A stretch of DNA of 63,688 nt from a virus, in the IMG/VR virus record IMGVR_UViG_3300027365_000013, positions 1-63,688 of that record, one strand, 5' to 3'. A model generated the notes under the pieces. It saw nothing but the letters and a program-made list of their open reading frames with translations, was not told the origin of the DNA and made no database searches. A program made the position numbers and the translations under genes. Below are positions 1 through 63,688 of the stretch, one piece after another (the first letter of the stretch is position 1; the number at the start of each line of letters is the position of its first letter).

Positions 1-23
1 AAGAAATACAATACGGATATAAA

Positions 24-1727
24 ATGATGCATGATCTGAATAATGTTTTAAATGAATCTTATAAGCTTGAGGAAGGCGCTAAGTTTGGACAGAAAGAAGT
101 GAGCGATATTCTTTCTCGCTCTGGTGACTTTAACATTGGTATTGAGTATGAATTTAATATTGATCGTGAAAGGTATGACCCAGATGATGTAAGACCATTG
201 TTACAAAAAGGTTTTGGTATAGAACACATCTATAGTGTTGTGGGTGAACATGATGAAATGACTGAGGTCATTACTGAAAAAATGAATTTAAAAGATGCCA
301 TTACCAATATAAAAGGAATGTTTAAATTTCTTAATAGTGATCTAGCGGAAGTTAGAAGTTTTGCTGGTATGCATATCTCTATATCTTCCAATAAGTATGA
401 TATGAGTGATTTCAATAGGTCTAAGTTTATGGTTATGCTTAACTCTGAATATATCCACAAACACTTTCCCGAGCGTAGACATGTTAACGACGTAAGCAAA
501 TACATATCCAATGCTATGAAAAAATTCAAAAGATATAATAAAGGTAGAGCATTTACTGAAGATACTATAGATACTATCGAAAGTATTATTTCAGATACCT
601 TAGATACAAAATACATAACTGCTACGCTAAAAGACTTTAATATGATGGATGGCCGCATTGAGTTGAGGTTCTTTGGCGGTGAGAACTATCAAAATATGTA
701 TGCTGATATCAAGCAGCAAATGTTACGTGCTTTGTTTATAATGGAATTGGCATATACTGACCTGTATCAGAAAGAGTATTACAAAGAGCTTTATAAATTT
801 ATTAAAAAAGATGATATTTCAATAGAGTTGGATAGAAAAGATAAAAAAGATTTATTGGCTGCATTATCTCAAGAAAATTCAAGTAGAGTTTTAGATATTT
901 TAAAAAGAATATCAGATAGATTAGACCCACAAGAAACCTATGAAGGTTTAGATAGTGGTATGCAAAAGAGAATAAAGAATCTATTTAAGAAAGACCCTCA
1001 GAGTGCTTTTGAGTTTGCAGAAGAAGTTATGCGAGGTAAGTTCGAAGAGGGTGAGCCGGTCATTGCTGAGAATGCCAGAACTTCTTATTTTTATGCTCTA
1101 TTAAACCGTGAGAGATTTCCTGAAGGCGAAGAGAAAATGTTTGAAGAATTAGACCTTCATGAAATAGAACATTACGTAAATGCAGTAAGCCAGTTTAATA
1201 ATTATGATAAAATAGAAGCCATTGAAATGATCAACAACATGCCTGAAAGTCTTATGGAAAACTTAGTGGCAACTGTTATGGATAACAGGGGTGAAGAATT
1301 GACTCAGGAAATGGGCGAGAAAATATTTTCGCTAAGTGCACGTTCCGCAGAATTCGCGGTTGAATATTTGTTAAATGACTCTGATGTTAGAAACGCAAAT
1401 ACGTTTGCTTATACTTTTAACAATGCTTATTTGAAAACTTACGAAACTTCTCTGATAGATGAAGAAGATATAATGGAAAGAGTAAGGAACGAAAAAAGCC
1501 CAAGCACAATTGAAGACATGGTTTCAAATGTGTATTTCTCTGACGAACAAAGTATTGAATTAATTGATAAAATATATGATATATTTAAAAAAGTTGGATT
1601 AGGTATCGATGAAGATGGTCATGTTGATATGCGTGTTGGACGAATGATTAGTGATACGATTGTAAATAAAAGTCCAACCGTTAAAGAATACTTTGAAAAC
1701 AAGATAGGACAATTAATGAGGGAATAA
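24..1727 (+). CDS. Amidoligase-like protein (possibly truncated at window edge)
   Basis: 567 residues from the first ATG in the window. The frame is open back to base 3, so the true start may lie outside. The N-terminal third has features of phage and bacterial amidoligases of the ATP-grasp/glutamine-synthetase-like fold: GIEYE at 39-43, a glutamate-rich strand EHDEMTEVITE at 75-85, AGMHISIS at 114-121 in the place of the usual G-x-H-x-H strand, and RIELRFFGG at 211-219. Such enzymes form amide bonds on amino groups of proteins or peptides; the substrate here is unknown. The C-terminal 300 residues are helical, charged and not recognised. It is the only plus-strand gene in the first 25 kb and converges on the next gene. 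Confidence 0.6.
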   Translation: MMHDLNNVLNESYKLEEGAKFGQKEVSDILSRSGDFNIGIEYEFNIDRERYDPDDVRPLLQKGFGIEHIYSVVGEHDEMTEVITEKMNLKDAITNIKGMFKFLNSDLAEVRSFAGMHISISSNKYDMSDFNRSKFMVMLNSEYIHKHFPERRHVNDVSKYISNAMKKFKRYNKGRAFTEDTIDTIESIISDTLDTKYITATLKDFNMMDGRIELRFFGGENYQNMYADIKQQMLRALFIMELAYTDLYQKEYYKELYKFIKKDDISIELDRKDKKDLLAALSQENSSRVLDILKRISDRLDPQETYEGLDSGMQKRIKNLFKKDPQSAFEFAEEVMRGKFEEGEPVIAENARTSYFYALLNRERFPEGEEKMFEELDLHEIEHYVNAVSQFNNYDKIEAIEMINNMPESLMENLVATVMDNRGEELTQEMGEKIFSLSARSAEFAVEYLLNDSDVRNANTFAYTFNNAYLKTYETSLIDEEDIMERVRNEKSPSTIEDMVSNVYFSDEQSIELIDKIYDIFKKVGLGIDEDGHVDMRVGRMISDTIVNKSPTVKEYFENKIGQLMRE

Positions 1728-1737
1728 TCCCTCATTA
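1714..1737. terminator. Hairpin between convergent genes
   Basis: The inverted repeat TAATGAGGGA/TCCCTCATTA with loop ATAA spans the stop codons of the two convergent genes. There is no U-run on the plus side, so it may act mostly as an mRNA end structure. Confidence 0.5.
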
Positions 1738-1965
1738 AAAGTCAACCGTCACTTTTTGTTGCACAAGCCGTGCGTGTTCAGACGATGTATAAAAAGGATA
1801 CAACCAGATAAGGTTACGTGCACGTAGCCACGATTTAAACCCAATGTGGTAAGCACCTTTAGCAAATGCATCATCTTGACGCTCTTCAATATCAAGACCT
1901 TCGTCTTTCATGAATTTTTTAAACTCTTCGTGTTCTTCGTTCAAAAGATCGTCTACTGATGACAT
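1735..1965 (-). CDS. Small hypothetical protein
   Basis: 76 residues, acidic N-terminal half (SSVDDLLNEEHEEFKKFMKDE) followed by a basic-aromatic segment. It starts in a TAATG overlap with the stop codon of the upstream gene, so it is probably translated by re-initiation. Not recognised. Confidence 0.6.
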   Translation of the reverse strand: MSSVDDLLNEEHEEFKKFMKDEGLDIEERQDDAFAKGAYHIGFKSWLRARNLIWLYPFYTSSEHARLVQQKVTVDF

Positions 1966-2324
1966 TATTCTTCCTCCTGTTGGGCTTTACGTTGTGCGAG
2001 TGCAAAAGGACATGCTACGTCTTGATCGTTTTCATCCACTGTCGGAAGCAGATCAACATAATGAGTATAGTTCTCAATGACCCACTCAGAAGATTCATGC
2101 TTGGGGCGATCCATTTTATCAGTATAGGTCATCAGATACAGAGCCATACCGTGAGGGAAAGGAATACCAGCGTCCTCCCATTCACCTTTATACTGGTAGC
2201 CTTTGTCACCGTGTGCACTAATGATACCAGCACATCCAGTGTCTTCAAGGCTTGCTCCGAAAACAGCATACCAAAAGGTAGGAAGGTGTTTGTCGAGCCA
2301 TTTGTAGTGGTTTACGATGTCCAT
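1965..2324 (-). CDS. Hypothetical protein
   Basis: 119 residues when started at MDIVNHYKW; an upstream in-frame ATG would add ten residues. It is rich in Trp, Tyr and Gly (FWYAVFGASLEDTGC, GKGYQYKGEW-like region) and looks globular. No family recognised. First gene of a two-gene minus-strand unit. Confidence 0.6.
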   Translation of the reverse strand: MDIVNHYKWLDKHLPTFWYAVFGASLEDTGCAGIISAHGDKGYQYKGEWEDAGIPFPHGMALYLMTYTDKMDRPKHESSEWVIENYTHYVDLLPTVDENDQDVACPFALAQRKAQQEEE

Positions 2325-2399
2325 AAAAATCCCCATCTGAATATTTAAATACATTATAAATCAGATAGGGATTGGTTTCAAGTCTTTTAACAAAAATTA

Positions 2400-3479
2400 T
2401 TACATATCTTCGTCTTCGTCTTCCATTTCACTTTCGATTTCGTCTACATAATCCCTGTACTCTTCGACAAACTCAGATACGGTGTATTCGTTATAGTCAC
2501 CAACTAATGACGTAGCACCTATGTCATCCATACTAAAACCGTGTACATCCATAACCGCTTGGGTTTTTAAGTTTTCTTCATTGAGGTAAATGGACTCAAA
2601 CATGGTTGCTGGTATTCTTCCTAGATATCCAAAGACACCAAGCTTAGTGTTTAGAGACGATTTATCGCGCACTTGATCTAATTGATCTTTAGGAACAAAA
2701 GATGTTAAATTTGTTTTAAAGGTTAGATTTCCATCTGTTGCGTATTGCATAATATCATCATAACCAAGACTCATAGTAAGTTCATGTTCATAACCATAAA
2801 CGTCAATAGCTACATCATAGTCAAGTATTAGCTTATCTACATCTGGAATCTTTAGTTTTATTACAACTGGAAAAGAATCATTGTTAGTAGCAGATGTATT
2901 GGCATGAAAATCTGCACGTTCGGGATTGAGTGTTACGAATACCTTACCGCTATGTTGAATTTTATCATAATTAGTTTTACCTTCCTGTGGACGAATACCA
3001 GTCTTTATGATTTTCTTAAGAGCGTTTAGATCAGTCCCATGATAGAAGAATTTCTCTGATAGAGGCTTTAAAAATTCTTCCTTAGTCTGTTCGTACTCAA
3101 ATTCATATTCATTATCCGAACTGAAGTTAACACCTTGCACGACAACTCTCTCAATTTCTAACTCGTCCATGATCTTTAGAAGCGTCTTAGAAGCCGTAGA
3201 ATGCCTATAGTTTCCATCACCAATAAGGTAAAGGGCACCGTTTAAAATCCTGCCCATAACGATATCAGGGTACGTGTCATCTGCCATATCACCATTCAGG
3301 TCATAGATATCTGCATATTCGGGGAATCCGTCTTCACGTTCGGCATTTAATGTATCATACATGTCTTGATAGACTTCAGTTTGTTCTTCAACATCTTCAT
3401 TATCTAGCAACCAAAGATGTTGTTTATAACCAATAGCAAACTCGCCTTCGCCTTTTTTAAATAACTCATTTAATTTCAC
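2400..3479 (-). CDS. Putative ADP-ribosyltransferase-fold protein
   Basis: 359 residues. The middle holds FFYHGT at 144-149 followed by an alternating helix (LNALKKIIKTGIRP) and GKVFVTLNPERADFHA at 178-193. This YHGT...G..T...A arrangement is the NAD-binding signature of the H-Y-E class of ADP-ribosyltransferases and RNA 2'-phosphotransferases (Tpt1/KptA). The last third contains LGRIPATMFESIYL, resembling the end of that fold. The leader MKLNELFKKGEGE resembles the T4 Alt leader, a capsid-targeting sequence, and the tail is very acidic. It overlaps the upstream gene by ATGA. Activity is inferred from motifs only. Confidence 0.5.
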   Translation of the reverse strand: MKLNELFKKGEGEFAIGYKQHLWLLDNEDVEEQTEVYQDMYDTLNAEREDGFPEYADIYDLNGDMADDTYPDIVMGRILNGALYLIGDGNYRHSTASKTLLKIMDELEIERVVVQGVNFSSDNEYEFEYEQTKEEFLKPLSEKFFYHGTDLNALKKIIKTGIRPQEGKTNYDKIQHSGKVFVTLNPERADFHANTSATNNDSFPVVIKLKIPDVDKLILDYDVAIDVYGYEHELTMSLGYDDIMQYATDGNLTFKTNLTSFVPKDQLDQVRDKSSLNTKLGVFGYLGRIPATMFESIYLNEENLKTQAVMDVHGFSMDDIGATSLVGDYNEYTVSEFVEEYRDYVDEIESEMEDEDEDM

Positions 3480-4414
3480 TGCAATAATCTCCTTATGAAT
3501 TCTTCACCGTCGTCGCTCATTGGCACTATGTAATATTCTTTACACTGAAATACTATTTCAGAACGTTTAATACTGTCTGTAATTTCATCTACTACAATAG
3601 ACTTTCTAAAGGTATCAATAGGTGTGAAAAGATCATCGGTTTCTAAGGTATGTCTGAGTCTTGAGAATAAATCAAACACGTCCCTATAAGTTCCCTGTGC
3701 CATAGAATCTGCCTCTTCTGAAGGGTGTACGTCCAGAAGGTCATCTGCTTCAGCAACAATACGGTCGAGTAAAATAATATCTTTCTGAACCATTTCCATT
3801 GGGTGTGATAGTATGTCTCTAATTTTGTCAATTAATGTGAAAAGCTTAGAAACAAATTCTTCACCTCTTTCGTGGAATATCTTATCGACGTTATTAAAAA
3901 TATATTCTTTTTGATATTCCAATCCAATTGCATAATCATAAACCCTATCGATTTCATAGGACACTTTTGCCAAACGATTTAAAGATTCATTGTTCACATT
4001 GATATCACCATTAGTGACATTTGAGTAATAGTGATAACGATAGTTACCTTTGGGAATAAAGTAGTACCAATCATCTACGCCTACACCATCAAAATCACTA
4101 GGATCAAAAGCAATGGTGGAAACAGCATACTGGTATCTGGATGGAATGTTATGATCTTTTAGATAGCGTTCTAATGAAGTTTGAAAAAGGTCATTATAAA
4201 ATATATTTCCATGTGCTTCACGATAAGACATGGTAGGAATGACGTGCATTTCGTCATAGGGCAGATCATCATTCCCACGATATATAAAAAGACCTTTCTT
4301 TAGGAACTCGTTGATAAACTTAGATGAATTTTTCTTAACACTTTCGATAACCTCTTCACTGAGGAAATCTTCTGTACTAGCGTCAGCATATTCAAGTAGA
4401 TGTTTTATTTTCAT
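3476..4414 (-). CDS. Paralogous virion-associated-like protein (RG.../R-P-R-D-T family)
   Basis: 312 residues. LFIYRG at 42-47 and YYFIPKGNYRYHYYSNV in the middle match the layout of two other proteins in this window (31827-32579 and 34645-35559), which carry the form RTPRDTF...H and Y-R-F-V-P-N-D-G-Y-E. The shared arginine strand followed by a YxFxPxGxY strand could be an R-S-E-type ADP-ribosyltransferase fold, but no catalytic ExE is certain. The leader MKIKHLLEYADAS contains LLE, a possible T4 prohead protease (LxE) cleavage site. A near-consensus late promoter CATAAATA lies just upstream. Translationally coupled (ATGA) to the next gene. Confidence 0.45.
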   Translation of the reverse strand: MKIKHLLEYADASTEDFLSEEVIESVKKNSSKFINEFLKKGLFIYRGNDDLPYDEMHVIPTMSYREAHGNIFYNDLFQTSLERYLKDHNIPSRYQYAVSTIAFDPSDFDGVGVDDWYYFIPKGNYRYHYYSNVTNGDINVNNESLNRLAKVSYEIDRVYDYAIGLEYQKEYIFNNVDKIFHERGEEFVSKLFTLIDKIRDILSHPMEMVQKDIILLDRIVAEADDLLDVHPSEEADSMAQGTYRDVFDLFSRLRHTLETDDLFTPIDTFRKSIVVDEITDSIKRSEIVFQCKEYYIVPMSDDGEEFIRRLLQ

Positions 4415-4452
4415 AAATAATACCTTTATTTTATAGTATTATTTATGAAATA

Positions 4453-4692
4453 TTATTCATGAATGATTGAGTTTTCGAAAGCCTTATTTTCGTAATATGC
4501 ATCAAATACTTCTTCTATCATAAAACGACATTTTATGATTTTATTTGAGCTAATATCCACAACACTTTCCGCAAGCTGTAACATACGTATATCAGAAGGT
4601 TGTGATTTTATTGCTTCTTGGTAAGTGCTTGTATTACTATAGTAATAACGAATTCTTTTACCATCTTTATTCTTTCTATCGATGTGCAACAT
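4453..4692 (-). CDS. Small hypothetical protein
   Basis: 79 residues, mixed basic N-terminus (LHIDRKNKDGKRIRYYYSN) and acidic C-terminus. It shares one base with the upstream stop codon, so the pair is probably coupled. Not recognised. Confidence 0.55.
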   Translation of the reverse strand: MLHIDRKNKDGKRIRYYYSNTSTYQEAIKSQPSDIRMLQLAESVVDISSNKIIKCRFMIEEVFDAYYENKAFENSIIHE

Positions 4693-5033
4693 TATCTATC
4701 TTCTCCCAATAAGTAATCCAACATGCGCCTATGATATTTCTCATCAACATCATAACCTTCATCATATTTCTTAAGCATTTCTTTATGATAATAAATTTGT
4801 CCTTCAAGATCATCCTTGCTTACGACTCTGGCGTTTTTCTTTTTGACAAGTTTTCCATTTACAATATCGTATTGAGCTAATTGATTTAGCCGATACATTA
4901 TAGAGGTTTTAACTTCAGGATGGTCTAAGTTTAATGATACTCTAATACCACCACCTAGACCACCGTATTCATCTACACTATACTTCTCAAGTTTCTTTCT
5001 ACGTTTGAACAATTTTCTTAAAAGGTAAAACAT
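4692..5033 (-). CDS. Small hypothetical protein
   Basis: 113 residues, strongly basic at the N-terminus (LLRKLFKRRKKLEKY), then a Gly-rich GGLGGGIR loop. No family recognised. It follows the large gene at 5036-6727 by two bases. Confidence 0.55.
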   Translation of the reverse strand: MFYLLRKLFKRRKKLEKYSVDEYGGLGGGIRVSLNLDHPEVKTSIMYRLNQLAQYDIVNGKLVKKKNARVVSKDDLEGQIYYHKEMLKKYDEGYDVDEKYHRRMLDYLLGEDR

Positions 5034-5035
5034 TG

Positions 5036-6727
5036 TTACTCTTCTTTTTCTTTGAAGTACTCCAACTCAATATCGTTTTCTCTAAAGGCTTCTTCAATCA
5101 CTTCGTCAGTAAGCATACTTTCATCAAAATCCATATAACCATAATATGGCTGTTCGACTTTGAAGTGGTCACCAATCTCTTCTTCAACTGGCTCACTACC
5201 TCTAATAAGGCTATCTACATAATTATAAACATCATTGTCTTTTATTACAAAATTCTTACCATCTGCGAAATCATGTGCATACATATCTTCAAAGTGTAGT
5301 TCAGTTGTAAAGTCAGTTATTGCACTTTGAACATTTTCTACTAGTTCAGCCATTGAACCAGACTCATATGCATCATCATTTAAACGATCTAATGCAGTCT
5401 TAACGTCATCTGCTATGTTCTCAATGATTTCATCCAAGTTATCTTCAACATATTGTATGTCATACTCGTCTTCTTCAATACCTTGGAAATCTATTATATC
5501 CTCTTTATACAAATTGTAAATATGTAATGTGACAGAATCCTGTATCTTTCCTATGAAGTTATCCTCCATAAATCCCTTATAGCTGTCTATAGCAGGTGCT
5601 TCGAAGAAGTCAAAATATCCTTCTCGTATTGTAGATAGTTCAGGTGCTGCATTTTCTAAACCGTTATATACTTTGAACTTTCCATCTTCAGTGTCATAAT
5701 GGATTTCATAATCAGACCCATGGTAATGTTCACTTAGAATATTGTCTACTATATCTACAATCTTCTTAGGTGACCCCTCTCCCTGTTTAAACTTTTCAGT
5801 TTCTTTCTTCAATGGTAATAGTTGGGTACCCGCAGAATCTACAAACTCATCGCCTTTAATTTCACGAAGCTTCTTGAGCATGTCATCAGACAGATCGTCT
5901 AGTTCAAAATTATTTTCAGGCTCATATCCACCGCCCACAATCCCCTCAATTATAGGAAGTTTCAATAACTCAAAAATGTGCTTATGGTATCGTGGTGCAG
6001 GTTTATCGTTGCCACGCCCTTTCATTTCCCCGAGGAAACCATTGTTGAATATGAAGGTCAAATGAGGCTTAAAGTATGTGTCACCACCTACATTTACTTT
6101 TGTTCTGAGTGAAAAAACACGATCACCGGGTTTTTCAGATGGTGTATTACCACAATGCCCCATAGATTCGGCTTCGTCTTCACAAGATCCCTTACCCAAA
6201 TCATACCAAGCCATATCTCCAAAGTCTATCAAAACTTTTTCAGATCCACTCTTGGGTATCAAGTTTTCTTGAGACAGTTCTATAAACTCGTCCTCATACG
6301 CTTTTAAGTCTTCAATGGGTGTTTTGGATTCACTGGGGTTATAATTTTGAATTTTAGAATAGTTTACGCCTAAAAGATGGGACAGGTAATCGAATACTTC
6401 AGAAGCTTTGTAATCCCGATACTTAACTTTTTTCATCAGCGTTTGATCACCAATTTCTTCTGAAATGGTATATAGCATATTCGACTTCAAAACATCGGCA
6501 ACCAATGTTTTCCAAGTATTGGGAAAGTTTTTAAATATAGGCGTTGTTTTAAACTTTTTCCAAGTTTTTTCAGTAGTCGTTATTACTGGTTCGATCTGAT
6601 CTAAATTCTCAGCATATTTGTTTTTGATACCTTCTACTGACTGTTTGAGAAGATCATCGCCTTTACCTTCGGTGATCAACATAGCATCGTCAATAACAGA
6701 ACGCAATTCTTTCATTGATAGTGACAT
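5036..6727 (-). CDS. PcfJ-like / MGHCG-motif phage protein
   Basis: 563 residues. The central part has WYDLGKGSCEDEAESMGHCG (about 176-195) and, 30 residues on, FSLR, PHLTFIF, GEMKGRGNDKPAPRYH. This Cys/His-containing block resembles PcfJ-type proteins found in conjugative plasmids and phages, whose function is unknown. The C-terminal half is acidic and helical. The leader MSLSMKELRSVIDDAMLITEG contains ITE, a possible prohead protease site. A perfect T4-type late promoter stands 33 bp upstream and GGAGG nine bases before the ATG, so it is likely a late and perhaps virion protein. Confidence 0.55.
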   Translation of the reverse strand: MSLSMKELRSVIDDAMLITEGKGDDLLKQSVEGIKNKYAENLDQIEPVITTTEKTWKKFKTTPIFKNFPNTWKTLVADVLKSNMLYTISEEIGDQTLMKKVKYRDYKASEVFDYLSHLLGVNYSKIQNYNPSESKTPIEDLKAYEDEFIELSQENLIPKSGSEKVLIDFGDMAWYDLGKGSCEDEAESMGHCGNTPSEKPGDRVFSLRTKVNVGGDTYFKPHLTFIFNNGFLGEMKGRGNDKPAPRYHKHIFELLKLPIIEGIVGGGYEPENNFELDDLSDDMLKKLREIKGDEFVDSAGTQLLPLKKETEKFKQGEGSPKKIVDIVDNILSEHYHGSDYEIHYDTEDGKFKVYNGLENAAPELSTIREGYFDFFEAPAIDSYKGFMEDNFIGKIQDSVTLHIYNLYKEDIIDFQGIEEDEYDIQYVEDNLDEIIENIADDVKTALDRLNDDAYESGSMAELVENVQSAITDFTTELHFEDMYAHDFADGKNFVIKDNDVYNYVDSLIRGSEPVEEEIGDHFKVEQPYYGYMDFDESMLTDEVIEEAFRENDIELEYFKEKEE

Positions 6728-6759
6728 CGTAATTATCCTCCATTATAGTTAACTACTGA

Positions 6760-6767
6760 TATTTATA
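6760..6767 (-). promoter_or_regulatory. T4-type late promoter TATAAATA
   Basis: Perfect TATAAATA on the minus strand, 33 bases before the ATG of the 563-residue protein. T4 late promoters consist of this -10 element without a -35 box. Confidence 0.65.
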
Positions 6768-6796
6768 GATCAATAATGGATAAAGATAATAACGAT

Positions 6797-7048
6797 TTAT
6801 GCCACGTCCCTGCCAATTCCAACAAGTTCATTAAAATCAAAATCATTATTCGATTTAACCCAAAAAGGTGGAGAATGCATAACATAATTACCAAGAATGC
6901 TACAGCTAAAGCTATGTTCTTGCATCCTTTCTTCTTGATACTCCATGAAAAATCCACGGAACAAACTGAAACGTGGGATAAATCTAGTACGACCAGTTCG
7001 TACAATTGTAGTAGTATCGTCAATAGTTTTTACGACTCGTGAACTCAT
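6797..7048 (-). CDS. Small basic hypothetical protein
   Basis: 83 residues, basic (IVRTGRTRFIPRFSLFRGFF). It starts two bases after the stop of the upstream gene. An overlapping minus-strand frame also exists, but this one fits the gene spacing. Function unknown. Confidence 0.5.
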   Translation of the reverse strand: MSSRVVKTIDDTTTIVRTGRTRFIPRFSLFRGFFMEYQEERMQEHSFSCSILGNYVMHSPPFWVKSNNDFDFNELVGIGRDVA

Positions 7049-7050
7049 AT

Positions 7051-7461
7051 TCAGTACTCCCGACGTAGGTTAATGAAATCCATACTGTCATTCAAAGTAT
7101 AATTGCCATCGTAGGGCACAGTAACTATAAATCCGAGTTCGCGACATTTTTGGCCATTATGACCTTGATCAGAAGGACGACTGAAAGTACCGACAATCTT
7201 AAATTTATTCCGAAGTTCTTCCTCACGCTTCTTTTCAGGGCTACCAGATTGATTAAGAATGTTCCTAAGAAAATGTTCGTCAATACCAAGAGCATCCATC
7301 ATGGTTTCTACAGCCTCGCCATATGCTTGTAGAGACGAATTGCTCTTGAGCGCTTCCTTTTGTTTATCAGACTTAAACATACCGTAGATACCCAGAAGTT
7401 CTTTAAGAGCAGTACGGTCACAACCATTGGGTACGTTTCTCAGATATTCACTTTTACTCAT
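7051..7461 (-). CDS. Hypothetical protein
   Basis: 136 residues; helical N-terminal two-thirds, then a short strand region GFIVTVPYDGNYTL. It is followed immediately by the next small gene. No family recognised. Confidence 0.55.
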   Translation of the reverse strand: MSKSEYLRNVPNGCDRTALKELLGIYGMFKSDKQKEALKSNSSLQAYGEAVETMMDALGIDEHFLRNILNQSGSPEKKREEELRNKFKIVGTFSRPSDQGHNGQKCRELGFIVTVPYDGNYTLNDSMDFINLRREY

Positions 7462-7470
7462 GGTATTATC

Positions 7471-7638
7471 TCAACCTTGTTTATGGATGTGTTTGATATT
7501 GACGTGCTTGAATTTATTATCGTTTACACCAGTAACAAAAGCAAATCCTCGCTGTCTTGAAAAGCTGTGAAATCGTACTTCGATTTCGGAATTCGATTTT
7601 ACCAGTCGTACTTTTTCATTTGTTTTAAAATTTTTCAT
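7471..7638 (-). CDS. Short basic protein (55 aa)
   Basis: 55 residues starting MKNFKTNEKVRLVKS, with an excellent ribosome site AGGAGGTAATT before the ATG. The middle RGFAFVTGVNDNKFKHVNIKHI is strand-rich and resembles a cold-shock or RNA-binding OB-type fragment (GFAFV), but it is too short to assign. Hypothetical. Confidence 0.55.
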   Translation of the reverse strand: MKNFKTNEKVRLVKSNSEIEVRFHSFSRQRGFAFVTGVNDNKFKHVNIKHIHKQG

Positions 7639-7731
7639 AATTACCTCCTAAACAAAATGGTTTAGGAAGTAACCTAAACCATTTATTAAATCATTGTTAA
7701 TGTGGGAATAACGATACTCACGTAAAATTCC

Positions 7732-7917
7732 TCATGAATCTAAATACTTATCTTGTAGTATAACAGCAAGTGTACGGTATTTCAACCATTTTCTTTTATT
7801 TTTATAGTGATAGGCTTTTAGTCTAGAATCATTCTTAGTAAACTTTGCAATTGATTTAAATGTGTCTTCTAGGGAAATAGCCTGTTGGTATAATTCTTTG
7901 ATACTATTTGTAATCAT
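7732..7917 (-). CDS. Small hypothetical protein
   Basis: 61 residues from MITNSIKELYQQ, whose ATG overlaps the end of the upstream gene; a longer frame exists but reads back through that gene. Helical and basic. Not recognised. Confidence 0.5.
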   Translation of the reverse strand: MITNSIKELYQQAISLEDTFKSIAKFTKNDSRLKAYHYKNKRKWLKYRTLAVILQDKYLDS

Positions 7918-8245
7918 AATCCAGTCCCATAAACATGGAGTTAATATTATCACTCATATAACTATTATAAACAATCCACTTCATCATTATTTTAAATTTT
8001 TTCCAATTCCTGATGTTGTGTCTAAAATTAAATGTGTACCTAAGTAATGACATACTATACATTATAGGATAGTCATTTGCAAGCGTTACATCCATTATTT
8101 TATCAAAAATCTCATATTGACCGCGCTGGACGATTTTTCCATAGTACCTTATACAGGGAGTTAAGGTAGCCACGTTATGAACTTTCGGTATAAACTCGAA
8201 CAGTTCCTCAAGACTCTCGATTTCTCTAAAGCTCATAGTTCTCAT
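7904..8245 (-). CDS. Hypothetical protein
   Basis: 113 residues, starts within the last codons of the sigma-factor gene (20-base overlap), which suggests coupled translation. Helical, rich in Met and Tyr. No family recognised. Confidence 0.55.
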   Translation of the reverse strand: MRTMSFREIESLEELFEFIPKVHNVATLTPCIRYYGKIVQRGQYEIFDKIMDVTLANDYPIMYSMSLLRYTFNFRHNIRNWKKFKIMMKWIVYNSYMSDNINSMFMGLDYDYK

Positions 8246-9023
8246 TGATGTATGACGCTAATCTTTTAATAGCTTGTCGCTCAATTTGCCTAATACGCTC
8301 AAGTGAAACACCATAGTCTTCAGATAACGAACTCAGTGTCTTCTTTTCACTATCCAGCCAACGTTTGTTGAGAATATCACGCTCACGATCATTGAGCGTA
8401 GGGATTGCTTCGTATAGTGCCTTAATTGATAGACTCTGTTGTTGTGAATTAACAATAGAAGTTTCAGGACTTTCAGTTTGAGCCACAACGTCGTGAACAT
8501 ACGTATTTGATTCATCTTCATAATCTGATCCTGTCGATGCTGGTACATACGATGTTCTCAATCGCGCCAACGCATCTTTTGCTTGTGACAAACTCATGTT
8601 GTAGTCTTTAGCAAAGTTACTCAAAGATTCTTCAGTAATGACTCCATTTGAGTTTTTATAATTATCAAGATTGAAAAATGCCCTACGATGCTCACGTGTA
8701 GTGATCGTTTTAACAATATTTTTGTTCTTAAAAACAAACTCATACATTGCACTTTTCACAAATGGAGCAACAAACGTTGACAATCGATTGCCTTTGGATT
8801 GGTCAAATCGTTCCAATGCATTGATGAATGCAATGACGCCTTCATTTACCATATCTTCAGTATCCATACCATAACCACGAAGTCCTTTCTCAATCTTTCC
8901 AATTAGAGGCATATATGCTTCAACAATACGATGTAGAGATTCATTGTCATCGTTTGTGATATATTTGTTATAAAGATCAGTTTCTTCTTCTAGTGTGAGA
9001 AATCTAACTTCACGACTACGCAT
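8226..9023 (-). CDS. Sigma factor, sigma70/sigma32 family
   Basis: 265 residues, close to RpoH length. Region 2 is clear: DMVNEGVIAFINALERFD (about 56-73) and a -10 recognition helix through LSTFVAPFVKSAMYEFV. Region 3 helices follow, and region 4 at the C-terminus has ALYEAIPTLNDRERDILNKR and the helix-turn-helix LSSLSEDYGVSLERIRQIER. It should bind host RNA polymerase core and redirect it to phage promoters. Unlike T4 gp55, which lacks a full region 4, both promoter-binding regions seem present. Whether it serves the TATAAATA late promoters is an inference. Ribosome site AAAGGGGAAC. Confidence 0.85.
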   Translation of the reverse strand: MRSREVRFLTLEEETDLYNKYITNDDNESLHRIVEAYMPLIGKIEKGLRGYGMDTEDMVNEGVIAFINALERFDQSKGNRLSTFVAPFVKSAMYEFVFKNKNIVKTITTREHRRAFFNLDNYKNSNGVITEESLSNFAKDYNMSLSQAKDALARLRTSYVPASTGSDYEDESNTYVHDVVAQTESPETSIVNSQQQSLSIKALYEAIPTLNDRERDILNKRWLDSEKKTLSSLSEDYGVSLERIRQIERQAIKRLASYINENYEL

Positions 9024-9174
9024 TAATGTTCCCCTTTGTGGTATTTTGTTTAAGGAAATGTATTACTTTAGGATCTTTCATATAGCTCTCAGAAGATCTA
9101 TAAGCGGTACCATAGCCATGAACTGAATAGTTCGGGCGTTTTATTTTAAACATTCGTAACAATCTATTAAGCAT
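9016..9174 (-). CDS. Short protein upstream of sigma gene (52 aa)
   Basis: 52 residues, MLNRLLRMFKIKRPNYSVHG at the start, basic. It ends overlapping the sigma-factor ATG by eight bases and sits 10 bases after a late-type promoter. Probably a coupled leader gene; weak start region, so moderate confidence. Confidence 0.4.
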   Translation of the reverse strand: MLNRLLRMFKIKRPNYSVHGYGTAYRSSESYMKDPKVIHFLKQNTTKGNINA

Positions 9175-9183
9175 AGTATGATA

Positions 9184-9191
9184 TATTTATA
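9184..9191 (-). promoter_or_regulatory. T4-type late promoter TATAAATA
   Basis: Perfect octamer on the minus strand at the head of the small gene/sigma factor unit. Confidence 0.5.
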
Positions 9192-9202
9192 TCTATATAA
9201 TG

Positions 9203-9538
9203 TCAATGTTTTTGTGATTCAATAATTTTCATTGACGCTTCCAATAAGCTGATTCCTTGACTTTCAGAAATTTCTTTTATTTCAGCAAAGGCTTTGGGGT
9301 ATTTTTCTTTTAGCTCAGCGTCACGAAGTTCTAAAATCACTGAATACTGTTCAATAAGAATTTCCCCATTATCCCCATCTCCGCCAACACTCCAAGAGAA
9401 ATGATCGTTATATTCTTGAAAGTCCAAATCATAGAGTTCTCTTAGATTTTGATTAGCTTCAGGGTGGTGGTTGGTTCCCTGTTCCCAACGTCCTTCTAAA
9501 ACCACACCATATTTTTCACAATCTTCTTTGAATGACAT
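9203..9538 (-). CDS. Hypothetical protein
   Basis: 111 residues from MSFKEDCEKYG, chosen because it starts just after the upstream stop; the longer frame would run inside the previous gene. Contains FSWSVGGDGDNGE followed by an acidic helix. Not recognised. Confidence 0.55.
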   Translation of the reverse strand: MSFKEDCEKYGVVLEGRWEQGTNHHPEANQNLRELYDLDFQEYNDHFSWSVGGDGDNGEILIEQYSVILELRDAELKEKYPKAFAEIKEISESQGISLLEASMKIIESQKH

Positions 9539-9539
9539 A

Positions 9540-10214
9540 TCACTTCTCCCACAATTTAATAACTTTAATTTTCTTATCGGGATAGTTATGAAGTACGTCC
9601 AGCATACGATTATTACCATCCACCAGTTCTAGTCCTTCACGCACAATACAAATGGGAATCTTAGTATCGATATCACGTGGATACTTCGTATCATTTTTAC
9701 GAACAAAGCCATTCTCATTAAAGCGAGTAACCACATCTTTCTTATTAATGCTGATAACTTCAGCAGTATTGCAATCCTTGATGGTATCAGCAGTGAAGTT
9801 GTATTCTAATTCAAGTACAAAAAGTACTTTATCCAGATCATTATCCATTTCAATCATTTCTTTGATACGGTTCTCTAGTAGATCATCGTTATTAAATGTG
9901 CCGGGACCAAGTTCATCACCGTAGTAACCACTACAAACATCTATGTCCCAGTTATCTTTTTCGTAGACGCCAGTATATACTTTTATTCGGTCAATACAGT
10001 ATAGCTCAATACCACTTGGCTTATAATTAACCCAACGTCCATTTTTACCACTATCTTCTTTAATAGTAATATAGGGGTCTGATACACTTTCTATTTCGAC
10101 GTTAGTTATGGTGCTACAACGACAAATAGAATCACAACCATTCGCTTCACAGTCGCGATACGTATCATAATCGGCATCAACACACCATCGATAGTTTCCG
10201 CTTACTTTAATCAT
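9540..10214 (-). CDS. Protein with ParB/sulfiredoxin-like C-terminal motif
   Basis: 224 residues. The first 40 residues are Cys-rich (CVDADYDTYRDCEANGCDS, then ICRC), possibly metal binding. Near the end CIVREGLELVDGNNRMLDVL resembles the DGNHR loop of ParB/Srx-type nuclease or ATPase folds. The assignment rests on that single motif. Confidence 0.4.
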   Translation of the reverse strand: MIKVSGNYRWCVDADYDTYRDCEANGCDSICRCSTITNVEIESVSDPYITIKEDSGKNGRWVNYKPSGIELYCIDRIKVYTGVYEKDNWDIDVCSGYYGDELGPGTFNNDDLLENRIKEMIEMDNDLDKVLFVLELEYNFTADTIKDCNTAEVISINKKDVVTRFNENGFVRKNDTKYPRDIDTKIPICIVREGLELVDGNNRMLDVLHNYPDKKIKVIKLWEK

Positions 10215-10217
10215 TAT

Positions 10218-10511
10218 TCACCTTTTCAATTTCCAATCTTTATCACTGGTTGGGCCTTTATTAGGTCTTCGTTCTTGTTGGCTACCAACCTCAATTATTG
10301 GTTTTGCCGCCAACAGTCGATCAAGCCTTTCGGTAAAAGCATCTTCCATAACATTGATATGTTGGTGAGGGAGATCTTCATCGGTACAAATAACATTGAA
10401 CCCATGCATAGACAGAATTTCAGTAACAAGACCACACATGGTGGTCTTGCCTTTACCTGTACTTGCGCAAACTACAATTTTAATATCGCGCTCGTCATCC
10501 GTACACATCAT
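10218..10511 (-). CDS. Small P-loop protein
   Basis: 97 residues with a Walker A loop ASTGKGKTT near residues 16-24 and a short kinase-like continuation (MCGLVTEILSMHGFNVICTD). It is half the length of typical nucleotide kinases, and no LID or second nucleotide-binding motif is seen. GAGG precedes the paired ATG codons. NTP binding is likely; the function is unknown. Confidence 0.55.
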   Translation of the reverse strand: MMCTDDERDIKIVVCASTGKGKTTMCGLVTEILSMHGFNVICTDEDLPHQHINVMEDAFTERLDRLLAAKPIIEVGSQQERRPNKGPTSDKDWKLKR

Positions 10512-10516
10512 CTACC

Positions 10517-11500
10517 TCACTTATACTGTGTCATGAACCACATACGAGATTTGTTTGTAATGAGCTTGGACACATCTTTCCATTCCAGATTAGATGCTTC
10601 AAGTTCATCTGCCGATTCCTTCTTGATATCCTGACCCATCCATTTCAGGAACTCACCCATCTTTTTCATGTCCATCTCATCTTCACCGCCAAGCTCAGAC
10701 ACTGCTTGTTGGAGTCGTGCAGGTGTTACAAATCGATCAACAAAGTCAAGAGCATCTTTACTGGCTTCAGCTTTAACCACCACAGACTTCGAAGACTTAT
10801 TCACCGTATGTACATCTGTTTTGATCTTGAAGCTCCAATTATAGAAAAGCTCATAATCGTTTGTTTGTGGTGTTACAACAAAACCTTCGCCCGGTCCTTC
10901 TACACCAAATACATCTTTAACCCATGTATCAACTTTTTCGTAGACATCGATTAGTTCATTGAGTTTATCAGCAACAGCTTTCATGGTATCTTCGTCACCG
11001 TTGAAATCGATTTTGATGGTATCGATAGTATCAATGACAATAACATCTGGATGATCACTGAGACCTGCCGCCTCAACTACATTTCGTACATCATTGGTGT
11101 TTGTCATTAGGTCAATGACATTTTCACCGTCTTTATCCATTACCATGGCGGCGAAAGGTGCGAAAATTTTACGACCAATTTGAGTGATAGCATCTTTACT
11201 TTGGATGCCTAGTCCAGCCCATTCGCCATAGATAACAATGATATTTCCAGAGTCGTTGTAAATGTCCGTATCGAGACTATCAACAAACTTAGCGAAACCC
11301 ATGTTGTCATTTTCAACATCAATTACGCGCTTGCGTGACTGTGCGTAAACACCTTCTTCTGGATCATAAACGATAGCCGCGTTAGTGCCATGAAGTTTAG
11401 GTTTGATATTGAATTCTTTTGGGCCAACATGGTACTTCTTTCCGGCCTTTACTTTGTGGTGAAAGCTTTCGATTGACGGAAATTTGTAAAACTTTTTCAT
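10517..11500 (-). CDS. rnlB: ATP-dependent RNA ligase, Rnl2 type
   Basis: 327 residues, nearly the length of T4 RnlB. It has the nucleotidyltransferase motifs in order: motif I KLHGTNAAI with the adenylated lysine, motif III IVIYGEWAG, motif IV EGFVV and motif V FKIKT. A C-terminal helical domain follows. The enzyme should seal nicks in double-stranded RNA. The start at MKKFYKFPS is preferred because AGAGG lies upstream. T4 family members help repair RNA cut by host defences; together with the Rnl1-type gene at 15368 the phage has two RNA ligases. Confidence 0.85.
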   Translation of the reverse strand: MKKFYKFPSIESFHHKVKAGKKYHVGPKEFNIKPKLHGTNAAIVYDPEEGVYAQSRKRVIDVENDNMGFAKFVDSLDTDIYNDSGNIIVIYGEWAGLGIQSKDAITQIGRKIFAPFAAMVMDKDGENVIDLMTNTNDVRNVVEAAGLSDHPDVIVIDTIDTIKIDFNGDEDTMKAVADKLNELIDVYEKVDTWVKDVFGVEGPGEGFVVTPQTNDYELFYNWSFKIKTDVHTVNKSSKSVVVKAEASKDALDFVDRFVTPARLQQAVSELGGEDEMDMKKMGEFLKWMGQDIKKESADELEASNLEWKDVSKLITNKSRMWFMTQYK

Positions 11501-11520
11501 ATTATAGCCTCTTTTATCCA

Positions 11521-11724
11521 TTAACGTTTGATACTTATATTACCATTCCCTAACGCATAAATCAACACCAAAAACCAAAATACACTTAAAAGAATACACA
11601 AAATGCGATTCATTAAGCCATTATCTAAATACGCTTTGAGGAATATATAAAACATTATAGCACCAAGGCAATAAAATAACAACGAAAGTATAGCAAGGAT
11701 TACAACTAAAACACTCACTTCCAT
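11521..11724 (-). CDS. Small membrane protein
   Basis: 67 residues with two hydrophobic segments (about 4-30 and 40-58) separated by a short polar loop, ending in a basic tail. Predicted inner-membrane protein; role unknown. Confidence 0.55.
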   Translation of the reverse strand: MEVSVLVVILAILSLLFYCLGAIMFYIFLKAYLDNGLMNRILCILLSVFWFLVLIYALGNGNISIKR

Positions 11725-11730
11725 AGATTA

Positions 11731-12396
11731 TCACAAAGTACTATCCGAATGCCAAACTGGTGTGTTACATCGGGGGCAATGTACATATCCGTAAAACCAA
11801 TGATCTGTTCCATCAGGAGTGGCATCAGTACCACAGTTGATTAATTCAAAACGCTCGTCATCGTCATGTTCACATAAGTCACTATTAAAACCACAACACG
11901 TGAAGTCTTTTCGATATACATGATCAATGAATTTAGCAAAATGAATAAATGGACGCTGTAGCAACTTATACTTAATAGGATTTCGCCAAGTTTTCGCAAT
12001 GCTATAGTTCCAGTTACAAACTAGATGCGAGTTATTCTGAAAATAATTCCTGATACCTGTGATAGGATAGCTCAATAAAACATATAGAGGGTTTGAACAA
12101 CGATATGCTTTATCCATGAAAATGAAGCTATAGTATTCAAACTCAGGATGTTCGACCCGTTTTGGCATAAAAGATTTATAAAAAGGCGTAAAATACGGTC
12201 TACTGTTCGAAGTCTTTCTTACAAACATTTGGAATGGTCGCCAAATGAACTTTCCGTACAACCTCCAAAGTCGCGTAGACAGGGTATCTTCATACTTTCG
12301 CTTCGAGGGTGCGGAAGGTCTACTCATAAATATATCATTCTTTTTGTTACGGAATGCAAAGAATGTGAATTTCTTTTCGGTTGTTTCGTTATACAT
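11731..12396 (-). CDS. Hypothetical protein with C-terminal zinc-ribbon-like motif
   Basis: 221 residues, basic and aromatic. Cysteines cluster in the last 60 residues: CCGFNSDLCEHDDDE and, at the end, CPRCNTPVWHSD, suggesting a metal-binding C-terminus. No homologue recognised. Confidence 0.5.
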   Translation of the reverse strand: MYNETTEKKFTFFAFRNKKNDIFMSRPSAPSKRKYEDTLSTRLWRLYGKFIWRPFQMFVRKTSNSRPYFTPFYKSFMPKRVEHPEFEYYSFIFMDKAYRCSNPLYVLLSYPITGIRNYFQNNSHLVCNWNYSIAKTWRNPIKYKLLQRPFIHFAKFIDHVYRKDFTCCGFNSDLCEHDDDERFELINCGTDATPDGTDHWFYGYVHCPRCNTPVWHSDSTL

Positions 12397-12425
12397 TATA
12401 CACCTTTTAGATAATTTTCAGTTAT

Positions 12426-13502
12426 TTACACACGGTTTTTTCCAAGCCGTTCAAGGATTGAAAAGAACTCATCATTAAGTAAGTCATAAGAATACAAATA
12501 CACGTCATGTGGTAGTATATCTTTGATCTTCAAGTAATTCAATACCTTTTCCATATCCGTAGTTTTTATTTCAATCTCATAGGGATTTTTATCATAATTA
12601 TCCATTACGTCATCTATTGTGAAATTTCCACCATGAACTAATGGTCTCACAACTACCTTCGATACATGGAAACTTTCTTTTTCTAAGGACTTGTAACTTT
12701 GAAATGGCTCGTCAGTTCTAAAAGAAATTTTGAACAATTTTGTATTAGCGTAATCCATCACGTCTTGATAAGGTATACTGACTAAAAAGAATACCTTATA
12801 TGCATGAGCATGTGTTTTTATATATTGGTAATTTTTGATATAGGTGTTGAATACATGTTTTGAAAATTGAATATAACACGAAAGATCCGACAGAGTATCC
12901 ACGTCTATATAGAGCTTTGACAACTCCATATAAGTTTTAGTAGTTGGAATAAGAACACCCATACCTAGATAGGTCTCTAATGTGTTATAGAGCCCTCGTA
13001 AGGTAAATTTTATATATTCGTCATATACAATCTCTGTAGGTAACGCTTTTTCTAAGCGGGTAAGCTGATCATGAATGTTGAGCTTTTCGATAATATCATC
13101 TATGTTTTTAGGCAATGAAACATGTTGGAGTAATAGAGTATTTCTGGCATGATCATACCATTCGTAAGGATCAGAAACATTCTTTTCTTTTTCAATCTCA
13201 AATTCATAATCTACAGTGTCACTAGAGCAGTTCCTAGCCACTACCGTTTCAGATGTCAATTTACCCAATAATCTATTGACGTTTGGATAATCGTTCTCAT
13301 TGGATTTGTAAATTGTCAAAAACCAGAACAATCTCGCAAGAATGTTGCGATGTTCCGGCTCGTCATCTACGTTGATGCCCGTAACATTTTCGTAGTCTTT
13401 TTTCAACTTCTCTTCGTCGCATATCTCTATATTGAGAGGCGTAACTATGACATTCCTACCATAATTATTAAATATTTCTAACTGTCCAATTTCCAAATCC
13501 AT
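12426..13502 (-). CDS. Member of a local paralogous family
   Basis: 358 residues, unrecognised. The C-terminal part (FFLVSIPYQDV, then EIEIKTTDMEKVLNYLKIKD) resembles the ends of the proteins at 14130, 16589, 18482 and 20025: a strand of the form hxVSVPxxDV followed by a helix with D-h-x-x-L-x-x-L-K. This suggests local gene duplication. No catalytic motif seen. Confidence 0.5.
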   Translation of the reverse strand: MDLEIGQLEIFNNYGRNVIVTPLNIEICDEEKLKKDYENVTGINVDDEPEHRNILARLFWFLTIYKSNENDYPNVNRLLGKLTSETVVARNCSSDTVDYEFEIEKEKNVSDPYEWYDHARNTLLLQHVSLPKNIDDIIEKLNIHDQLTRLEKALPTEIVYDEYIKFTLRGLYNTLETYLGMGVLIPTTKTYMELSKLYIDVDTLSDLSCYIQFSKHVFNTYIKNYQYIKTHAHAYKVFFLVSIPYQDVMDYANTKLFKISFRTDEPFQSYKSLEKESFHVSKVVVRPLVHGGNFTIDDVMDNYDKNPYEIEIKTTDMEKVLNYLKIKDILPHDVYLYSYDLLNDEFFSILERLGKNRV

Positions 13503-13503
13503 A

Positions 13504-13710
13504 CTACGACCTATATTTCTTTATCATTGACTTAATACCGTTAAATACAAACACATCTATATGATGTGATAGAAGTACTATCATAGCGAAAAAAGGTGCA
13601 TACACCGTGTCGAACGCACCAAGAAAGTAAAAGACAAAAAACCAAACAGTAATTTGCAGATATGCGGAAATAAAATACAAAATATCTTTTTGAAACTCAG
13701 ACAAAATCAC
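13504..13710 (-). CDS. Small membrane protein
   Basis: 68 residues with two hydrophobic segments (ITVWFFVFYFLGAF and FFAMIVLLSH) and a basic C-terminus. It sits one base upstream of the next start. Role unknown. Confidence 0.5.
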   Translation of the reverse strand: MILSEFQKDILYFISAYLQITVWFFVFYFLGAFDTVYAPFFAMIVLLSHHIDVFVFNGIKSMIKKYRS

Positions 13711-13733
13711 TTCTCCTATCGTTTTCTACTACC

Positions 13734-14126
13734 TTACAACCTTTTTTCTAACTTTTCAATAGCTTCACTAATATATTGTTGCCGTATGCGAATTTTTTCC
13801 AGTAAGTCTTTTGCAGTTTCTTCTCTACTTGTCAGGTTCAATAGATCATATTCGTCATCAGGAGGAAGGATCTTTTTCAACATATGAATTATTTCAGTTT
13901 GTTTTTGATATGTGTTCTGTTGTTCTTTGGCAGTTTTTACTGCTAGATTATCAACTTCCATCCTGCATTCTAAAGATATTCTAGATGCACGTCTAACTTC
14001 ATTGTACATCACTTCGTAGATTTTTCGATCTCGCTCTTCTTTCTGCTTATTAGATCTAGAGATATACAGACCTAAAAGAAGAACACAACATAAGGTTATG
14101 AAAGATAGAATCACTTCCGGCTGCAC
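13734..14126 (-). CDS. Membrane-anchored coiled-coil protein
   Basis: 130 residues: one N-terminal membrane helix (ILSFITLCCVLLLGLYI) followed by about 100 residues of charged coiled coil (IRIRQQYISEAIEKLEKRL at the end). The topology is that of an inner-membrane spanin or a phage membrane scaffold, but no partner o-spanin is adjacent, so a lysis role is not claimed. Confidence 0.5.
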   Translation of the reverse strand: MQPEVILSFITLCCVLLLGLYISRSNKQKEERDRKIYEVMYNEVRRASRISLECRMEVDNLAVKTAKEQQNTYQKQTEIIHMLKKILPPDDEYDLLNLTSREETAKDLLEKIRIRQQYISEAIEKLEKRL

Positions 14127-14129
14127 AGT

Positions 14130-14813
14130 TTATTCCTTGAATAAGTTTCCGATAACATATTGTAAAATATCCATAATGTTATCGGTACATATATCTTCTT
14201 TGGGTACTGATACGATCAAAAGATGTTCCATACATTCTATAGATCTCAGTTTCAAAAAGTTTAAACATGTATGAATGTCATACATATTTATATCTTTTTC
14301 AATAATACTTATAAGATTCTCATGACCAATATTGATATAAACATCATCCAATGGTTTACAGAGTCTGACTGTTTTTTCAACACCGGATGGCGTTGGCATG
14401 ATAGAAAGATTTACATCGTATTCATCACATGGTCTAAAATCAACACTAAAATGATTTGTAAAAGGTTTATTGAACTTCTTTTCGTATACAGATTCTATTG
14501 CGTCACTAATGGCATTATCTATGTTCAATCGAGAAATAATAGTTTCCACAGATCTGGTGGCATTATTGTCTTTATCAAACTCACTTATGATATAAGGTAA
14601 TACTTTTTTTTCTCCATTGTTCAAAATATTAATGATCTGATCAACAGAACATAAATTCATGTCATTTTTGGAGTTGATATACAAAACGTCAGTGTCTTTT
14701 ATCTTATTAGATATGTGATCATCAATATAACAATGAACCTTAATTTCCACATTACTGTGATCTATAAGAATTCTGTAAAGATTATTCGGAATGTTCTTTT
14801 GATTTCTAATCAT
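14130..14813 (-). CDS. Member of a local paralogous family
   Basis: 227 residues started at MIRNQKNIPNN, just after TAGGTG. It ends with LLIVSVPKEDICTDNIMDILQYVIGNL, similar to the C-terminus of the 162-residue protein at 20025. The ATG overlaps the upstream stop. Function unknown. Confidence 0.5.
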   Translation of the reverse strand: MIRNQKNIPNNLYRILIDHSNVEIKVHCYIDDHISNKIKDTDVLYINSKNDMNLCSVDQIINILNNGEKKVLPYIISEFDKDNNATRSVETIISRLNIDNAISDAIESVYEKKFNKPFTNHFSVDFRPCDEYDVNLSIMPTPSGVEKTVRLCKPLDDVYINIGHENLISIIEKDINMYDIHTCLNFLKLRSIECMEHLLIVSVPKEDICTDNIMDILQYVIGNLFKE

Positions 14814-15351
14814 ATTCACCTACATCGTATTCGAACGGTGAGGATTCCAACTCATCCTCAATTTCATTGACATTGATCACAATAGAATCAATGTGATGTT
14901 TATTACCTTTCAGTTTTAAAAGATTTATATAGTTATTCGATAGCCTAGAGAATTCTATACATGAATAGTTACTATTCTCAATATTACGTATAACTATACA
15001 ACTACTGTCGTCAGTATATTCTATGTCTTTATAATTAAAGGGATTATGAAGAATATCCCTGTCATTAAATATCGTTGCGATATAATATACAAGATCGATG
15101 TATACATATTTTTCTTTATCACATCGGTATTTCATCATAACATCTTTAACACTCATGCCGAATTCATTTTCCATATAGTAATAGTACCTATTATGAATAG
15201 CGGCATTGGCATCATATGAAGCCAAAAAGTAGTATATGTTAAGATCTCGAAGTATATGCTTTAAGGTACCACACGCTCCATCACTAGGTATGGTGAATTC
15301 GATATTCCAATCATAAAGACGTGCGTATTTAATAAGATCATTTAAGCGCAT
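14806..15351 (-). CDS. Hypothetical protein with hairpin-shielded start
   Basis: 181 residues from MRLNDLIKYARLYD. A GTG start 27 bases upstream is possible, but it would lie inside the hairpin described at 15359-15386. Contains DWNIEFTIPSDG and a C-terminal NYINLLKLKGNKHHIDSI region recalling the local paralogous family. Not recognised. Confidence 0.5.
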   Translation of the reverse strand: MRLNDLIKYARLYDWNIEFTIPSDGACGTLKHILRDLNIYYFLASYDANAAIHNRYYYYMENEFGMSVKDVMMKYRCDKEKYVYIDLVYYIATIFNDRDILHNPFNYKDIEYTDDSSCIVIRNIENSNYSCIEFSRLSNNYINLLKLKGNKHHIDSIVINVNEIEDELESSPFEYDVGEYD

Positions 15352-15358
15352 GTTGAAG

Positions 15359-15386
15359 TAGTGAGTGTTACCACTCACTAACCTCC
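15359..15386 (-). promoter_or_regulatory. Shine-Dalgarno separated from start by a stable hairpin
   Basis: On the minus strand GGAGGT is followed at once by a nine-base-pair stem (TAGTGAGTG/CACTCACTA) with a GTAA tetraloop, then seven bases to the ATG at 15351. When folded, the hairpin brings the ribosome site to a normal distance, as known for T4 gene 38 mRNA. It also overlaps the stop codon of the RNA ligase gene. Confidence 0.5.
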
Positions 15387-16540
15387 ATTCGAGAGATGTT
15401 TTTCTTAATCAGCATCTTTTCCTCAATGCGCCGAGCAGAAAGCTCATGATCATTGTTCTTCAGCATTGACGCATACGAATTTGACAAGAAATGCTTAAAC
15501 GGATGAGACTTAAGTTTCTTGAAATACATAGCGTTATCCAAATGCTTGTTCTCTAGATAAAACGCATGGCCATCTTCCATGATTTCAGTATACAGAGTGT
15601 TAGACTTTTCCAGAAGTTCATTAAAGCGATCCTCAAGAATAGGGTTACCCTGAATTACTAGAAAAACATCATCAGTCTCCCCATTGAGATACGCTTCCCA
15701 GAAATGCCGTGCTGTACTCAAAAAATTAGTTTTAGTGTTATGGTGTGTCACGTACCATTCAGTCTTCAGCTTAACGCGCAGACCACATTCCATGACAAGT
15801 ACATAGCCTTCCACATTCTCTTTACTTTGCGCATCAGACCAATCCCATTCTGTAATTTTAGGAACCACATAGTCCTCACCAAAATGAGAAATCATCTCGT
15901 CATAAGATAGGTATTCACCAGTATCATTATGACGTACACTAGTGACAATCAAACGATCAGTGTTATAGCACAATACGATCTGATACTTCGGGTTACTGGA
16001 AAGTAACTCGTAATTAACAGTATAGTTCTGGTCAGTAAGTTCTTTAGACCGCTCATAAAGATGTTTATCATTCTCAATCATTTCCATACCCATCACTTTA
16101 TAGCTTGAAGTCAGTGACGAATTGGATTTCATATCAAGCTCACCATCCCAATCGAATGATGAAATGATTGATCCGTCGAGCTTATCAAGAGCATAAGCTA
16201 CTTTCAATGAGCGAATATCGTCAGAACAGTTGACATCCACACCATATTGATTTTTAACTGTACGATACAGACCTTCATTACCTTCGTAGTCATATTCATG
16301 GACGTTCAAAAACTTTTCAAAAGGACGACATACGCAACGCACAAAGTCCATGTTTTCATCCACTTCAAAGACTGACCCACGGCACTCCATAGCAGCCTGA
16401 GAGTTGAAATCGCCCGGAATAGTCAGGCTATAGTCAAACACTACCACGTTCTTCCCACGATATACACTGCGATTCATGAAGAACTTCTCTGATTTTTCAC
16501 TGAGTGCTTTCATTTCGTAGAAAAGATCTTTGATGCTCAT
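15368..16540 (-). CDS. rnlA: T4-type RNA ligase 1
   Basis: 390 residues, similar to T4 RnlA (374). Motif I is YALDKLDGSIIS with the adenylated lysine in KLDGS; motif III-like VNYELLS and motif IV-like VEGYVLVM follow, then motif V LRVKLKTEWY. The upstream part has the typical FEKFLNVHEY segment. Known homologues seal single-stranded breaks such as host-cleaved tRNA anticodon loops, working with polynucleotide kinase/phosphatase, which is not seen in this window. GGAGAG lies just before the chosen ATG, and a strong sigma70-like promoter is directly upstream. Confidence 0.88.
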   Translation of the reverse strand: MSIKDLFYEMKALSEKSEKFFMNRSVYRGKNVVVFDYSLTIPGDFNSQAAMECRGSVFEVDENMDFVRCVCRPFEKFLNVHEYDYEGNEGLYRTVKNQYGVDVNCSDDIRSLKVAYALDKLDGSIISSFDWDGELDMKSNSSLTSSYKVMGMEMIENDKHLYERSKELTDQNYTVNYELLSSNPKYQIVLCYNTDRLIVTSVRHNDTGEYLSYDEMISHFGEDYVVPKITEWDWSDAQSKENVEGYVLVMECGLRVKLKTEWYVTHHNTKTNFLSTARHFWEAYLNGETDDVFLVIQGNPILEDRFNELLEKSNTLYTEIMEDGHAFYLENKHLDNAMYFKKLKSHPFKHFLSNSYASMLKNNDHELSARRIEEKMLIKKNISRMEVSEW

Positions 16541-16563
16541 ATTTCTCTCCATAGTTTTAAATC

Positions 16564-16592
16564 ATTATAAACTATGTCTACTTCAGGGTCAA
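16564..16592 (-). promoter_or_regulatory. Sigma70-type promoter of RNA ligase gene
   Basis: On the minus strand TTGACC, 17 bases, TATAAT, about 25 bases before the RNA ligase start. The -35 box overlaps the stop codon of the preceding gene. Host-polymerase (early) expression is expected. Confidence 0.7.
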
Positions 16593-18172
16593 GTAGTTGC
16601 CATAAATTGAAGGTGTTTCATGACATAATCCGCATCTGAAATTTTATATTTCAGATTATCAACAACAATACCCAATAACTTTAGTTTTCGCAATCTACGT
16701 AAATCATTGCATGATAAAGACACGGTAAATCTATCGGCACTAAGGCTTCTGTTGATGATCACATCTAAAATATAATCATCAATCAACCCATTGGCATAGT
16801 ACTGGATAACTTTTGTGTATCTCAGTCTAAATTGACCACGTTTACCAGTCCTACATTCCTGTAAGAATTTCATATACATATTGTCGTCGTTTGGAACTTT
16901 CTCTCGTTTGAGTTTTTCGCTCATCTTAGTACAATATGATTCTATTGATACCATTTTAGGGTTTACTTTACTGAAACCTTGCACATTAGATATGGTGGCG
17001 CTAGGGTCGATTTCAGAAATAAACTTTATTACCTTTTTAGTTGATTCTATATTCTTGGTGTTATAGTAAGCACATAGTTTGAAATTGAAACTGTCAGATT
17101 CTTTACCACTGACGATAGTATTAGCACAACTAGTATTAATACGTAATTGTTTCCCCCACGATCTTACTTCCGCAGTTTTATTAGAAAAACCAATAGGGTC
17201 TAGAATAACTCTACCCTTCAATATAGAGGTGCTTATAGGTATGTGTTTCACAAAGCCGTCATATAAATCTCTAACATCAGAATAAGTAGACTGAAAAGTG
17301 AGTGAGTCGTGGTTATCACACTTGTTCACTACAACACCTAAAAACTGTACGCATGGTATCTCAAATCCATCATTATGATCAAAACTGCAATTTGCAAAAG
17401 TAGATTCATTATCTTCACATACACCACTCATTCTATAAATCATATATTCAGAGAAAAATCTATTGTTTATCTTAGATTCATCATTTAAAACATTCTCTAG
17501 CGTCTTCTCATTCACTTTTCTAATTGAGTCTGTTAAATAGTATGTATCGTGAAAGATGTCAACATATGTACTATAATTGAAATCAAGCAAGACAGTACAA
17601 CAATTCTTCTGATCTGTTATGATTTTTCGAAACGAATCAATAGCGTCAGTAGCAGTACTCTTGATATCTTCGTGGTATTCAGATACCACGGAACATATAA
17701 AATCCACCAACACACTGTCATAAACTTTATACCCAAACTCATGTAAGAATTTATCTAAAGGCATAAGTTCGTATCTATATTTAACAGTGAATACACTGCC
17801 AATATCAGATAATTCAGACTCAATTCGAGCCTTGTATTCATCTGATGGATGGAAACGCTTCACAAGATATATAACCATTGTATATAACACCAACTCAGTC
17901 GCGCTATTGAATCCAAAAAAGGTATTCTCAGAGAATACACTAGAAATCTTTGGATGATGTGAATAATGCCAAAACATGTTTTCCTCAGTCATTCCGGTAA
18001 TTATTGACAAGGTTTTCACAAATGAATTTTTACTTAGCTCTGAATATAGACCGTGATCAATGCCATATTTTGGTGACAAAAACATTCCTACGTCTATATC
18101 ACTACCATAACGCTCTTGGAATTCTTTCAGAATTTTGGGCATTTTTTGACAATGTTCATAATCGACAACCAT
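16589..18172 (-). CDS. Large member of local paralogous family
   Basis: 527 residues started at MVVDYEHCQKMPK (a GTG six codons upstream is also possible). The C-terminal 150 residues align by eye with the protein at 18482: KVIQYYANGLIDDYILD against KTVQFISEGLIIDDDVLE, and SLSCNDLRRLRKLKLLG against SVHCDDIRDLHKLKLMG. The two are clearly paralogues. No enzyme motif seen. Confidence 0.6.
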   Translation of the reverse strand: MVVDYEHCQKMPKILKEFQERYGSDIDVGMFLSPKYGIDHGLYSELSKNSFVKTLSIITGMTEENMFWHYSHHPKISSVFSENTFFGFNSATELVLYTMVIYLVKRFHPSDEYKARIESELSDIGSVFTVKYRYELMPLDKFLHEFGYKVYDSVLVDFICSVVSEYHEDIKSTATDAIDSFRKIITDQKNCCTVLLDFNYSTYVDIFHDTYYLTDSIRKVNEKTLENVLNDESKINNRFFSEYMIYRMSGVCEDNESTFANCSFDHNDGFEIPCVQFLGVVVNKCDNHDSLTFQSTYSDVRDLYDGFVKHIPISTSILKGRVILDPIGFSNKTAEVRSWGKQLRINTSCANTIVSGKESDSFNFKLCAYYNTKNIESTKKVIKFISEIDPSATISNVQGFSKVNPKMVSIESYCTKMSEKLKREKVPNDDNMYMKFLQECRTGKRGQFRLRYTKVIQYYANGLIDDYILDVIINRSLSADRFTVSLSCNDLRRLRKLKLLGIVVDNLKYKISDADYVMKHLQFMATT

Positions 18173-18200
18173 AACAACCTCGTATTTCACAATTTAATAA

Positions 18201-18231
18201 AATTTATACAGCCCAGTGGGCTGTATAAATT
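18201..18231 (-). terminator. Rho-independent terminator
   Basis: A 14-base-pair inverted repeat (AATTTATACAGCCC and its complement) around a three-base loop, followed on the minus strand by TTTATT. It lies at the stop of the 64-residue gene. Confidence 0.75.
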
Positions 18232-18425
18232 TACTCCATAATGTTTAGAATCTGTTCCAGAAATCCGGCAACTTCTTCTTTAGACTGGAACTTCAGCTTT
18301 TCTCCAAGTGACAACTCTAGAGAGCTATCGTTTCCATCTTTAGAAACTTTAGCAACACCAATGATGTTATTTTCAGAGTCGGTCAGAGAATATTCACTTA
18401 CCGTTGACAGTTCGTTAATCTGCAT
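18231..18425 (-). CDS. Small hypothetical protein
   Basis: 64 residues, MQINELSTVSEYSLTDSENN at the start. It is flanked by a late-type promoter and a strong terminator, so it is probably a single-gene late transcript. Not recognised. Confidence 0.6.
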   Translation of the reverse strand: MQINELSTVSEYSLTDSENNIIGVAKVSKDGNDSSLELSLGEKLKFQSKEEVAGFLEQILNIME

Positions 18426-18457
18426 GATCTTTTCCTCATATCAATCAAAACCCTATA

Positions 18458-18465
18458 TATTTATA
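18458..18465 (-). promoter_or_regulatory. T4-type late promoter TATAAATA
   Basis: Perfect octamer, 33 bases before the 64-residue gene on the minus strand. Confidence 0.6.
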
Positions 18466-18481
18466 CTTATTAACTTATAAG

Positions 18482-20035
18482 TTAATATTCTTCGAAGTAC
18501 TTCAAAACATCTTCAGAGTCCCTAATATCATATTCTAAAGAATCTATATTCATGCCCATAAGCTTGAGCTTATGTAGATCCCTTATATCATCACAATGCA
18601 CTGAGAAGGTTACGCTGGAAGCATTTAAATAATTCTTTATTATCTCTTCTAATACATCATCATCAATAATAAGACCCTCACTAATAAATTGTACGGTTTT
18701 TGTATACGGGTACTTAAAGATACTAGACGTAAATTTTGATTTTTTAATTAAAGCATCATAAACGTTAGTCTGGTCTTCACGTTCCATCGTTCGAAACTCA
18801 TCTGATTTTTTATGCAATAGTTGTTGAAGAGTATTGTGTCTGGCATTACCCTTAACTACATTTTTCATAAATGGCATAAAGTCTGTATCACTTATTAATG
18901 CATGAGCCGATACCTCCGATAATATTTTCAGTGTTTTTAGAAAGCTTTTAATATTTTTAGGTGAATAGTACGCTTTCACTTTGAAACGTGTATTACTCTC
19001 GTTAATATTTGTTTTAGATGTTATTGTCACGCCTTTTTGTTTACCATACTTTCTAATTTTTGGCCCATAGTGTTTATGATTATCAATAGAACACGTCAAA
19101 TAGGCATATATTGTTTCTAGAGATTTGAACTTAATATTGCCAATACGATCATGAATATTTTTATCAACATCACTAGACGACAATTCAAGAAGGTTAGATT
19201 TCTTGGAAATTTTAGGAAATAACATAGATTTTATACGAAACGACGAACACTCGAATAGAGTTAGCAAGCTATTAAATATTCCAATTTTACTTTTGTTATC
19301 ATCACTATCACCATCATATGGTTTGGTATAGTCTCTCACTAACTCGTTTTTATCCACATCTTTCAGCAAATACGATTTACTTGAAATATATTCAGAATCA
19401 TACAATGCATTTGTCGTATTAAAAGCAGGACGTGGCTTATCTAATCGTCCTTGTACAAGAACCTTTCCGTTGTCTACAAGAGCTTCAATAGATTGCCTAT
19501 ATTTAGGAATTGTGTCCAAAGCAGTGAACCTTATATCAGATTCATACTTTTCTACAAATTCTGAAACGATTTTATAGAAAGACTTAGGTATGTAAATATG
19601 GCCGTTTTTTATAACATCATATAGCGGTTCCATTCCATGATCTGGGCTATAATACATAAACGTGGAATTTATTAATTCCATTTCACGGCGCATTTTGTCA
19701 CGTAGTTTCTCATCGCTGTGACACTTTTCTATAAAATATAAGACTATAAAGTATGACATTAAGTATGAGATATTTCTAAATCCAAATGCATCTGTTCCAT
19801 ACATAATCGACATACTCTTATATACCGTAGTATAATAACTACGTTCGAGATTGTCACTATGATATGATGGCGAATCTGTAAACGCAAGAACAATTTGACC
19901 AACGTCACTGGTCATAATGGACCTGTGTCTAATATTATCGCCTTTAATAATAAAATCAAGATTATCCTTTGAGTACGTATCACTCTCTTTAAGATATCTT
20001 GGCATGCTCTTCATGAATTTTATTTTACACTTCAT
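18482..20035 (-). CDS. Large member of local paralogous family
   Basis: 517 residues from the ATG that overlaps the upstream stop. It is a paralogue of the protein at 16589, as seen in the C-terminal 150 residues and in the middle segment FKVKAYYSPKNIKS against FKLCAYYNTKNIES. Function unknown. Confidence 0.6.
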   Translation of the reverse strand: MKCKIKFMKSMPRYLKESDTYSKDNLDFIIKGDNIRHRSIMTSDVGQIVLAFTDSPSYHSDNLERSYYTTVYKSMSIMYGTDAFGFRNISYLMSYFIVLYFIEKCHSDEKLRDKMRREMELINSTFMYYSPDHGMEPLYDVIKNGHIYIPKSFYKIVSEFVEKYESDIRFTALDTIPKYRQSIEALVDNGKVLVQGRLDKPRPAFNTTNALYDSEYISSKSYLLKDVDKNELVRDYTKPYDGDSDDNKSKIGIFNSLLTLFECSSFRIKSMLFPKISKKSNLLELSSSDVDKNIHDRIGNIKFKSLETIYAYLTCSIDNHKHYGPKIRKYGKQKGVTITSKTNINESNTRFKVKAYYSPKNIKSFLKTLKILSEVSAHALISDTDFMPFMKNVVKGNARHNTLQQLLHKKSDEFRTMEREDQTNVYDALIKKSKFTSSIFKYPYTKTVQFISEGLIIDDDVLEEIIKNYLNASSVTFSVHCDDIRDLHKLKLMGMNIDSLEYDIRDSEDVLKYFEEY

Positions 20036-20513
20036 TAACAATACCCATTATATTCTCAATAGCGTTCACAACTTCACCATAGTCATCAACATCTTTCACA
20101 GTTAGTACTATAATGTATGATGATGGCTTAAGCTTTATCTTGCAATGATTCCGAAAATCATTGATAGCACTTGGATGAATCTCATATCCACATGAATGAT
20201 CACCAACTACCGTACCCAGTTTCTTCTGAGAAATATACACACAGCGGCGAGGTTCACTATCATATCCATAGACCTTTTCAACACCCGCATTAATCGCTTT
20301 AAACAAATCGTAGATCTCAGTGAGACCAACGGTCTTATAACGAAAGTTAATGGGGTCTTTGTGGTCTGTGACCGGAATCATAATACAGGTGTCATATGAC
20401 ACCTGTATATTTGTGGCTTCAGGTGAACGTACAATCACATGAATATCGTCATTGTAGGTCATCAAAAGATCTGAAATCTTATTTGAAATCTCGATATAAG
20501 AGTTTTCAACCAT
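20025..20513 (-). CDS. Hypothetical protein downstream of gp44
   Basis: 162 residues. In T4 the small clamp-loader subunit gp62 follows gene 44; this protein is in that place but shows no resemblance to gp62 that I can see. Its end (SYIIVLTVKDVDDYGEVVNAI) resembles the local paralogous family instead. It contains a 26-base perfect palindrome at DNA level. Confidence 0.55.
   Translation of the reverse strand: MVENSYIEISNKISDLLMTYNDDIHVIVRSPEATNIQVSYDTCIMIPVTDHKDPINFRYKTVGLTEIYDLFKAINAGVEKVYGYDSEPRRCVYISQKKLGTVVGDHSCGYEIHPSAINDFRNHCKIKLKPSSYIIVLTVKDVDDYGEVVNAIENIMGIVNEV
20383..20408. repeat. 26-base perfect palindrome inside a gene
   Basis: Each arm is ATACAGGTGTCAT followed directly by its reverse complement with no spacer. 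It lies within the 162-residue gene just downstream of the clamp-loader gene. Confidence 0.6.
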
Positions 20514-20517
20514 CGCC

Positions 20518-21453
20518 CTATCCTCTTTTTGAAAGTTTCGACAACTGTGCTAAACATGATGATAGCACAATTTCTCTGTTTACTACAAGCTTATCGTCAA
20601 CATACGCCTTACGAATGGTTAAAAGAGCCGCATCCTGACCATCTTCCGATGATGAAAACCAGTTCAGATTCTTATACAACATCTCATAAAAATCCTCATA
20701 GAGTGAATCAGATATATTACTAACGATTAGGTTACGAGCTTCTTTGATCATTCCTTGTTCAAAGTACACAATTGCCTCTTTCATCCAGTCTGGGCTGTCC
20801 TCAACGCTTTCCTTTGACTCGGCCATCAGAACACCTCTGATAGTGTTTTGTTCGAGGGCATTGATAGTGCGCCGCATATCTGGATAGTAGCGTTCTACGT
20901 AATCTAAGAGTGTGTCTGGATCAAACTTCACCTGTTCCTTAGTCAGAATGTTGTATACCCTAGTCACAAAGCTCTCTTTATCAAGGGTCTTGAAGTTGAT
21001 TGTATGTAGCCGTGATTTCAACGCTGGGATAATCTTATGAGGATAATTAGCCGTTAGGATAAATCGACAGCTATCATACATCTCACCGATTAGGTTCCTC
21101 AGTGCAGTCATGAAGGCTTGTGTAGTTTCATCAACCTCATCAAGAATAACCACACGACCCATTTCACCAAATGATGATCGTTCAACAAAGGTAATAATTT
21201 CATCACGTATAGTATCGATACCTTTTGACACTGATGCTGCAATGTATTTCACGTCTACATCTTCATAGCCACATTCATTGATTAGAATATATGCAAGTGT
21301 GGTTTTTCCAGTGCCGGGAGGTCCACAAAACAAACTGTGCGGGAGGGATTTTTCATCGATCCATTCTTTAATTACCGATTCAACATGATCATCTACAAAA
21401 ACAAAACCGTCCAAGGTCGTCGGACGGTATTTCTTATACCATAACTGTTTCAT
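20518..21453 (-). CDS. 44: Sliding-clamp loader large subunit gp44
   Basis: 311 residues (T4 gp44 has 319). AAA+ ATPase signatures in order: WYKKYRPTTLDGFV at the N-terminus, Walker A GPPGTGKTTLA, Walker B VVILDEVDE, sensor 1 FILTANYPHKI, and the SRL arginine-finger motif LKSRLHTI. It loads the gp45 clamp onto DNA with gp62; neither partner gene is recognised in the window. The ATG was chosen over an upstream TTG because AAGAGGA precedes it. Confidence 0.92.
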   Translation of the reverse strand: MKQLWYKKYRPTTLDGFVFVDDHVESVIKEWIDEKSLPHSLFCGPPGTGKTTLAYILINECGYEDVDVKYIAASVSKGIDTIRDEIITFVERSSFGEMGRVVILDEVDETTQAFMTALRNLIGEMYDSCRFILTANYPHKIIPALKSRLHTINFKTLDKESFVTRVYNILTKEQVKFDPDTLLDYVERYYPDMRRTINALEQNTIRGVLMAESKESVEDSPDWMKEAIVYFEQGMIKEARNLIVSNISDSLYEDFYEMLYKNLNWFSSSEDGQDAALLTIRKAYVDDKLVVNREIVLSSCLAQLSKLSKRG

Positions 21454-21480
21454 TACTAGTTTCCTCTTCAATTTCTTAAT

Positions 21481-21508
21481 ACAATATCATTATATGCTGT
21501 TTCGTCAA
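21481..21508 (-). promoter_or_regulatory. Sigma70-like promoter of gp44
   Basis: Minus-strand TTGACG, 16 bases, TATTGT, about 28 bases before the gp44 ATG. Confidence 0.45.
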
Positions 21509-21520
21509 GGGAGAAATAAA

Positions 21521-22153
21521 CTATCTGATATAGTAAAAAAGTTCATCATGAAACCCATATGAATAATCATATGAACCATATCCCCATACATCAAATTTAA
21601 GATTAGAATACTGATATACGGCACATTTCACTGTCTCTGATACACCAGCAAGTTTAATGATAGTATAGTCTGTGTTTTTCACATCAGTACCAGATATTTC
21701 GTCGTGGATGAACATACCTCGACTATAATCTGTAAGGTTAGATAATGACTGCACATCATAAACATTGGTTACATTTGCACTAGAAAGCTTCTGCTTAGAC
21801 ATGTATGTATTATTCCCATGTTCATCAATGACTAAGATTCCATCACCGAATGTATCTCTGAGTGATTTCCATTCATAGTCACCTACCACACCTAATGTGA
21901 CTGTGGTAGGTGTGGTTACATTCAACGCCGTAGTGATATTATTAGTATTATAGGCGAACATCATCCACCCTTCACCCGGCCTAACACTGAAACTACAATA
22001 GACATCAAATCCTACACCATCACTCAAAGGATCTACACGATATATTCCATCGCCATTAGCCAAACCCATATCGAGTATTTCTTGAGCGGACGCTGGTAAA
22101 TTAACGCCCTTAGCAAAGTGTACGCTTTTTATTGTAAGATTATTTGGTTTCAT
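21521..22153 (-). CDS. Protein with fibrinogen-like N-terminal segment
   Basis: 210 residues. SAQEILDMGLANGDGIYRVD followed by GFDVYCSFSVRPGEGWMMFA recalls the opening of fibrinogen-related domains (D-G-x-Y-x-I-D-P...VYC-x-M...GGGWT). The rest is strand-rich and ends in aromatic repeats (GYGSYDYSYGFHDELFYY). It could be a carbohydrate- or receptor-binding structural protein; this is inference from one motif. Confidence 0.4.
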   Translation of the reverse strand: MKPNNLTIKSVHFAKGVNLPASAQEILDMGLANGDGIYRVDPLSDGVGFDVYCSFSVRPGEGWMMFAYNTNNITTALNVTTPTTVTLGVVGDYEWKSLRDTFGDGILVIDEHGNNTYMSKQKLSSANVTNVYDVQSLSNLTDYSRGMFIHDEISGTDVKNTDYTIIKLAGVSETVKCAVYQYSNLKFDVWGYGSYDYSYGFHDELFYYIR

Positions 22154-22169
22154 CTACCTATCTCCACAA

Positions 22170-22496
22170 TCAATAACTATCATTCACAATGACGCCTTCA
22201 GGTTTCTCATCGGAAACTGCCAAAATGCTTTTATATTCAGCAAGCCAATAATCTTGGATCTCACCATCATCATTTTTTTCACGGAACTTATGTGTCCATC
22301 GCCCATGCTCTATATAGACCCACATACCCTCTTTAACTAAAGTGGCTTCTTCTCCAACCTTATAGACTTTGGCCCATCGTGAACGAATGCCATGTGTTTT
22401 GCCATCATCGTCTCGCAGCACAATACCAGATTTAGTCTTTCTTTCACCATGTTCAAGATCTTCGACAATTATACGTTCACCAAATGCTTCGATCAT
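22170..22496 (-). CDS. 31: GroES/gp31-like co-chaperonin
   Basis: 108 residues (T4 gp31 has 111). ERIIVEDLEHGERKTKSGIVL and the later VYKVGEEATLVKEGMWVYIEHG follow the Cpn10 plan: first strand, mobile loop (GERKTKSGIVL), GxVxxVG-like strand, GDxVxx-like strand. It would replace host GroES on GroEL to fold the large capsid protein. Coupled (ATGA) to the upstream gene. Confidence 0.65.
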   Translation of the reverse strand: MIEAFGERIIVEDLEHGERKTKSGIVLRDDDGKTHGIRSRWAKVYKVGEEATLVKEGMWVYIEHGRWTHKFREKNDDGEIQDYWLAEYKSILAVSDEKPEGVIVNDSY

Positions 22497-22879
22497 TCTT
22501 CATCTCCTTCTTTAGAATCAATATTTTCACCAGTGTCGGTTGATTCTGCTTTAGCTGATGACTCAGTATCTTGCTTTTTAGTGGATTGTTTACTCTCAGT
22601 GCGTTTCTGAGTTGTAGATTTCTTTCTAGAAGCTGAACTAAGATCTGGAAGATCTTCATCAACCTCATCAAGAAGAGATGACTTAATAACACTATTGCTA
22701 ACATTTTTATTGTATTCACGTGCACGATCTTCTTTAGTCTGTTTAACACGACCATGTTCATCAAGAATATCTCCACGCGCATTCATGTTGGCATTTCCAA
22801 CTGCTTGGTCAGAATCTTTCCCTCTGACGATATCCTCAAAGTCCACTACTTTACCTTTATACGTTCTATGCTTAGCCAT
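22493..22879 (-). CDS. Probable structural protein with disordered tail
   Basis: 128 residues. The N-terminal half (KVVDFEDIVRGKDSDQAVGN, then MNARGDILDEHG) resembles a family of small virion proteins seen in T4-like cyanophages, with the phrase AVGN.N.NARGD. The C-terminal half is Ser/Lys/Glu-rich and probably disordered. The family link is from memory and not verified. Confidence 0.45.
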   Translation of the reverse strand: MAKHRTYKGKVVDFEDIVRGKDSDQAVGNANMNARGDILDEHGRVKQTKEDRAREYNKNVSNSVIKSSLLDEVDEDLPDLSSASRKKSTTQKRTESKQSTKKQDTESSAKAESTDTGENIDSKEGDEE

Positions 22880-22894
22880 ACATTTTCCTCACTT

Positions 22895-23440
22895 TTAATC
22901 TTTAAAAAATTCTCTATAGTCAATGCCGTATTTCATTGGATTGACTTTATTTATACCTATCAAATAGAGTATGAAACACGCAACAGAGCTACCTCGCCCG
23001 ACACCCCATACAATATTATTTTCCCTCATTACATCAACCAGATAAATCATTAAGTTTATAATGATTCCCTGATCACGCTTTATAAACTCTTGTAGTTCAA
23101 GTACTAAGCGCTGTTTTTCTTCTTCAGTTGTACATTTCTCTGATAAAAAACTTACAACATCAATGTTCCTATATTCTTTAGGTATAAGCCAAGTTTCAGA
23201 GAGTCGTTTGAAATAATTATCAACACTCTCATTTATATAGTCACTTTTGAATGGTGTGGGATCAATTACAAATTCCTTACAACTCGTTTCATAAAGATCC
23301 CTATCATCTTTATCTTTCAATGAACATCCAGCAACATCGTTTCCAGAAAGCATTGCTTCAATGACTTCATCGGTCGATAATACGACTCTACCATATTCAT
23401 CGATAGAGTCTATAAGCTTTTTATCACGTATCATCTTCAT
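22895..23440 (-). CDS. DNA polymerase III alpha-like fragment
   Basis: 181 residues. The C-terminus VWGVGRGSSVACFILYLIG followed by NPMKYGIDYREFF closely matches the DnaE/PolC sequence around GPGRGSAAGSLVAYLLGIT..DPL.YGL.FERF, which precedes the catalytic aspartates. The ORF stops right after this match, so the polymerase palm carboxylates are absent. It may be a stand-alone derived domain or a remnant. Coupled to the upstream gene (ATGA). Confidence 0.6.
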   Translation of the reverse strand: MKMIRDKKLIDSIDEYGRVVLSTDEVIEAMLSGNDVAGCSLKDKDDRDLYETSCKEFVIDPTPFKSDYINESVDNYFKRLSETWLIPKEYRNIDVVSFLSEKCTTEEEKQRLVLELQEFIKRDQGIIINLMIYLVDVMRENNIVWGVGRGSSVACFILYLIGINKVNPMKYGIDYREFFKD

Positions 23441-24432
23441 AGTTTAACTATAGTCGGGCCTTTCTTAGGGGGTTCATCGTCATCATCTGAATCGTTACTA
23501 TTAGTCTCCTGAGATTCCTTAGTATCGGATTTCGAATTATAAGTTTTCTCTAGCGTACTCATAATGGAATTACGAATTGTACCTTCATTATCATCATAGT
23601 CCCCAAACATAGTGCCGTCGGATATGGACTCAATGGCTTCTTGAAGATCAAAACCAAGACTTTCGGCTAATTCTTGGATCTCTTCTAGAAGTTCTCTGGG
23701 TATCTCACCCGTTTCATTGTAATCGTCAAGAATTCTACGAGCAAGACTAACATCGCGTTCAAGATTTTCAGTCTTCTCATTAATAGCATCCATATCAACA
23801 CCCAAGTCAATGTTATACGCTACAAGGTTTCCTAACTCTTCGTCAGTTAGATCATCCAAGTTATTAAAGAAGTCTCGTAGTTCACCTGTTGGGCGTTTCC
23901 ACCATGGGTTTTCAACCACAATGTCTTCAGCCGAATCACCAGCACTATCAAGCATCTCCCGTATACCATCCATCCACGCTTCTTCGTCAATCAACGGATT
24001 TTCTACTTTGAGAGAATCCACGTCCAAGTCTACTTCTACCTCAATTGGTACAGTGGTGTTATAACGAAATTCTACAACATCCATGGTGGAACCAAGAATA
24101 GCTTGTGTTTTGTAATACATAAATGTCGCGAATTCATATGCAGTAAACTCTGGCACAGGGATTTCAATAGTTGGAAGATTGATTTCACCAGTGACAAACT
24201 TAGGAGTGGATTGTGAAAAAGAAGAAATTGCCAAAGAACCATTAATATTTGATAGGAAATTCTTTGCCGCCTTGATCTTTTCTGCACTGGTAACGCCATG
24301 AATCATCTTAACTTTAAATTCAAAGCTTCCCACGTAGCTTTTAATAGATAAGGTATCATCTTCGAACATCAGTATTACTGAAGGGTCTGTTTTATACGAA
24401 AATACCGCTTTTATATTACTTTCTTTACTCAT
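23437..24432 (-). CDS. Acidic hypothetical protein
   Basis: 331 residues, strongly acidic, with strand-rich first 160 residues (IEVEVDLDVDSL) and a helical second half with Leu/Glu repeats, ending in a disordered Asp/Ser tail and PPKKGPTIVKL. No family recognised. Confidence 0.55.
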   Translation of the reverse strand: MSKESNIKAVFSYKTDPSVILMFEDDTLSIKSYVGSFEFKVKMIHGVTSAEKIKAAKNFLSNINGSLAISSFSQSTPKFVTGEINLPTIEIPVPEFTAYEFATFMYYKTQAILGSTMDVVEFRYNTTVPIEVEVDLDVDSLKVENPLIDEEAWMDGIREMLDSAGDSAEDIVVENPWWKRPTGELRDFFNNLDDLTDEELGNLVAYNIDLGVDMDAINEKTENLERDVSLARRILDDYNETGEIPRELLEEIQELAESLGFDLQEAIESISDGTMFGDYDDNEGTIRNSIMSTLEKTYNSKSDTKESQETNSNDSDDDDEPPKKGPTIVKL

Positions 24433-24755
24433 AGTTCACCTGTTATAATTGTTTTTATATTGTTTCTCAATGCCTCAGATACAATGTTAGGTTTGTATGC
24501 AGAGAACACCCGTTCCTTAATACTTCGGTTCGATGTACCATAATTATGGTCTTTTCCGTGATCCCAATGAATACCGTCCTTAGTTACCACTACCCTAACC
24601 AACGTTAGGTCTGATTTTCCAAATTTTTTGTACACTGTGTACACAATTTTTTCAACCTGCTTTTCATTGCCATAATATGCGTCCAATGCGATATAACGCT
24701 CATTTCCAACATGATACATTGATGATACGGGAATACCTTCAGATTTTTTCAACAA
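24429..24755 (-). CDS. Hypothetical protein
   Basis: 108 residues, basic, with a strand-helix pattern (YIALDAYYGNEKQVEKIVYTV). Overlaps the downstream gene by ATGA. Not recognised. Confidence 0.5.
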   Translation of the reverse strand: MLKKSEGIPVSSMYHVGNERYIALDAYYGNEKQVEKIVYTVYKKFGKSDLTLVRVVVTKDGIHWDHGKDHNYGTSNRSIKERVFSAYKPNIVSEALRNNIKTIITGEL

Positions 24756-24767
24756 TTACCTCCAATA

Positions 24768-25040
24768 TTAAAGCTCAATAAGTTTTTCTTTTTCAGCACC
24801 ATCTTCATTGATAGTGGTTAAAAGTAGTACTGGTTTATCAAATGCTTTTTGCATCAGTTCCATTGAACCTTTTAAATCATCCATGTCATCAAAATCACCT
24901 AAGCCAATTGCTTTAAGCGTCCACGCTTCGATATCACCATGCTTGTCGTAATATACCTCATGGATTGAATAAGTCACACCATCATCAAATTCATTTAATG
25001 GCTCATGTTCTTTTTTGATAACTCTGTAATTCCATGTCAT
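24768..25040 (-). CDS. Small conserved-type protein (WNYRVI family)
   Basis: 90 residues. WNYRVIK, IHEVYYDKHGDIEAWT and the C-terminal helix ending KPVLLLTTI match a small family common in phages and bacteria whose function is unknown. Confidence 0.55.
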   Translation of the reverse strand: MTWNYRVIKKEHEPLNEFDDGVTYSIHEVYYDKHGDIEAWTLKAIGLGDFDDMDDLKGSMELMQKAFDKPVLLLTTINEDGAEKEKLIEL

Positions 25041-25052
25041 TGTTTGGATACC

Positions 25053-25553
25053 TCACAAATCGAACTTATATTCACCTGTTATACCCAGTACCGAACCAGA
25101 TATTAGTGACATCTTAACAACAAACTGTTGTACGTCAACCTTAGTGTATAGAGAAGGTACCGGCAATATATCACTACCAAGACTAAAATGGTCCTTATAA
25201 CCACTTGTCAATAGGATCTCAGCACCAAAAGAAACATAATTAAACACCTCATAAAGATCCTTATGAAATCCTAATGCATAAGATTCTTCATCGTATGAGT
25301 TATTGAATCTGGAAAAGCTAACACTCCTACCATCACCTGTAGAAAGTTTCAATCCTATAAAGTTGTTACTTTCGTTATAATCGTTACGTTGATTATTGAC
25401 TTCATCTTTATAAGACTGTGTGAATAAATGCTTTGTATATAATCCATGTACCACCGAGAACGTTTCTACCTCAGTGAAAAATGTATTATCTGCATAACTA
25501 TACATTGGTGTGAAGAACAGTATTAAGACAAACATTAATTTTGAAAGATTCAT
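25053..25553 (-). CDS. Predicted outer-membrane beta-barrel protein
   Basis: 166 residues. The signal peptide MNLSKLMFVLILFFTPMYSYA is followed by alternating amphipathic strands (FIGLKLSTGDGRSVSFSRF, YVSFGAEILLTSGY) and ends VLGITGEYKFDL. The length suits an eight-stranded barrel, although the terminal residue is Leu rather than Phe. A phage protein placed in the host outer membrane could block superinfection or alter the surface; that is inference. Confidence 0.5.
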   Translation of the reverse strand: MNLSKLMFVLILFFTPMYSYADNTFFTEVETFSVVHGLYTKHLFTQSYKDEVNNQRNDYNESNNFIGLKLSTGDGRSVSFSRFNNSYDEESYALGFHKDLYEVFNYVSFGAEILLTSGYKDHFSLGSDILPVPSLYTKVDVQQFVVKMSLISGSVLGITGEYKFDL

Positions 25554-25583
25554 TGAAAAGTACCTAAACGATAAATAATATTA

Positions 25584-26009
25584 ATGAATATAGAAAATCT
25601 TGAAGAACATAAATTAGTATTTGGTCCTATGGTCTATATCTATTGGATATACAATGGACTTACTATAACATCGTTCAACAATACGTCAATAAACTTTCAC
25701 ATATCTAACAACCCCAATCTAACCGATAGTATCATATTTCCGAAACTCACTGACATAAGTGAAAAGGAATTACTAGATACGATCAAGGTCATACTCGACC
25801 TCATTGATCATTCTGCTAAAACATATAATGGTGAAAGGAAAGAATTTACTGCATACTTTTTGTTACAAATACATTATGGTGAAAATCCCAAGAAAAGCAT
25901 AGAATCCTTAGAAAAAGATAATAAAAACATCAACATAACGCACGTTGGTGAGACAAAAACAGCAGGCATAAGTTTTTATAAATATGAAATAAATGTGAGG
26001 AAGGACTAA
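25584..26009 (+). CDS. Hypothetical protein
   Basis: 141 residues on the plus strand, divergent from the outer-membrane protein gene. A near-consensus late promoter (GATAAATA) lies about 15 bases upstream, which leaves a very short leader. Strand-rich; not recognised. Ends in a clear terminator. Confidence 0.55.
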   Translation: MNIENLEEHKLVFGPMVYIYWIYNGLTITSFNNTSINFHISNNPNLTDSIIFPKLTDISEKELLDTIKVILDLIDHSAKTYNGERKEFTAYFLLQIHYGENPKKSIESLEKDNKNINITHVGETKTAGISFYKYEINVRKD

Positions 26010-26024
26010 CCTTCCTCACATTTT
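25994..26024 (+). terminator. Rho-independent terminator
   Basis: TGTGAGGAAGG and its complement around a five-base loop containing the stop codon, followed by TTTT. Serves the plus-strand gene. Confidence 0.75.
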
Positions 26025-26039
26025 CTAGTACCTGCTTTC

Positions 26040-26669
26040 TTAAGACTGTTGGGCTTCTTTCAGAGCCTTGAGCTGGCGATCATATTTCATGATACGGGAG
26101 CGACCAGTTTTCTCAACTGGACGAAGCCAGTAGTTTACTTGCTCTACAGTCACAATCTCATTTTCCAGAATTGCTTCAGCGTCGCTGGTGCCGCGAAGAG
26201 CATCATACTTAGTGAAGCCACGACCATTGCTATGACGGCTATCACGCATTGCTTTTTCATCTTCTACTTGTTCGTTGTACAGTGCAATCAGTGACTCGGC
26301 CACAAATGCGCAACGTTCTTCGAAAGATTTGGACGCCATGGTGCGAACAAACTGGCGGTTACGACGAACAGACTCTTTTTCCATCGGTTCACCATCAGTC
26401 TTAACATAAACAGCCAGTGGACGACCACGCTTACCAGTAGACATTTGGTCTACTTTCTTGATAAGACCATCACGTTCCAGTGCATTCAGGCGGTTACGTA
26501 CAGTAACCTTGGACTGCTTCGCAACACGACGTACATCAGCGGCAGTGAACTGACCTTCGTGCTGTTCCAGAAACTTCTCTACTGCGCGTTTGGTGCTACG
26601 GGCGCGTTTGGTGAGTGGGCGACCAACAGAACGAGTAGCTTGTACTTGAGTAGTAGTTTGAGTAGTCAT
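26040..26669 (-). CDS. Winged-helix DNA-binding protein A
   Basis: 209 residues. The first 80 residues nearly repeat those of the protein at 31505: QVQATRSVGRPL, VEKFLEQHEGQFTAADVRRV, then the helix-turn-helix AKQSKVTVRNRLNALERDGL and a basic wing KRGRPLAVY. A C-terminal extension of about 110 charged residues is unique to this copy. Base composition is richer in GC than the neighbours, as in strongly expressed genes. The promoter carries the same palindrome as that of the paralogue, so auto- or cross-regulation is plausible. Confidence 0.6.
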   Translation of the reverse strand: MTTQTTTQVQATRSVGRPLTKRARSTKRAVEKFLEQHEGQFTAADVRRVAKQSKVTVRNRLNALERDGLIKKVDQMSTGKRGRPLAVYVKTDGEPMEKESVRRNRQFVRTMASKSFEERCAFVAESLIALYNEQVEDEKAMRDSRHSNGRGFTKYDALRGTSDAEAILENEIVTVEQVNYWLRPVEKTGRSRIMKYDRQLKALKEAQQS

Positions 26670-26717
26670 AATGTAATCCCTCTGGTTGTTTATGTCGTTT
26701 CTCGACGTTATGTGTAT

Positions 26718-26746
26718 ATTATAGGTGATCTAATTTTAAATTACAA
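26718..26746 (-). promoter_or_regulatory. Sigma70 promoter with palindromic spacer (copy 1)
   Basis: Minus-strand TTGTAA, 17 bases, TATAAT. The palindrome TAATTTAAAATTA overlaps the -35 box and spacer. A 38-base block here matches the promoter at 31418 with one mismatch. Confidence 0.75.
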
Positions 26747-26766
26747 CCCCTTTTTTATTTTTTTTT

Positions 26767-27159
26767 TCAAACTTTTTTCCAATATCCGTAAACCATCTTG
26801 TTTCTGCAATCCCATGTATCATGTACTACGTTATCTATCACTGCAACATAATGTTTGCTCATTCTCGCAATGATGTTACCAGACGGAAGATCGTAATAAC
26901 GCGCTTTACGCCCTTCGAACTTCGGAGCAGAATGCCATACCCACCCCAGAGTTTTAAGCGCTTGGGACATGTCTTCTTTATAGATACCGTTTGCAATCTG
27001 CCCATTACCTTGTTTACCATTCTTAGCGGCGGCTTTAAGGACAGAACGTGCTTCTTTATATGAGAGGCCACATGCTAGTGCAACCGCACGAATACCACAG
27101 TCGCCATTCGAACGAAATCCTGCTTTCTCTCGTCCACCATCATTATATACAAAGCTCAT
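26767..27159 (-). CDS. Papain-like/C39-like cysteine peptidase-fold protein
   Basis: 130 residues from MSFVYNDGGRE, preceded by GAGG. The order GDCGIRAVALACGLSY near the N-terminus, then KHYVAVIDNVVHDTWD near the end, fits a Cys...His...Asp triad of papain-like or C39-like fold, which is common in small phage proteins. Whether it is a protease, amidase or inactive is unknown. Confidence 0.5.
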   Translation of the reverse strand: MSFVYNDGGREKAGFRSNGDCGIRAVALACGLSYKEARSVLKAAAKNGKQGNGQIANGIYKEDMSQALKTLGWVWHSAPKFEGRKARYYDLPSGNIIARMSKHYVAVIDNVVHDTWDCRNKMVYGYWKKV

Positions 27160-27218
27160 ACACAACCTCATCGTTACTTATAAATCTATTATAACAAAAT
27201 TCTAACATCTATACAAAC

Positions 27219-27246
27219 AAAAAAAGAGGCTATAAAGCCTCTTTTA
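27219..27246 (-). terminator. Rho-independent terminator
   Basis: AAAGAGGC/GCCTCTTT stem with a TATAAA loop, followed on the minus strand by seven T. It ends the transcript of the 193-residue gene. Confidence 0.8.
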
Positions 27247-27825
27247 TTCTTCATCGTCTAAAAAGTTAAATAACTTATCATTGGGTTTGTAGTCTTTATC
27301 AGTCATCGTCTTCATCAACTGACCAATTCTCGTGTTACCGACAAGTTCCTGTGGTGATACATTTTCATCATGCATATCATAACCCATTCTGGGTATATGA
27401 TAGTCACCGTCATCATTTTTGTAGTTGTCTAGTAATGAGTTTTGAAGATTCTGATATTCTTTTTTCGCTTTACGTGAAGGGTCGAATAAATTATAAACGA
27501 TGAAACTTTTGAAAGGAAGTCTCAAGGCTTCGAAAATTAACATCTTCAGCTCTTCTGCGGTTGCGCTCATTCCTAACTCAATTTCTACAGAAGATACAAT
27601 ACCAAACGGTTCTATTGGAAACTCAACTGGATTCTCATGCAGATAGGACTTAGTTGGTTCTGAAATGTCAATCACATCCAACGGTTCGAGCAAAGGTCGT
27701 AGTGTCTCTTCGATAAACCTCTCATCCATCTCCATGTTTAACATCTTGATTTCAAAGCGATATGTTTTACGATTTTTATTGAAGTATTGTCTAAAAGTAC
27801 GATAATGACGCGTATAAGTATGCAT
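27244..27825 (-). CDS. Hypothetical protein
   Basis: 193 residues, basic start (HTYTRHYRTFRQYFNKNRK) then a mixed globular region and an acidic tail. Not recognised. Monocistronic: terminator downstream, divergent gene upstream. Confidence 0.55.
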   Translation of the reverse strand: MHTYTRHYRTFRQYFNKNRKTYRFEIKMLNMEMDERFIEETLRPLLEPLDVIDISEPTKSYLHENPVEFPIEPFGIVSSVEIELGMSATAEELKMLIFEALRLPFKSFIVYNLFDPSRKAKKEYQNLQNSLLDNYKNDDGDYHIPRMGYDMHDENVSPQELVGNTRIGQLMKTMTDKDYKPNDKLFNFLDDEE

Positions 27826-27905
27826 TTATTCCTTTCCTTTATTTGCAGTATATTACTATTTATTGATTATTTAAAATAAATACACATAGTATTACAAAGA
27901 AAAGA

Positions 27906-28256
27906 GTGTACATTATGATTTTTTACGGCTCTGAATTTTTCATCTTCAACAATGAAGACATACGAGAAGAAAATATAAGTATAACAATTGATAATATAAT
28001 AGCAGAATACGAAGAAAGCTATTTCGCATCTGGTGGAGACAAGCTTGCGACCGTAGACGCTAGATGGTGTGTGTTTTATAACGAAGAAAACAAACCTTCA
28101 TATTTCTACTGCTTCACCTTTGTACAATTCCATGATGAGAAACAGTTCAATTATTTTAAACTAAAATGTCCCAAGTTCTACTCTGAACTCAGGACATCAG
28201 GGTTAGCAATAACAATCAGTGATATAGAGTCTAAGCTTCATGCAAAGCTGGCTTAA
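27906..28256 (+). CDS. Hypothetical protein
   Basis: 116 residues, strand-rich (IFYGSEFFIFNNEDI). A weak promoter (TTGATT, 17-18 bases, TAGTAT) is upstream. Its 3' end overlaps the convergent pnuC gene by 26 bases. Not recognised. Confidence 0.5.
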   Translation: MYIMIFYGSEFFIFNNEDIREENISITIDNIIAEYEESYFASGGDKLATVDARWCVFYNEENKPSYFYCFTFVQFHDEKQFNYFKLKCPKFYSELRTSGLAITISDIESKLHAKLA

Positions 28257-28938
28257 ACCATTTCCATGCACCATATAGCGCATTCAGTAAGAACACAATC
28301 CACATCAGTAGGGTAGCAATTCCATCAGGATTTCCCAACATGAACGATTGTAGCCACATGTAAATACTGATTACATCCACAACGATCCAAAGAATCCACT
28401 GCTCTTTCATCCGTGCAGCCATAAGAACCATTGCAACAATAGATAGAATAGTTGTTGTTGCATCCAGTACTACAAGCTTACCACCTACGAGATATAAAAC
28501 GTATGAAGTAAGTGCAATAAGTACGGGTACTGAAAGAACTCCAATTAGTTTCTGAACTTTACTTAGACTGGTAACGATTACCGACTGTGATTCGGTGGCA
28601 TCTACGTCACCACTATTTTTATACCAAAAATAGAAACCAATGAACTGCATCGGTAGATAGTAAGCCGCATTCAGGACTGTCTCACCATAATACCCCCATG
28701 TATACGCAAGACATGCATAAGTGACAACGCCGACAGTACCCCAAATATAATTCGACAACTTACCTTGCGCTACAAGAATAACACACACTACGTTAGCCAA
28801 TGCACTAATGATGGAAATAGTAGATCCACCCATCATTAGTGTGATACCAACAATGGCAGCACATGCCAATGTCAACCACGTATAATCAAAAGGCTTCCAT
28901 CCTTTGAAGTCATCAATCAAGAAATTCAGTGCGCTCAT
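28231..28938 (-). CDS. pnuC: Nicotinamide riboside transporter PnuC
   Basis: 235 residues with about seven hydrophobic helices. PnuC features: LSNYIWGTVGVVTYACLAY, NAAYYLPMQFIGFYFW, and a late helix with KEQWILWIVVDVISIYMWL. It should import nicotinamide riboside through the inner membrane, trapped by phosphorylation. The start is the ATG in an ATGA overlap with the nadR-like gene, making a two-gene NAD-salvage operon. T4-like vibriophages such as KVP40 carry a comparable set. Confidence 0.85.
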   Translation of the reverse strand: MSALNFLIDDFKGWKPFDYTWLTLACAAIVGITLMMGGSTISIISALANVVCVILVAQGKLSNYIWGTVGVVTYACLAYTWGYYGETVLNAAYYLPMQFIGFYFWYKNSGDVDATESQSVIVTSLSKVQKLIGVLSVPVLIALTSYVLYLVGGKLVVLDATTTILSIVAMVLMAARMKEQWILWIVVDVISIYMWLQSFMLGNPDGIATLLMWIVFLLNALYGAWKWFKPALHEA

Positions 28939-29984
28939 CGTACATTCTCCATGCATTGTTTGATTAGATTATATGCCTTATTAAGACGCTCTTTGTAATT
29001 ACCACTAATGATAACATAATCGCTCATGCTTGGATACTTTTCTAGCATATAAATGAACGTATGTGACGCTTTCTTACGCAATTCCTTAGTTCCATGCTGA
29101 CGCAACCCATCATCAACCCAAGGTACATCATCCTTGAGGTAAATAATAAGATCATAGTTTTCAATACCAATCATATATTCTACTGCTTTATTAACTTCAC
29201 CATCATATAGATACTCGTAAAATGCTGTCACAAAAGCGTTGGTATCTGCAATCAGTACGCGATTAGCCGTTCTGGCCGCTTCGTCTTCATCTTCTTTTCT
29301 ACGAAACGCAATCTTTGCGTAGTCTTCACTAGTTAGAAGAGATTCGTCACCAAACAAGTCTTCTTCGCAGTATTTTCGACCGTATTCCTCAACCCATGAA
29401 GTGGCAAACATCTTGGCGAGATACTTTGTAAGAGTCGTCTTTCCACAGCTTTCTGTGCCGATAATGGCAACGCGATAAACAAATTCTTTTCGCACAACAG
29501 AAGGTAGATAATCCCAATGCTTAAACAATTCACCACGTACCATAGTTGCTGAAATTGGAAAATTGTCACGGTCAGGATCAATCAATACATGCTCTGATTT
29601 TGGGAAATATGTTTTAAAACCTTCGTCGTATTCAACCTCAGAAGAAAAAACATAATCAGTACTATTTTTACCAAAATGCTTCTTCAGCTTTTCTTCCACC
29701 AGCTTTGTGTACGCATCCCAACCATTGGGATACTCAGGGATTTCAGATTCATCAACATAATCAACAATAATATGATCAAAATCCCTATAGGTTTCTTTTA
29801 ACCAACGAAGACGATTCTTGAGGGTGAGTTTATCCGCCATGTATGGTGTTTGTTTTTCACGCCATCGTTCATCATATGATAACAGTACCAACAGTGTATC
29901 ACACTGTGTCGATGCTTGATTGATAAAGTTAATATGCCCCGTTGTAAGTGGGGCAAACTTACCTACGACAAATCCGGTTTTCAT
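28935..29984 (-). CDS. nadR: NadR-like NMN adenylyltransferase / ribosylnicotinamide kinase
   Basis: 349 residues. N-terminal nucleotidyltransferase domain with GKFAPLTTGHINFINQA and the ISATMVRGEL motif; C-terminal kinase domain with Walker A GTESCGKTTL and LIADTNAFV. The N-terminal repressor helix-turn-helix of enterobacterial NadR is absent. It would phosphorylate imported nicotinamide riboside and convert NMN to NAD. A good ribosome site AGGAG and a sigma70-like promoter precede it. Such enzymes support replication and can counter NAD-depleting defences; the latter is inference here. Confidence 0.85.
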   Translation of the reverse strand: MKTGFVVGKFAPLTTGHINFINQASTQCDTLLVLLSYDERWREKQTPYMADKLTLKNRLRWLKETYRDFDHIIVDYVDESEIPEYPNGWDAYTKLVEEKLKKHFGKNSTDYVFSSEVEYDEGFKTYFPKSEHVLIDPDRDNFPISATMVRGELFKHWDYLPSVVRKEFVYRVAIIGTESCGKTTLTKYLAKMFATSWVEEYGRKYCEEDLFGDESLLTSEDYAKIAFRRKEDEDEAARTANRVLIADTNAFVTAFYEYLYDGEVNKAVEYMIGIENYDLIIYLKDDVPWVDDGLRQHGTKELRKKASHTFIYMLEKYPSMSDYVIISGNYKERLNKAYNLIKQCMENVR

Positions 29985-30007
29985 AATATGCTCCTAGTTT
30001 TAGAAAC

Positions 30008-30036
30008 AATTTACCATATCGAGATTTCATAGTCAA
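30008..30036 (-). promoter_or_regulatory. Sigma70-like promoter of the nadR-pnuC operon
   Basis: Minus-strand TTGACT, 17 bases, TAAATT, about 25 bases before nadR. Confidence 0.55.
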
Positions 30037-30088
30037 AACATTAGTACCCGAAATCTATGGTACTGTTATTGATTCTTCACGAAAAATC

Positions 30089-30117
30089 TTGCTTTTAAAC
30101 AGTCACCGTGATATAAT
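30089..30117 (+). promoter_or_regulatory. Sigma70 promoter of the plus-strand cluster
   Basis: TTGCTT, 17 bases, TATAAT, followed 27 bases later by the first ATG of the four-gene cluster; divergent from the nadR promoter. Confidence 0.65.
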
Positions 30118-30144
30118 TTGAGAAAATTAAGCAAGGTTGTGACT

Positions 30145-30474
30145 ATGAACCATACTAATAGCAGTGAAGTTACCGTGATTCGTAAAGAGGCTGGGGAACT
30201 AAAATCAACACAGGCTTACCATGACTCACTTATTGAGATTTCGACCGATCGCAGTAAATCTGGATCTATGGTAATTGGTTTAATCAAAGCGGAACTTGAG
30301 GGGAAATATAATGAGTTAGAAGTTGACTTCGAATTCGACCTCAAACTTCGTCCCAAGAATAGCAAGAATAGATGGACAGAATATGAAAGTGCACCAAAGC
30401 TTATTCTTAAGTTTTACAATAAAAGGTCATATAATAAATTCAAGCTAGTAGAAGGACTCATAGGAAAAGATTAA
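30145..30474 (+). CDS. Hypothetical protein
   Basis: 109 residues from MNHTNSSEVTV. Strand-rich (GMVIGLIKAELEG-like and ELEVDFEFDLKLRP). The next gene starts in an overlap with its stop (TAATG). Not recognised. Confidence 0.55.
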   Translation: MNHTNSSEVTVIRKEAGELKSTQAYHDSLIEISTDRSKSGSMVIGLIKAELEGKYNELEVDFEFDLKLRPKNSKNRWTEYESAPKLILKFYNKRSYNKFKLVEGLIGKD

Positions 30475-30707
30475 TGTCTAATACACGAATAGAAGTTGTG
30501 AATAAGGAAGAGCCAAGCGTTGAACTCACAGTAGACTTATACGCAGAGAACATCCCACCATGCTGCTACTTCAGAACTTATGACGAACATATAACTATTG
30601 GACTATGCTGGTCCCTTATATATCGTATCGAACATCAAAAACCGTTCGCAGGCATGTGTGACATGTGTGATGTAAACACCGTATCACCGATTAAAGACAA
30701 TAAATAA
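30474..30707 (+). CDS. Small hypothetical protein
   Basis: 77 residues with four Cys (PPCCYF, CDMCD), possibly metal binding. Translationally coupled to the upstream gene. Not recognised. Confidence 0.5.
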   Translation: MSNTRIEVVNKEEPSVELTVDLYAENIPPCCYFRTYDEHITIGLCWSLIYRIEHQKPFAGMCDMCDVNTVSPIKDNK

Positions 30708-30731
30708 TCAACTTCACATACAGAGGATGTA

Positions 30732-30968
30732 ATGGAGCCTATTAATACAACTGTAATTATCGAAAAAGTGACGTATTATGTTACGATTTCACATATAGAG
30801 CAAAATTTCAAAGATGATAGTTCACGCTATCATATTGATTACAAGGTAGAGCCCGACCCAAAATCAAGCTATCATTACGAAATGATACGCAACCGTCTAA
30901 ATAACTTATGTAATATTACGTATAGAAATTATCTTTTAAGAAGGGAAAGCAACAATGAAAATGAATAA
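30732..30968 (+). CDS. Small hypothetical protein
   Basis: 78 residues, starts after AGAGGATGTA. It resembles the preceding genes in style (short, strand-rich). Overlaps the next gene by 14 bases. Confidence 0.5.
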   Translation: MEPINTTVIIEKVTYYVTISHIEQNFKDDSSRYHIDYKVEPDPKSSYHYEMIRNRLNNLCNITYRNYLLRRESNNENE

Positions 30969-31341
30969 GCTATCCTTAACCACCTTGCTTTTATCAACAA
31001 TGATACTACTGTTTGGTGCATCAGCAGCACACTCAAAAACAGAGAGTGAATATGCAGTAGAGCATTGTGCTACGGTAAATGGTCAAGTAGAACATGTCCT
31101 TAAAGATTCTACCCGCGTTGATTGTCTGACTGAGTATGACGCTATTGAATATGACTTCACCTATAAATGGTACGAATGTATCACGCAGGCTCTTTATTAT
31201 CGTAAAATGACTGGTATGCAAGCACTATGTGGGTTGATACGCAAAAACGGTACTTATATAGAAACCGAACATATTAAACGGGCCATTGATACTGTCAAGG
31301 AGTTTAATATACCAGTCTATATCTTCGTCATTGATCAATGA
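30955..31341 (+). CDS. Secreted PD-(D/E)XK-like protein
   Basis: 128 residues. A cleavable signal peptide (MKMNKLSLTTLLLSTMILL, cut after SAAHS) precedes CATVNGQVEHVLKDSTRVDC, LTEYDAIEYDFTYKWYECI and QALYY. The D...E-x-D...K pattern and the phrase TRVDCLT...AIE.DF..KW match a small phage/bacterial family with a nuclease-like fold. Export to the periplasm would be odd for a nuclease, so it may be catalytically inert or act on incoming DNA. Function inferred only. Confidence 0.5.
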   Translation: MKMNKLSLTTLLLSTMILLFGASAAHSKTESEYAVEHCATVNGQVEHVLKDSTRVDCLTEYDAIEYDFTYKWYECITQALYYRKMTGMQALCGLIRKNGTYIETEHIKRAIDTVKEFNIPVYIFVIDQ

Positions 31342-31365
31342 GATAACACAGGAAGATGGAAAGCA

Positions 31366-31395
31366 AATTAAAAGCCCGTATACGGGCTTTTAATT
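31366..31395 (+). terminator. Bidirectional-type terminator
   Basis: AATTAAAAGCCCGTA directly followed by its complement; ends the plus-strand cluster just upstream of the next promoter. Confidence 0.7.
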
Positions 31396-31417
31396 TATAT
31401 ATTTTTCATAAAAGGGG

Positions 31418-31446
31418 TTGTAATTTAAAATTAGATCGCCTATAAT
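31418..31446 (+). promoter_or_regulatory. Sigma70 promoter with palindromic spacer (copy 2)
   Basis: TTGTAA, 17 bases, TATAAT, with palindrome TAATTTAAAATTA at 31421-31433. Sequence shared with the promoter of the paralogous gene at 26040. Confidence 0.8.
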
Positions 31447-31504
31447 AGTTACATAAAGTTGAGGAACGGTCCTCAACGATCAAACCAAAAAGAGGAATTA
31501 CACT

Positions 31505-31783
31505 ATGACTACTCAAGTACAAGCTACTCGTTCTGTTGGTCGTCCCCTGTCCAAGCGTGGCCGTAGCGCCAAACGTGCCGTAGAGAAGTTTCTGGAACAG
31601 CACGAAGGTCAGTTCACTGCCGCTGATGTACGTCGTGTGGCGAAGCAGTCCAAGGTTACTGTACGTAACCGCCTCAACGCTCTTCTCGCGGCTGGTGCTA
31701 TCAAACAGGTAGCGAGCGTTCCGGTACAGAAGGCCGGTAAGGCAAGCCGTGGTCGCCCACTGGCGGTATACGAAAAAGCCTGA
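31505..31783 (+). CDS. Winged-helix DNA-binding protein B
   Basis: 92 residues. Short paralogue of the protein at 26040: same basic N-terminus (TTQVQATRSVGRPL), same helix-turn-helix (AKQSKVTVRNRLNALLAAGA) and the GRPLAVY wing, without the long C-terminal extension. Well-formed ribosome site AGAGGA. GC-rich relative to its neighbours. It probably binds DNA and may compete with or control its longer paralogue. Confidence 0.65.
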   Translation: MTTQVQATRSVGRPLSKRGRSAKRAVEKFLEQHEGQFTAADVRRVAKQSKVTVRNRLNALLAAGAIKQVASVPVQKAGKASRGRPLAVYEKA

Positions 31784-31802
31784 GTTCAAGGAATGGAAGA
31801 AT

Positions 31803-31828
31803 AAAAAGGAGCCTTAAGGCTCCTTTTT
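31803..31828. terminator. Bidirectional terminator
   Basis: AAAAAGGAGCCTT directly followed by its complement. Serves the DNA-binding protein gene on the plus strand and the convergent minus-strand gene. Confidence 0.8.
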
Positions 31829-32579
31829 ATATTAACCAAAAACCATTATAGGGAAATGTTATTATTTCAATGTCCTCACCAACTGCCTTGATATCCTCGA
31901 CCTTTTTAAGACCATCTACATAAAACTTCACGTCTTTGTAGTAATTCTCCCATATTTCCTTTACTTGTCCGTATAGTTCCTCACGTTTGTTTATTCCTTT
32001 AAACCCTTTTGAATCCAAAAATTCATCAATCATCTTAGTTGACAATTCCATGACACTATTAACAAAATTTTCATAATCTATTTCACTGGCATGGTCTTTT
32101 AAATAGTTCGTGTACCGTCCACGAGGTATGCCTACAGAATTATAAACATTTTCAAATATAAGACTCATACTTGATTCTATGGCTCGATTCAGTTTTTTGC
32201 CTTTACTACCACCTTGTAAAGAATGTACTGTGAAATCTTCAACTTCAGGGTTGTAATACATCTCATATCCATCGTTAGGTACAAATCTATATACTTCAGT
32301 GCCGAATACCTCCGCATTATGCTTACTTTTTGTTGAAAAGATTCCCTGACGTACATTCACACCAAGTTTTTTCTTGGACAAATAATTAGTTAAATTATGA
32401 AGAACGACAAAAGTGTCTCTCGGGGTTCTTTTATTAGTTTCAAATTCATGAAACCCTCTAGGGGTTGGTGAGGTTATAGATACTGGATTAGCACCAATAT
32501 AAAGTGATGATATTCCATATTCTTTCACAAATTGTGAATTACTTGGATCGGGTGAATCTTTTAAGTCAGATATTTTCAT
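31827..32579 (-). CDS. Paralogous virion-associated-like protein (R-P-R-D-T family)
   Basis: 250 residues from MKISDLKDSPDP, chosen because the late promoter and gene spacing fit; a longer frame runs upstream. RTPRDTFVVLHNLTNYL, then GIFSTKSKHNAEVFG and VYRFVPNDGYEMYYNPEV, define a family with members at 34645 and probably 3476. The arrangement R...H...STK...YxFxPxxGY could be an ADP-ribosyltransferase-like fold. The short MKISDLK leader resembles capsid-targeting leaders. Function not established. Confidence 0.5.
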   Translation of the reverse strand: MKISDLKDSPDPSNSQFVKEYGISSLYIGANPVSITSPTPRGFHEFETNKRTPRDTFVVLHNLTNYLSKKKLGVNVRQGIFSTKSKHNAEVFGTEVYRFVPNDGYEMYYNPEVEDFTVHSLQGGSKGKKLNRAIESSMSLIFENVYNSVGIPRGRYTNYLKDHASEIDYENFVNSVMELSTKMIDEFLDSKGFKGINKREELYGQVKEIWENYYKDVKFYVDGLKKVEDIKAVGEDIEIITFPYNGFWLI

Positions 32580-32610
32580 ATGAATAGCGTCCTTTGTATA
32601 TCGATAAATA

Positions 32611-32618
32611 TATTTATA
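32611..32618 (-). promoter_or_regulatory. T4-type late promoter TATAAATA
   Basis: Perfect minus-strand octamer 32 bases before the start of the 250-residue protein. Confidence 0.65.
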
Positions 32619-32633
32619 ACTTAAGGGGGTATA

Positions 32634-33038
32634 ATGAGCAAGGTTCTTGAAGGCAATATAATTAAGAAAGCGAATGCCAAACAATCGTATACAAAAGAAC
32701 AAATTGAAGAACTTCGAAAGTGTAGTGCCGCTAAGAAAGACGGCCACTACTATTTTATGGAAAACTTCGGATATTTAAAACATACTTCAAAAGGTAAAGT
32801 GTTATTCAAGCCGTTCGACTACCAGCGCAAGCTGATTGATAACTATCATAATTACCGCTTTAGTATCAATATGTTAGGTCGTCAAATGGGAAAATGCAGT
32901 TGTGGAGATACCACCATTACTGTACGTAACAAAACTACAGGGGAGATCAGAAATATAAGCATTGAAGAGTTTTTAAACATCATAGAGGCTGACGATGATA
33001 ACACCAATATTTACCCGAGAAGATATAAACACACTTAA
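32634..33038 (+). CDS. 17: Terminase large subunit gp17, N-terminal fragment fused to half intein
   Basis: 134 residues. Residues 1-87 match the N-terminus of T4-type terminases: HYYFMENFGYL, KGKVLFKPFDYQRKLIDNYH, and then the Walker A motif LGRQMGK. The extein stops exactly inside Walker A; residue 88 is the Cys of an intein. The usual S/T and the entire ATPase and nuclease parts are missing, and no continuation is found in the window. A functional terminase would need protein trans-splicing with a partner gene elsewhere. AGGGGG lies before the ATG. Confidence 0.8.
   Translation: MSKVLEGNIIKKANAKQSYTKEQIEELRKCSAAKKDGHYYFMENFGYLKHTSKGKVLFKPFDYQRKLIDNYHNYRFSINMLGRQMGKCSCGDTTITVRNKTTGEIRNISIEEFLNIIEADDDNTNIYPRRYKHT
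32895..33035 (+). other. N-terminal split-intein half in terminase (47 aa)
   Basis: CSCGDTTITVRN...IRNISIEEFLNII is a typical intein block A. Block B (TxxH) is absent, so the split is unusually early, as in the AceL-TerL intein, also found in a terminase with a 25-residue N-half. The C-half should carry blocks B, F and G and end in (H)N before a terminase Thr/Ser. Confidence 0.75.
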
Positions 33039-34305
33039 TCATTTCAATAATACGTACCAAAAGTATAACCCTGTTAAGCACGAGGATTACAACAAGGTGA
33101 ACGCTATTATAGATAATACGGGTCTTGTTCCTTCCGAGATAACATTCAAGAAAAAGCTTGAGTTCATCTTAGACGTTATTAACGGCACTGCTGAAATCGA
33201 CAAATTCTATAGCGACTGTTACATTTGTAACAAGAACTTCAAAAAAGCCAAGTCATCGTCCTTCATATGTGGGGAGTGTAAGGCCCAAGACCTTCAGTAC
33301 TGTAAAAAACACCATTACATACATGGTATGTTTGGTTATTCAACCTGCTTGCAGTGCGACGTTGAGAAATCTCACAAGAAGTTTCAGGACAAAGAGCCTG
33401 TTACTGATTACGTAGAATGTAAATTTTGTGGGTTGCGGTCAGGTGACTTAGCAAGACATTATCAAAAGGTACATGGATTAAACAAAAGCCAGTACGCCAA
33501 GCTTCCCGTTAAAAAGTCATCTACTATAGATAAGATGAAAGGTAAGAATAACCCTTCTTACGATCATGGCGGTCGCTACTCACCAATGAGTAAAAAATTT
33601 GTAAAGTATCAGGGCATGAATGAGAAGGATGTTGAAGATAGTATCCTGAATATATACGAGAAGTGCACTCAGTCCCGTAAGGAAAATAATAGTAACAACA
33701 CCACACTAGATTACTACTTATCGAAAGGAATGTCACCGGAAGAAGCTCGGGAAGCTCTCAGTGAGCGACAGGCGACATTTAGTATAGACAAATGCATAAA
33801 GCGTCACGGAGAAGAAAAAGGCTTAGAAATATGGGGGAATCGCCAAGAGAAATGGTTGGGTACGCTTAATAGTAAAACAGATGAAGAAAAAGACAAATTA
33901 TATAAAAAGCGTGTGTCTAATTTCATTTACGACCGAGACAAGTTTAACTGTGATATTGACGGAATGTTCTACATTCTTGAAATTAACTATGGTGGACGAA
34001 AAGGTATCAAGATTGGCATCACTACTCAAGATGTTGAGAAAAGATACGGGAGAGTTATTATCAATCGTATGGTTAGTACTAAGTATACATATAAGACCGA
34101 CATTCAAACTGCGTTTCGACTCGAACAGCTTTTAAAAGAAAAATTTAAAAAACACATCATTAAAAAGGAAGATCGTATTGTACCATTTGGTTGGACAGAA
34201 ACTTTCACATATGATATTTGGGATGAACTACTAGGTTACTACAATGAAATGATTCGTGATTATAGCACTATCGAGGATATGTTTAAAAGAGTATTTTTAA
34301 ACTAG
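32995..34305 (+). CDS. Homing endonuclease with zinc fingers beside the terminase fragment
   Basis: 436 residues, starting out of frame inside the half-intein coding end. Cys/His clusters: CYICNKNF...CGEC, then a classical finger CKFCGLRSGDLARHYQKVHG (about 143-163). A middle segment YYLSKGMSPEEAREALSERQ with GLEIWGNRQEKW is a repeated motif of phage homing nucleases. The C-terminal region GMFYILEI, GIKIGITTQDVEKRYG, then FRLEQLLKEKF resembles a GIY-YIG-type fold. It sits where fractured intein genes carry free-standing homing enzymes and would spread the split terminase allele. Confidence 0.65.
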   Translation: MITPIFTREDINTLNHFNNTYQKYNPVKHEDYNKVNAIIDNTGLVPSEITFKKKLEFILDVINGTAEIDKFYSDCYICNKNFKKAKSSSFICGECKAQDLQYCKKHHYIHGMFGYSTCLQCDVEKSHKKFQDKEPVTDYVECKFCGLRSGDLARHYQKVHGLNKSQYAKLPVKKSSTIDKMKGKNNPSYDHGGRYSPMSKKFVKYQGMNEKDVEDSILNIYEKCTQSRKENNSNNTTLDYYLSKGMSPEEAREALSERQATFSIDKCIKRHGEEKGLEIWGNRQEKWLGTLNSKTDEEKDKLYKKRVSNFIYDRDKFNCDIDGMFYILEINYGGRKGIKIGITTQDVEKRYGRVIINRMVSTKYTYKTDIQTAFRLEQLLKEKFKKHIIKKEDRIVPFGWTETFTYDIWDELLGYYNEMIRDYSTIEDMFKRVFLN

Positions 34306-34334
34306 GTACTTTTACTTTTTAGAAATAGTAAAAA

Positions 34335-34363
34335 AAATAAGAGAGGTATACCTCTCTTATTTT
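34335..34363 (+). terminator. Rho-independent terminator
   Basis: AATAAGAGAGGTA and its complement, flanked by A- and T-runs; works for both the plus-strand nuclease gene and the minus-strand gene beyond. Confidence 0.8.
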
Positions 34364-34377
34364 ATCTAGTTATTCTT

Positions 34378-34605
34378 TCACTGTTTTGTGAAGTCGAAGA
34401 CCGCGCCGTACTCATCGTAGCACAGAAGCTTCTTGGTGTAGGTTGAGCCGTCTTTATAGGCGGTGATAGCCATTGGCTGCAAACCTTGTTGCTTGCACAT
34501 ATTCTTAATGGCGTTATATTGGCCATAAGACATGCGACCAGTGCTACTACAACCACCCAGTACAAGTACTACACTCAGAACTGCGGTAATAATAATCTTT
34601 TTCAT
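34378..34605 (-). CDS. Small lipoprotein
   Basis: 75 residues: signal MKKIIITAVLSVVLVLGG followed by a lipobox cysteine (LGGC). The mature part contains YGQYNAIKNMCKQQGLQ. It is richer in GC than its neighbours. Could be a surface-exclusion or o-spanin-like lipoprotein, but no motif decides. Confidence 0.6.
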   Translation of the reverse strand: MKKIIITAVLSVVLVLGGCSSTGRMSYGQYNAIKNMCKQQGLQPMAITAYKDGSTYTKKLLCYDEYGAVFDFTKQ

Positions 34606-34644
34606 AACAATACCCCTGTATTTCGTAGTTAAAGTAAGTATACT

Positions 34645-35559
34645 CTAAGCATTAAACGCTGTCAAGTCACCGTCGTATAACATTTTAATTACATCATTTT
34701 CGCTATAATCTTTATATCCTTTGCTAACTAGATAAGTAAGGATATTCGCAGTACTAACCAGTACAAACTGATCGGCATGAATCATAAGTTCATTAGGCTT
34801 TTTTGTCATTGAGTTGATGTCTTCATGTTTATGGACTATTTTATATTTTGAAGCTTCTTGACGAATATGCTTTTCAGCCATACTTAATGTTTTATCAAGC
34901 AAGGATTTGTACTTTTCTTTCGATGCGAGAAACTTTACATCCTTTCCTAATATTTGTTTCGCTGACGTTTCAAATACGCCTATAAATGTGTCTATGTTTG
35001 GAAAATCTTTTTGTTTTAACCAAGAATCTTTCGGAAGTAGATTGAATATAAGTCTTGGTACTACATCAGCCCGGACTTTTACATGATCATCGCTTGTTTC
35101 TACATAATCTTCTATAAAATCGACATACATTTTTTCGATTTCACCGCCGTTTAAGTAGTCTCTGACGAGTATGTACATATCAGATACGGTATCTGATGTC
35201 GCTATTTTATACCCATCGAACGGAAACACTACATAGTAGCTAGAAGTATAGTCTCTATAATAAGTAAATAATGCATTGCTTCTAAAGCGTTCTCCAAGTT
35301 CTTTATTAAGAGCATCATCCATTATGTTGTGAAAGTATCGTGGTGTATCTGTTGGTTCACGGTCTTTCTTATTTTCAACTACCTTGAATATTCCATCGAA
35401 CAATCGTCTACTACTGTGTCTGAATTTTCCTTCAACACCACGACTATAGAAGTTTTTATAAATGTCTTTACAATTATTACGTAAAATGTTAGAGAGATTT
35501 TTCATTTCAGAGTATATATCATCACTATCTTCTTCTTTCAAGAGATCATATATCTTCAT
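34645..35559 (-). CDS. Paralogous virion-associated-like protein (R-P-x-D-T family)
   Basis: 304 residues. DREPTDTPRYFHNIMDDAL, FRSNALFTYY and YYVVFPFDGYKIATSDTV correspond in order to the motifs of the protein at 31827. The leader MKIYDLLKEED fits a capsid-targeting sequence. A late promoter lies 20 bases upstream. Possible ADP-ribosyltransferase fold; unverified. Confidence 0.5.
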   Translation of the reverse strand: MKIYDLLKEEDSDDIYSEMKNLSNILRNNCKDIYKNFYSRGVEGKFRHSSRRLFDGIFKVVENKKDREPTDTPRYFHNIMDDALNKELGERFRSNALFTYYRDYTSSYYVVFPFDGYKIATSDTVSDMYILVRDYLNGGEIEKMYVDFIEDYVETSDDHVKVRADVVPRLIFNLLPKDSWLKQKDFPNIDTFIGVFETSAKQILGKDVKFLASKEKYKSLLDKTLSMAEKHIRQEASKYKIVHKHEDINSMTKKPNELMIHADQFVLVSTANILTYLVSKGYKDYSENDVIKMLYDGDLTAFNA

Positions 35560-35578
35560 ATGTCATCCTTTTTGATAT

Positions 35579-35586
35579 TATTTATA
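35579..35586 (-). promoter_or_regulatory. T4-type late promoter TATAAATA
   Basis: Perfect minus-strand octamer directly upstream of the 304-residue gene; back to back with a plus-strand sigma70 promoter. Confidence 0.65.
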
Positions 35587-35587
35587 G

Positions 35588-35616
35588 TTGAATTGTATAT
35601 GTAGGGTTGATATAAT
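35588..35616 (+). promoter_or_regulatory. Sigma70 promoter
   Basis: TTGAAT, 17 bases, TATAAT, 26 bases before the 58-residue plus-strand gene. Confidence 0.65.
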
Positions 35617-35641
35617 ATACTAAATATAAAGGAGTGATGAT

Positions 35642-35818
35642 ATGTGTACTGAGAACAAATCATGGGTTGAAACGTTCCGAGAAGTTATGAGCCGGGAATT
35701 GCCACCGAGAAATACAGACTTCAATGTGGCATTCTTTGTAAAACCGCCAAGTGAAAACGAGGTGAATGAGCTTCTAAAAGAGCTTGATAATTTGGAAAAA
35801 GAAATTGCAAAAAAATAA
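35642..35818 (+). CDS. Small hypothetical protein (58 aa)
   Basis: 58 residues, MCTENKSWVETFREVMSREL then a helical, charged end. Ribosome site AAGGAG, own promoter and terminator: a complete one-gene early unit. Not recognised. Confidence 0.6.
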   Translation: MCTENKSWVETFREVMSRELPPRNTDFNVAFFVKPPSENEVNELLKELDNLEKEIAKK

Positions 35819-35841
35819 AAGAGGGTCTAGACCCTCTTTTA
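35816..35841. terminator. Bidirectional terminator
   Basis: AAAAGAGGGTCTA followed by TAGACCCTCTTTT; shared by the convergent small gene and the glutaredoxin gene. Confidence 0.8.
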
Positions 35842-36063
35842 TTAGATCATGCTCTTAACTTGCTCAAGGCTTCCGACCAGTTGAACATTGTCTTTGAAGA
35901 CAACGGGTACTGAGCGAACAGGTGTTTCACATTTATCAATAAGATCTTCTCGTGAAATATCTTTACCAACCATGAAATACTTGTATTCAATGTCATTGTT
36001 TTCAAGATACATTTTCATTTGATCACATTGTGGGCAATTTTCTTTTCCATATACTTCTATCAT
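35842..36063 (-). CDS. nrdC: Glutaredoxin (NrdC-like)
   Basis: 73 residues from MIEVYGKENCPQC; upstream in-frame codons belong to the leader. Redox motif CPQC, cis-proline segment VRSVPVVF and the final GSLEQVKSMI are glutaredoxin features. It should reduce the C-terminal cysteine pair of the phage NrdA, encoded upstream in the same direction. Confidence 0.85.
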   Translation of the reverse strand: MIEVYGKENCPQCDQMKMYLENNDIEYKYFMVGKDISREDLIDKCETPVRSVPVVFKDNVQLVGSLEQVKSMI

Positions 36064-36107
36064 TTTTATTTTCCTCTTTGTAAGTGTTAATGTAAAATTA
36101 TTAATAA

Positions 36108-38261
36108 TCAATCGTCTTGTATGCCAAGATCGAATCCTTTGAATGTTTTTTCTGTCACATCGTTTTTGATACCACCAACAATGTATTCAGTCTTTTCTTT
36201 CTCTTGCGGTGCGTCCTGACTAGAGTCTGCCGAGATCCACGCATTAACCCAAGGTAGTGGGTGTGATTTAGGATACTCAAAATCAACATCTAAGCCAATG
36301 GCTCTCATACGCTTATTAGTCAGATAATCAACGAATTGCTTCAAGATTTCAGCATTTAGGCCAAGAATAGAACCTTTGTAAAATAAATACTCGGCCCAAT
36401 CTTTTTCTTGGTCACGTACATTAAGCATTATTTGTCTACATTCATCCTTTTCTCGTTCGGCAATTTTAATAAAATCTTTATCATCTTTTGGAAGCGTTTT
36501 AATAAGCCATTGTGTGAATCCTAAGTGAAGATTCTCGTCACGACATATTAGACGAATAATATCAGCATTACCTACCATAAGATCATTCTCGGCGAACGCC
36601 CATGAACCGTTACATTCATACATGATCGCAAAACATGTACCGCTTTTATAAGCTGCTGTGTCTTTCGACACAGACTAGACTATATCACAATCCCCTCGGG
36701 ATTCTCTGTGTTTCCAACACCATAGGCTTGTGTTGTACTCCCTTGCGGGATAGTCGTTGAACACCATACTATAAGTATTTCCAATAATATCCTTTATACA
36801 TTTTCTCATTAGATATTTTTCTATAAATTGTGGTTTTATAATCTGGGTTTTCATTTAATACATCTTTAACCGAGTCATACACTTTAGTGGTCGATGTAGT
36901 AGGGCACACTCTCAAAACTTTCTTACTACATACCAGCTTAGCTCGATTTGATAATTCAGTTTGAAGTTTTGTGCATTGAAAATGGTGTGTGCCTTCCTGA
37001 ATTCGTTTCTTAGACGAATCACCACCAATACTTGTTCCATCAGGTCTCTTTTGAAGAACATGACATCCAAGCCTAACCTGTTTCATGCTTCGTTCACGAT
37101 GCCACTCATGATCTAAAAACAAATGAGTTCCTTCCGCTAAACGTTTCAGGTTGGTACTTCGTTGTATAGAACCGCCCTGTAAATGATGCTTTCCCTGTCT
37201 TACCAACTCTTGTTGTGTTTCCGATGTCTTTTTACGACACTTTTCCTTTGCTATTTGGTATTTTTCAGGATTTCTCATTCTCCACGCTATCAATAATGCT
37301 GCTTTGAACTGTCCTTCGCGCATATGAATCCAATAATGTTCTTCTATTGAAACACATATTAAGTTAGTAATGTCGTTATTGGTTCTATCTCCATCAACAT
37401 AATGTATTTCGTATGTTCTACCAAATTCATCTACCGGAATTTTACCGTAATGTTTTTCCCAGATTTTTCGCCACATGTTTTCTATACTTATATTATAATG
37501 CTGCTGATTACCCAATTCCTTAACTTTTTAAAACCTTCACGATTACCTATTAAGTTGCGTTGTGGTATAAGGACTCTAAGGGTGTTCCAGCAATTAACAG
37601 AGTTATTCAATACTGCTTACACAGTAAGGGCACCTTCATTTTCATTTGATGCAAAACTTACATAAAATCGTAGCCCTTCTAGAGCATTAATTGCATGTAA
37701 ACATTTCCATAAAGACTCTTTATGATCATATGAATTGACTTTCATACCTGACATAAGTTCGGCATTTTTATAAATCAAATCATTATAATAACGAGCAATT
37801 TCAGCCGCTGCAAAATTAATCTCATAGTCATCCTTCATAGTATCAAAGACTTCACTTGGATCATTATATATATTTCGAATGATATGAGAATAACTACGAC
37901 TATGGATAGACCCTTCAAAGTAGTTCCATGTATTAATAAACGATTCTACTTCAGGTAATGATACGATTGGTAGTAATGTCAATGCTGGACCACGACCTTG
38001 AATAGAATCGAGCATAATCTGACGCTTCAGATTAGACGTAAAAATATGCTGACCAGCTTCAGAAACTTGTTTACGAAAGTCGCTGGAATCTTTGGTCAAA
38101 TCAACCTCTTCTGGAACCCACGAATAACCAATATGTGTTTTGTTCATACGATCAACCTTTGGATATTTCATAACATCAAAGCGTTGAATATCTACGTCCT
38201 CATCAAAAAATATTTTTTGATCTATATGTTTTTTCGATTGCGATTTATATATACTTTTCAT
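36108..38261 (-). CDS. nrdB: Ribonucleotide reductase small subunit NrdB, interrupted by a group I intron
   Basis: Exon 1 is 37649-38261 and exon 2 is 36108-36607; joined they give 370 residues (T4 has 388). Exon 1 carries WNYFEGSIHSRSYSHIIRNIY and LEGLRFYVSFA; exon 2 continues C-SWAFAENDLM and RLICRDENLHL. The junction reconstitutes FYVSFACSWAFAE, matching E. coli FYVSFACSFAFAE. Iron ligands E/H of the EaiH, E..H motifs are visible on both sides, and the radical tyrosine is expected in exon 1. Read without splicing, exon 1 stops ten residues into the intron. Confidence 0.9.
36608..37648 (-). ncRNA. Group I intron in nrdB
   Basis: 1,041 nt. The 5' exon ends ...GCAU; an internal guide GUGC pairs with it, giving a U-G wobble at the splice site (P1), and AUGAA just before the guide pairs with exon 2 UUCAU (P10). 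The intron ends in G. Core elements are seen: AATTGCTGGAACACCC with GGTAATCAGCAGC (P4-P6 area), GATATAGTCTAGTC near P7, a P9 hairpin CTGTGTCGAAAGACACAG and a TACATG/CATGTA hairpin near the 3' end. T4 nrdB also carries a group I intron. Confidence 0.85.
36769..37476 (-). CDS. HNH homing endonuclease inside the nrdB intron
   Basis: 235 residues from MWRKIWEKHYGKIP; an upstream TTG would start inside the intron core and is rejected. HNH region RTYEIHYVDGDRTNNDITNL and then ICVSIEEHYWIHM near the N-terminus; the usual HH pair reads HY here. Downstream are two to three copies of a short DNA-binding repeat (EGTHLF, EGTHHFQ) and a C-terminal NUMOD-like helix (VYDSVKDVLNENPDYK). It would cut intronless nrdB alleles and spread the intron. 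Confidence 0.8.
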   Translation of the reverse strand: MWRKIWEKHYGKIPVDEFGRTYEIHYVDGDRTNNDITNLICVSIEEHYWIHMREGQFKAALLIAWRMRNPEKYQIAKEKCRKKTSETQQELVRQGKHHLQGGSIQRSTNLKRLAEGTHLFLDHEWHRERSMKQVRLGCHVLQKRPDGTSIGGDSSKKRIQEGTHHFQCTKLQTELSNRAKLVCSKKVLRVCPTTSTTKVYDSVKDVLNENPDYKTTIYRKISNEKMYKGYYWKYL

Positions 38262-38285
38262 TTTTTTTTACCTCTTTGTTAAAAA

Positions 38286-38477
38286 TCAACCTTCATCAAT
38301 CAATATCCCTTTTCTAAAAACCTTTATGTTTCTACCTCGCTGTAGTCTCAGCGGATCACGGGATATTATTTCCCAACCATTAGCAAGGAACTCATCAACT
38401 AATGAGCGTTTATCAACTTGTGTTCTTCGTTCTAATGAATTATTTTTATAATCATCATCATTAATACATTCATTCAT
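38286..38477 (-). CDS. Small hypothetical protein between nrdA and nrdB
   Basis: 63 residues from MNECINDDDYKNN; contains LVDEFLANGWEIISRDPLRLQ. Not recognised. Its place inside the reductase operon suggests co-expression only. Confidence 0.5.
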   Translation of the reverse strand: MNECINDDDYKNNSLERRTQVDKRSLVDEFLANGWEIISRDPLRLQRGRNIKVFRKGILIDEG

Positions 38478-38518
38478 ATTACAACATACTCCAAATCTGT
38501 AAAGAGTTAGTTGTGTGC

Positions 38519-39052
38519 TTATAGCACACAACTCTCACAATGATCATCATCTTCATCTTGAGTAGTCATATCAGAAGATTGGTTTTCAACCATGTCTTCC
38601 CTAAACTCAGTTACTTCATCATTAGTGTTAATATAGTAACGAGTTTTATGACCCAGAGCATAAGCATAAAGCATATCTTCCATAAGAACACTCATTGGAA
38701 TTTCATTATCTTCATAATGATTTGGGTTATAAGACAGGTTCACACTGATAGCTTGGTCTGTGAATTTTTGTATAACCGCCATTATTTCGATATAACCTTT
38801 ATTACTTTTAATATCCCATAACAGGTCGTACTTATTTTTAAGTTTTTGGAAACTTGGTACGACAATTGGAAGACGTTTATCGCGATTCTTTTTAACGGTG
38901 ATTAAGTTACGTACTGGTTCTACACCATTTGTGGAATTGTGACTAACACAGCCGTTTGGTAAAACATAACTATGAGTGCCATCCACGCCACCTACTTCGA
39001 TATCAAATGTTGGGGTTTTCTTCACATTCCTCTTAATGCTTTTGACTTTCAT
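38519..39052 (-). CDS. nrdA: NrdA C-terminal part fused to C-terminal split-intein half
   Basis: 177 residues. Residues 1-39 are the intein C-half (ending GCVSHN), then the extein begins STNGVEPVR, matching S-N-A-T-N-G-I-E-P in E. coli NrdA. It contains KNKYDLLWDI, the substrate-cavity segment MSVLMEDMLYAYALGHKTRYY and the redox tail CESCVL. It must be joined to the middle fragment to give active reductase. AGGAGA precedes the ATG. Confidence 0.9.
   Translation of the reverse strand: MKVKSIKRNVKKTPTFDIEVGGVDGTHSYVLPNGCVSHNSTNGVEPVRNLITVKKNRDKRLPIVVPSFQKLKNKYDLLWDIKSNKGYIEIMAVIQKFTDQAISVNLSYNPNHYEDNEIPMSVLMEDMLYAYALGHKTRYYINTNDEVTEFREDMVENQSSDMTTQDEDDDHCESCVL
38936..39052 (-). other. C-terminal split-intein half, NrdA site 2 (39 aa)
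   Basis: Starts MKVKSIKRNVKKTP, contains the block F strand TFDIEV and ends with block G NGCVSHN followed by Ser of the extein. Partner: the 116-residue half ending the middle NrdA fragment. Confidence 0.85.
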
Positions 39053-39112
39053 CGAACTCTCCTATTATTTTAATTATTTCTTTTAAAAACTTTCAGTTTT
39101 TCATAGGGGGCA

Positions 39113-41848
39113 TTAGCCCCCTTTTACTTCTACTATATCGTCACCTTCAATTAGATCACTAACAAATACCCACACCTTCTTACCATTTCGTTCAACTAAG
39201 AATCGATGTTTAGGGGTACAGTGAAGAATGCTACCATCTTCTAGTATAATTTCATCGACTGAAGTTTCACCATTATAATAGAGTCCGGTGACTGCTTCCT
39301 CTTCTCCGTTCATGTTAGTTACTGTCACACCTTCGTCTACGTCAAACCACATATCTCCACCAGATTTAATGATTTCATCATAAATAAGGCCCTGTGACTC
39401 AGCAAATTCTTTAAACGTAAGGTCACCCAAATTAGTGCGAATAACTGTATCAAACGACATACAATTCATTACTTGAGAATTACTTTCACTTGGCATAGTT
39501 GCTGAAAGCGTGGCATTGCGCACACCATATTCTTTAGCATCCTCTCGTAGTTTGTCCCAATCTAATTCAAGCTTGTTATCGACTATAGAATCTACACGCT
39601 TCTTATACGTATCAACCAGCATCACACCTTTTGAACGTTTAGTGTATTCTGATCGTTTACAAGCACCACGTTCTTTGGCCAAATCGATTGTCGCTTCTTG
39701 CATGTAATATGCCATATGCTCCATCCAAGTATGAACCAATGGCAATGATTTAGGATCGTTATATCCCACACCATTTTTAGCCAAGAAATACGCAAGATTA
39801 TTAACGCCTATGCCTAAAGGTCTAAATTCTTCCGTTGATAGCTTCGCTTGAATCATTGGATAGTCTTGCATGGACAATAAGTTATCTAATGCTCTCACAA
39901 TTCTACGAAGTGGATGTTTCATGGTTTGTGGAGAACTGAATTCACCAAGATTGGTATTGGCCAATGTACAAAGAGCAATACGTCCGTTTTCATCATCAGT
40001 ACTGTAAAATGGGCGTGTAGGCAAGGCTATTTCTTGGCATTGCGATGTTAGTATTCCATTAAACATACCCATGTTTCGTTTTTCTTCAGTAAAACAGTAA
40101 GTAGGTTCAACCCTTCCATCGTTTACTACGTCTTCAATTTTAACATGTCTTTTTGCATCCCTATTAGGTTCTCTAATATTGATACTTACACGCTTTAACT
40201 CCAAGCCCAAATTTAGCAACTCATATGTATCATACGTGCTAATAAGCAAGCGATAGCCATCCTTACACTCATACAGCGATTTCTCACCGGTACCATTATT
40301 GGTAGGTAGTTCATACTTACCAGACTCTACATATTTCTTCACTTTTGAAGATACCCCTAACGTCTGTAACATTAGTTGTAACTCTTTTAAAAATGGTTTA
40401 TTGGTTGATACTACACACAAGCCATTGTTGTGATTATAACCATCAGCGTCAATATAGCCGGAAAGCCACTTAAGCCGAGAATCGATAGTGTAGGAGGAAT
40501 CCGGTACGAAGAACTTTTCCATAATTCCTTTAGGATATCCCACAGTTCTATTATATTTCGGTTCTGAAGTCCAACGTTCTACCGATGTAAACTGATTAAC
40601 AAGTGCTTGTTTCTTATCATACAAAAACAATTTATTTCGGCCTCGTCCATAACATCCGTCGCCAGTAAAGAACCCATTATCATAAGCATGCTCTAAGTGT
40701 TTGTTGCCTTCTATCACCGGCAGGTCAAACTTTATAAGTTTATCACCACGTTTCAATTCTTGTGCTTCAACCTTTTTAACTGTCCTCCCTTCTTTAATGT
40801 AAAACTTATGATACAACGTACAATCAAGTTCATATCCACTATCTGTTGTTACTGTGACAATGTTAGAAGCTTCTGAAGTTTGCCTTACTGTCGTTTTAGA
40901 CCATTCTTCACCGTTCCATACATTCACATCTTTATCAACTAATGATGATATTACTTCATAGCCCTTATCTGTGAGAATTTTTGTGTCACCCGTAACACAC
41001 AAATTTGACTGGTGAATAGGGTCAAACTTACGATCAAACGGCGTGTGACGATTCATCTCATCAACAAAGTGTAGATAAACCCGACCTGTATTCTTACCTT
41101 CAGTTAAAAGCTTACGGAAAATTTCACCTGATGAAATCGTCTTTTTCATTTTAACGTTTACGACTTCACTTTTTTCATAAAATTCGTATAGCTCTTTAAA
41201 CTTCTTAGGATCTTCGTAGAATGAATCATACAGTCCTTCTAGATTTGGAGGAAGAAGTGTAATAGACTCACCCTTTACTAGGCGTTCTAGGAAATATCCA
41301 GAAACACCAATACTATAATCAAGGTGACGCTCACGGGTCTCTTCAGTACCCTTGTTGTTCTTTAGTACCATTAAGCTTTCTATATCAGTATGCCACAGGG
41401 GGAAATGCATAGTTGCTGAACCGCCACGTAAACCGCCTTGGCTGTTATGCGTTAGTACCATCTGAGATTCTTTATCGTCTGTGGTAAAGAAAGTATGAGT
41501 ATCTTCTACTGTAATATCTATATATGTTTCATCATTATCTTGACCAATCACAATATCACTCAAATATGTAAGACCGCTGTCGGTAATAACCACATCTTCA
41601 AAATTTAATTCCCTCGGCTTCCTCTCTTCCATTACTCCTTGGTCATTGAAGATCATTATTGGATGATTAGTGGAGCAATTTATAACAGTTCCATTAGTAA
41701 ATTCAAGACGTACTTGATCTTGTGATGGTACATAAGTGTCGAACTTATCAGTTACTTCTTTAAATACCGTTTCTTTTGTATCAGGATCATACGTCTTAAT
41801 TTTCATTCCCTTTTTGACTTCACTTATGGGTATTAATTTAGTTTTCAT
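39113..41848 (-). CDS. nrdA: NrdA middle part with three intein segments
   Basis: 911 residues in this order: intein C-half (1-135), NrdA segment SQGGLRGGSAT to PIHQSNL (136-283), a full intein with LAGLIDADG nuclease (284-603), NrdA segment CQEIALPTRP to NSQVMN (604-795) and a new intein N-half (796-911). The extein carries the active-site region SNL-CQEIALPT and ATMPSESNSQV. After splicing, the N part (302), these segments (148+192) and the C part (138) total 780 residues, the usual size of class Ia NrdA. Confidence 0.92.
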   Translation of the reverse strand: MKTKLIPISEVKKGMKIKTYDPDTKETVFKEVTDKFDTYVPSQDQVRLEFTNGTVINCSTNHPIMIFNDQGVMEERKPRELNFEDVVITDSGLTYLSDIVIGQDNDETYIDITVEDTHTFFTTDDKESQMVLTHNSQGGLRGGSATMHFPLWHTDIESLMVLKNNKGTEETRERHLDYSIGVSGYFLERLVKGESITLLPPNLEGLYDSFYEDPKKFKELYEFYEKSEVVNVKMKKTISSGEIFRKLLTEGKNTGRVYLHFVDEMNRHTPFDRKFDPIHQSNLCVTGDTKILTDKGYEVISSLVDKDVNVWNGEEWSKTTVRQTSEASNIVTVTTDSGYELDCTLYHKFYIKEGRTVKKVEAQELKRGDKLIKFDLPVIEGNKHLEHAYDNGFFTGDGCYGRGRNKLFLYDKKQALVNQFTSVERWTSEPKYNRTVGYPKGIMEKFFVPDSSYTIDSRLKWLSGYIDADGYNHNNGLCVVSTNKPFLKELQLMLQTLGVSSKVKKYVESGKYELPTNNGTGEKSLYECKDGYRLLISTYDTYELLNLGLELKRVSINIREPNRDAKRHVKIEDVVNDGRVEPTYCFTEEKRNMGMFNGILTSQCQEIALPTRPFYSTDDENGRIALCTLANTNLGEFSSPQTMKHPLRRIVRALDNLLSMQDYPMIQAKLSTEEFRPLGIGVNNLAYFLAKNGVGYNDPKSLPLVHTWMEHMAYYMQEATIDLAKERGACKRSEYTKRSKGVMLVDTYKKRVDSIVDNKLELDWDKLREDAKEYGVRNATLSATMPSESNSQVMNCMSFDTVIRTNLGDLTFKEFAESQGLIYDEIIKSGGDMWFDVDEGVTVTNMNGEEEAVTGLYYNGETSVDEIILEDGSILHCTPKHRFLVERNGKKVWVFVSDLIEGDDIVEVKGG
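39116..39463 (-). other. N-terminal split-intein half, NrdA site 2 (116 aa)
   Basis: Begins CMSFDTVIRTNLGDL (block A) and has block B CTPKHRF; ends without nuclease. A normally positioned split, with only 60 bases between the two halves' genes and no homing enzyme between them. Confidence 0.85.
40040..40999 (-). other. Contiguous intein with LAGLIDADG endonuclease, NrdA
   Basis: 320 residues inserted between NrdA SNL and CQEI. Block A CVTGDTKILT, block B TLYHKFY, LAGLIDADG motifs GFFTGDGCYGRG and LSGYIDADGYNH, and C-terminal FNGILTSQ. The last residue is Gln and the penultimate Ser, not the usual His-Asn, so the C-terminal cleavage would use Gln cyclisation, as in a few viral inteins. Confidence 0.85.
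41444..41848 (-). other. C-terminal split-intein half, NrdA site 1 (135 aa)
   Basis: Contains the second half of block A (ISEVKKGMKIKTYD), block B STNHPIMIF and block G MVLTHN before extein Ser. Its partner is only 18 residues long, making this an extreme N-terminal split. Confidence 0.85.
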
Positions 41849-43280
41849 TCCAGAATTTAACTCCTTCTAATTTTTTATTGTAATCTTTTTTAAATATATA
41901 CTTACCACCATTATTAAAGAATGAGTCTTCAAACTTAGACATCGGTTCATTAATCTGGGTTGGTAAACTATATGTCCGCTTCAAGCATTTCTTAATATCT
42001 CTGTAGTTTTTAAAAACTATAGAATTTATCACATATATCTTTTTGGAATTAGCTGATACTAAGTATGGTGTCTCCTTCAAACATTTAGGTGTAGTATGTA
42101 ATTTCTCACCAGTCTTCAAATTGAATACACATACAATTCCTTTAGTGATACCAACTAATCTTGAATCTGTTTGGAAGTATTCATAATCCACTGTTTTAAC
42201 ATCACCTGTATCTATGTTACGGCATACAACTAAGCGTTCCTTATGTCCGATATACTTATCTCTATTAGCAACGAATTCTTCGTAAGGGATACGAACCTCT
42301 TCGCCACTAGAGCGTAGATAACACTTATACTTGTTTGCGAAAATTTGATTTGTATACCTATGCTTATTTTTCTTATACTCATTGATAGTAACACGAACAT
42401 TCATTTTGTCTATATTGTCGTAAACAACCACAAATCCCTTATTCGGGTGCACAAAAATTTCTTTTGATGCTGCGTACTCGTCTTTATCTACTAGTATATA
42501 ATCACCACCTGATTTATGAACCACCGCGACTTTACCATTAGTAACGCCGACAAGTTCATCATTATCATTAAATTCGGTTATTGGCACCATAGAGCATTCA
42601 CCAGTACGAATATTCAAACATGATACTCTTCCTTTAGTAATTCCTATGTACTCTTCTGATATTATGAACTTTTCTCTCGGTATTCTTTTTGTATTTCCAG
42701 ATGGAATGTGTAATGCATGGACAAATCCCTGTAATTCTTTGCGATGAAGTTTAGGATCGAAATCATCTATATGAATTTTCATAAGATTGTCGTTTAAATC
42801 ATAAACATTCATCATGGATGTACTAATATGTTTGTGTTTACCATTCTGATATTCTTCCACACTAACGCGATACGTAGTACCATTGTCATACATACACAAA
42901 ACACTTCCAGCGCCACAATTTGATCCAGATGCGTTTATTACATTATAAAAATCTGAACGTCTACTAACATCATATCTATCATGATATCTACGCTCTGCAT
43001 CAAACGCTTCCTCCTTAGTTCTAAAGTATTCAATTTTGTAACTAAAGTTTCCGGGTTGTTCAATGAGTCTCTTTTTAAAGTCTGTTACTGAAGTCGTCGT
43101 AAAATACGTGGTTAGCAACCCATGTTTATTTGTTCTATGTTTTGTCTTAACTCCCGAATAATACATACTGCACTCTTTATCAAAAATTAAATAGCAATAA
43201 TAACAGGAAGACTCAAGAGGGTTAGACTGCAACCCTCCATATGTGGTTTCAGACATAAAGTCTTTTACCTCATCATACAT
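41838..43280 (-). CDS. GIY-YIG-like homing endonuclease between NrdA fragments
   Basis: 480 residues. The N-terminal 110 residues resemble a divergent GIY-YIG domain: CYYCYLIFDKECSMYYSGVK, then YFRTKEEAFDAERRYHDRYD and FYNVINASG. The rest holds repeats of about 45 residues of the form V-x-N-h-x-T-G-E-x...F/Y...YhGhTKG (for example NIRTGECSMVPITEF and NIDTGDVKTVDYEYF), probably DNA contacts. It overlaps both flanking genes by a few bases. It occupies the place of a homing enzyme serving split-intein site 1. Confidence 0.65.
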   Translation of the reverse strand: MYDEVKDFMSETTYGGLQSNPLESSCYYCYLIFDKECSMYYSGVKTKHRTNKHGLLTTYFTTTSVTDFKKRLIEQPGNFSYKIEYFRTKEEAFDAERRYHDRYDVSRRSDFYNVINASGSNCGAGSVLCMYDNGTTYRVSVEEYQNGKHKHISTSMMNVYDLNDNLMKIHIDDFDPKLHRKELQGFVHALHIPSGNTKRIPREKFIISEEYIGITKGRVSCLNIRTGECSMVPITEFNDNDELVGVTNGKVAVVHKSGGDYILVDKDEYAASKEIFVHPNKGFVVVYDNIDKMNVRVTINEYKKNKHRYTNQIFANKYKCYLRSSGEEVRIPYEEFVANRDKYIGHKERLVVCRNIDTGDVKTVDYEYFQTDSRLVGITKGIVCVFNLKTGEKLHTTPKCLKETPYLVSANSKKIYVINSIVFKNYRDIKKCLKRTYSLPTQINEPMSKFEDSFFNNGGKYIFKKDYNKKLEGVKFWNEN

Positions 43281-44242
43281 TACTCGTCTTCCTCATCGTC
43301 ATCTATAACTTCTACATACATGTCTGGACGTAGACAACAACTTTTAACAGCAGCACGTGCAGCCTTGATAAATGGTATTAGGCCAGTATGTTTAATCTCA
43401 CCATTGCGTATAGAACTTCCTTCAGGACGCAGACGACCTAGATTCAAACCAAGTCCGGCTTTCTTAGAAATATAACGCATAATACCCACATTGGTATGAC
43501 CTAAGCTGTCAAGATCATCATCGGTTTCCATCACTACACAGCTACTATATTGACGTGTAGGTGTACGCGCACCTGCTAATACTGGGGTTGGCAAACCTGT
43601 CTTAAATAGACTAATATCGTCATAGAACTCTTTGATGATTTTCAGACGTTGCTTTTTTGTAAAATGTGATTTTACAACATCATTACCATCATAATCGTAC
43701 ATATACATAGTCATTGCGATAAGCATGTACATCACCTGTGGACTTTCAAAATGTTGTCCAGTAGTACGATCTTGCGCAAGGTATTTGGTTACTAATTGTT
43801 GAGTAGCCGCATAACGGAAGTTGTAGTCACGATCATGAACAATGTAATCGCCTAGTTCATTTATCTCTTCTTCTGTAAATTCTTCCAGAAGTGTGTCGTC
43901 ATAATAGCCTAAGTCTATGTTCTTTTTAATAATATCAATAAAGGAACATGGAATAAAATCTTTATACACTTCTTTACGAATATTAAAAATTTCTAAACGA
44001 CCAGCAACTTTATCATAATTAGGAGTTTCTTCACAGATAAGATCTCGTGCTGCATTTATAAGAGTATCATGTATTTCAGTTGTATGAATACCATCATATA
44101 GATTAAGATGGGCTTTTAGCTCAATTTCAGATGCCGAGACGCCAGAAATATTTTCCACTGCCCACATGAGGACTTTATGAATTTTTTCATAATCAAGAAG
44201 TTCACTATCCCCATTACGTTTTATTACTTTAATTTCTTTCAT
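43280..44242 (-). CDS. nrdA: NrdA N-terminal part with an 18-residue intein N-half
   Basis: 320 residues from MKEIKVIKRNGDSE (AAGGAG upstream). It carries the ATP-cone domain (RNGDSELLDYEKIHKVLMWA), LPTPVLAGARTPTRQYSSC with the first active-site Cys, and ends KAARAAVKSC followed by the intein half. E. coli NrdA continues AVKSC-SQGGVRGG, and the next fragment starts with SQGGLRGG. Confidence 0.92.
   Translation of the reverse strand: MKEIKVIKRNGDSELLDYEKIHKVLMWAVENISGVSASEIELKAHLNLYDGIHTTEIHDTLINAARDLICEETPNYDKVAGRLEIFNIRKEVYKDFIPCSFIDIIKKNIDLGYYDDTLLEEFTEEEINELGDYIVHDRDYNFRYAATQQLVTKYLAQDRTTGQHFESPQVMYMLIAMTMYMYDYDGNDVVKSHFTKKQRLKIIKEFYDDISLFKTGLPTPVLAGARTPTRQYSSCVVMETDDDLDSLGHTNVGIMRYISKKAGLGLNLGRLRPEGSSIRNGEIKHTGLIPFIKAARAAVKSCCLRPDMYVEVIDDDEEDE
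43283..43336 (-). other. N-terminal split-intein half, NrdA site 1 (18 aa)
   Basis: CLRPDMYVEVIDDDEEDE is all that remains: the nucleophile Cys, one strand and an acidic tail. Such tiny N-halves are known in atypical split inteins; the partner half starts with a basic stretch MKTKLIPISEVKKG that could pair electrostatically. Confidence 0.8.
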
Positions 44243-44422
44243 GTTTCTCCTTATTATTTTTATTCTAATATAAAAATTAAAATGGCTTTTGTTATTTACC
44301 AACATTCAAAAACCATAAACTTGTAAGTTTAAATCCCACGATTTTCTGTATTAGTCAGTAAAATCAAGAACTTGCAGTAAATTATAACCATTTATTATTT
44401 TAAACTATCGTTCGATTAAAAA

Positions 44423-44656
44423 TTAAAATGAGTCGGGATTTGTAATACTTCTGCACCAAGCCATGACACCTTGCTGTAATTCGGTGCGTCCGATATTGAC
44501 CCATCGTTTGTCCGTATAATCAAGCTCCATAAGCTGATCATAGATTTCTTGAAGCTCATTTCCTTTAGCCTTGATTTCATTCATAAGGTCGATTTGTTCT
44601 TCAGAGAGGGTGTTGTATCCAGTAATTTTTTCGTGTTGTTGTTTTTCTTGTGACAT
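44423..44656 (-). CDS. acb2: Acb2-like anti-CBASS cyclic-nucleotide sponge
   Basis: 77 residues. The segment LSEEQIDLMNEIKAKGNEL plus RWVNIGRTELQQGVMAWCRS and ITNPDSF matches the Acb2 (T4 Vs.4) family, in which the hairpin of helices binds cyclic di- and trinucleotides and blocks CBASS effectors. Length fits. It has its own promoter and lies next to the retroelement. No structural check possible here. Confidence 0.7.
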   Translation of the reverse strand: MSQEKQQHEKITGYNTLSEEQIDLMNEIKAKGNELQEIYDQLMELDYTDKRWVNIGRTELQQGVMAWCRSITNPDSF

Positions 44657-44680
44657 AGTAGTTCTCCATAGTTTTAATAT

Positions 44681-44708
44681 AAGATACTATGGAAGCTTGA
44701 TTTGTCAA
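44681..44708 (-). promoter_or_regulatory. Sigma70-like promoter of acb2-like gene
   Basis: Minus-strand TTGACA, 16 bases, TATCTT, about 25 bases before the ATG. Confidence 0.5.
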
Positions 44709-44711
44709 GGC

Positions 44712-45746
44712 TTAGTGTCGCTGATATCTTCCTCGCATGACTTCATAAGAACGATAATGGTTTTTGGGTGCAATTAACACGGAATGATAGTTACTGAAGG
44801 GTTTCAAGCCCTTCTGGGAGTCGATACGTCGTATTACATTTTTCTGAAGAGTGCTATGGTATGGCCTGATTATCTGTCCCAAGAACGGGATACCTCGGTC
44901 AGTCCCTTGAATAAAAACTTTTTTTGGGTTAAGCTTTGTGTTAATATGACGACATAGTGCCTTAATCTCTCCGACTATGCTTACAAGATAATCTTTCGAA
45001 CCAGATAGTATTATAAAGTCATCCATATAGCGGACATAATATTTAACTTTCAATGTATGTTTTATAAACTTATCTAATACATCTAGCAATAAATTTGCTA
45101 AAAGTTGACTAGTTAGATTTCCTATCGGGATACCAAACAGCGGTTTAGCATTCACTAAACGCTTACGCTTAGGGATAATCAAAAATTCGCTTATAGAAGA
45201 ATTGATTATTGGATTGTCTAATGGGTCATTAAACAACACTTCATGCAATAGTTCACTTAACCAAAATTCATGGACGTATTTATTAACAATATTGAAAATA
45301 ATATTTTTATCAATGGACATGAAAAAATTACTCAAGTCACATTTTAAAAAATACGCCTTCTCAGAAAAATTATTGGATGCTGATCGCACCATACGTTCTA
45401 GGTCGTGTACTCCCTTATGTGTACCTTTATTGGGTATACAGGCGTATGTGTGGTAAATAAGCGACGAATAAATTTGAGGTGACACTAGTCCATAAATTAG
45501 GTGGTGGACTATTCTATCTCGGAATTGCGCAGCCCATACTTCTCTAGGGCGAGGATATTTCACCACAAAACAAATACTTCTACCTATCTTATAATTTCCA
45601 GTAATCAAATCAGTATACAACTCAAAGAGATTACTTTCTAAGTTCATTTCAAATTCTAAAGAACTATACGATTTTCTTTTGGATCTTCGACAACGGTAAT
45701 ATGCCGAGACCACATCATAAAACGTTATGTCACATTTAACAGACAT
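44712..45746 (-). CDS. DGR reverse transcriptase
   Basis: 344 residues. DGR-type RT features: CRRSKRKSYSSLEFEMNLE near the N-terminus, EVWAAQFRDRIVHHLIYGL, CDLSNFF with Asp137, the DGR-diagnostic GIPIGNLTSQLLAN (about 205-218), VRYMDDFIIL with catalytic Asp242-Asp243, and LGQIIRP. With Avd it copies the template RNA, mis-incorporating at adenines, to make cDNA for the variable repeat. The start overlaps the stop of a short frame through the template repeat (TAATG). Confidence 0.92.
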   Translation of the reverse strand: MSVKCDITFYDVVSAYYRCRRSKRKSYSSLEFEMNLESNLFELYTDLITGNYKIGRSICFVVKYPRPREVWAAQFRDRIVHHLIYGLVSPQIYSSLIYHTYACIPNKGTHKGVHDLERMVRSASNNFSEKAYFLKCDLSNFFMSIDKNIIFNIVNKYVHEFWLSELLHEVLFNDPLDNPIINSSISEFLIIPKRKRLVNAKPLFGIPIGNLTSQLLANLLLDVLDKFIKHTLKVKYYVRYMDDFIILSGSKDYLVSIVGEIKALCRHINTKLNPKKVFIQGTDRGIPFLGQIIRPYHSTLQKNVIRRIDSQKGLKPFSNYHSVLIAPKNHYRSYEVMRGRYQRH

Positions 45747-45988
45747 TAAAGTTTACTCGGTTTTAAAAAAAAACGAAATCTATTCTGCTCTAGACCTATA
45801 GGAATTGGTCTTGTTATTGTTGTTCTGATTTCCATTATTGAAATTCTGATTCCAAGAATTAGAAGAACGCGTATTGCTCTTATACACACCACCATACATG
45901 AGGTTACCCGACATACATGGAAGTTGCCAAATGGCATATCCGTGAGATTTCTTAGAGACTCAGGGGAGCATACCAGTACAGATTCCAT
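45746..45988 (-). CDS. Short frame spanning the template repeat (doubtful gene)
   Basis: 80 residues. It begins with the ATG touching the avd stop and ends in a TAATG overlap with the RT gene, so ribosomes could cross the template region. The frame differs from that of the variable repeat, and the sequence (ESLRNLTDMPFGNFH) has no known family. It may serve only for translational coupling. Confidence 0.3.
   Translation of the reverse strand: MESVLVCSPESLRNLTDMPFGNFHVCRVTSCMVVCIRAIRVLLILGIRISIMEIRTTITRPIPIGLEQNRFRFFLKPSKL
45785..45867 (-). repeat. DGR template repeat (TR)
   Basis: 83 bases, starting 39 bases before the RT gene. Read in the variable-repeat frame it encodes N-rich text (SWNQNFNNGNQNNNNKTNSY) because of many AAY codons, the hallmark of DGR templates. 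It matches VR except at five positions (45815, 45820, 45821, 45839, 45844), each an A on the coding strand. Confidence 0.93.
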
Positions 45989-46360
45989 TTATAATTTTTT
46001 AGACAGAAACCTAACCCATTTCTTTATTTGCGGGCCAGCAATGCCTATATTACACACTACATCGGCATAGCGCTTGTCTGATAGTATATTCAGATCTTTG
46101 GCTAAACGTAAATAGAGAGATAACTCTTCAATACGCTCTTGTAGTGAACTTACTAAGATATGTTTTCTAGTATTGTCACAACAAGCATGAGCTTTAATAA
46201 TATTCCTAACGATATCGTATGCAGTATTTCTCATATCAAAACCTATTGTATCTTTATAGTCATTCTTAATATGACGTGAAATAACATTTACCTGTTTTAA
46301 AATTTCATAGGTAATATGGTATAAGTCAGGAACATCTTTATTTTTCATGTTTTGCCTCAT
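45989..46360 (-). CDS. avd: DGR accessory variability determinant Avd
   Basis: 123 residues (a start at the next Met would give 119). All-helical, basic, with the layout of the Avd four-helix bundle: DLYHITYEILKQVNVISRHI, TAYDIVRNIIKAH, ELSLYLRLAKDL and IGPQIKKWVRFL-like end. Avd forms a pentamer that binds RT and template RNA. Position between target and TR-RT matches phage BPP-1. Confidence 0.8.
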   Translation of the reverse strand: MRQNMKNKDVPDLYHITYEILKQVNVISRHIKNDYKDTIGFDMRNTAYDIVRNIIKAHACCDNTRKHILVSSLQERIEELSLYLRLAKDLNILSDKRYADVVCNIGIAGPQIKKWVRFLSKKL

Positions 46361-46363
46361 GTG

Positions 46364-46382
46364 TAGTTGGTCAATCCAACTA
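46364..46382 (-). promoter_or_regulatory. Leader hairpin before avd
   Basis: TAGTTGG/CCAACTA inverted repeat with a five-base loop, just after the predicted transcription start and before the avd ATG. Possible operator or mRNA stabiliser. Confidence 0.4.
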
Positions 46383-46387
46383 TATGT

Positions 46388-46416
46388 ATCTTAGCAAGTT
46401 TATAACGAAATGTAAA
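46388..46416 (-). promoter_or_regulatory. Sigma70-like promoter of avd-TR-RT
   Basis: Minus-strand TTTACA, 17 bases, TAAGAT, directly after the terminator of the target gene. It gives the mutagenic module its own transcript. Confidence 0.5.
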
Positions 46417-46447
46417 GAAAAATTTGGCCTCTCAGGAGGCCAAATTT
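46416..46447 (-). terminator. Rho-independent terminator after the DGR target
   Basis: Twelve-base-pair stem AAATTTGGCCTC/GAGGCCAAATTT (46420-46447), four-base loop, then TTTCTTT on the minus strand. Confidence 0.7.
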
Positions 46448-46476
46448 CCATAATCTCTGTTTCACTTAACGAATCA

Positions 46477-46503
46477 ATTAAACCACCCAGAGGGTGGTTT
46501 AAT
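46477..46503 (-). other. Hairpin/cruciform downstream of VR
   Basis: Perfect 12-base-pair inverted repeat ATTAAACCACCC with three-base loop, about 100 bases beyond the variable repeat and with no U-run. DGR retrohoming in BPP-1 is helped by a hairpin/cruciform at a similar place, so this is the candidate. Confidence 0.5.
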
Positions 46504-46586
46504 ATATAACTACCATATTTCGTCAGGACGCTCACTGCGTTCAACGCCTTCCTCACAATAAAGACAAAAGCCGTCTAATCGGTCTT

Positions 46587-47285
46587 TCAGACCTCTAGCC
46601 AGCGGACTGCTCTAGACCTATAGGAATTGGTCTTGTAATTGAAGTTCTGATTTCCATTATAGAAACTCTGATTCCAAGAATTAGAAGAATTATATTCCAT
46701 CGATGTCCAATAATATGCCACCTCAAATGCTTGACTACCACCATCTTGGAACTCACTTACTCCTGTCTGACTAGGATCACTAGTACTATAACCACTACCT
46801 ACAGGATTGCTATTTGGATTAGTACCATTAACAGCATCATGTAGCGCTCTACTAGATGTGTAATTATCAGCAGTAGTGGGCTTCAGAAACCGATAACAAA
46901 TCTCTAGTTCATCGGGTGCTGGTAGGTGCCAATCATTAAACCCATTAATATCTAAGTTAGCACAATATTGTGCGGCTGGGTGATCACTCAAACCAGCCGC
47001 TACAATAGCATCCATATTGGCTTTGCCATTATAGGTGCTGTTAGCGCCACTAGTGGTCGTTTGACTAGTCTTCCATTGTATAGTTCCATTATATTCGCCT
47101 AGTTCTTTAGGGGCTATGATGATAGCGTATTCCTTCCCATCTACTAAGATATTACCGCCTGCGTAGTAGCCACCGGCACTTTCGATGAATTTGCCTGCAT
47201 CTGTTATTAGATCGGGCGTAGTGAATACTTGGTTTTCACGTATACGAATGTTCTTGAGACCTGCGTTATATATTTTGACAGCCAT
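46587..47285 (-). CDS. DGR target protein, DUF1566-like (C-type-lectin-type fold)
   Basis: 232 residues. NGFNDWHLPAPDELEICYRF is the DUF1566 signature and the C-terminus AYYWTSMEYNSSNSWNQ... to SYRSRAVRWLEV carries the variable repeat. Variable residues (now S, Y, F and Y at former Asn codons) would lie on the ligand-binding face. The N-terminal 60 residues look like an attachment domain. Probably a receptor-binding or accessory tail-tip protein. AGGAG and a late promoter lie upstream, consistent with a virion component. Confidence 0.88.
   Translation of the reverse strand: MAVKIYNAGLKNIRIRENQVFTTPDLITDAGKFIESAGGYYAGGNILVDGKEYAIIIAPKELGEYNGTIQWKTSQTTTSGANSTYNGKANMDAIVAAGLSDHPAAQYCANLDINGFNDWHLPAPDELEICYRFLKPTTADNYTSSRALHDAVNGTNPNSNPVGSGYSTSDPSQTGVSEFQDGGSQAFEVAYYWTSMEYNSSNSWNQSFYNGNQNFNYKTNSYRSRAVRWLEV
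46607..46689 (-). repeat. DGR variable repeat (VR)
   Basis: 83 bases ending 20 bases before the target stop codon. Compared with TR it has A-to-G, A-to-T (four) or similar changes at five template adenines, and none at C, G or T. The 3' 28 bases, including the presumed initiation site of mutagenic homing, are identical in both copies. Confidence 0.93.
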
Positions 47286-47330
47286 AATTAAAAATTACTC
47301 CTATATTTTGTATATAGGAGTATTTATAGT

Positions 47331-47338
47331 TTTGATAA
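47331..47338 (-). promoter_or_regulatory. T4-type late promoter of the DGR target
   Basis: Perfect minus-strand TATAAATA, 46 bases before the target ATG. Confidence 0.65.
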
Positions 47339-47350
47339 AATTCTATTTTA

Positions 47351-47827
47351 TCACTTTGCCGATTTTAGAATATCATCTGCAAAATCAGACAGTTCTTCCA
47401 TTTCGTTCCACACAGCATGATATCCAGAAGAGTGACCGTCGTCGTATGCCTTGTCAAATACGATCTTAGCCAGTTTACTATCTGGATCGTAACCCACGTT
47501 TTCACAACAGTCACGATAGAAAAGGTTCGTAAGACGACTTTGTTCTGCACGGTAAACACTCTGTGCTTCACGGAACTTTTCGTTATCGTACAGTACCACT
47601 ACGATATAATCGTCATACACAGCACTAGCTTTACCTTCAGTACGCACTTTTTGTCTTACCGTGTTACAAATTTTCAGAAGGTCTTCACCATATTCTTCAA
47701 CCAGTGATTCCCGGTTTTCAAAACTTCCAAGCTTCTCACCTTCATCGGTCATGACAGTATAACGAAAAAAATCAGTTTCTTTCGGATACTTCATGGTGTT
47801 TATATATTTGGCATCATCAAAACTCAT
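47351..47827 (-). CDS. Hypothetical protein
   Basis: 158 residues, acidic, helical C-terminus (FDKAYDDGHSSGYHAVWNEM). A phage-typical protein without recognised function; upstream of the DGR late promoter, so on a different transcript. Confidence 0.55.
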   Translation of the reverse strand: MSFDDAKYINTMKYPKETDFFRYTVMTDEGEKLGSFENRESLVEEYGEDLLKICNTVRQKVRTEGKASAVYDDYIVVVLYDNEKFREAQSVYRAEQSRLTNLFYRDCCENVGYDPDSKLAKIVFDKAYDDGHSSGYHAVWNEMEELSDFADDILKSAK

Positions 47828-47886
47828 AATATTTCTCCCAAATGTTTATAAGTAGTATACTTGATCTTATTCAATATTGCAAATAT

Positions 47887-48105
47887 TCACCCCACCTCAC
47901 ATGCCGATGCTGTTGCATTAGACCATCCACGATGATTGGTAGTGTTATAACAGAAACGAATATTTTTATGTTCTTTGGTTTCAACAAAGATAGTCTCTCC
48001 GTTATAACCAACAGCGGCATATTTTTTACTAGGGTAAAACTTATGCATGACAGTACCATCTTCACTGAAAAGATTAACTTCGATATTAGGTGATACATAT
48101 TCCAT
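47887..48105 (-). CDS. Small hypothetical protein
   Basis: 72 residues, strand-rich (GYNGETIFVETKEHKNIRF). The 5' end faces the divergent GNAT/ATP-grasp gene. Not recognised. Confidence 0.5.
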   Translation of the reverse strand: MEYVSPNIEVNLFSEDGTVMHKFYPSKKYAAVGYNGETIFVETKEHKNIRFCYNTTNHRGWSNATASACEVG

Positions 48106-48166
48106 AACAGTCTCCTATCAATTTAATACTATTATATACCTTCAAAAATCTGATTGCAACAGTTTC

Positions 48167-48174
48167 TATAAATA
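48167..48174 (+). promoter_or_regulatory. T4-type late promoter TATAAATA
   Basis: Perfect plus-strand octamer 21 bases before the GNAT/ATP-grasp gene. Confidence 0.6.
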
Positions 48175-48194
48175 TTCTTATACAAGGATATTCT

Positions 48195-49502
48195 ATGAAA
48201 GTACTACAACTGTTCGAATCTACATTACATATCGAAGAATTATCATCCGAAGAAGAATTGCAACAAGCATGTGACCTAATCAATGATGGTGCACAACTTT
48301 CTTGGACTCTTACACCATCTAGGTTATTAGGCAAGCTAGGAAGCACTGGGAGGTTATTTGCTCTATATGATGGTAATGTTATGGTCGGTACTGTAGGTCT
48401 GAAAGAAACAACCATTGAGGGCGTCACAGGGGCTGAAGTGGGATACCTTTATATTAAACCGGATAGTCGCAGTTTCAGTGCCTATACACTTCTTTACCGT
48501 GCCATCAAAGATGTTTCACATAATTACAATTATATTTTCGCAACGACGGTAACAACTAATAACGTAATCAATACTTTGATGAAGCGAAACCAATACGTCA
48601 CATTTGGTTTCTCACAGAAATCTCCATTCAGTGCCAATATACTAAACTATTGGATAGTACATGGTACTAAAATGTCTGTTGAATCAGTTGAAGAACATCT
48701 AAGCGATGAATATCTAAATGAAGACGAATCTGAAAGTGACGGCGAATTTAAAATAATGCTTGCTGATGTTGATTCAGCGCCTAAACAATTTCAAAACTAC
48801 ATCTATAAACTGGCTGAAAGAAGTGACGTATTTGAGGTAGGGGATGAAATTCTAAAGGGACAAGCGATGATTAAGTTCGGTAGAAATTCATCTTTACCAT
48901 CAAATAAAAACACTATCTACTTTGGTAATCGGTTCTATAATAAACACGCACAGTATAGAATGCTAAAGGGCTCGGTACCAACCGTACCGACGTATGAAGA
49001 TAGTGATGATGTAGTGGGTAGTTTTATAGCAAAGCATAAAAGTAGTCAACGACAGCAAGGTCAACTTGTGAATCGAGTTCCTGATAATCCAGAAGATTAT
49101 ATATTTCAGCCTTTATTGGATATATCTTCTGAGTATAGAGCCGTAGTTTACTATATGAATGGTGAGTATCATTTGAGCGGCGTATATAAGAAAATAGGAA
49201 GTAATATGTCAATGACATCCATTACAAGTGGTGAAGTATACAATGTATGCAAGAATATTGCTATTACGGCTGTTAAAGAGTTGGGTTATGGTGCAAGTGG
49301 TGTTGATATAGCTATATCAAAAACAGAAGTTTCTGAATCCTTGGGCGCGTTTGTATCAGGTGTTGGGAAGTTATCAGGTAAAATAACGCGTGGGAAAATC
49401 GAAGGCAACGTTTACTTTCTGGAAGCAAACACAATGCCTTCGGTATCCAATCCTATGATACTGCATGATTTAGTTAAAAGTATTAAATCAAATATCAGAT
49501 AA
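48195..49502 (+). CDS. GNAT acetyltransferase fused to ATP-grasp ligase
   Basis: 435 residues. The N-terminal 160 residues have a GNAT plan: LFALYDGNVMVGTVGLKETT, then AEVGYLYIKPDSRSFSAYTL in the acetyl-CoA region. The C-terminal 250 residues look like ATP-grasp: IFQPLLDISSEYRAVVYYMN, GYGASGVDIAISK and the metal-binding FLEANTMPSV. ATP-grasp ligases join carboxylates to amines; the pairing with an acetyltransferase suggests a two-step modification of a peptide, amino acid or protein. The late promoter and leader KVLQLFEST hint at virion packaging. First plus-strand gene after 12 kb of minus genes. Confidence 0.65.
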   Translation: MKVLQLFESTLHIEELSSEEELQQACDLINDGAQLSWTLTPSRLLGKLGSTGRLFALYDGNVMVGTVGLKETTIEGVTGAEVGYLYIKPDSRSFSAYTLLYRAIKDVSHNYNYIFATTVTTNNVINTLMKRNQYVTFGFSQKSPFSANILNYWIVHGTKMSVESVEEHLSDEYLNEDESESDGEFKIMLADVDSAPKQFQNYIYKLAERSDVFEVGDEILKGQAMIKFGRNSSLPSNKNTIYFGNRFYNKHAQYRMLKGSVPTVPTYEDSDDVVGSFIAKHKSSQRQQGQLVNRVPDNPEDYIFQPLLDISSEYRAVVYYMNGEYHLSGVYKKIGSNMSMTSITSGEVYNVCKNIAITAVKELGYGASGVDIAISKTEVSESLGAFVSGVGKLSGKITRGKIEGNVYFLEANTMPSVSNPMILHDLVKSIKSNIR

Positions 49503-49511
49503 TGCTCTACA

Positions 49512-50273
49512 TCACTTCGGATACAAGAGACGGAAAAGGCTCATACGATCATTATAGATCTTTTTATACTTTGTTCCGATCAGTTCAAGTATTTCCTCAT
49601 CTGTATGTGTGTCATAATCTTTCTTGATTTCTAGATACAGCTCAGTGCATGCTGACGGATTTATAATTCCATTCTTACCATAATCATATGCGAAACGAGC
49701 CATTCTGATACTATGAAACAAAGATTTCATCGATGAATAGCGGTCATAATCCTTTTCAACCGTCAGTTTTTTCTTTGCTTTCACAAAAGAGTTTGAACAT
49801 TTCTGAGATATAGAATGACGTACATATTTTTTATTATTAAGACTCAAGGAAGGAAGACATTCCATCGAATCTTTCTTGATATAACCCTGTGACAAGCCTA
49901 AAATCATAGGCTTATAACAAGATGATTCTGTTTTTATGGCATAGTCTAGTTCCAGTAACTCTGTAACATCCATATCGCTATATGCTACCATCTTAACATC
50001 AATCGGATATCCATTAATCAGGTATGATTTGATCGTATCTGAGTCAAGAACTGACGCAACTATATCACGAAGTTCGTGTGAGACAATAATACAAACATCA
50101 TAATCTTTAGCAAGATTTGAATGATATACCATACTGCCGTAATTAAAACACCAAACAAATAGTGGGGTTTGTAACACATAAGGAGTATGGGAAGGTGTTT
50201 CTAACACATGATCGCTCAACATATCGGCTACATGTTCAGTGAAGGCTTCAAGGCTACGAAAATTTTTATTCAT
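49512..50273 (-). CDS. Nucleotidyltransferase-like protein
   Basis: 253 residues. FNYGSMVYHSNLAKDYDVCIIV fits the G-S...D-x-D core of DNA polymerase beta-type nucleotidyltransferases, followed by a further Asp (YPIDVKMV). A helical C-terminal domain follows. It overlaps the deaminase gene by ATGA. Substrate unknown. Confidence 0.55.
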   Translation of the reverse strand: MNKNFRSLEAFTEHVADMLSDHVLETPSHTPYVLQTPLFVWCFNYGSMVYHSNLAKDYDVCIIVSHELRDIVASVLDSDTIKSYLINGYPIDVKMVAYSDMDVTELLELDYAIKTESSCYKPMILGLSQGYIKKDSMECLPSLSLNNKKYVRHSISQKCSNSFVKAKKKLTVEKDYDRYSSMKSLFHSIRMARFAYDYGKNGIINPSACTELYLEIKKDYDTHTDEEILELIGTKYKKIYNDRMSLFRLLYPK

Positions 50274-50623
50274 ACAGTATACTCCACTGATTGTACAATA
50301 TTAAGATCTTCTATCGCAGTTTGACAAATTTTACAAGGTCTCGCAGGCATCGGATGTCCTTGACGAGACACCCTTGCTACATACATTTTGTGTGCATTAT
50401 TACTATCGCATTTAACCATTGCTTGAATTTCGGCATGGAGGTAAATTGCATTTTCATTGTCTACCATCTTTGCGTAATATGCTTGCAATGGATGTGATTT
50501 TACGTAATTATTCTTACCTTCGGCAATAATTCTTCCACGTTTATCGGTTATAACAGCATAAACCCTGACATGATTTTCATCGGGGTTAATCTCTCGTGCT
50601 TTTTCAATCGCGTAATCTAGCAT
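50270..50623 (-). CDS. Cytidine/deoxycytidylate deaminase-fold protein
   Basis: 117 residues started at MLDYAIEKAREIN. Zinc motifs HAEIQAM and RPCKICQTAI fit the (H/C)AE...PCxxC deaminase signature. Probably a nucleotide or nucleoside deaminase; the length is short for dCMP deaminase. Coupled to the nucleotidyltransferase-like gene. Confidence 0.7.
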   Translation of the reverse strand: MLDYAIEKAREINPDENHVRVYAVITDKRGRIIAEGKNNYVKSHPLQAYYAKMVDNENAIYLHAEIQAMVKCDSNNAHKMYVARVSRQGHPMPARPCKICQTAIEDLNIVQSVEYTV

Positions 50624-50676
50624 GTTCAAAGACCTCTTATGATTAATAATACTTGAAGTAAAAAATTATTTCAAGT

Positions 50677-51486
50677 TCATAAGAAGTCTTTGAAAATATT
50701 TTCAAACTCTTCGTCGGTTACCATCTTCAAATCATCGCGCACACCAATAGAAATATTGCTAAGACGATACAACTTAAAAATGTTAAGTGATGGGATCTCA
50801 TCAGTGTATATTGTCAGGGAGTGACCTACATTTCCACCAGATGATCCAATGATTGCATCATACCCTTTTTCTTTTAGACCTTTAGCCAGTCTTAGGATAA
50901 CGTCGGCGTAATGGTCTTTTCGTCGGTTTGCCTCTACAGAAGGAACGTTTGCTGCTACTCGAACATTGATCTTATACGTTTTATTCTTATTGTAAAGCTT
51001 GCTGTCTGTACTAATGCTTATTACTTTACCTTGGATCAACTCAGCATACTTCTCAAGATTCTTGTTACTAAGAGTCAAGTATACAAGATCATTTCTCAAC
51101 AACTCAGAAAGCTGTAGAGCTTTAAAAGGTGTTAAGTTTTCGATAAGAACAGTAGACCTATTATGAAGTTGGTGATATTTAATCTCGTCATTGTCTTTAA
51201 TGAAATTGATTAAATGAATAAACTGTCCCGCCATCAAACTTGAAAACGGTACCACCGCAGTTTGTTTTGTATCTTCAATGACACCATTCGAAATAAGTTC
51301 TTTAAGACCTTTAAGGGCAGGGCTTGATATATTATTAAGATCAATCTTATCATTGAAATCCGATAGGAGTGTCGCACGTTTACCTTCAAACAATACTTTA
51401 TATTCATTACTGTTCTCGTCGGTAAACCCATGACTCTTTACAAGTTCATGTGTTGCTGAATCAATTATTTCATCAAAAGTTTTCAT
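50677..51486 (-). CDS. Hypothetical protein
   Basis: 269 residues. Contains YADVILRLAKGLKEKGYDAIIGSS and strand-rich ends; no family recognised. A late-type promoter lies 91 bases upstream. Confidence 0.5.
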   Translation of the reverse strand: MKTFDEIIDSATHELVKSHGFTDENSNEYKVLFEGKRATLLSDFNDKIDLNNISSPALKGLKELISNGVIEDTKQTAVVPFSSLMAGQFIHLINFIKDNDEIKYHQLHNRSTVLIENLTPFKALQLSELLRNDLVYLTLSNKNLEKYAELIQGKVISISTDSKLYNKNKTYKINVRVAANVPSVEANRRKDHYADVILRLAKGLKEKGYDAIIGSSGGNVGHSLTIYTDEIPSLNIFKLYRLSNISIGVRDDLKMVTDEEFENIFKDFL

Positions 51487-51826
51487 TGATTGCCCTACAG
51501 TCTATAAAATTGAAATAATAAAGGAAGTAGTAATCGCGGGACAACTGAGTATCGGCTTCCAGATTAGGCACGGATATATTTATAGAATTATATTCTAATA
51601 ATGTGCCTTCAATTTTAACCCAGTCAGTTGCTTGTTGCTATCTAGTGTTAGTAGATTATATCACTTTTGTATAGTATAAATCTAAACCTGATAACAACCC
51701 TAATGTAAGATCTGGAACTTTCTATCCACAATTATCTACTCGGGATTTCTCCCTATTAGCGCTAACTGTTGACTACTATACAGGAATTTATCGAGTCCGT
51801 CAAGCCTTTCTTTCAAAAACTGTGTT
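51487..51826 (-). other. 340-base intergenic region with gene remnant and structured RNA
   Basis: No normal gene is seen. A minus-strand frame without ATG (reading DWVKIEGTLLEYNSINISV and, later, NFIDCRAINENF) fills 51490-51660 and looks like the end of a lost gene. The 51720-51800 part can fold: ACTCG/CGAGT enclosing GGGA/TCCC, TTAGCGCTAA and CTGT/ACAG stems. A late promoter sits at 51577-51584. Not assigned to any known RNA. Confidence 0.35.
51577..51584 (-). promoter_or_regulatory. T4-type late promoter TATAAATA
   Basis: Perfect minus-strand octamer upstream of the 269-residue gene, inside the intergenic region. Confidence 0.5.
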
Positions 51827-52333
51827 TCAAAGCTTACCTTTAAGTTTTAACATGTTTATACCATCATTAAACGCCTTATTATTTCTGACATGATGTGATG
51901 TGAACAAAATCATATTTTTATTTTTAGTTTTTTCAATAATCGAAAGACAATCATCGACGTTATGATATTCTTTATGGATTGGATACACTATAGCATTTTT
52001 ATTTACTACATACCAAAAGATTTCTTCATTCAACAATTCCATTTCCTTACTAAAATCTAAACATTCAATAAGTGCATCATCTGTAAAAACATCTATATGT
52101 AGGTCTATATACTCTTTCAGACTATCACTTTTATACATCAAAGTATCACTTTTATACATCAAAGTATCAATTAAATTCGACTTCGAAAATGGCTGTCTTT
52201 GATAATAACTATAATCACTAAACGTGTGAGAATGTATAGGCAGGTTACTAGTTGTAATACTGCTATTGAAACAGTCGTGAAGATCAATGCTACCAGTAGT
52301 GATATTAGTAGTGTTTTTGTCACCCGTATTCAT
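51827..52333 (-). CDS. Hypothetical protein with short repeat
   Basis: 168 residues. Thr/Ser-rich start, and a seven-residue tandem repeat (DTLMYKS, then DTLMYKSD). The corresponding DNA repeat suggests recent slippage. Function unknown. Confidence 0.5.
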   Translation of the reverse strand: MNTGDKNTTNITTGSIDLHDCFNSSITTSNLPIHSHTFSDYSYYQRQPFSKSNLIDTLMYKSDTLMYKSDSLKEYIDLHIDVFTDDALIECLDFSKEMELLNEEIFWYVVNKNAIVYPIHKEYHNVDDCLSIIEKTKNKNMILFTSHHVRNNKAFNDGINMLKLKGKL

Positions 52334-52382
52334 AATTCACCCTTTTTATAAAACTCTACCATCATATTATCATTTGTCAATA

Positions 52383-52409
52383 AAAAAGGACTCCACAGAG
52401 TCCTTTTTT
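52383..52409 (-). terminator. Rho-independent terminator
   Basis: AAAAAGGACTC/GAGTCCTTTTT with loop CACA and a T-run on the minus strand; ends the 52423-55405 unit. Confidence 0.8.
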
Positions 52410-52422
52410 ATATATGTACACG

Positions 52423-53055
52423 TTATTGCAGTTCATCAAAGCCTTGTGAGATTATGTTCCCATCAGGAAGCTTAACTTTCAGCGCTTCCCTTTTCTCGTC
52501 AACATCAATAACTTCACCTTTACGTCCATCATCAATTGTAACTTCATCACCAACGCTGTACTTACTTTCATTTAAAGAATCACTTTCTTTTGCTGATTCG
52601 TCTAAATCTATTTCAAATGTTTTGCTATTCCATTTGTAGTCACCCTTTGGGTTCAACCCACTTTGTTGCATCACGCGCATAACCGTTTTGATTTCTTCCA
52701 TGTCATCTGCCTGAAGAACCAGTGGGAAATCATATCCAGTTAATTGAATAGTAGCAGTGTAATTAAACACCACATCGTCACCAAGATCGTCACCACCAGA
52801 CTCTACTTCGGGCTCAGGCTCTGGTACAACATATTCATCGTCGTCACCCATATAATCGTCTTCTAGGCCATCGCGGGCGATTTCCATGTCTAATTCGCTA
52901 TCAATGTCGTAATCGTCCATATCAAGTCCTGAATCCATTCCCATATCTTCATCACCCGGAAGCTCTTCTTCATAACGATCTTCTTCAATAGGTTCTTGAA
53001 CCTCATCACTGTTCTCGACGCTTTCAAGAAGCTCTCTGTATTTTTTCATACTCAT
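52423..53055 (-). CDS. Acidic protein with KOW-like C-terminus
   Basis: 210 residues. The leader MSMKKYRELLESVE has LLE and VE, possible prohead protease sites. The middle is very acidic (DSGLDMDDYDIDSELDME), and the end SVGDEVTIDDGRKGEVIDVD looks like a KOW/SH3-like strand pair. Scaffold or internal head protein is a reasonable guess. Confidence 0.45.
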   Translation of the reverse strand: MSMKKYRELLESVENSDEVQEPIEEDRYEEELPGDEDMGMDSGLDMDDYDIDSELDMEIARDGLEDDYMGDDDEYVVPEPEPEVESGGDDLGDDVVFNYTATIQLTGYDFPLVLQADDMEEIKTVMRVMQQSGLNPKGDYKWNSKTFEIDLDESAKESDSLNESKYSVGDEVTIDDGRKGEVIDVDEKREALKVKLPDGNIISQGFDELQ

Positions 53056-53061
53056 TTTAAA

Positions 53062-54408
53062 TTATCTCCATTTTCGTTCGGCATCTTCTAGTAAATTGTA
53101 TAGTACTTCATTGTATTTATCGATTTGGTTTCTTAATTGCCTTTCCTTACTATATAGAAGATTTAGATTCGAAAAAACTCCTTTAGTAAGATTAAAATAA
53201 CCCTCATCCACATCGATATACTTCATATCATCGTATTTGAAATAGTCAGAACCCGGCTCATCCTCTTTAATCTTAATTCCTTCGCTTTGCAATTGTTGTA
53301 TAGCAATATAAAATATTGTCTGTCTATCTTTATCGGATTCATATTCAAAACGATAAACATATAATTCGTCATCATCAGTAGTCGGTTTTGTTTCAAAATG
53401 AATATATGCATAGATATACTTCATATCATGATCTAGAAGGTAATCCTTATCATAAAGTATAAAGGAGTTAGCGCCGTTGTAATAAATTAGATAGTCCTTT
53501 TCTTTTTGAGGGATTTTTTTAGGCAGTAGTGATTGATAATCCACTTTACCACTTAACCCATCAACAATATCCTGTACACGTTCTTTGCTAATTTCACCCT
53601 TTCGAATCAAATTACTGTATATTCCTGCTGCTAAGAAATTTCTTACTTCTTTTTCCCATACTTTAACTGCATTATTCAATCCAGATGGTGTGAATCCACC
53701 AGATTCTTTCTCAGGATAAAGCTCAGTGTATATCTTTTGCATTATAGGGCCTATCCCTTTCCCCTTGTACTCTTCTGCTACTGAGATTAAAACAGCGCCC
53801 CATTCATCCTGTCCTACGGCAACAATCATACCCTCTTCATTAAAGGCGGCGATGTCACCTCTATCGCTCGTATCTTGTCGTATTTGTATATATTCACCAT
53901 CGATGTTAATGCGCTTCAGGAATTTATCAAATTCTTCTAATCTTGATTTAATGAAAATCTGTTCATATTGATTTTTAATATATTTCACAGGCTGTAATTC
54001 AAGGTCATGGTAATCCGCATTTAATAACATTGAGGCGTCTTTCTTACTGATGGTCATAGGATCGTAATACAGTACACCATCATTGGAAAATGCATACACA
54101 GTGTCAGATTCGTTTGCATCTTTAACAACACCTATAAATTCTCTATCGTTCTTTTCATTAGTATAAACTTCATACTTGGTGCTTCCCAGAATCATTGCAC
54201 CACCTTGGCGTTTAAGATTCATAGAGTAGTTTCTGTTCATGGAAGCAATGTCCATATTATAAGAATCATCTGGGTGGGACTTGTGAGCGGGGTTTCGGTG
54301 TGATAAGTATTCATTTCGTGTCATTAATGCAGGCTGAAGCTTATTTTTATCATAATCATACGTCGCTTCAGTAAGAATATTTTCTATGAGATTTAAATAC
54401 TTTTTCAT
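53062..54408 (-). CDS. Internal-protein-like protein with GNAT motif
   Basis: 448 residues. The leader MKKYLNLIENILTEA has the length and LxE sites of T4 capsid-targeting sequences. The middle VLISVAEEYKGKGIGPIMQ is the acetyl-CoA-binding motif of GNAT enzymes. Upstream SHRNPAHKSHPDDSYN is polar. Coupled (ATGA) to a 41-residue gene. Confidence 0.5.
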   Translation of the reverse strand: MKKYLNLIENILTEATYDYDKNKLQPALMTRNEYLSHRNPAHKSHPDDSYNMDIASMNRNYSMNLKRQGGAMILGSTKYEVYTNEKNDREFIGVVKDANESDTVYAFSNDGVLYYDPMTISKKDASMLLNADYHDLELQPVKYIKNQYEQIFIKSRLEEFDKFLKRINIDGEYIQIRQDTSDRGDIAAFNEEGMIVAVGQDEWGAVLISVAEEYKGKGIGPIMQKIYTELYPEKESGGFTPSGLNNAVKVWEKEVRNFLAAGIYSNLIRKGEISKERVQDIVDGLSGKVDYQSLLPKKIPQKEKDYLIYYNGANSFILYDKDYLLDHDMKYIYAYIHFETKPTTDDDELYVYRFEYESDKDRQTIFYIAIQQLQSEGIKIKEDEPGSDYFKYDDMKYIDVDEGYFNLTKGVFSNLNLLYSKERQLRNQIDKYNEVLYNLLEDAERKWR

Positions 54409-54530
54409 TTTCTATACACACCTTTGTATTTCGGATGTTTCATGATTTGCTCAACCATTTTATTATTTGAACCAGAAATCTCTATGGTTTCGTCAGCAAT
54501 CATAATGCCCTCAATATCCTTAATCTTCAT
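54405..54530 (-). CDS. Short protein (41 aa)
   Basis: 41 residues, MKIKDIEGIMIADETIEISG then a basic end. ATGA overlap with the GNAT-motif gene. Short but spacing and frame support it. Confidence 0.4.
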   Translation of the reverse strand: MKIKDIEGIMIADETIEISGSNNKMVEQIMKHPKYKGVYRK

Positions 54531-54535
54531 TTTAT

Positions 54536-55099
54536 TCACCTATTGAAATAATTCATATCTATAACACTATCTTGTGCTTCGTATAGATGCCCCTTTAATA
54601 TCTCACCAAAGCTTATTGATTTCATTTTTCCAGTCTTAAGGGCATTGATTTTTGCATCATCGTGTACAGTAGCATGATGGCCATTAATACCATCCTCAAT
54701 GACTGATGATATGAAATTTTCAATCCTATTCATTGAATTAGGCGTAAAGTCCCAAACCTGAATACTGTAAAAGTTCTTACGTATACGAACACGAACCCAC
54801 CCATCTTTTAGTAAAGAGGTCATGAGATTGTCACGAGCCGAACCTTCTTGTCCAAGCCGTTCACCGTATTCGTCATAAAGAGAGTTGATATCTTCTGAGT
54901 TCCATCCAAACACTTCAGGATTCTGTATCACATCATTGATGTGATAGCTCCCTGCTTTGACAACCCGAATGTCTCCTTTAGGCGAAATCCAAAATGCGCC
55001 GTGAGAGAGTTTAGGCTTTTTGGATTTCTTAGCCTTACGCTCGGCGTACTCTTCAGCCTTTTTTATAATATCCTGAATTTTCTTAATATCGTCTGCCAT
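54536..55099 (-). CDS. Hypothetical protein
   Basis: 187 residues. Basic N-terminal helix (AEEYAERKAKKSKK), then SHGAFWISPKGDIRVVKAG and later WVRVRIRKNFYSIQVW. The family is seen in other phages as an uncharacterised protein; no function known to me. Confidence 0.5.
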   Translation of the reverse strand: MADDIKKIQDIIKKAEEYAERKAKKSKKPKLSHGAFWISPKGDIRVVKAGSYHINDVIQNPEVFGWNSEDINSLYDEYGERLGQEGSARDNLMTSLLKDGWVRVRIRKNFYSIQVWDFTPNSMNRIENFISSVIEDGINGHHATVHDDAKINALKTGKMKSISFGEILKGHLYEAQDSVIDMNYFNR

Positions 55100-55105
55100 T
55101 AATCA

Positions 55106-55405
55106 TTACATCCCTAAATCTTTCTTGGCGAGATTCGTAGCAGTTCCATACAAAACATCTTCCCAATCATCACCGTAACGTTTTTTGAAATAGTCGGCTT
55201 TCTTCTTCAACTCTAAAACATACTCTTCACGCTTATCTTCGAGTTCTTTAGTCATCTCGGTTTCTTCAAGATCTTCCTCAGACTCGTATAATTCCAACGA
55301 TTCTACCATATTCACATACTCTTTTAAAGTATCTTGTGTATCACCAAGTCCAGAAGATATGTTATTGATCATTTTAACCATACCAACAAAATTATTATCA
55401 CTCAT
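55106..55405 (-). CDS. Small helical acidic protein
   Basis: 99 residues, coiled-coil-like acidic region (LYESEEDLEETEMTKELEDK). First gene of the 52.4-55.4 kb unit; a near-consensus late promoter CATAAATA lies 35 bases upstream. Function unknown. Confidence 0.5.
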   Translation of the reverse strand: MSDNNFVGMVKMINNISSGLGDTQDTLKEYVNMVESLELYESEEDLEETEMTKELEDKREEYVLELKKKADYFKKRYGDDWEDVLYGTATNLAKKDLGM

Positions 55406-55429
55406 AAGACTACCTCCATTTTATTTTAG

Positions 55430-55459
55430 TTGAAGTCCATACCCTATTTATGTTATAAT
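55430..55459 (+). promoter_or_regulatory. Sigma70-like promoter
   Basis: TTGAAG, 18 bases, TATAAT, 33 bases before the membrane-protein gene. Confidence 0.5.
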
Positions 55460-55491
55460 TTATTAAACAACTCGAACAGTGGAGATAATTT

Positions 55492-55797
55492 ATGGATTTT
55501 GACGATATTGAAGACAGCCCACTCATTGGAATCGTGAACATTATTGGTCTCATTCTCGGACTTGGCACTGGAATACTTTATTTTATTGTGGCACTGCTTG
55601 ATCCAAACATCTCATTCTGGCTGGCAGTTGTTTATTTCTGCATCATGTTCCTTGGTGTATGGATTTTGGTATGGATTGCCGTAGTAGCTTGTATTATTTT
55701 TGCAATGTTTATCATTGCATACGTAGGAGTATGGCTTTTCTTCGCTGCGGTCTTTGCTGTGATCCTTGCATTCGACATTCTCATGACCTTATTTTAG
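55492..55797 (+). CDS. Small polytopic membrane protein
   Basis: 101 residues with three hydrophobic segments (about 14-34, 38-62, 64-100) and an acidic N-terminus (MDFDDIEDSPLIG). Role unknown; phage membrane proteins of this type include holins and exclusion proteins. Confidence 0.55.
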   Translation: MDFDDIEDSPLIGIVNIIGLILGLGTGILYFIVALLDPNISFWLAVVYFCIMFLGVWILVWIAVVACIIFAMFIIAYVGVWLFFAAVFAVILAFDILMTLF

Positions 55798-55812
55798 TAA
55801 TTAAACCATAAA

Positions 55813-55820
55813 TATAAATA
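55813..55820 (+). promoter_or_regulatory. T4-type late promoter TATAAATA
   Basis: Perfect plus-strand octamer 31 bases before the repeat-containing protein. Confidence 0.6.
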
Positions 55821-55850
55821 CTAATATACAAAAATTTAGGAGTTATATTT

Positions 55851-57257
55851 ATGAGTAAAAAATTCAATAGTGGTTCGGATATGTATAAGAGTCATCGAGA
55901 CATGATCGCTAAAATCATGAACGAGTCTAATGACTTTGATTTGGATGATATGGTAGATGATAAAAGATATTGGGTTGAATATGAAGACAGTGATGACATG
56001 TGGCATGTGTTCTACGATGATGGGAATAACGCAAAATCTGTTGCAAGTTTCGTTGATAAAGATGAAGCTGAACAATACGTAAATGGTCTAAATGATGAAG
56101 ATACGGTAGTGGAGGATTTGAAAGATTACAAAGATGATTATAGTGACCTAGATGAGTCGGCTGATCGTCTTGAAAAAATTAAAAAAGATCCGAGGTCTAT
56201 AAAAAATATAAAAAATCCATCAGAGGAAGAACAACTTGCCGCAGTAAAAGGGCACTATCGTTCAATCTATTCAATAGATAACCCAAACGAAAAGGTCCAA
56301 CTTGCTTCTATCTATGCATCACCAATTTCAATCAAATACATAAAAAACCCAACAGACAAAGTAAAACGTATCGCTAATGCTGCATTAAACAAGGGATATG
56401 AGTATGAATCAATTCCTGACAATGTTGACCTAGATGAGTCGGCTGATCGTCTTGAAAAAATTAAAAAAGATCCGAGGTCTATAAAAAATATAAAAAATCC
56501 ATCAGAGGAAGAACAACTTGCCGCAGTAAAAGGGCACTATCGTTCAATCTATTCAATAGATAACCCAAACGAAAAGGTCCAACTTGCTTCTATCTATGCA
56601 TCACCAATTTCAATCAAATACATAAAAAACCCAACAGACAAAGTAAAACGTATCGCTAATGCTGCATTAAACAAGGGATATGAGTATGAATCAATTCCTG
56701 ACAATGTTGACCTAGATGAGTCGGCTGATCATCCCGAAGACTGCCGTTGTAAGATGTGCAAACCTTCTATATATGAAGGGGGAGAACGAGGTAAGTCCCA
56801 AGACGAATTCAAATTATATACAGACTACGAAACAAAAGCGCAAAAAGAAATTGAGAATGAATCAGACCTTGCTCTTGAAGTTGCAGAAGAAAATGGAATG
56901 ATCTTCGACAATGTGTCTCACATGAGCTGGTTTGTACAGGCAGTGGCTGATCGTCTAAAAGAAGAAGATAAATTAGACGAAAAAGACATGAACATGGGGC
57001 ATATTGATACAAAATATGAGCTTAAAAAACATGTCGCAAATAATTTCGATCATTACAAAGACAATATTATGCGTCTTTACCCACAAGATCAATTACGAAC
57101 AAAGAATGTATTTTTAAAATTCCTCAAAGATCAAAATATCGATATGGAAGAAGTAAAAGATCTTTCCGACACACTTGCTAAGAAAATCAGAGAAGTTGGT
57201 GACGCATATGATGAAATGGCACAATTCTTAGACATTGTGTTACGTGTTTCACAGTAA
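55851..57257 (+). CDS. Repeat protein with exact 94-residue duplication
   Basis: 468 residues. After an acidic N-terminus, a 94-residue unit is present twice without a single difference. Each unit contains three 22-residue helical repeats of the kind RSIKNIKNPSEEEQLAAV (DUF4116-like). A Cys-rich stretch DCRCKMCKPSIYEGG follows, and the C-terminus is helical. Probably a late structural or packaged protein given the promoter. Copy number may differ between isolates. Confidence 0.6.
   Translation: MSKKFNSGSDMYKSHRDMIAKIMNESNDFDLDDMVDDKRYWVEYEDSDDMWHVFYDDGNNAKSVASFVDKDEAEQYVNGLNDEDTVVEDLKDYKDDYSDLDESADRLEKIKKDPRSIKNIKNPSEEEQLAAVKGHYRSIYSIDNPNEKVQLASIYASPISIKYIKNPTDKVKRIANAALNKGYEYESIPDNVDLDESADRLEKIKKDPRSIKNIKNPSEEEQLAAVKGHYRSIYSIDNPNEKVQLASIYASPISIKYIKNPTDKVKRIANAALNKGYEYESIPDNVDLDESADHPEDCRCKMCKPSIYEGGERGKSQDEFKLYTDYETKAQKEIENESDLALEVAEENGMIFDNVSHMSWFVQAVADRLKEEDKLDEKDMNMGHIDTKYELKKHVANNFDHYKDNIMRLYPQDQLRTKNVFLKFLKDQNIDMEEVKDLSDTLAKKIREVGDAYDEMAQFLDIVLRVSQ
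56145..56708 (+). repeat. Perfect 282-bp tandem duplication
   Basis: Unit one is 56145-56426 and unit two 56427-56708, identical base for base, followed by the first 22 bases of a third copy. The absence of synonymous changes indicates a very recent event, or an assembly artefact. Confidence 0.9.
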
Positions 57258-57260
57258 GTA

Positions 57261-57289
57261 AAAAGGGAACCGATGGTTCCCTTTTTTTA
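57261..57289. terminator. Bidirectional terminator
   Basis: AAAGGGAACC/GGTTCCCTTT with loop GAT; seven T on the plus side. Between the convergent repeat-protein and uvsX-C genes. Confidence 0.8.
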
Positions 57290-57841
57290 TTATTTGTCAT
57301 CATTGTTAACAGGATCGAGCCCGAGTTTTTCACGCTCTTCTTCTAGACTCATAGAATTTGATAACAGTTTATATTTATCATAATCCCATTCATCAATGAT
57401 TTTTTCAAATAAATCCGCACTATAGTCTTTACGAAACTCAGTATGCTCAACACCGTCGTTGTCTACATACTTGTATTTGTTTCCGACCTTTTCCAAGACC
57501 CCTAGATCCAATAGGTAATCAAAGAGCCCAGAGTAACGATCTAGACCACTATCGAAGCGTATATGGATTTTACAAGTTTCATATGCTCTACCATACCGTG
57601 ATTTCATGATTTTAATCGCAGATTTAATACCGTGAACATCGGATGTTTTCTTACCATCTTCATCTTCTTTGAGTTTAAGTTTTTGACTAGCAACTACAAT
57701 TGAAGATGCAAAGATGAATCCCGAATTATGAGATATTACACCACCATCAAGAATATAATTTCCAGTATCTTCTACTTGGATATCGTATACGGGTTTAATA
57801 TCTCTATTTTTTGTTACACTTTTTATTTTTATAGTTTTCAT
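57290..57841 (-). CDS. uvsX: UvsX C-terminal part fused to C-terminal split-intein half
   Basis: 183 residues from MKTIKIKSVTKN (GGAG upstream). Residues 1-39 are the intein half ending GGVISHN; the extein begins SGFIFASSIVVASQ, continues RYGRAYETCKIHIRFDSGLD and YSGLFDYLLDLGV, all T4 UvsX-like, and ends acidic. Joined to the N part (223 residues) it gives a 367-residue recombinase. The two gene pieces are 2.5 kb apart. Confidence 0.9.
   Translation of the reverse strand: MKTIKIKSVTKNRDIKPVYDIQVEDTGNYILDGGVISHNSGFIFASSIVVASQKLKLKEDEDGKKTSDVHGIKSAIKIMKSRYGRAYETCKIHIRFDSGLDRYSGLFDYLLDLGVLEKVGNKYKYVDNDGVEHTEFRKDYSADLFEKIIDEWDYDKYKLLSNSMSLEEEREKLGLDPVNNDDK
57725..57841 (-). other. C-terminal split-intein half in uvsX (39 aa)
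   Basis: Block F VYDIQVEDTGNYI and block G DGGVISHN before extein Ser; partner of the 95-residue half at 60396-60680. Confidence 0.85.
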
Positions 57842-57990
57842 AATATTCTCCAATAATACTTAATAACTCTACTATAACATCATTTCTCTTTTTGTAAATC
57901 TTGCCATTCAACCTATATGATCTATTAGTTAGATACCAAACGTATACAACTTGGTATCCTCTATTATACGCAGATATACAGTTAAATAAT
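57804..57990 (-). pseudogene. C-terminal remnant of a homing endonuclease
   Basis: A minus-strand frame without start codon reads SAYNRGYQVVYVWYLTNRS, then RNDVIVELLSIIGEYY before a stop overlapping the intein half. The phrase YNRGYxVxxVW followed by a terminal helix is the C-terminus of Vsr-like (EDxHD) homing endonucleases associated with fractured intein genes. The corresponding N-terminal remnant lies beyond the transposon. Confidence 0.6.
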
Positions 57991-58021
57991 TTATGTATAT
58001 TTATTACATAGATTATTCTTT

Positions 58022-59371
58022 TTACTTCTTTCGTTTGTTCTTACGAACAACTACTTGAACCAAGGGACTGTAAACTCCTTGGACTTCATCGTCTACTGGA
58101 TTCCAGTAAAATCCCGAAGTGCGATTTATACCTTTAACTATGTAATACCTAAGTGCTGGTAATCCATCAACTAGATGATTACTAGCGGCATTAACATCTG
58201 CATTAGCAGTATGCCCACAACAACGACATTTGAATATTTCTTTGTCTTTATTTGAGCGGTTAAGGCAATGGACAAATCCACAAGAATTACATCTTTGGCT
58301 TCTATAAGCAGATGATTGCTCAACTAACTGGACACCAGCCAGTAAAGCCATATCTTCTAGTTTATCACGTATCAATGTGTTTGTGAATCCGTTTAAAAAT
58401 TTGCTTCTCTTTTGTTTATGAAATATATTTTTTATTTCTTCTAAACGGATTTCGCTTATATCACTTAAATCTAACTGGTTTATTGTCCAGTTAATGAAAT
58501 TCTTTCTGTGTTCTACCGTTCTATTAAAGGACTTACTACCTTTCTTTTTAGTAGAAAGAGCTGTTAAAATATCCTTAAAATCTATACCATGTGCGTTGTT
58601 ACTTGATTGATATACATTGTTATTTCTATCAACTAAGGTAAGTAGTTTGTTTATACCCTGATCTATGGCTACCGTTTTGCCTACTTCTTTGATATTAGGA
58701 ATCGCTACTTTAAAACGCACTGAAATATAGTTTTCCGTTAGCAAGAACGATTTTAGTCTTTCTTCTTTCTTACTGTCCAAGTAATTATATCGCTTGTGTT
58801 TTTTCGATAGAATGAATAATTTATTCTTAGGTAAGTATCTTTTCTTATAGGTTGCATCGAATAATGAACCAAACATAAACAATAAATCAAACTCTTTTGT
58901 ATCAACCGATTCGGTCATTGATACTAAAATTGTTCCTAGCTCTGCTCCTACTTGTTTATTGATCTTGGGCTTTTTTATGAATCTGTTTTTGTATAACCAG
59001 CTATTAATAATTGCTTCTCGTGTAGTATTGCCTTTTTCTCGTGCTTTCTCTAAGGCATAACACTTCTTTTCGTATTTCTTGAGAAGCGATTTGATCATAC
59101 CGTTTGCTTGTGTGACAGCACATTTGATAGCCCGCCCAGATAGAACCAAGTCATCTGTCTTTAGTTGGTTTGTAAACGGATAGAACTTTTGTGCTTTATA
59201 CGCTGATTTGTTTTGTGTGCCTGTATTTAAGTTATGTTCCGCCCAATAGAAGTCAATAGCTCGTTTAAGTACAATACGATAGTCCCTCAAAAATATATTA
59301 AGGTGTTTTAGTTTACCAGTATTATTATCTGAGAGATAATGCTTAGTTGACTTAATTATTGTACCAGCCAT
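58022..59371 (-). mobile_element. tnpB: TnpB of an IS607-family element
   Basis: 449 residues. The RuvC-like site is intact: Asp in VAIDQGINK, Glu in IRLEEIKNIF and the last Asp in TANADVNAASNHL, with a zinc finger CNSCGF...CRCCGH. TnpB is an RNA-guided nuclease that cuts the empty donor site next to a short motif, using RNA from the element's right end. It follows tnpA by two bases. The guide RNA should come from the 3' end and the 170 bases beyond, but its boundary cannot be placed. Confidence 0.9.
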
Positions 59372-59373
59372 AT

Positions 59374-59973
59374 CTATTCTTCTTTATGTATTTCCTTAAT
59401 GATAACTTCTGTTTTGCGTTTGGACTTCCGACTACCGTATAGTTTGGCACAGAATGAAGTAACAACAGACACTAAATCATTTACCAAATCATCTCTATCT
59501 GTTGTTGATTCATTTGCCACTATAATATTAATATTTTTCGATTTACATAACATTTCCAAGTAATGATAACCAAATCGAGTCAATCTATCTTTGTGTTCAA
59601 TAAGTAGAGTACAATCCTTATGATTTTCCAATAATGTGTTGAGTACTTTGCGGTTGTCGTTCATACCACTGGCTACTTCTTTGTATGTATGTTTAACCAC
59701 ATAGCCATTATTAGTTGCAAAATTGGTCATTCGGTCAACTTGCCTGTCGAGGTCGTCCCTTTGTTTACTTGAAGATACGCGACAATATATGATATAGTCA
59801 TTAGTAGAAACATTATCAGTAGGTGTGTCTTCTTCGACTTGGACTAGGATAGTGCCAGTTGGCAAGACTTTAGTATTTGGGATTAATCCTTTTTTATGTA
59901 AGCGAAATGCACCATGATACGAATATCCATTGTCTTTAGCCCATTGTGATAATTTTATATATTTTTTATTCAT
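59374..59973 (-). mobile_element. tnpA: IS607-type serine recombinase TnpA
   Basis: 199 residues. N-terminal MerR-like helix-turn-helix (LSQWAKDNGYSYHGAFRLHK), then the small serine recombinase domain YCRVSSSKQRDDLDRQVDRM with the catalytic Ser, and LLIEHKDRLTRFGYHYLE. IS607 enzymes move DNA via a dinucleotide core and leave no target duplication, so the ends cannot be defined by repeats here. Confidence 0.88.
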
Positions 59974-60012
59974 GTATATATTTAGTCTAGATACAAAAAA
60001 AGTATCAAAAAA

Positions 60013-60339
60013 TCAATAAAAGTTAAAATTTTTAAACACTAGTTGACAACACTTCTCAGTACATATATTTTTATATGTCAATAAGGAATTCTTTTTTCGC
60101 ATATCTGAGTCGCATACGATACACTTAACATATACCTGCTTTGATTTGCGCATTGCCGCTAAAGCATTTTCTTTTTTAACTTGATTACATAATTCCGAAC
60201 AAATATGTTTACCTGACGACAGGGACTGATTTTTAGGGAAAAAGCTCGAACATATAAAACATCTGACATTACCTTTGGAACGTTCAATGGCATCCTCTTC
60301 GGAATAACCTTTTTTAATCCAATATTTATAACCATACAT
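60013..60339 (-). pseudogene. N-terminal part of a homing endonuclease, interrupted
   Basis: 108 residues from MYGYKYWIKKGYSEEDAIER, ribosome site AGAGGTGG. The start motif YWIKKGYSEEDA also appears in the terminase-linked nuclease (YYLSKGMSPEEA). Two Cys-rich finger-like segments (CFICSSFF...ICSELCNQ and CIVCDSDM...ICTEKCCQ) follow, and then the frame ends at the transposon border. No nuclease core remains. Confidence 0.6.
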
Positions 60340-60392
60340 AAAATTCCACCTCTTTAATCTATTTATCTTAATAAGAGGTGGAATCATGAACG

Positions 60393-61349
60393 TTATTTCA
60401 ATTCTTGGTCAAACGACAATATTGCATCATCGTCCGTTAGATATTGGGCTTCTCGCCATTCCCATGAGTCACCAGAGACAACTGCAAATTTATGTTCAGG
60501 TGAACACTCAAACAGTTGACCATCTTCTAGCTCTACCGTGAACGTGGGTTTATCGTACTGCCATGTTTGAATAACTTCATGATAATTATTATCATTACTC
60601 AACACGTAGTCGCCAATTTCCATTTCTTCAATAGACTTTACGCCATCTGATGTGATGATCTTGGTTCCGGCTATTAAACACCCGCCGCTAATCTTATCAT
60701 CAGGGTCAAACATATCCTGTGAGGCATATGTATGGTTGGTACATACAACACCAATATTCAGATCTGCAATTTGATTCACGAGATTTCGAACAAGAGCGTT
60801 TAGCTGCTTCGGCTTACGGCCCATATCGCCTTTCATGTCACCTTTACTAAATTGATCTACATCAGTATCAGTCAGCAACATACCAAGTGAGTCTACTACA
60901 AACAAGAAACAAGGTCTCTCTTTAGGATCAACGTCAGAATAATTATCACGATAGTCTTTTATGAACTCATGCATGATCTTACCAACATCGTTGATCATTG
61001 ATACTTGAAAACGTAACATTTTTTCAGGCGATGTGTCGATGCCAAAGTTCTTCAACCAAGCTTCATCAAGTGCGTTTTCTGTGTCAAACACAACAGGTAT
61101 GATACCACGATCCTGTGCATGTTTAACCAACATACCAGATACAATCAGTGATTTACCCGAACCAGAAGCCCCGGCAAACATAGACACCTTACTAAGGGGG
61201 ATGCCCTTATGAAAGTCTCCTGATATCAAATAGTTCAACATATAGTTTCCGGTATCTACCCAGATAGTTGGGTCATTGAAACCGTGACTAACATTTAGCT
61301 TCTTAGTAACACTAGAAGCAAATTTACTCATATCTACAGGTTTTCTCAT
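60393..61349 (-). CDS. uvsX: UvsX N-terminal part fused to N-terminal split-intein half
   Basis: 318 residues. Extein 1-223: Walker A AGASGSGKSLIVSGML, FDTENALDEAW, Walker B FLFVVDSLGML, and loop region NHTYASQDMFDPDDKISGG, all T4 UvsX/RecA-type. Residue 224 onward is the intein half. UvsX pairs homologous DNA during recombination-dependent replication together with gp32. The extein stops at the conserved SGG before the L2-type loop. Confidence 0.92.
   Translation of the reverse strand: MRKPVDMSKFASSVTKKLNVSHGFNDPTIWVDTGNYMLNYLISGDFHKGIPLSKVSMFAGASGSGKSLIVSGMLVKHAQDRGIIPVVFDTENALDEAWLKNFGIDTSPEKMLRFQVSMINDVGKIMHEFIKDYRDNYSDVDPKERPCFLFVVDSLGMLLTDTDVDQFSKGDMKGDMGRKPKQLNALVRNLVNQIADLNIGVVCTNHTYASQDMFDPDDKISGGCLIAGTKIITSDGVKSIEEMEIGDYVLSNDNNYHEVIQTWQYDKPTFTVELEDGQLFECSPEHKFAVVSGDSWEWREAQYLTDDDAILSFDQELK
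60396..60680 (-). other. N-terminal split-intein half in uvsX (95 aa)
   Basis: Block A CLIAGTKIITSDGVKSIEEM and block B CSPEHKFAVV; ends FDQELK. A canonical split position (about 95+39). Confidence 0.88.
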
Positions 61350-61371
61350 TATTATTATTTCCTACAGAGTC

Positions 61372-61397
61372 TTGGGGGAAGGCATGCCTTCCCCCAA
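61372..61397 (-). promoter_or_regulatory. GC-rich hairpin after gene 32
   Basis: Perfect inverted repeat TTGGGGGAAGGCA and its complement, 12 bases beyond the gp32 stop. No U-run follows, so it may protect or regulate the gp32 mRNA rather than terminate it. Confidence 0.5.
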
Positions 61398-61409
61398 TCG
61401 TAATTCGAA

Positions 61410-62384
61410 TCAGCCTTTGTTCATCTTAGCACGAAGCTCAGCTAGAACACTATCTGTACCACTAGGTGTTTCTTCTTTAGACTCTTCTTTCGGCTCTTCC
61501 GGTGTAGGTGCTGCTTTCGGAGCAGAAGATTCAGTCTTCGGTGAAGAAGGTTGTGGAGTACTAGTACCAGTACCTACAGATGCATTTCCAAGCTCTAGCT
61601 TGACACCTTTCGGACGATACTTATTAGCCCACTCTAGACGGTATACAGAATCACCTTCTTTTAGGCTTTCTTCAAACATCGCATAAATCACGTCTAGATC
61701 TTCTTGAGACGGTTTACGCGGTAGGAATCCGCTTAGGTCAAATAGACCGAACTTATCAACTGCATCTCGCTCATCAACAGTTAGAGAGGATTCACGACGT
61801 GCGAAGCTAGAAGTTCCGTAGGACGCAAACTTACCATCCTGCTGTTTGGTGATTTTAAAATCAGTACCATTATCAAAGTCAGTAGGTAGACTTTCCATCT
61901 CAGGATCTAGAAGGGATGCTTCAATGATCTTATGAATAGACTTCGCAACCACAAAACGACGAATCGGATTTTCTGGACTTTCTTCATCTACATGGCCTTC
62001 ACGAACAAAGCCTTGATAGATATAAGTCTTTGACGGCCAGTAACGACGTGCTAGATCTTCCTTTTCAGTCTTCCACCATGGACGTGTTTCAGTAAGAATA
62101 GGGCATTTATCACCTTCTTTATACATTTCAACACATGGTACCTCTACTACCACATCATTCAGTTCAGGGTGGCCTTCAACTGAAGCAAATGGGATACGAA
62201 TCATCTGACGTTCACGCCAAAAGAATGTATTGTTTTCATCAGCATCTGGTAAGAAGCGAAGAATAGTAGTAGAATCTACTGGTGCATTCCAGAACGGATA
62301 GATATCACCACTAGAAGTGGAGCTAGGTGCTTTGTCACCTTGGGATTTTGCAAGTTTTGCGCGAATTTCATCTAAGCTAGACAT
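61410..62384 (-). CDS. 32: Single-stranded DNA-binding protein gp32
   Basis: 324 residues (T4 has 301). N-terminal basic segment LDEIRAKLAKSQG corresponds to the cooperative-binding (LAST) domain. Core: WNAPVDSTTILRFLPDADE, FWRERQMIRIPF, TRPWWKTEKEDLARRYWP and KSIHKIIEASLLDP. The C-terminus is acidic and Ser/Pro-rich, as in gp32, where it recruits other replication proteins. Of the four T4 zinc ligands, His72, Cys84 and Cys94 have counterparts, but the fourth (Cys+3) is Leu. The protein stands upstream of uvsX, as expected from joint use. Confidence 0.9.
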   Translation of the reverse strand: MSSLDEIRAKLAKSQGDKAPSSTSSGDIYPFWNAPVDSTTILRFLPDADENNTFFWRERQMIRIPFASVEGHPELNDVVVEVPCVEMYKEGDKCPILTETRPWWKTEKEDLARRYWPSKTYIYQGFVREGHVDEESPENPIRRFVVAKSIHKIIEASLLDPEMESLPTDFDNGTDFKITKQQDGKFASYGTSSFARRESSLTVDERDAVDKFGLFDLSGFLPRKPSQEDLDVIYAMFEESLKEGDSVYRLEWANKYRPKGVKLELGNASVGTGTSTPQPSSPKTESSAPKAAPTPEEPKEESKEETPSGTDSVLAELRAKMNKG

Positions 62385-62452
62385 AGTTTGTTTCCTTTTT
62401 GTTATTTTTAGTGTGTTAAACTTTTAAGTTTGTTAATGTAATTGTTAATATT

Positions 62453-62480
62453 ATTAAATCATAAAACTGAAATACGTCAA
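62453..62480 (-). promoter_or_regulatory. Sigma70-like promoter of gene 32
   Basis: Minus-strand TTGACG followed after 17 bases by TTAATA (a TAATAT is also close), with a leader of about 65 bases rich in A and T. Confidence 0.45.
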
Positions 62481-62499
62481 TAGTCTTTTTTATGTTTTT

Positions 62500-62868
62500 T
62501 TAGCCGTTTGATAGGTACGAGTCTAAATCTACATAATCAGCTTTGTTGTATTTCTCTCTACCCTTTTGTACAAACATAACAGTGTACTCAAGGTCTTCTT
62601 TGGTGATTTTCTCATATTCACCATTTCGAAGATGGTATGCGATATTACATATAAAATTAGAAATTTCTAGTGATGTACATAACATCGCCATATCTTGTAA
62701 AATATAAGCAAATTTAAAATGATCGTGCGTGAAGGTTTCTACGTTGGAGGGATGGTATTCTTGTTGCTTGCGATTCCGCATATAAAATTCAAAGTCGCCA
62801 TTCTGAATTTGTTCTTTTGCAGTTTCCACGGTTTCGCCTACGGGTTTTTTACTAAAAGATTTACGCAT
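62500..62868 (-). CDS. Hypothetical protein
   Basis: 122 residues, basic (RKSFSKKPVGETVETAKEQI), helical. Not recognised. Upstream of gene 32 with its own spacing. Confidence 0.55.
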   Translation of the reverse strand: MRKSFSKKPVGETVETAKEQIQNGDFEFYMRNRKQQEYHPSNVETFTHDHFKFAYILQDMAMLCTSLEISNFICNIAYHLRNGEYEKITKEDLEYTVMFVQKGREKYNKADYVDLDSYLSNG

Positions 62869-62922
62869 TGTGATACTCCTGTTTAAAATTTGTTAATATA
62901 GTGCTAAGTTAGTAGTTATTTC

Positions 62923-62947
62923 AAGATGTCCTTTAGAAGGACATCTT
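62923..62947 (-). terminator. Hairpin at end of the 218-residue gene
   Basis: AAGATGTCCTT/AAGGACATCTT around a three-base loop overlapping the stop; weak U-run. Confidence 0.5.
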
Positions 62948-63589
62948 ATTAAGTAAATCAACGATTTGCGCTAGTGTGTTATCACTACCACGGCTCTCTA
63001 ATTTAACCGAACCGCCTGATTTGTCAAGCTGTTTTTTTCTCTCAAGCAACCGGCTAATTTTTGAATGGTCTACACCTTCAGCGATAGCTGGTAAAAATGG
63101 CCTGAGATCGTGGTTTATTATTTGAACCTCATTGCTCTCATTGATTACCTTAATATTTATACCATTATCAACGAATAAAATATTATCATATAATTCGTAT
63201 GATGTTTGTTCACTCTTAAAGGACTCGTTAACAGCATTCATCATTTGCTTAAGGTTATAGCGCTTTTTGAGAATGTCTTTCGAGAAGTCCTTTGGTTGTA
63301 ATATCTGGTTGTAGTTGGAAACTTCAAGGTTGATGAAATATTTTTTAGTCAACTGCCTTACTAACTGAAGAATTTTTTTAAAGGTACTTGTCTTCATATC
63401 TGATTTGTGTAATTCAACCGTATTTCTTTCTTCCTCAATTATGAACATCATGTTTGGCTCTTTGACAAAGATGTATTTCGCTTCATATGGATTTGAAATA
63501 GCAGATCCATCGCCGTCATATAGTTTGAACTGGTAATTGAGTGAATTCAATATACTGATAAGTCCATCTTTAATCTTTTCGTATTTCAT
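62933..63589 (-). CDS. Hypothetical protein
   Basis: 218 residues. The region QPKDFSKDILKKRYNLKQM and the end SRGSDNTLAQIVDLLNKMSF are phage-like but not identified. Likely late, given the promoter upstream. Confidence 0.55.
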   Translation of the reverse strand: MKYEKIKDGLISILNSLNYQFKLYDGDGSAISNPYEAKYIFVKEPNMMFIIEEERNTVELHKSDMKTSTFKKILQLVRQLTKKYFINLEVSNYNQILQPKDFSKDILKKRYNLKQMMNAVNESFKSEQTSYELYDNILFVDNGINIKVINESNEVQIINHDLRPFLPAIAEGVDHSKISRLLERKKQLDKSGGSVKLESRGSDNTLAQIVDLLNKMSF

Positions 63590-63613
63590 ATATGTAGTCC
63601 TGTCGTTTACTTT

Positions 63614-63621
63614 TATTTATA
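63614..63621 (-). promoter_or_regulatory. T4-type late promoter TATAAATA
   Basis: Perfect minus-strand octamer, 25 bases before the 218-residue gene. Confidence 0.6.
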
Positions 63622-63688
63622 CTGAGTTGCGCTAAGCAACTCATATCGCGTATATACGCGATAATATAATCTTGTAAATATTATTATC

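Follow-up and report, generated by a model that had tools for sequence, protein, structure and literature searches.

The nrdA gene is carried on three open reading frames

Within the window, the whole 63,688-base stretch of the virus record that was analysed, the class Ia ribonucleotide reductase NrdA is encoded on the minus strand by three open reading frames (ORFs A, B and C), all lying within positions 38519-44242 (Table 1). The reductase is interrupted at three sites, C/SQGG (intein 1), SNL/C (intein 2) and VMN/STNG (intein 3), where the slash marks the point of insertion. Intein 2 is contiguous within ORF B. Inteins 1 and 3 are split, and the halves of each are located on separate ORFs that carry exteins of one protein and join exactly. 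The four exteins sum to 780 residues (302+148+192+138), and the calculated mass of the product is 89.7 kDa. Re-analysis of the ORFs reproduced all lengths given in the original prediction (intein pieces of 18, 135, 320, 116 and 39 residues and the 780-residue sum); the mass had been put slightly low, at about 88 kDa. The nrdB gene of the same phage is likewise interrupted.

Table 1. Features of the three-piece nrdA locus, in the order of translation
Feature	Position	Strand	Length	Description and basis
ORF A	43280-44242	-	320 aa	...AAVKSC, then CLRPDMYVEVIDDDEEDE
Extein A	43337..44242	-	302 aa	ATP cone and N-terminal half; Pfam/NCBIfam matches, exact join on L004
IntN of intein 1	43283..43336	-	18 aa	CLRPDMYVEVIDDDEEDE; Cys1; aligns with the 12-22-aa IntN of same-site relatives
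Free-standing GIY-YIG-type ORF	41838..43280	-	480 aa	Predicted homing endonuclease; homologues, AF2 model and BFVD matches
ORF B	39113-41848	-	911 aa	135-aa head ...VLTHN, then SQGG; tail ...SQVMN plus 116 aa
IntC of intein 1	41444..41848	-	135 aa	LTHN, then Ser+1; Pfam Intein_splicing/PT-HINT; 40-57% identity to relatives
Extein B1	41000..41443	-	148 aa	Alignment to L004 homologue
Intein 2	40040..40999	-	320 aa	CVTGDTK...GILTSQ; LAGLIDADG type; PF14528 E 8e-13, TIGR01445 E 1.5e-10
Extein B2	39464..40039	-	192 aa	Alignment to L004 homologue
IntN of intein 3	39116..39463	-	116 aa	CMSFDTVIRT...; Cys1; TIGR01445 above cut-off
B/C spacer	39053..39112	-	~60 nt	Two hairpins, several stops in frame, AGGAG upstream of the ORF C start (ATG)
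ORF C	38519-39052	-	177 aa	39-aa head ending CVSHN, then STNG
IntC of intein 3	38936..39052	-	39 aa	CVSHN, then Ser+1; TIGR01443 intein_Cterm above cut-off
Extein C	38519..38935	-	138 aa	Ends HCESCVL; NCBIfam PRK09103 E 3e-41

The joined exteins correspond to an intact NrdA

The uninterrupted 781-residue NrdA of a close relative (locus L004, IMGVR_UViG_3300021979_000003) was used as the reference for empty sites. The conceptual 780-residue product is identical to it at 694 of 781 positions (89%), with a single gap in the C-terminal tail and none at the junctions. In the DNA alignment L004 has no insertion at any of the three sites, and the sequences flanking each insertion meet precisely on the empty site; at site 3 the alignment contains one compensating gap pair approximately 30 nt downstream of the join. 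Because the exteins join without gaps on the L004 protein, the intein boundaries and the empty sites are exact. The product also matches class Ia NrdA chains in the Protein Data Bank (PDB) with E-values of about 1e-235, which together with the match to the intact L004 NrdA means that the arrangement is not a product of chance. This alignment extends over the full length and includes the catalytic and radical-path residues: the motifs RQYSSC, SNLC, IALC, RYY and CESC are all present, and with them the equivalents of C225, C439, C462, Y730-731 and the C-terminal cysteine pair. The assignment of the three ORFs to one NrdA in the original prediction is borne out by both alignments.

No frameshift was found in any nrdA piece and purifying selection is strong, with dN values of 0.06 for extein A and 0.10 for extein B1 (dS >2 for each) and of 0.07 for B2 and 0.05 for C, where dS is saturated. 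At the junction of site 1 synonymous changes are clustered (AGT TGT/AGC CAA GGC compared with TCA TGC TCA CAG GGT in L004), as would be expected if the flanking DNA had arrived with the element. At site 3 the +1 residue is serine in this phage and alanine in the empty L004 allele. Since alanine is unusable as a +1 nucleophile, the serine fits splicing.

Intein 1 is atypically split and belongs to a widespread family

Both split pairs contain Cys1, the block B histidine, the block F Asp/His, a terminal His-Asn and Ser+1, and these residues are also kept in their relatives. The reconstituted intein 1 is a Hint domain according to Pfam Intein_splicing (E 2e-7) and PT-HINT (E 3e-6), although its 31.1 bits for Intein_splicing fall slightly under the Pfam gathering score of 35.8. 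Its splicing residues Cys1, CSTNHP, DITVEDTH and LTHN/S are all present, and in the family alignment Cys1, CS[TN][ND]HP, an IDI..V..T block and VLTHN are conserved. Atypically split inteins have an IntN of 15-37 residues, whereas canonical ones are divided into approximately 100-130 and 35-50 residues (PMC13014065); the 18-residue IntN of intein 1 lies inside the former range.

Contiguous members of the family occupy the same site in other phages (L023, L024, SUMAE and Thanatos, the site in KARL-1 and Thanatos being one codon upstream), and thus the IntN and IntC of intein 1 belong together. Members split by an endonuclease are found in L025, in KARL-1 and in many metagenomic phages, and in L021 the halves are only ~137 nt apart. 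The module of an 18-residue IntN, an endonuclease of the same family and an IntC recurs in L025, and a version with an IntN of ~19 residues in L038, L044, L052, L058, L064 and others. The contiguous intein of L024 keeps a split-form junction (LDEDN-MVKTKK), which suggests that it is a re-fusion of the split form.

A predicted endonuclease gene occupies the A/B break

The start of the 480-residue ORF overlaps the stop codon of ORF A (TAATG) and its end overlaps the start of ORF B. It is 40% identical (E ~1e-74) to ORFs of ~369 residues that other phages carry at this position. No Pfam family, PF01541 included, matched the sequence, and a PDB sequence search gave nothing useful. An AF2 model built from a 10-sequence alignment had a mean pLDDT of 53, with most of the N-terminal part at ~65-80; a two-sequence model with a pLDDT of 41 was discarded. 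The 10-sequence model, of middling confidence, matched GIY-YIG nucleases in BFVD (best E 2e-12) and no PDB chain at E <= 0.001. Tyr-30, Tyr-41 with the following Ser-Gly, Glu-96 and Asn-113 are invariant in the 10 aligned sequences at a spacing plausible for this fold, PF01541 being unmatched. The modelled structure thereby places the ORF among GIY-YIG proteins, and its product would be an endonuclease.

In other phages the same gap is occupied by Vsr-like/DUF7487 ORFs (L054, L056, L077 and L078), by an HNH/NUMOD3 ORF (L053) or by a KARL-1-type ORF, so that this one landing site has served different endonucleases. With such a gene between its halves, intein 1 has the layout of a fractured gene.

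Intein 2 precedes the catalytic cysteine

Intein 2 combines Hint blocks with a LAGLIDADG domain (PF14528, PF14890 and TIGR01445). It starts with Cys1 and directly precedes the catalytic cysteine, ORF B residue 604, which aligns to E. coli residue 439 and is at the same time the +1 residue. Its C-terminal end is Ser-Gln and not His-Asn, and the Gln end is shared by its relative in L034. The intein is of a common phage NrdA type (335 phage records, best identity 51%), and a LAGLIDADG intein in NrdA has been described in ICP1 (PMC10448857).

Intein 3 is canonically split at a site unused by its listed relatives

The splicing residues Cys1, CTPKH, DIEV..THSY and CVSHN/S are present in intein 3, and the sizes of its halves agree with the canonical ranges. 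Its Intein_splicing score is 35.7 bits against a Pfam gathering score of 35.8, and both ends pass the NCBIfam cut-offs. A single-sequence scan gave no close relatives. Its relatives, at 28-36% identity over the whole length, are split inteins of KP13-7, Campylobacter phage inteins such as that of IBB_35, and an intein in the NrdJ of a jumbo phage, and its profile matches solved inteins (Pho RadA, DnaE inteins and VidaL). A location at the usual PxE/TSS site of the family was ruled out, as the empty allele gives VMN/STNG, 7 residues further. Among the listed members of the 80 loci from the intein-3-family scan VMN/STNG is unused, these members using the Px[EGAS]/[TS] loop; the site is thus seen here in this phage only.

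The B/C spacer has a predicted folding energy of -18.3 kcal/mol (z -3.8), and the first of its hairpins overlaps the stop codon of ORF B. It contains no ORF and no endonuclease gene, and therefore only the A/B break is a textbook fractured gene. A homing enzyme between the halves, as originally proposed, is accordingly found for intein 1 and missing for intein 3, whose endonuclease-free break may be the relic of a lost endonuclease. Although ORF C is in the frame of ORF B, several stop codons and its separate start ruled out readthrough or frameshifting at this break.

Probable assembly by two trans- and one cis-splicing event

By alignment-derived numbering, intein 1 is inserted at about E. 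coli position 292/293 and intein 3 at 630/631. In the established structure of NrdA the insertion sites are substrate, allosteric or active-site loops, with intein 3 near the phosphate loop. The presence of the splicing residues, the purifying selection and the loop positions together make trans-splicing the best reading. NrdA is thus very probably made as three polypeptides that are joined by two trans-splicing events and one cis-splicing event into a 780-residue reductase. We infer the following pairing and order of events. The IntN that ends A would dock on the IntC with which B begins, and the Hint domain so formed would excise itself and ligate ...AAVKSC to SQGG.... Intein 2 would leave B in cis, giving SNL-CQEI with the catalytic cysteine as the +1 residue. 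A second Hint domain would be formed by the C-terminal IntN of B with the N-terminal IntC of C, and it would join ...SQVMN to STNG.... The GIY-YIG endonuclease gene in the first break could home together with its intein. Three inteins in one NrdA, including two split ones that differ in architecture, had been predicted originally; the catalytic residues, whose loss had been named as the point that would speak against it, were looked for and all found in the halves, and the joins on L004 are exact.

The three fragments could instead assemble non-covalently and be active unjoined, with the intein pieces serving as docking tails. Such a case is Aeromonas phage Aeh1, in which an endonuclease gene likewise leaves NrdA in pieces (nrdA-a/nrdA-b) and the mobE-split gene is still functional (PMC3653736). 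Breaks with charged tails occur at another nrdA loop in the relatives L064, L048, L063, L083 and L071, and the IntN of intein 1 is strongly acidic (net charge -8). Yet the Aeh1 fragments carry no intein, whereas each break here holds an entire split intein, with full motifs and no catalytic residue missing, and site 1 is also occupied by contiguous versions in other phages. The charged-tail breaks of the relatives lack Cys1 and His-Asn with its +1 residue, the change from Ala to Ser at +1 of site 3 agrees with splicing, and the breaks sit in active-site or allosteric loops. Assembly of this kind is therefore unlikely.

A decaying nrdA, in which at least one of the two split inteins has lost splicing and the phage depends on the host reductase, is very unlikely. 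The multi-intein nrdA genes of Campylobacter phages have been interpreted as degenerating (PMC3653736), and in the present phage nrdB is interrupted as well and intein 3 is without an endonuclease. All exteins are nevertheless intact, strongly selected and free of frameshifts, and the catalytic and radical residues are kept. An assembly or sequencing artefact is extremely improbable: the record is a single metagenome-derived one with no second copy of the exact allele, but homologous split modules at site 1 occur in many independent metagenomes and in the isolate KARL-1, and with the 480-residue ORF at the A/B break and several stops plus a ribosome-binding site, the Shine-Dalgarno-like AGGAG, at the B/C break, which amounts to more than a one-base error, a single sequencing error explains neither.

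Trans-splicing of two pairs on one protein raises the question of mis-joining, and orthogonal pairing was originally considered necessary to avoid it. This applies to one cross-pair and not to the other. The IntN of intein 1 and the IntC of intein 3 are without the central Hint blocks, and this combination cannot splice. Judged from their sequences, only the IntN of intein 3 with the IntC of intein 1, which are both on B and together hold all blocks, could misreact, yielding a circular B. Inteins 1 and 3 have no significant full-length similarity, and only this sequence divergence guards against the circular product.

Comparison with known systems

Fractured genes have reportedly been found in phage metagenomes by Dassa et al. 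in 2009, among them a NrdA broken in two by a split intein whose halves are separated by a free-standing endonuclease gene. Intein 1 resembles that case, whereas the present NrdA is in three pieces and its second break is without an endonuclease. The split dnaE of Trichodesmium erythraeum, said by Liu and Yang in 2003 to have multiple inteins and several splicing events including one in trans, is comparable as one enzyme with several splicing events, but it is a cellular polymerase.

Members of the intein-1 family are present in the NrdA of the phages KARL-1 (Acinetobacter) and Thanatos (Shewanella), with 43-45% identity; the former is split with an endonuclease and the latter contiguous. Unlike intein 1, they are inserted one codon upstream with Cys+1 in place of Ser+1, and a single intein was found in each NrdA. 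The short-IntN inteins VidaL (16 residues), PolB16 (15 residues) and AceL-TerL (25 residues) (PMC13014065) are also split near the N terminus, but in other host proteins and with only distantly similar sequences. Campylobacter phage IBB_35 has three annotated inteins in one NrdA (PMC3322345), in the same order and with the third related to intein 3; its first and third inteins are contiguous, in contrast to those described here, and the exact sites differ. The nrdA of Klebsiella phage KP13-7 (OP617745, L017) contains two complete split inteins; of the inteins aligned, the second of these two comes closest to intein 3 (36%). It differs in that both splits are canonical, each gap contains an ORF, and an HNH ORF lies in an extra interruption at SQG.

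Double-split nrdA genes recur among phages

Starting from relatives of intein 1, a scan recovered 50 loci, 49 of which fell into 29 clusters, and both halves of two split inteins were present in one nrdA in 7 of these 29, counts that are not to be read as frequencies. Site 1 and SNL/C are both split in L045, L054/L055, L074, L078 and L080/L081. The L058 group combines site 1 with NA/SAT, leaving the octapeptide SQGGIRNA as the extein between two split inteins, and L071/L072 combine SNL/C with PxE/TSA. The cultured phage KP13-7, split at SNL/C and PGE/TSSQ, is an eighth such lineage, and L059 and L068, both truncated where their contigs end, probably belong here as well. The enzyme is in four pieces in L058 and L071, and probably also in L059; one joint of L071 is an Aeh1-style charged-tail break and not an intein.

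With at least eight other double-split lineages, the present gene is one member of a recurrent pattern, and its original description as exceptional holds for the exact three-intein combination and for the VMN/STNG site, which in the data searched occur only in this phage. Both are new, while nrdA genes fractured by split inteins were already known. A literature search for proteins that carry two split inteins in nature, in which many subscription papers were beyond reach, gave engineered cases only. As far as the searched literature shows, the double-split nrdA pattern is undescribed; that literature does not cover Dassa 2009 and no priority is claimed. Natural tandem trans-splicing, with two mutually orthogonal split inteins assembling one essential enzyme from three or more chains, is probably a recurrent build of phage NrdA. 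It would arise where a small number of active-site loops are fractured again and again and exchange their endonucleases, and it would include the octapeptide extein of the L058 group and the four-piece enzymes.

Engineered tandem trans-splicing needs orthogonal split inteins, and such pairs are hard to find (PMC7090010, PMC12707363). The natural pairs in this phage have to operate together on a single protein, and one of them has a very short IntN. The series of nrdA forms, from empty through contiguous, split with or without an endonuclease and re-fused to charged-tail breaks, makes gene breakage and its reversibility testable.

Split inteins and other breaks in nrdA

In locus L058, an ORF was found to consist of a C-terminal intein half (IntC), the NrdA extein SQGGIRNA and the N-terminal half (IntN) of a second intein. 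Only eight extein residues thus separate two split inteins in one natural piece, and the same arrangement recurs in L061, L062, L063, and L067, with several independent metagenomes represented. The nrdA of L024 carries intein 1 in contiguous form, alongside a split intein at SNL|C, the site before the catalytic cysteine. The linker of this contiguous intein looks like the split form joined (LDEDN-MVKTKK), which suggests that it arose by re-fusion.

A loop around reference residue 465-470 is where NrdA of L071, L048, L063, L064, and L083 is also interrupted, without intein motifs. There the tail of the upstream fragment is basic and that of the downstream fragment acidic, and the breaks resemble the non-covalent NrdA split of Aeromonas phage Aeh1. 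At the same loop in L038, L039, L046, L047, L058, and L059, the upstream fragment terminates in a Hint-like remnant (...LTLDNGQEITLPGQHKVLLSNGEKKKVRELTDDDDI...) that lacks the intein start and end motifs and is possibly a dead split intein retained as a docking tail.

Features of the nrdA loci and of the window
Feature	Locus	Positions	Remark
nrdA region, several ORFs	L017 (Klebsiella phage KP13-7)	4028-9558	
IntC-SQGGIRNA-IntN ORF locus	L058	6980-7612 and 8473-9915	
nrdA with contiguous intein 1	L024 (= L057)	1-1221	
Charged-tail NrdA break	L071	8217-8516 and 8494-9459	
nrdB C part	window	36108-36671	
HNH endonuclease ORF within nrdB	window	36769-37515	
nrdB N part	window	37617-38261	
Retroelement reverse transcriptase	window	44712-45746	
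Retroelement template copy	window	45785-45867	
Retroelement variable copy	window	46607-46689	inside ORF 46587-47285

Other elements of the window

The nrdB gene of the window is interrupted as well (36108-38261), with a weak match to group I intron RF00028 (31 bits, under the cut-off); nrdB of the close relative L004 is intact. The window also holds a diversity-generating retroelement (44712-47285), whose template and variable copies differ at five positions, all at template adenines, and an ORF resembling a transposase (phrog_12300; 58022-59371).

A cultured representative

Two split inteins distribute the NrdA of KP13-7 across several ORFs, with a further interruption, containing an HNH ORF, at SQG. 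This cultured phage is a good laboratory model.
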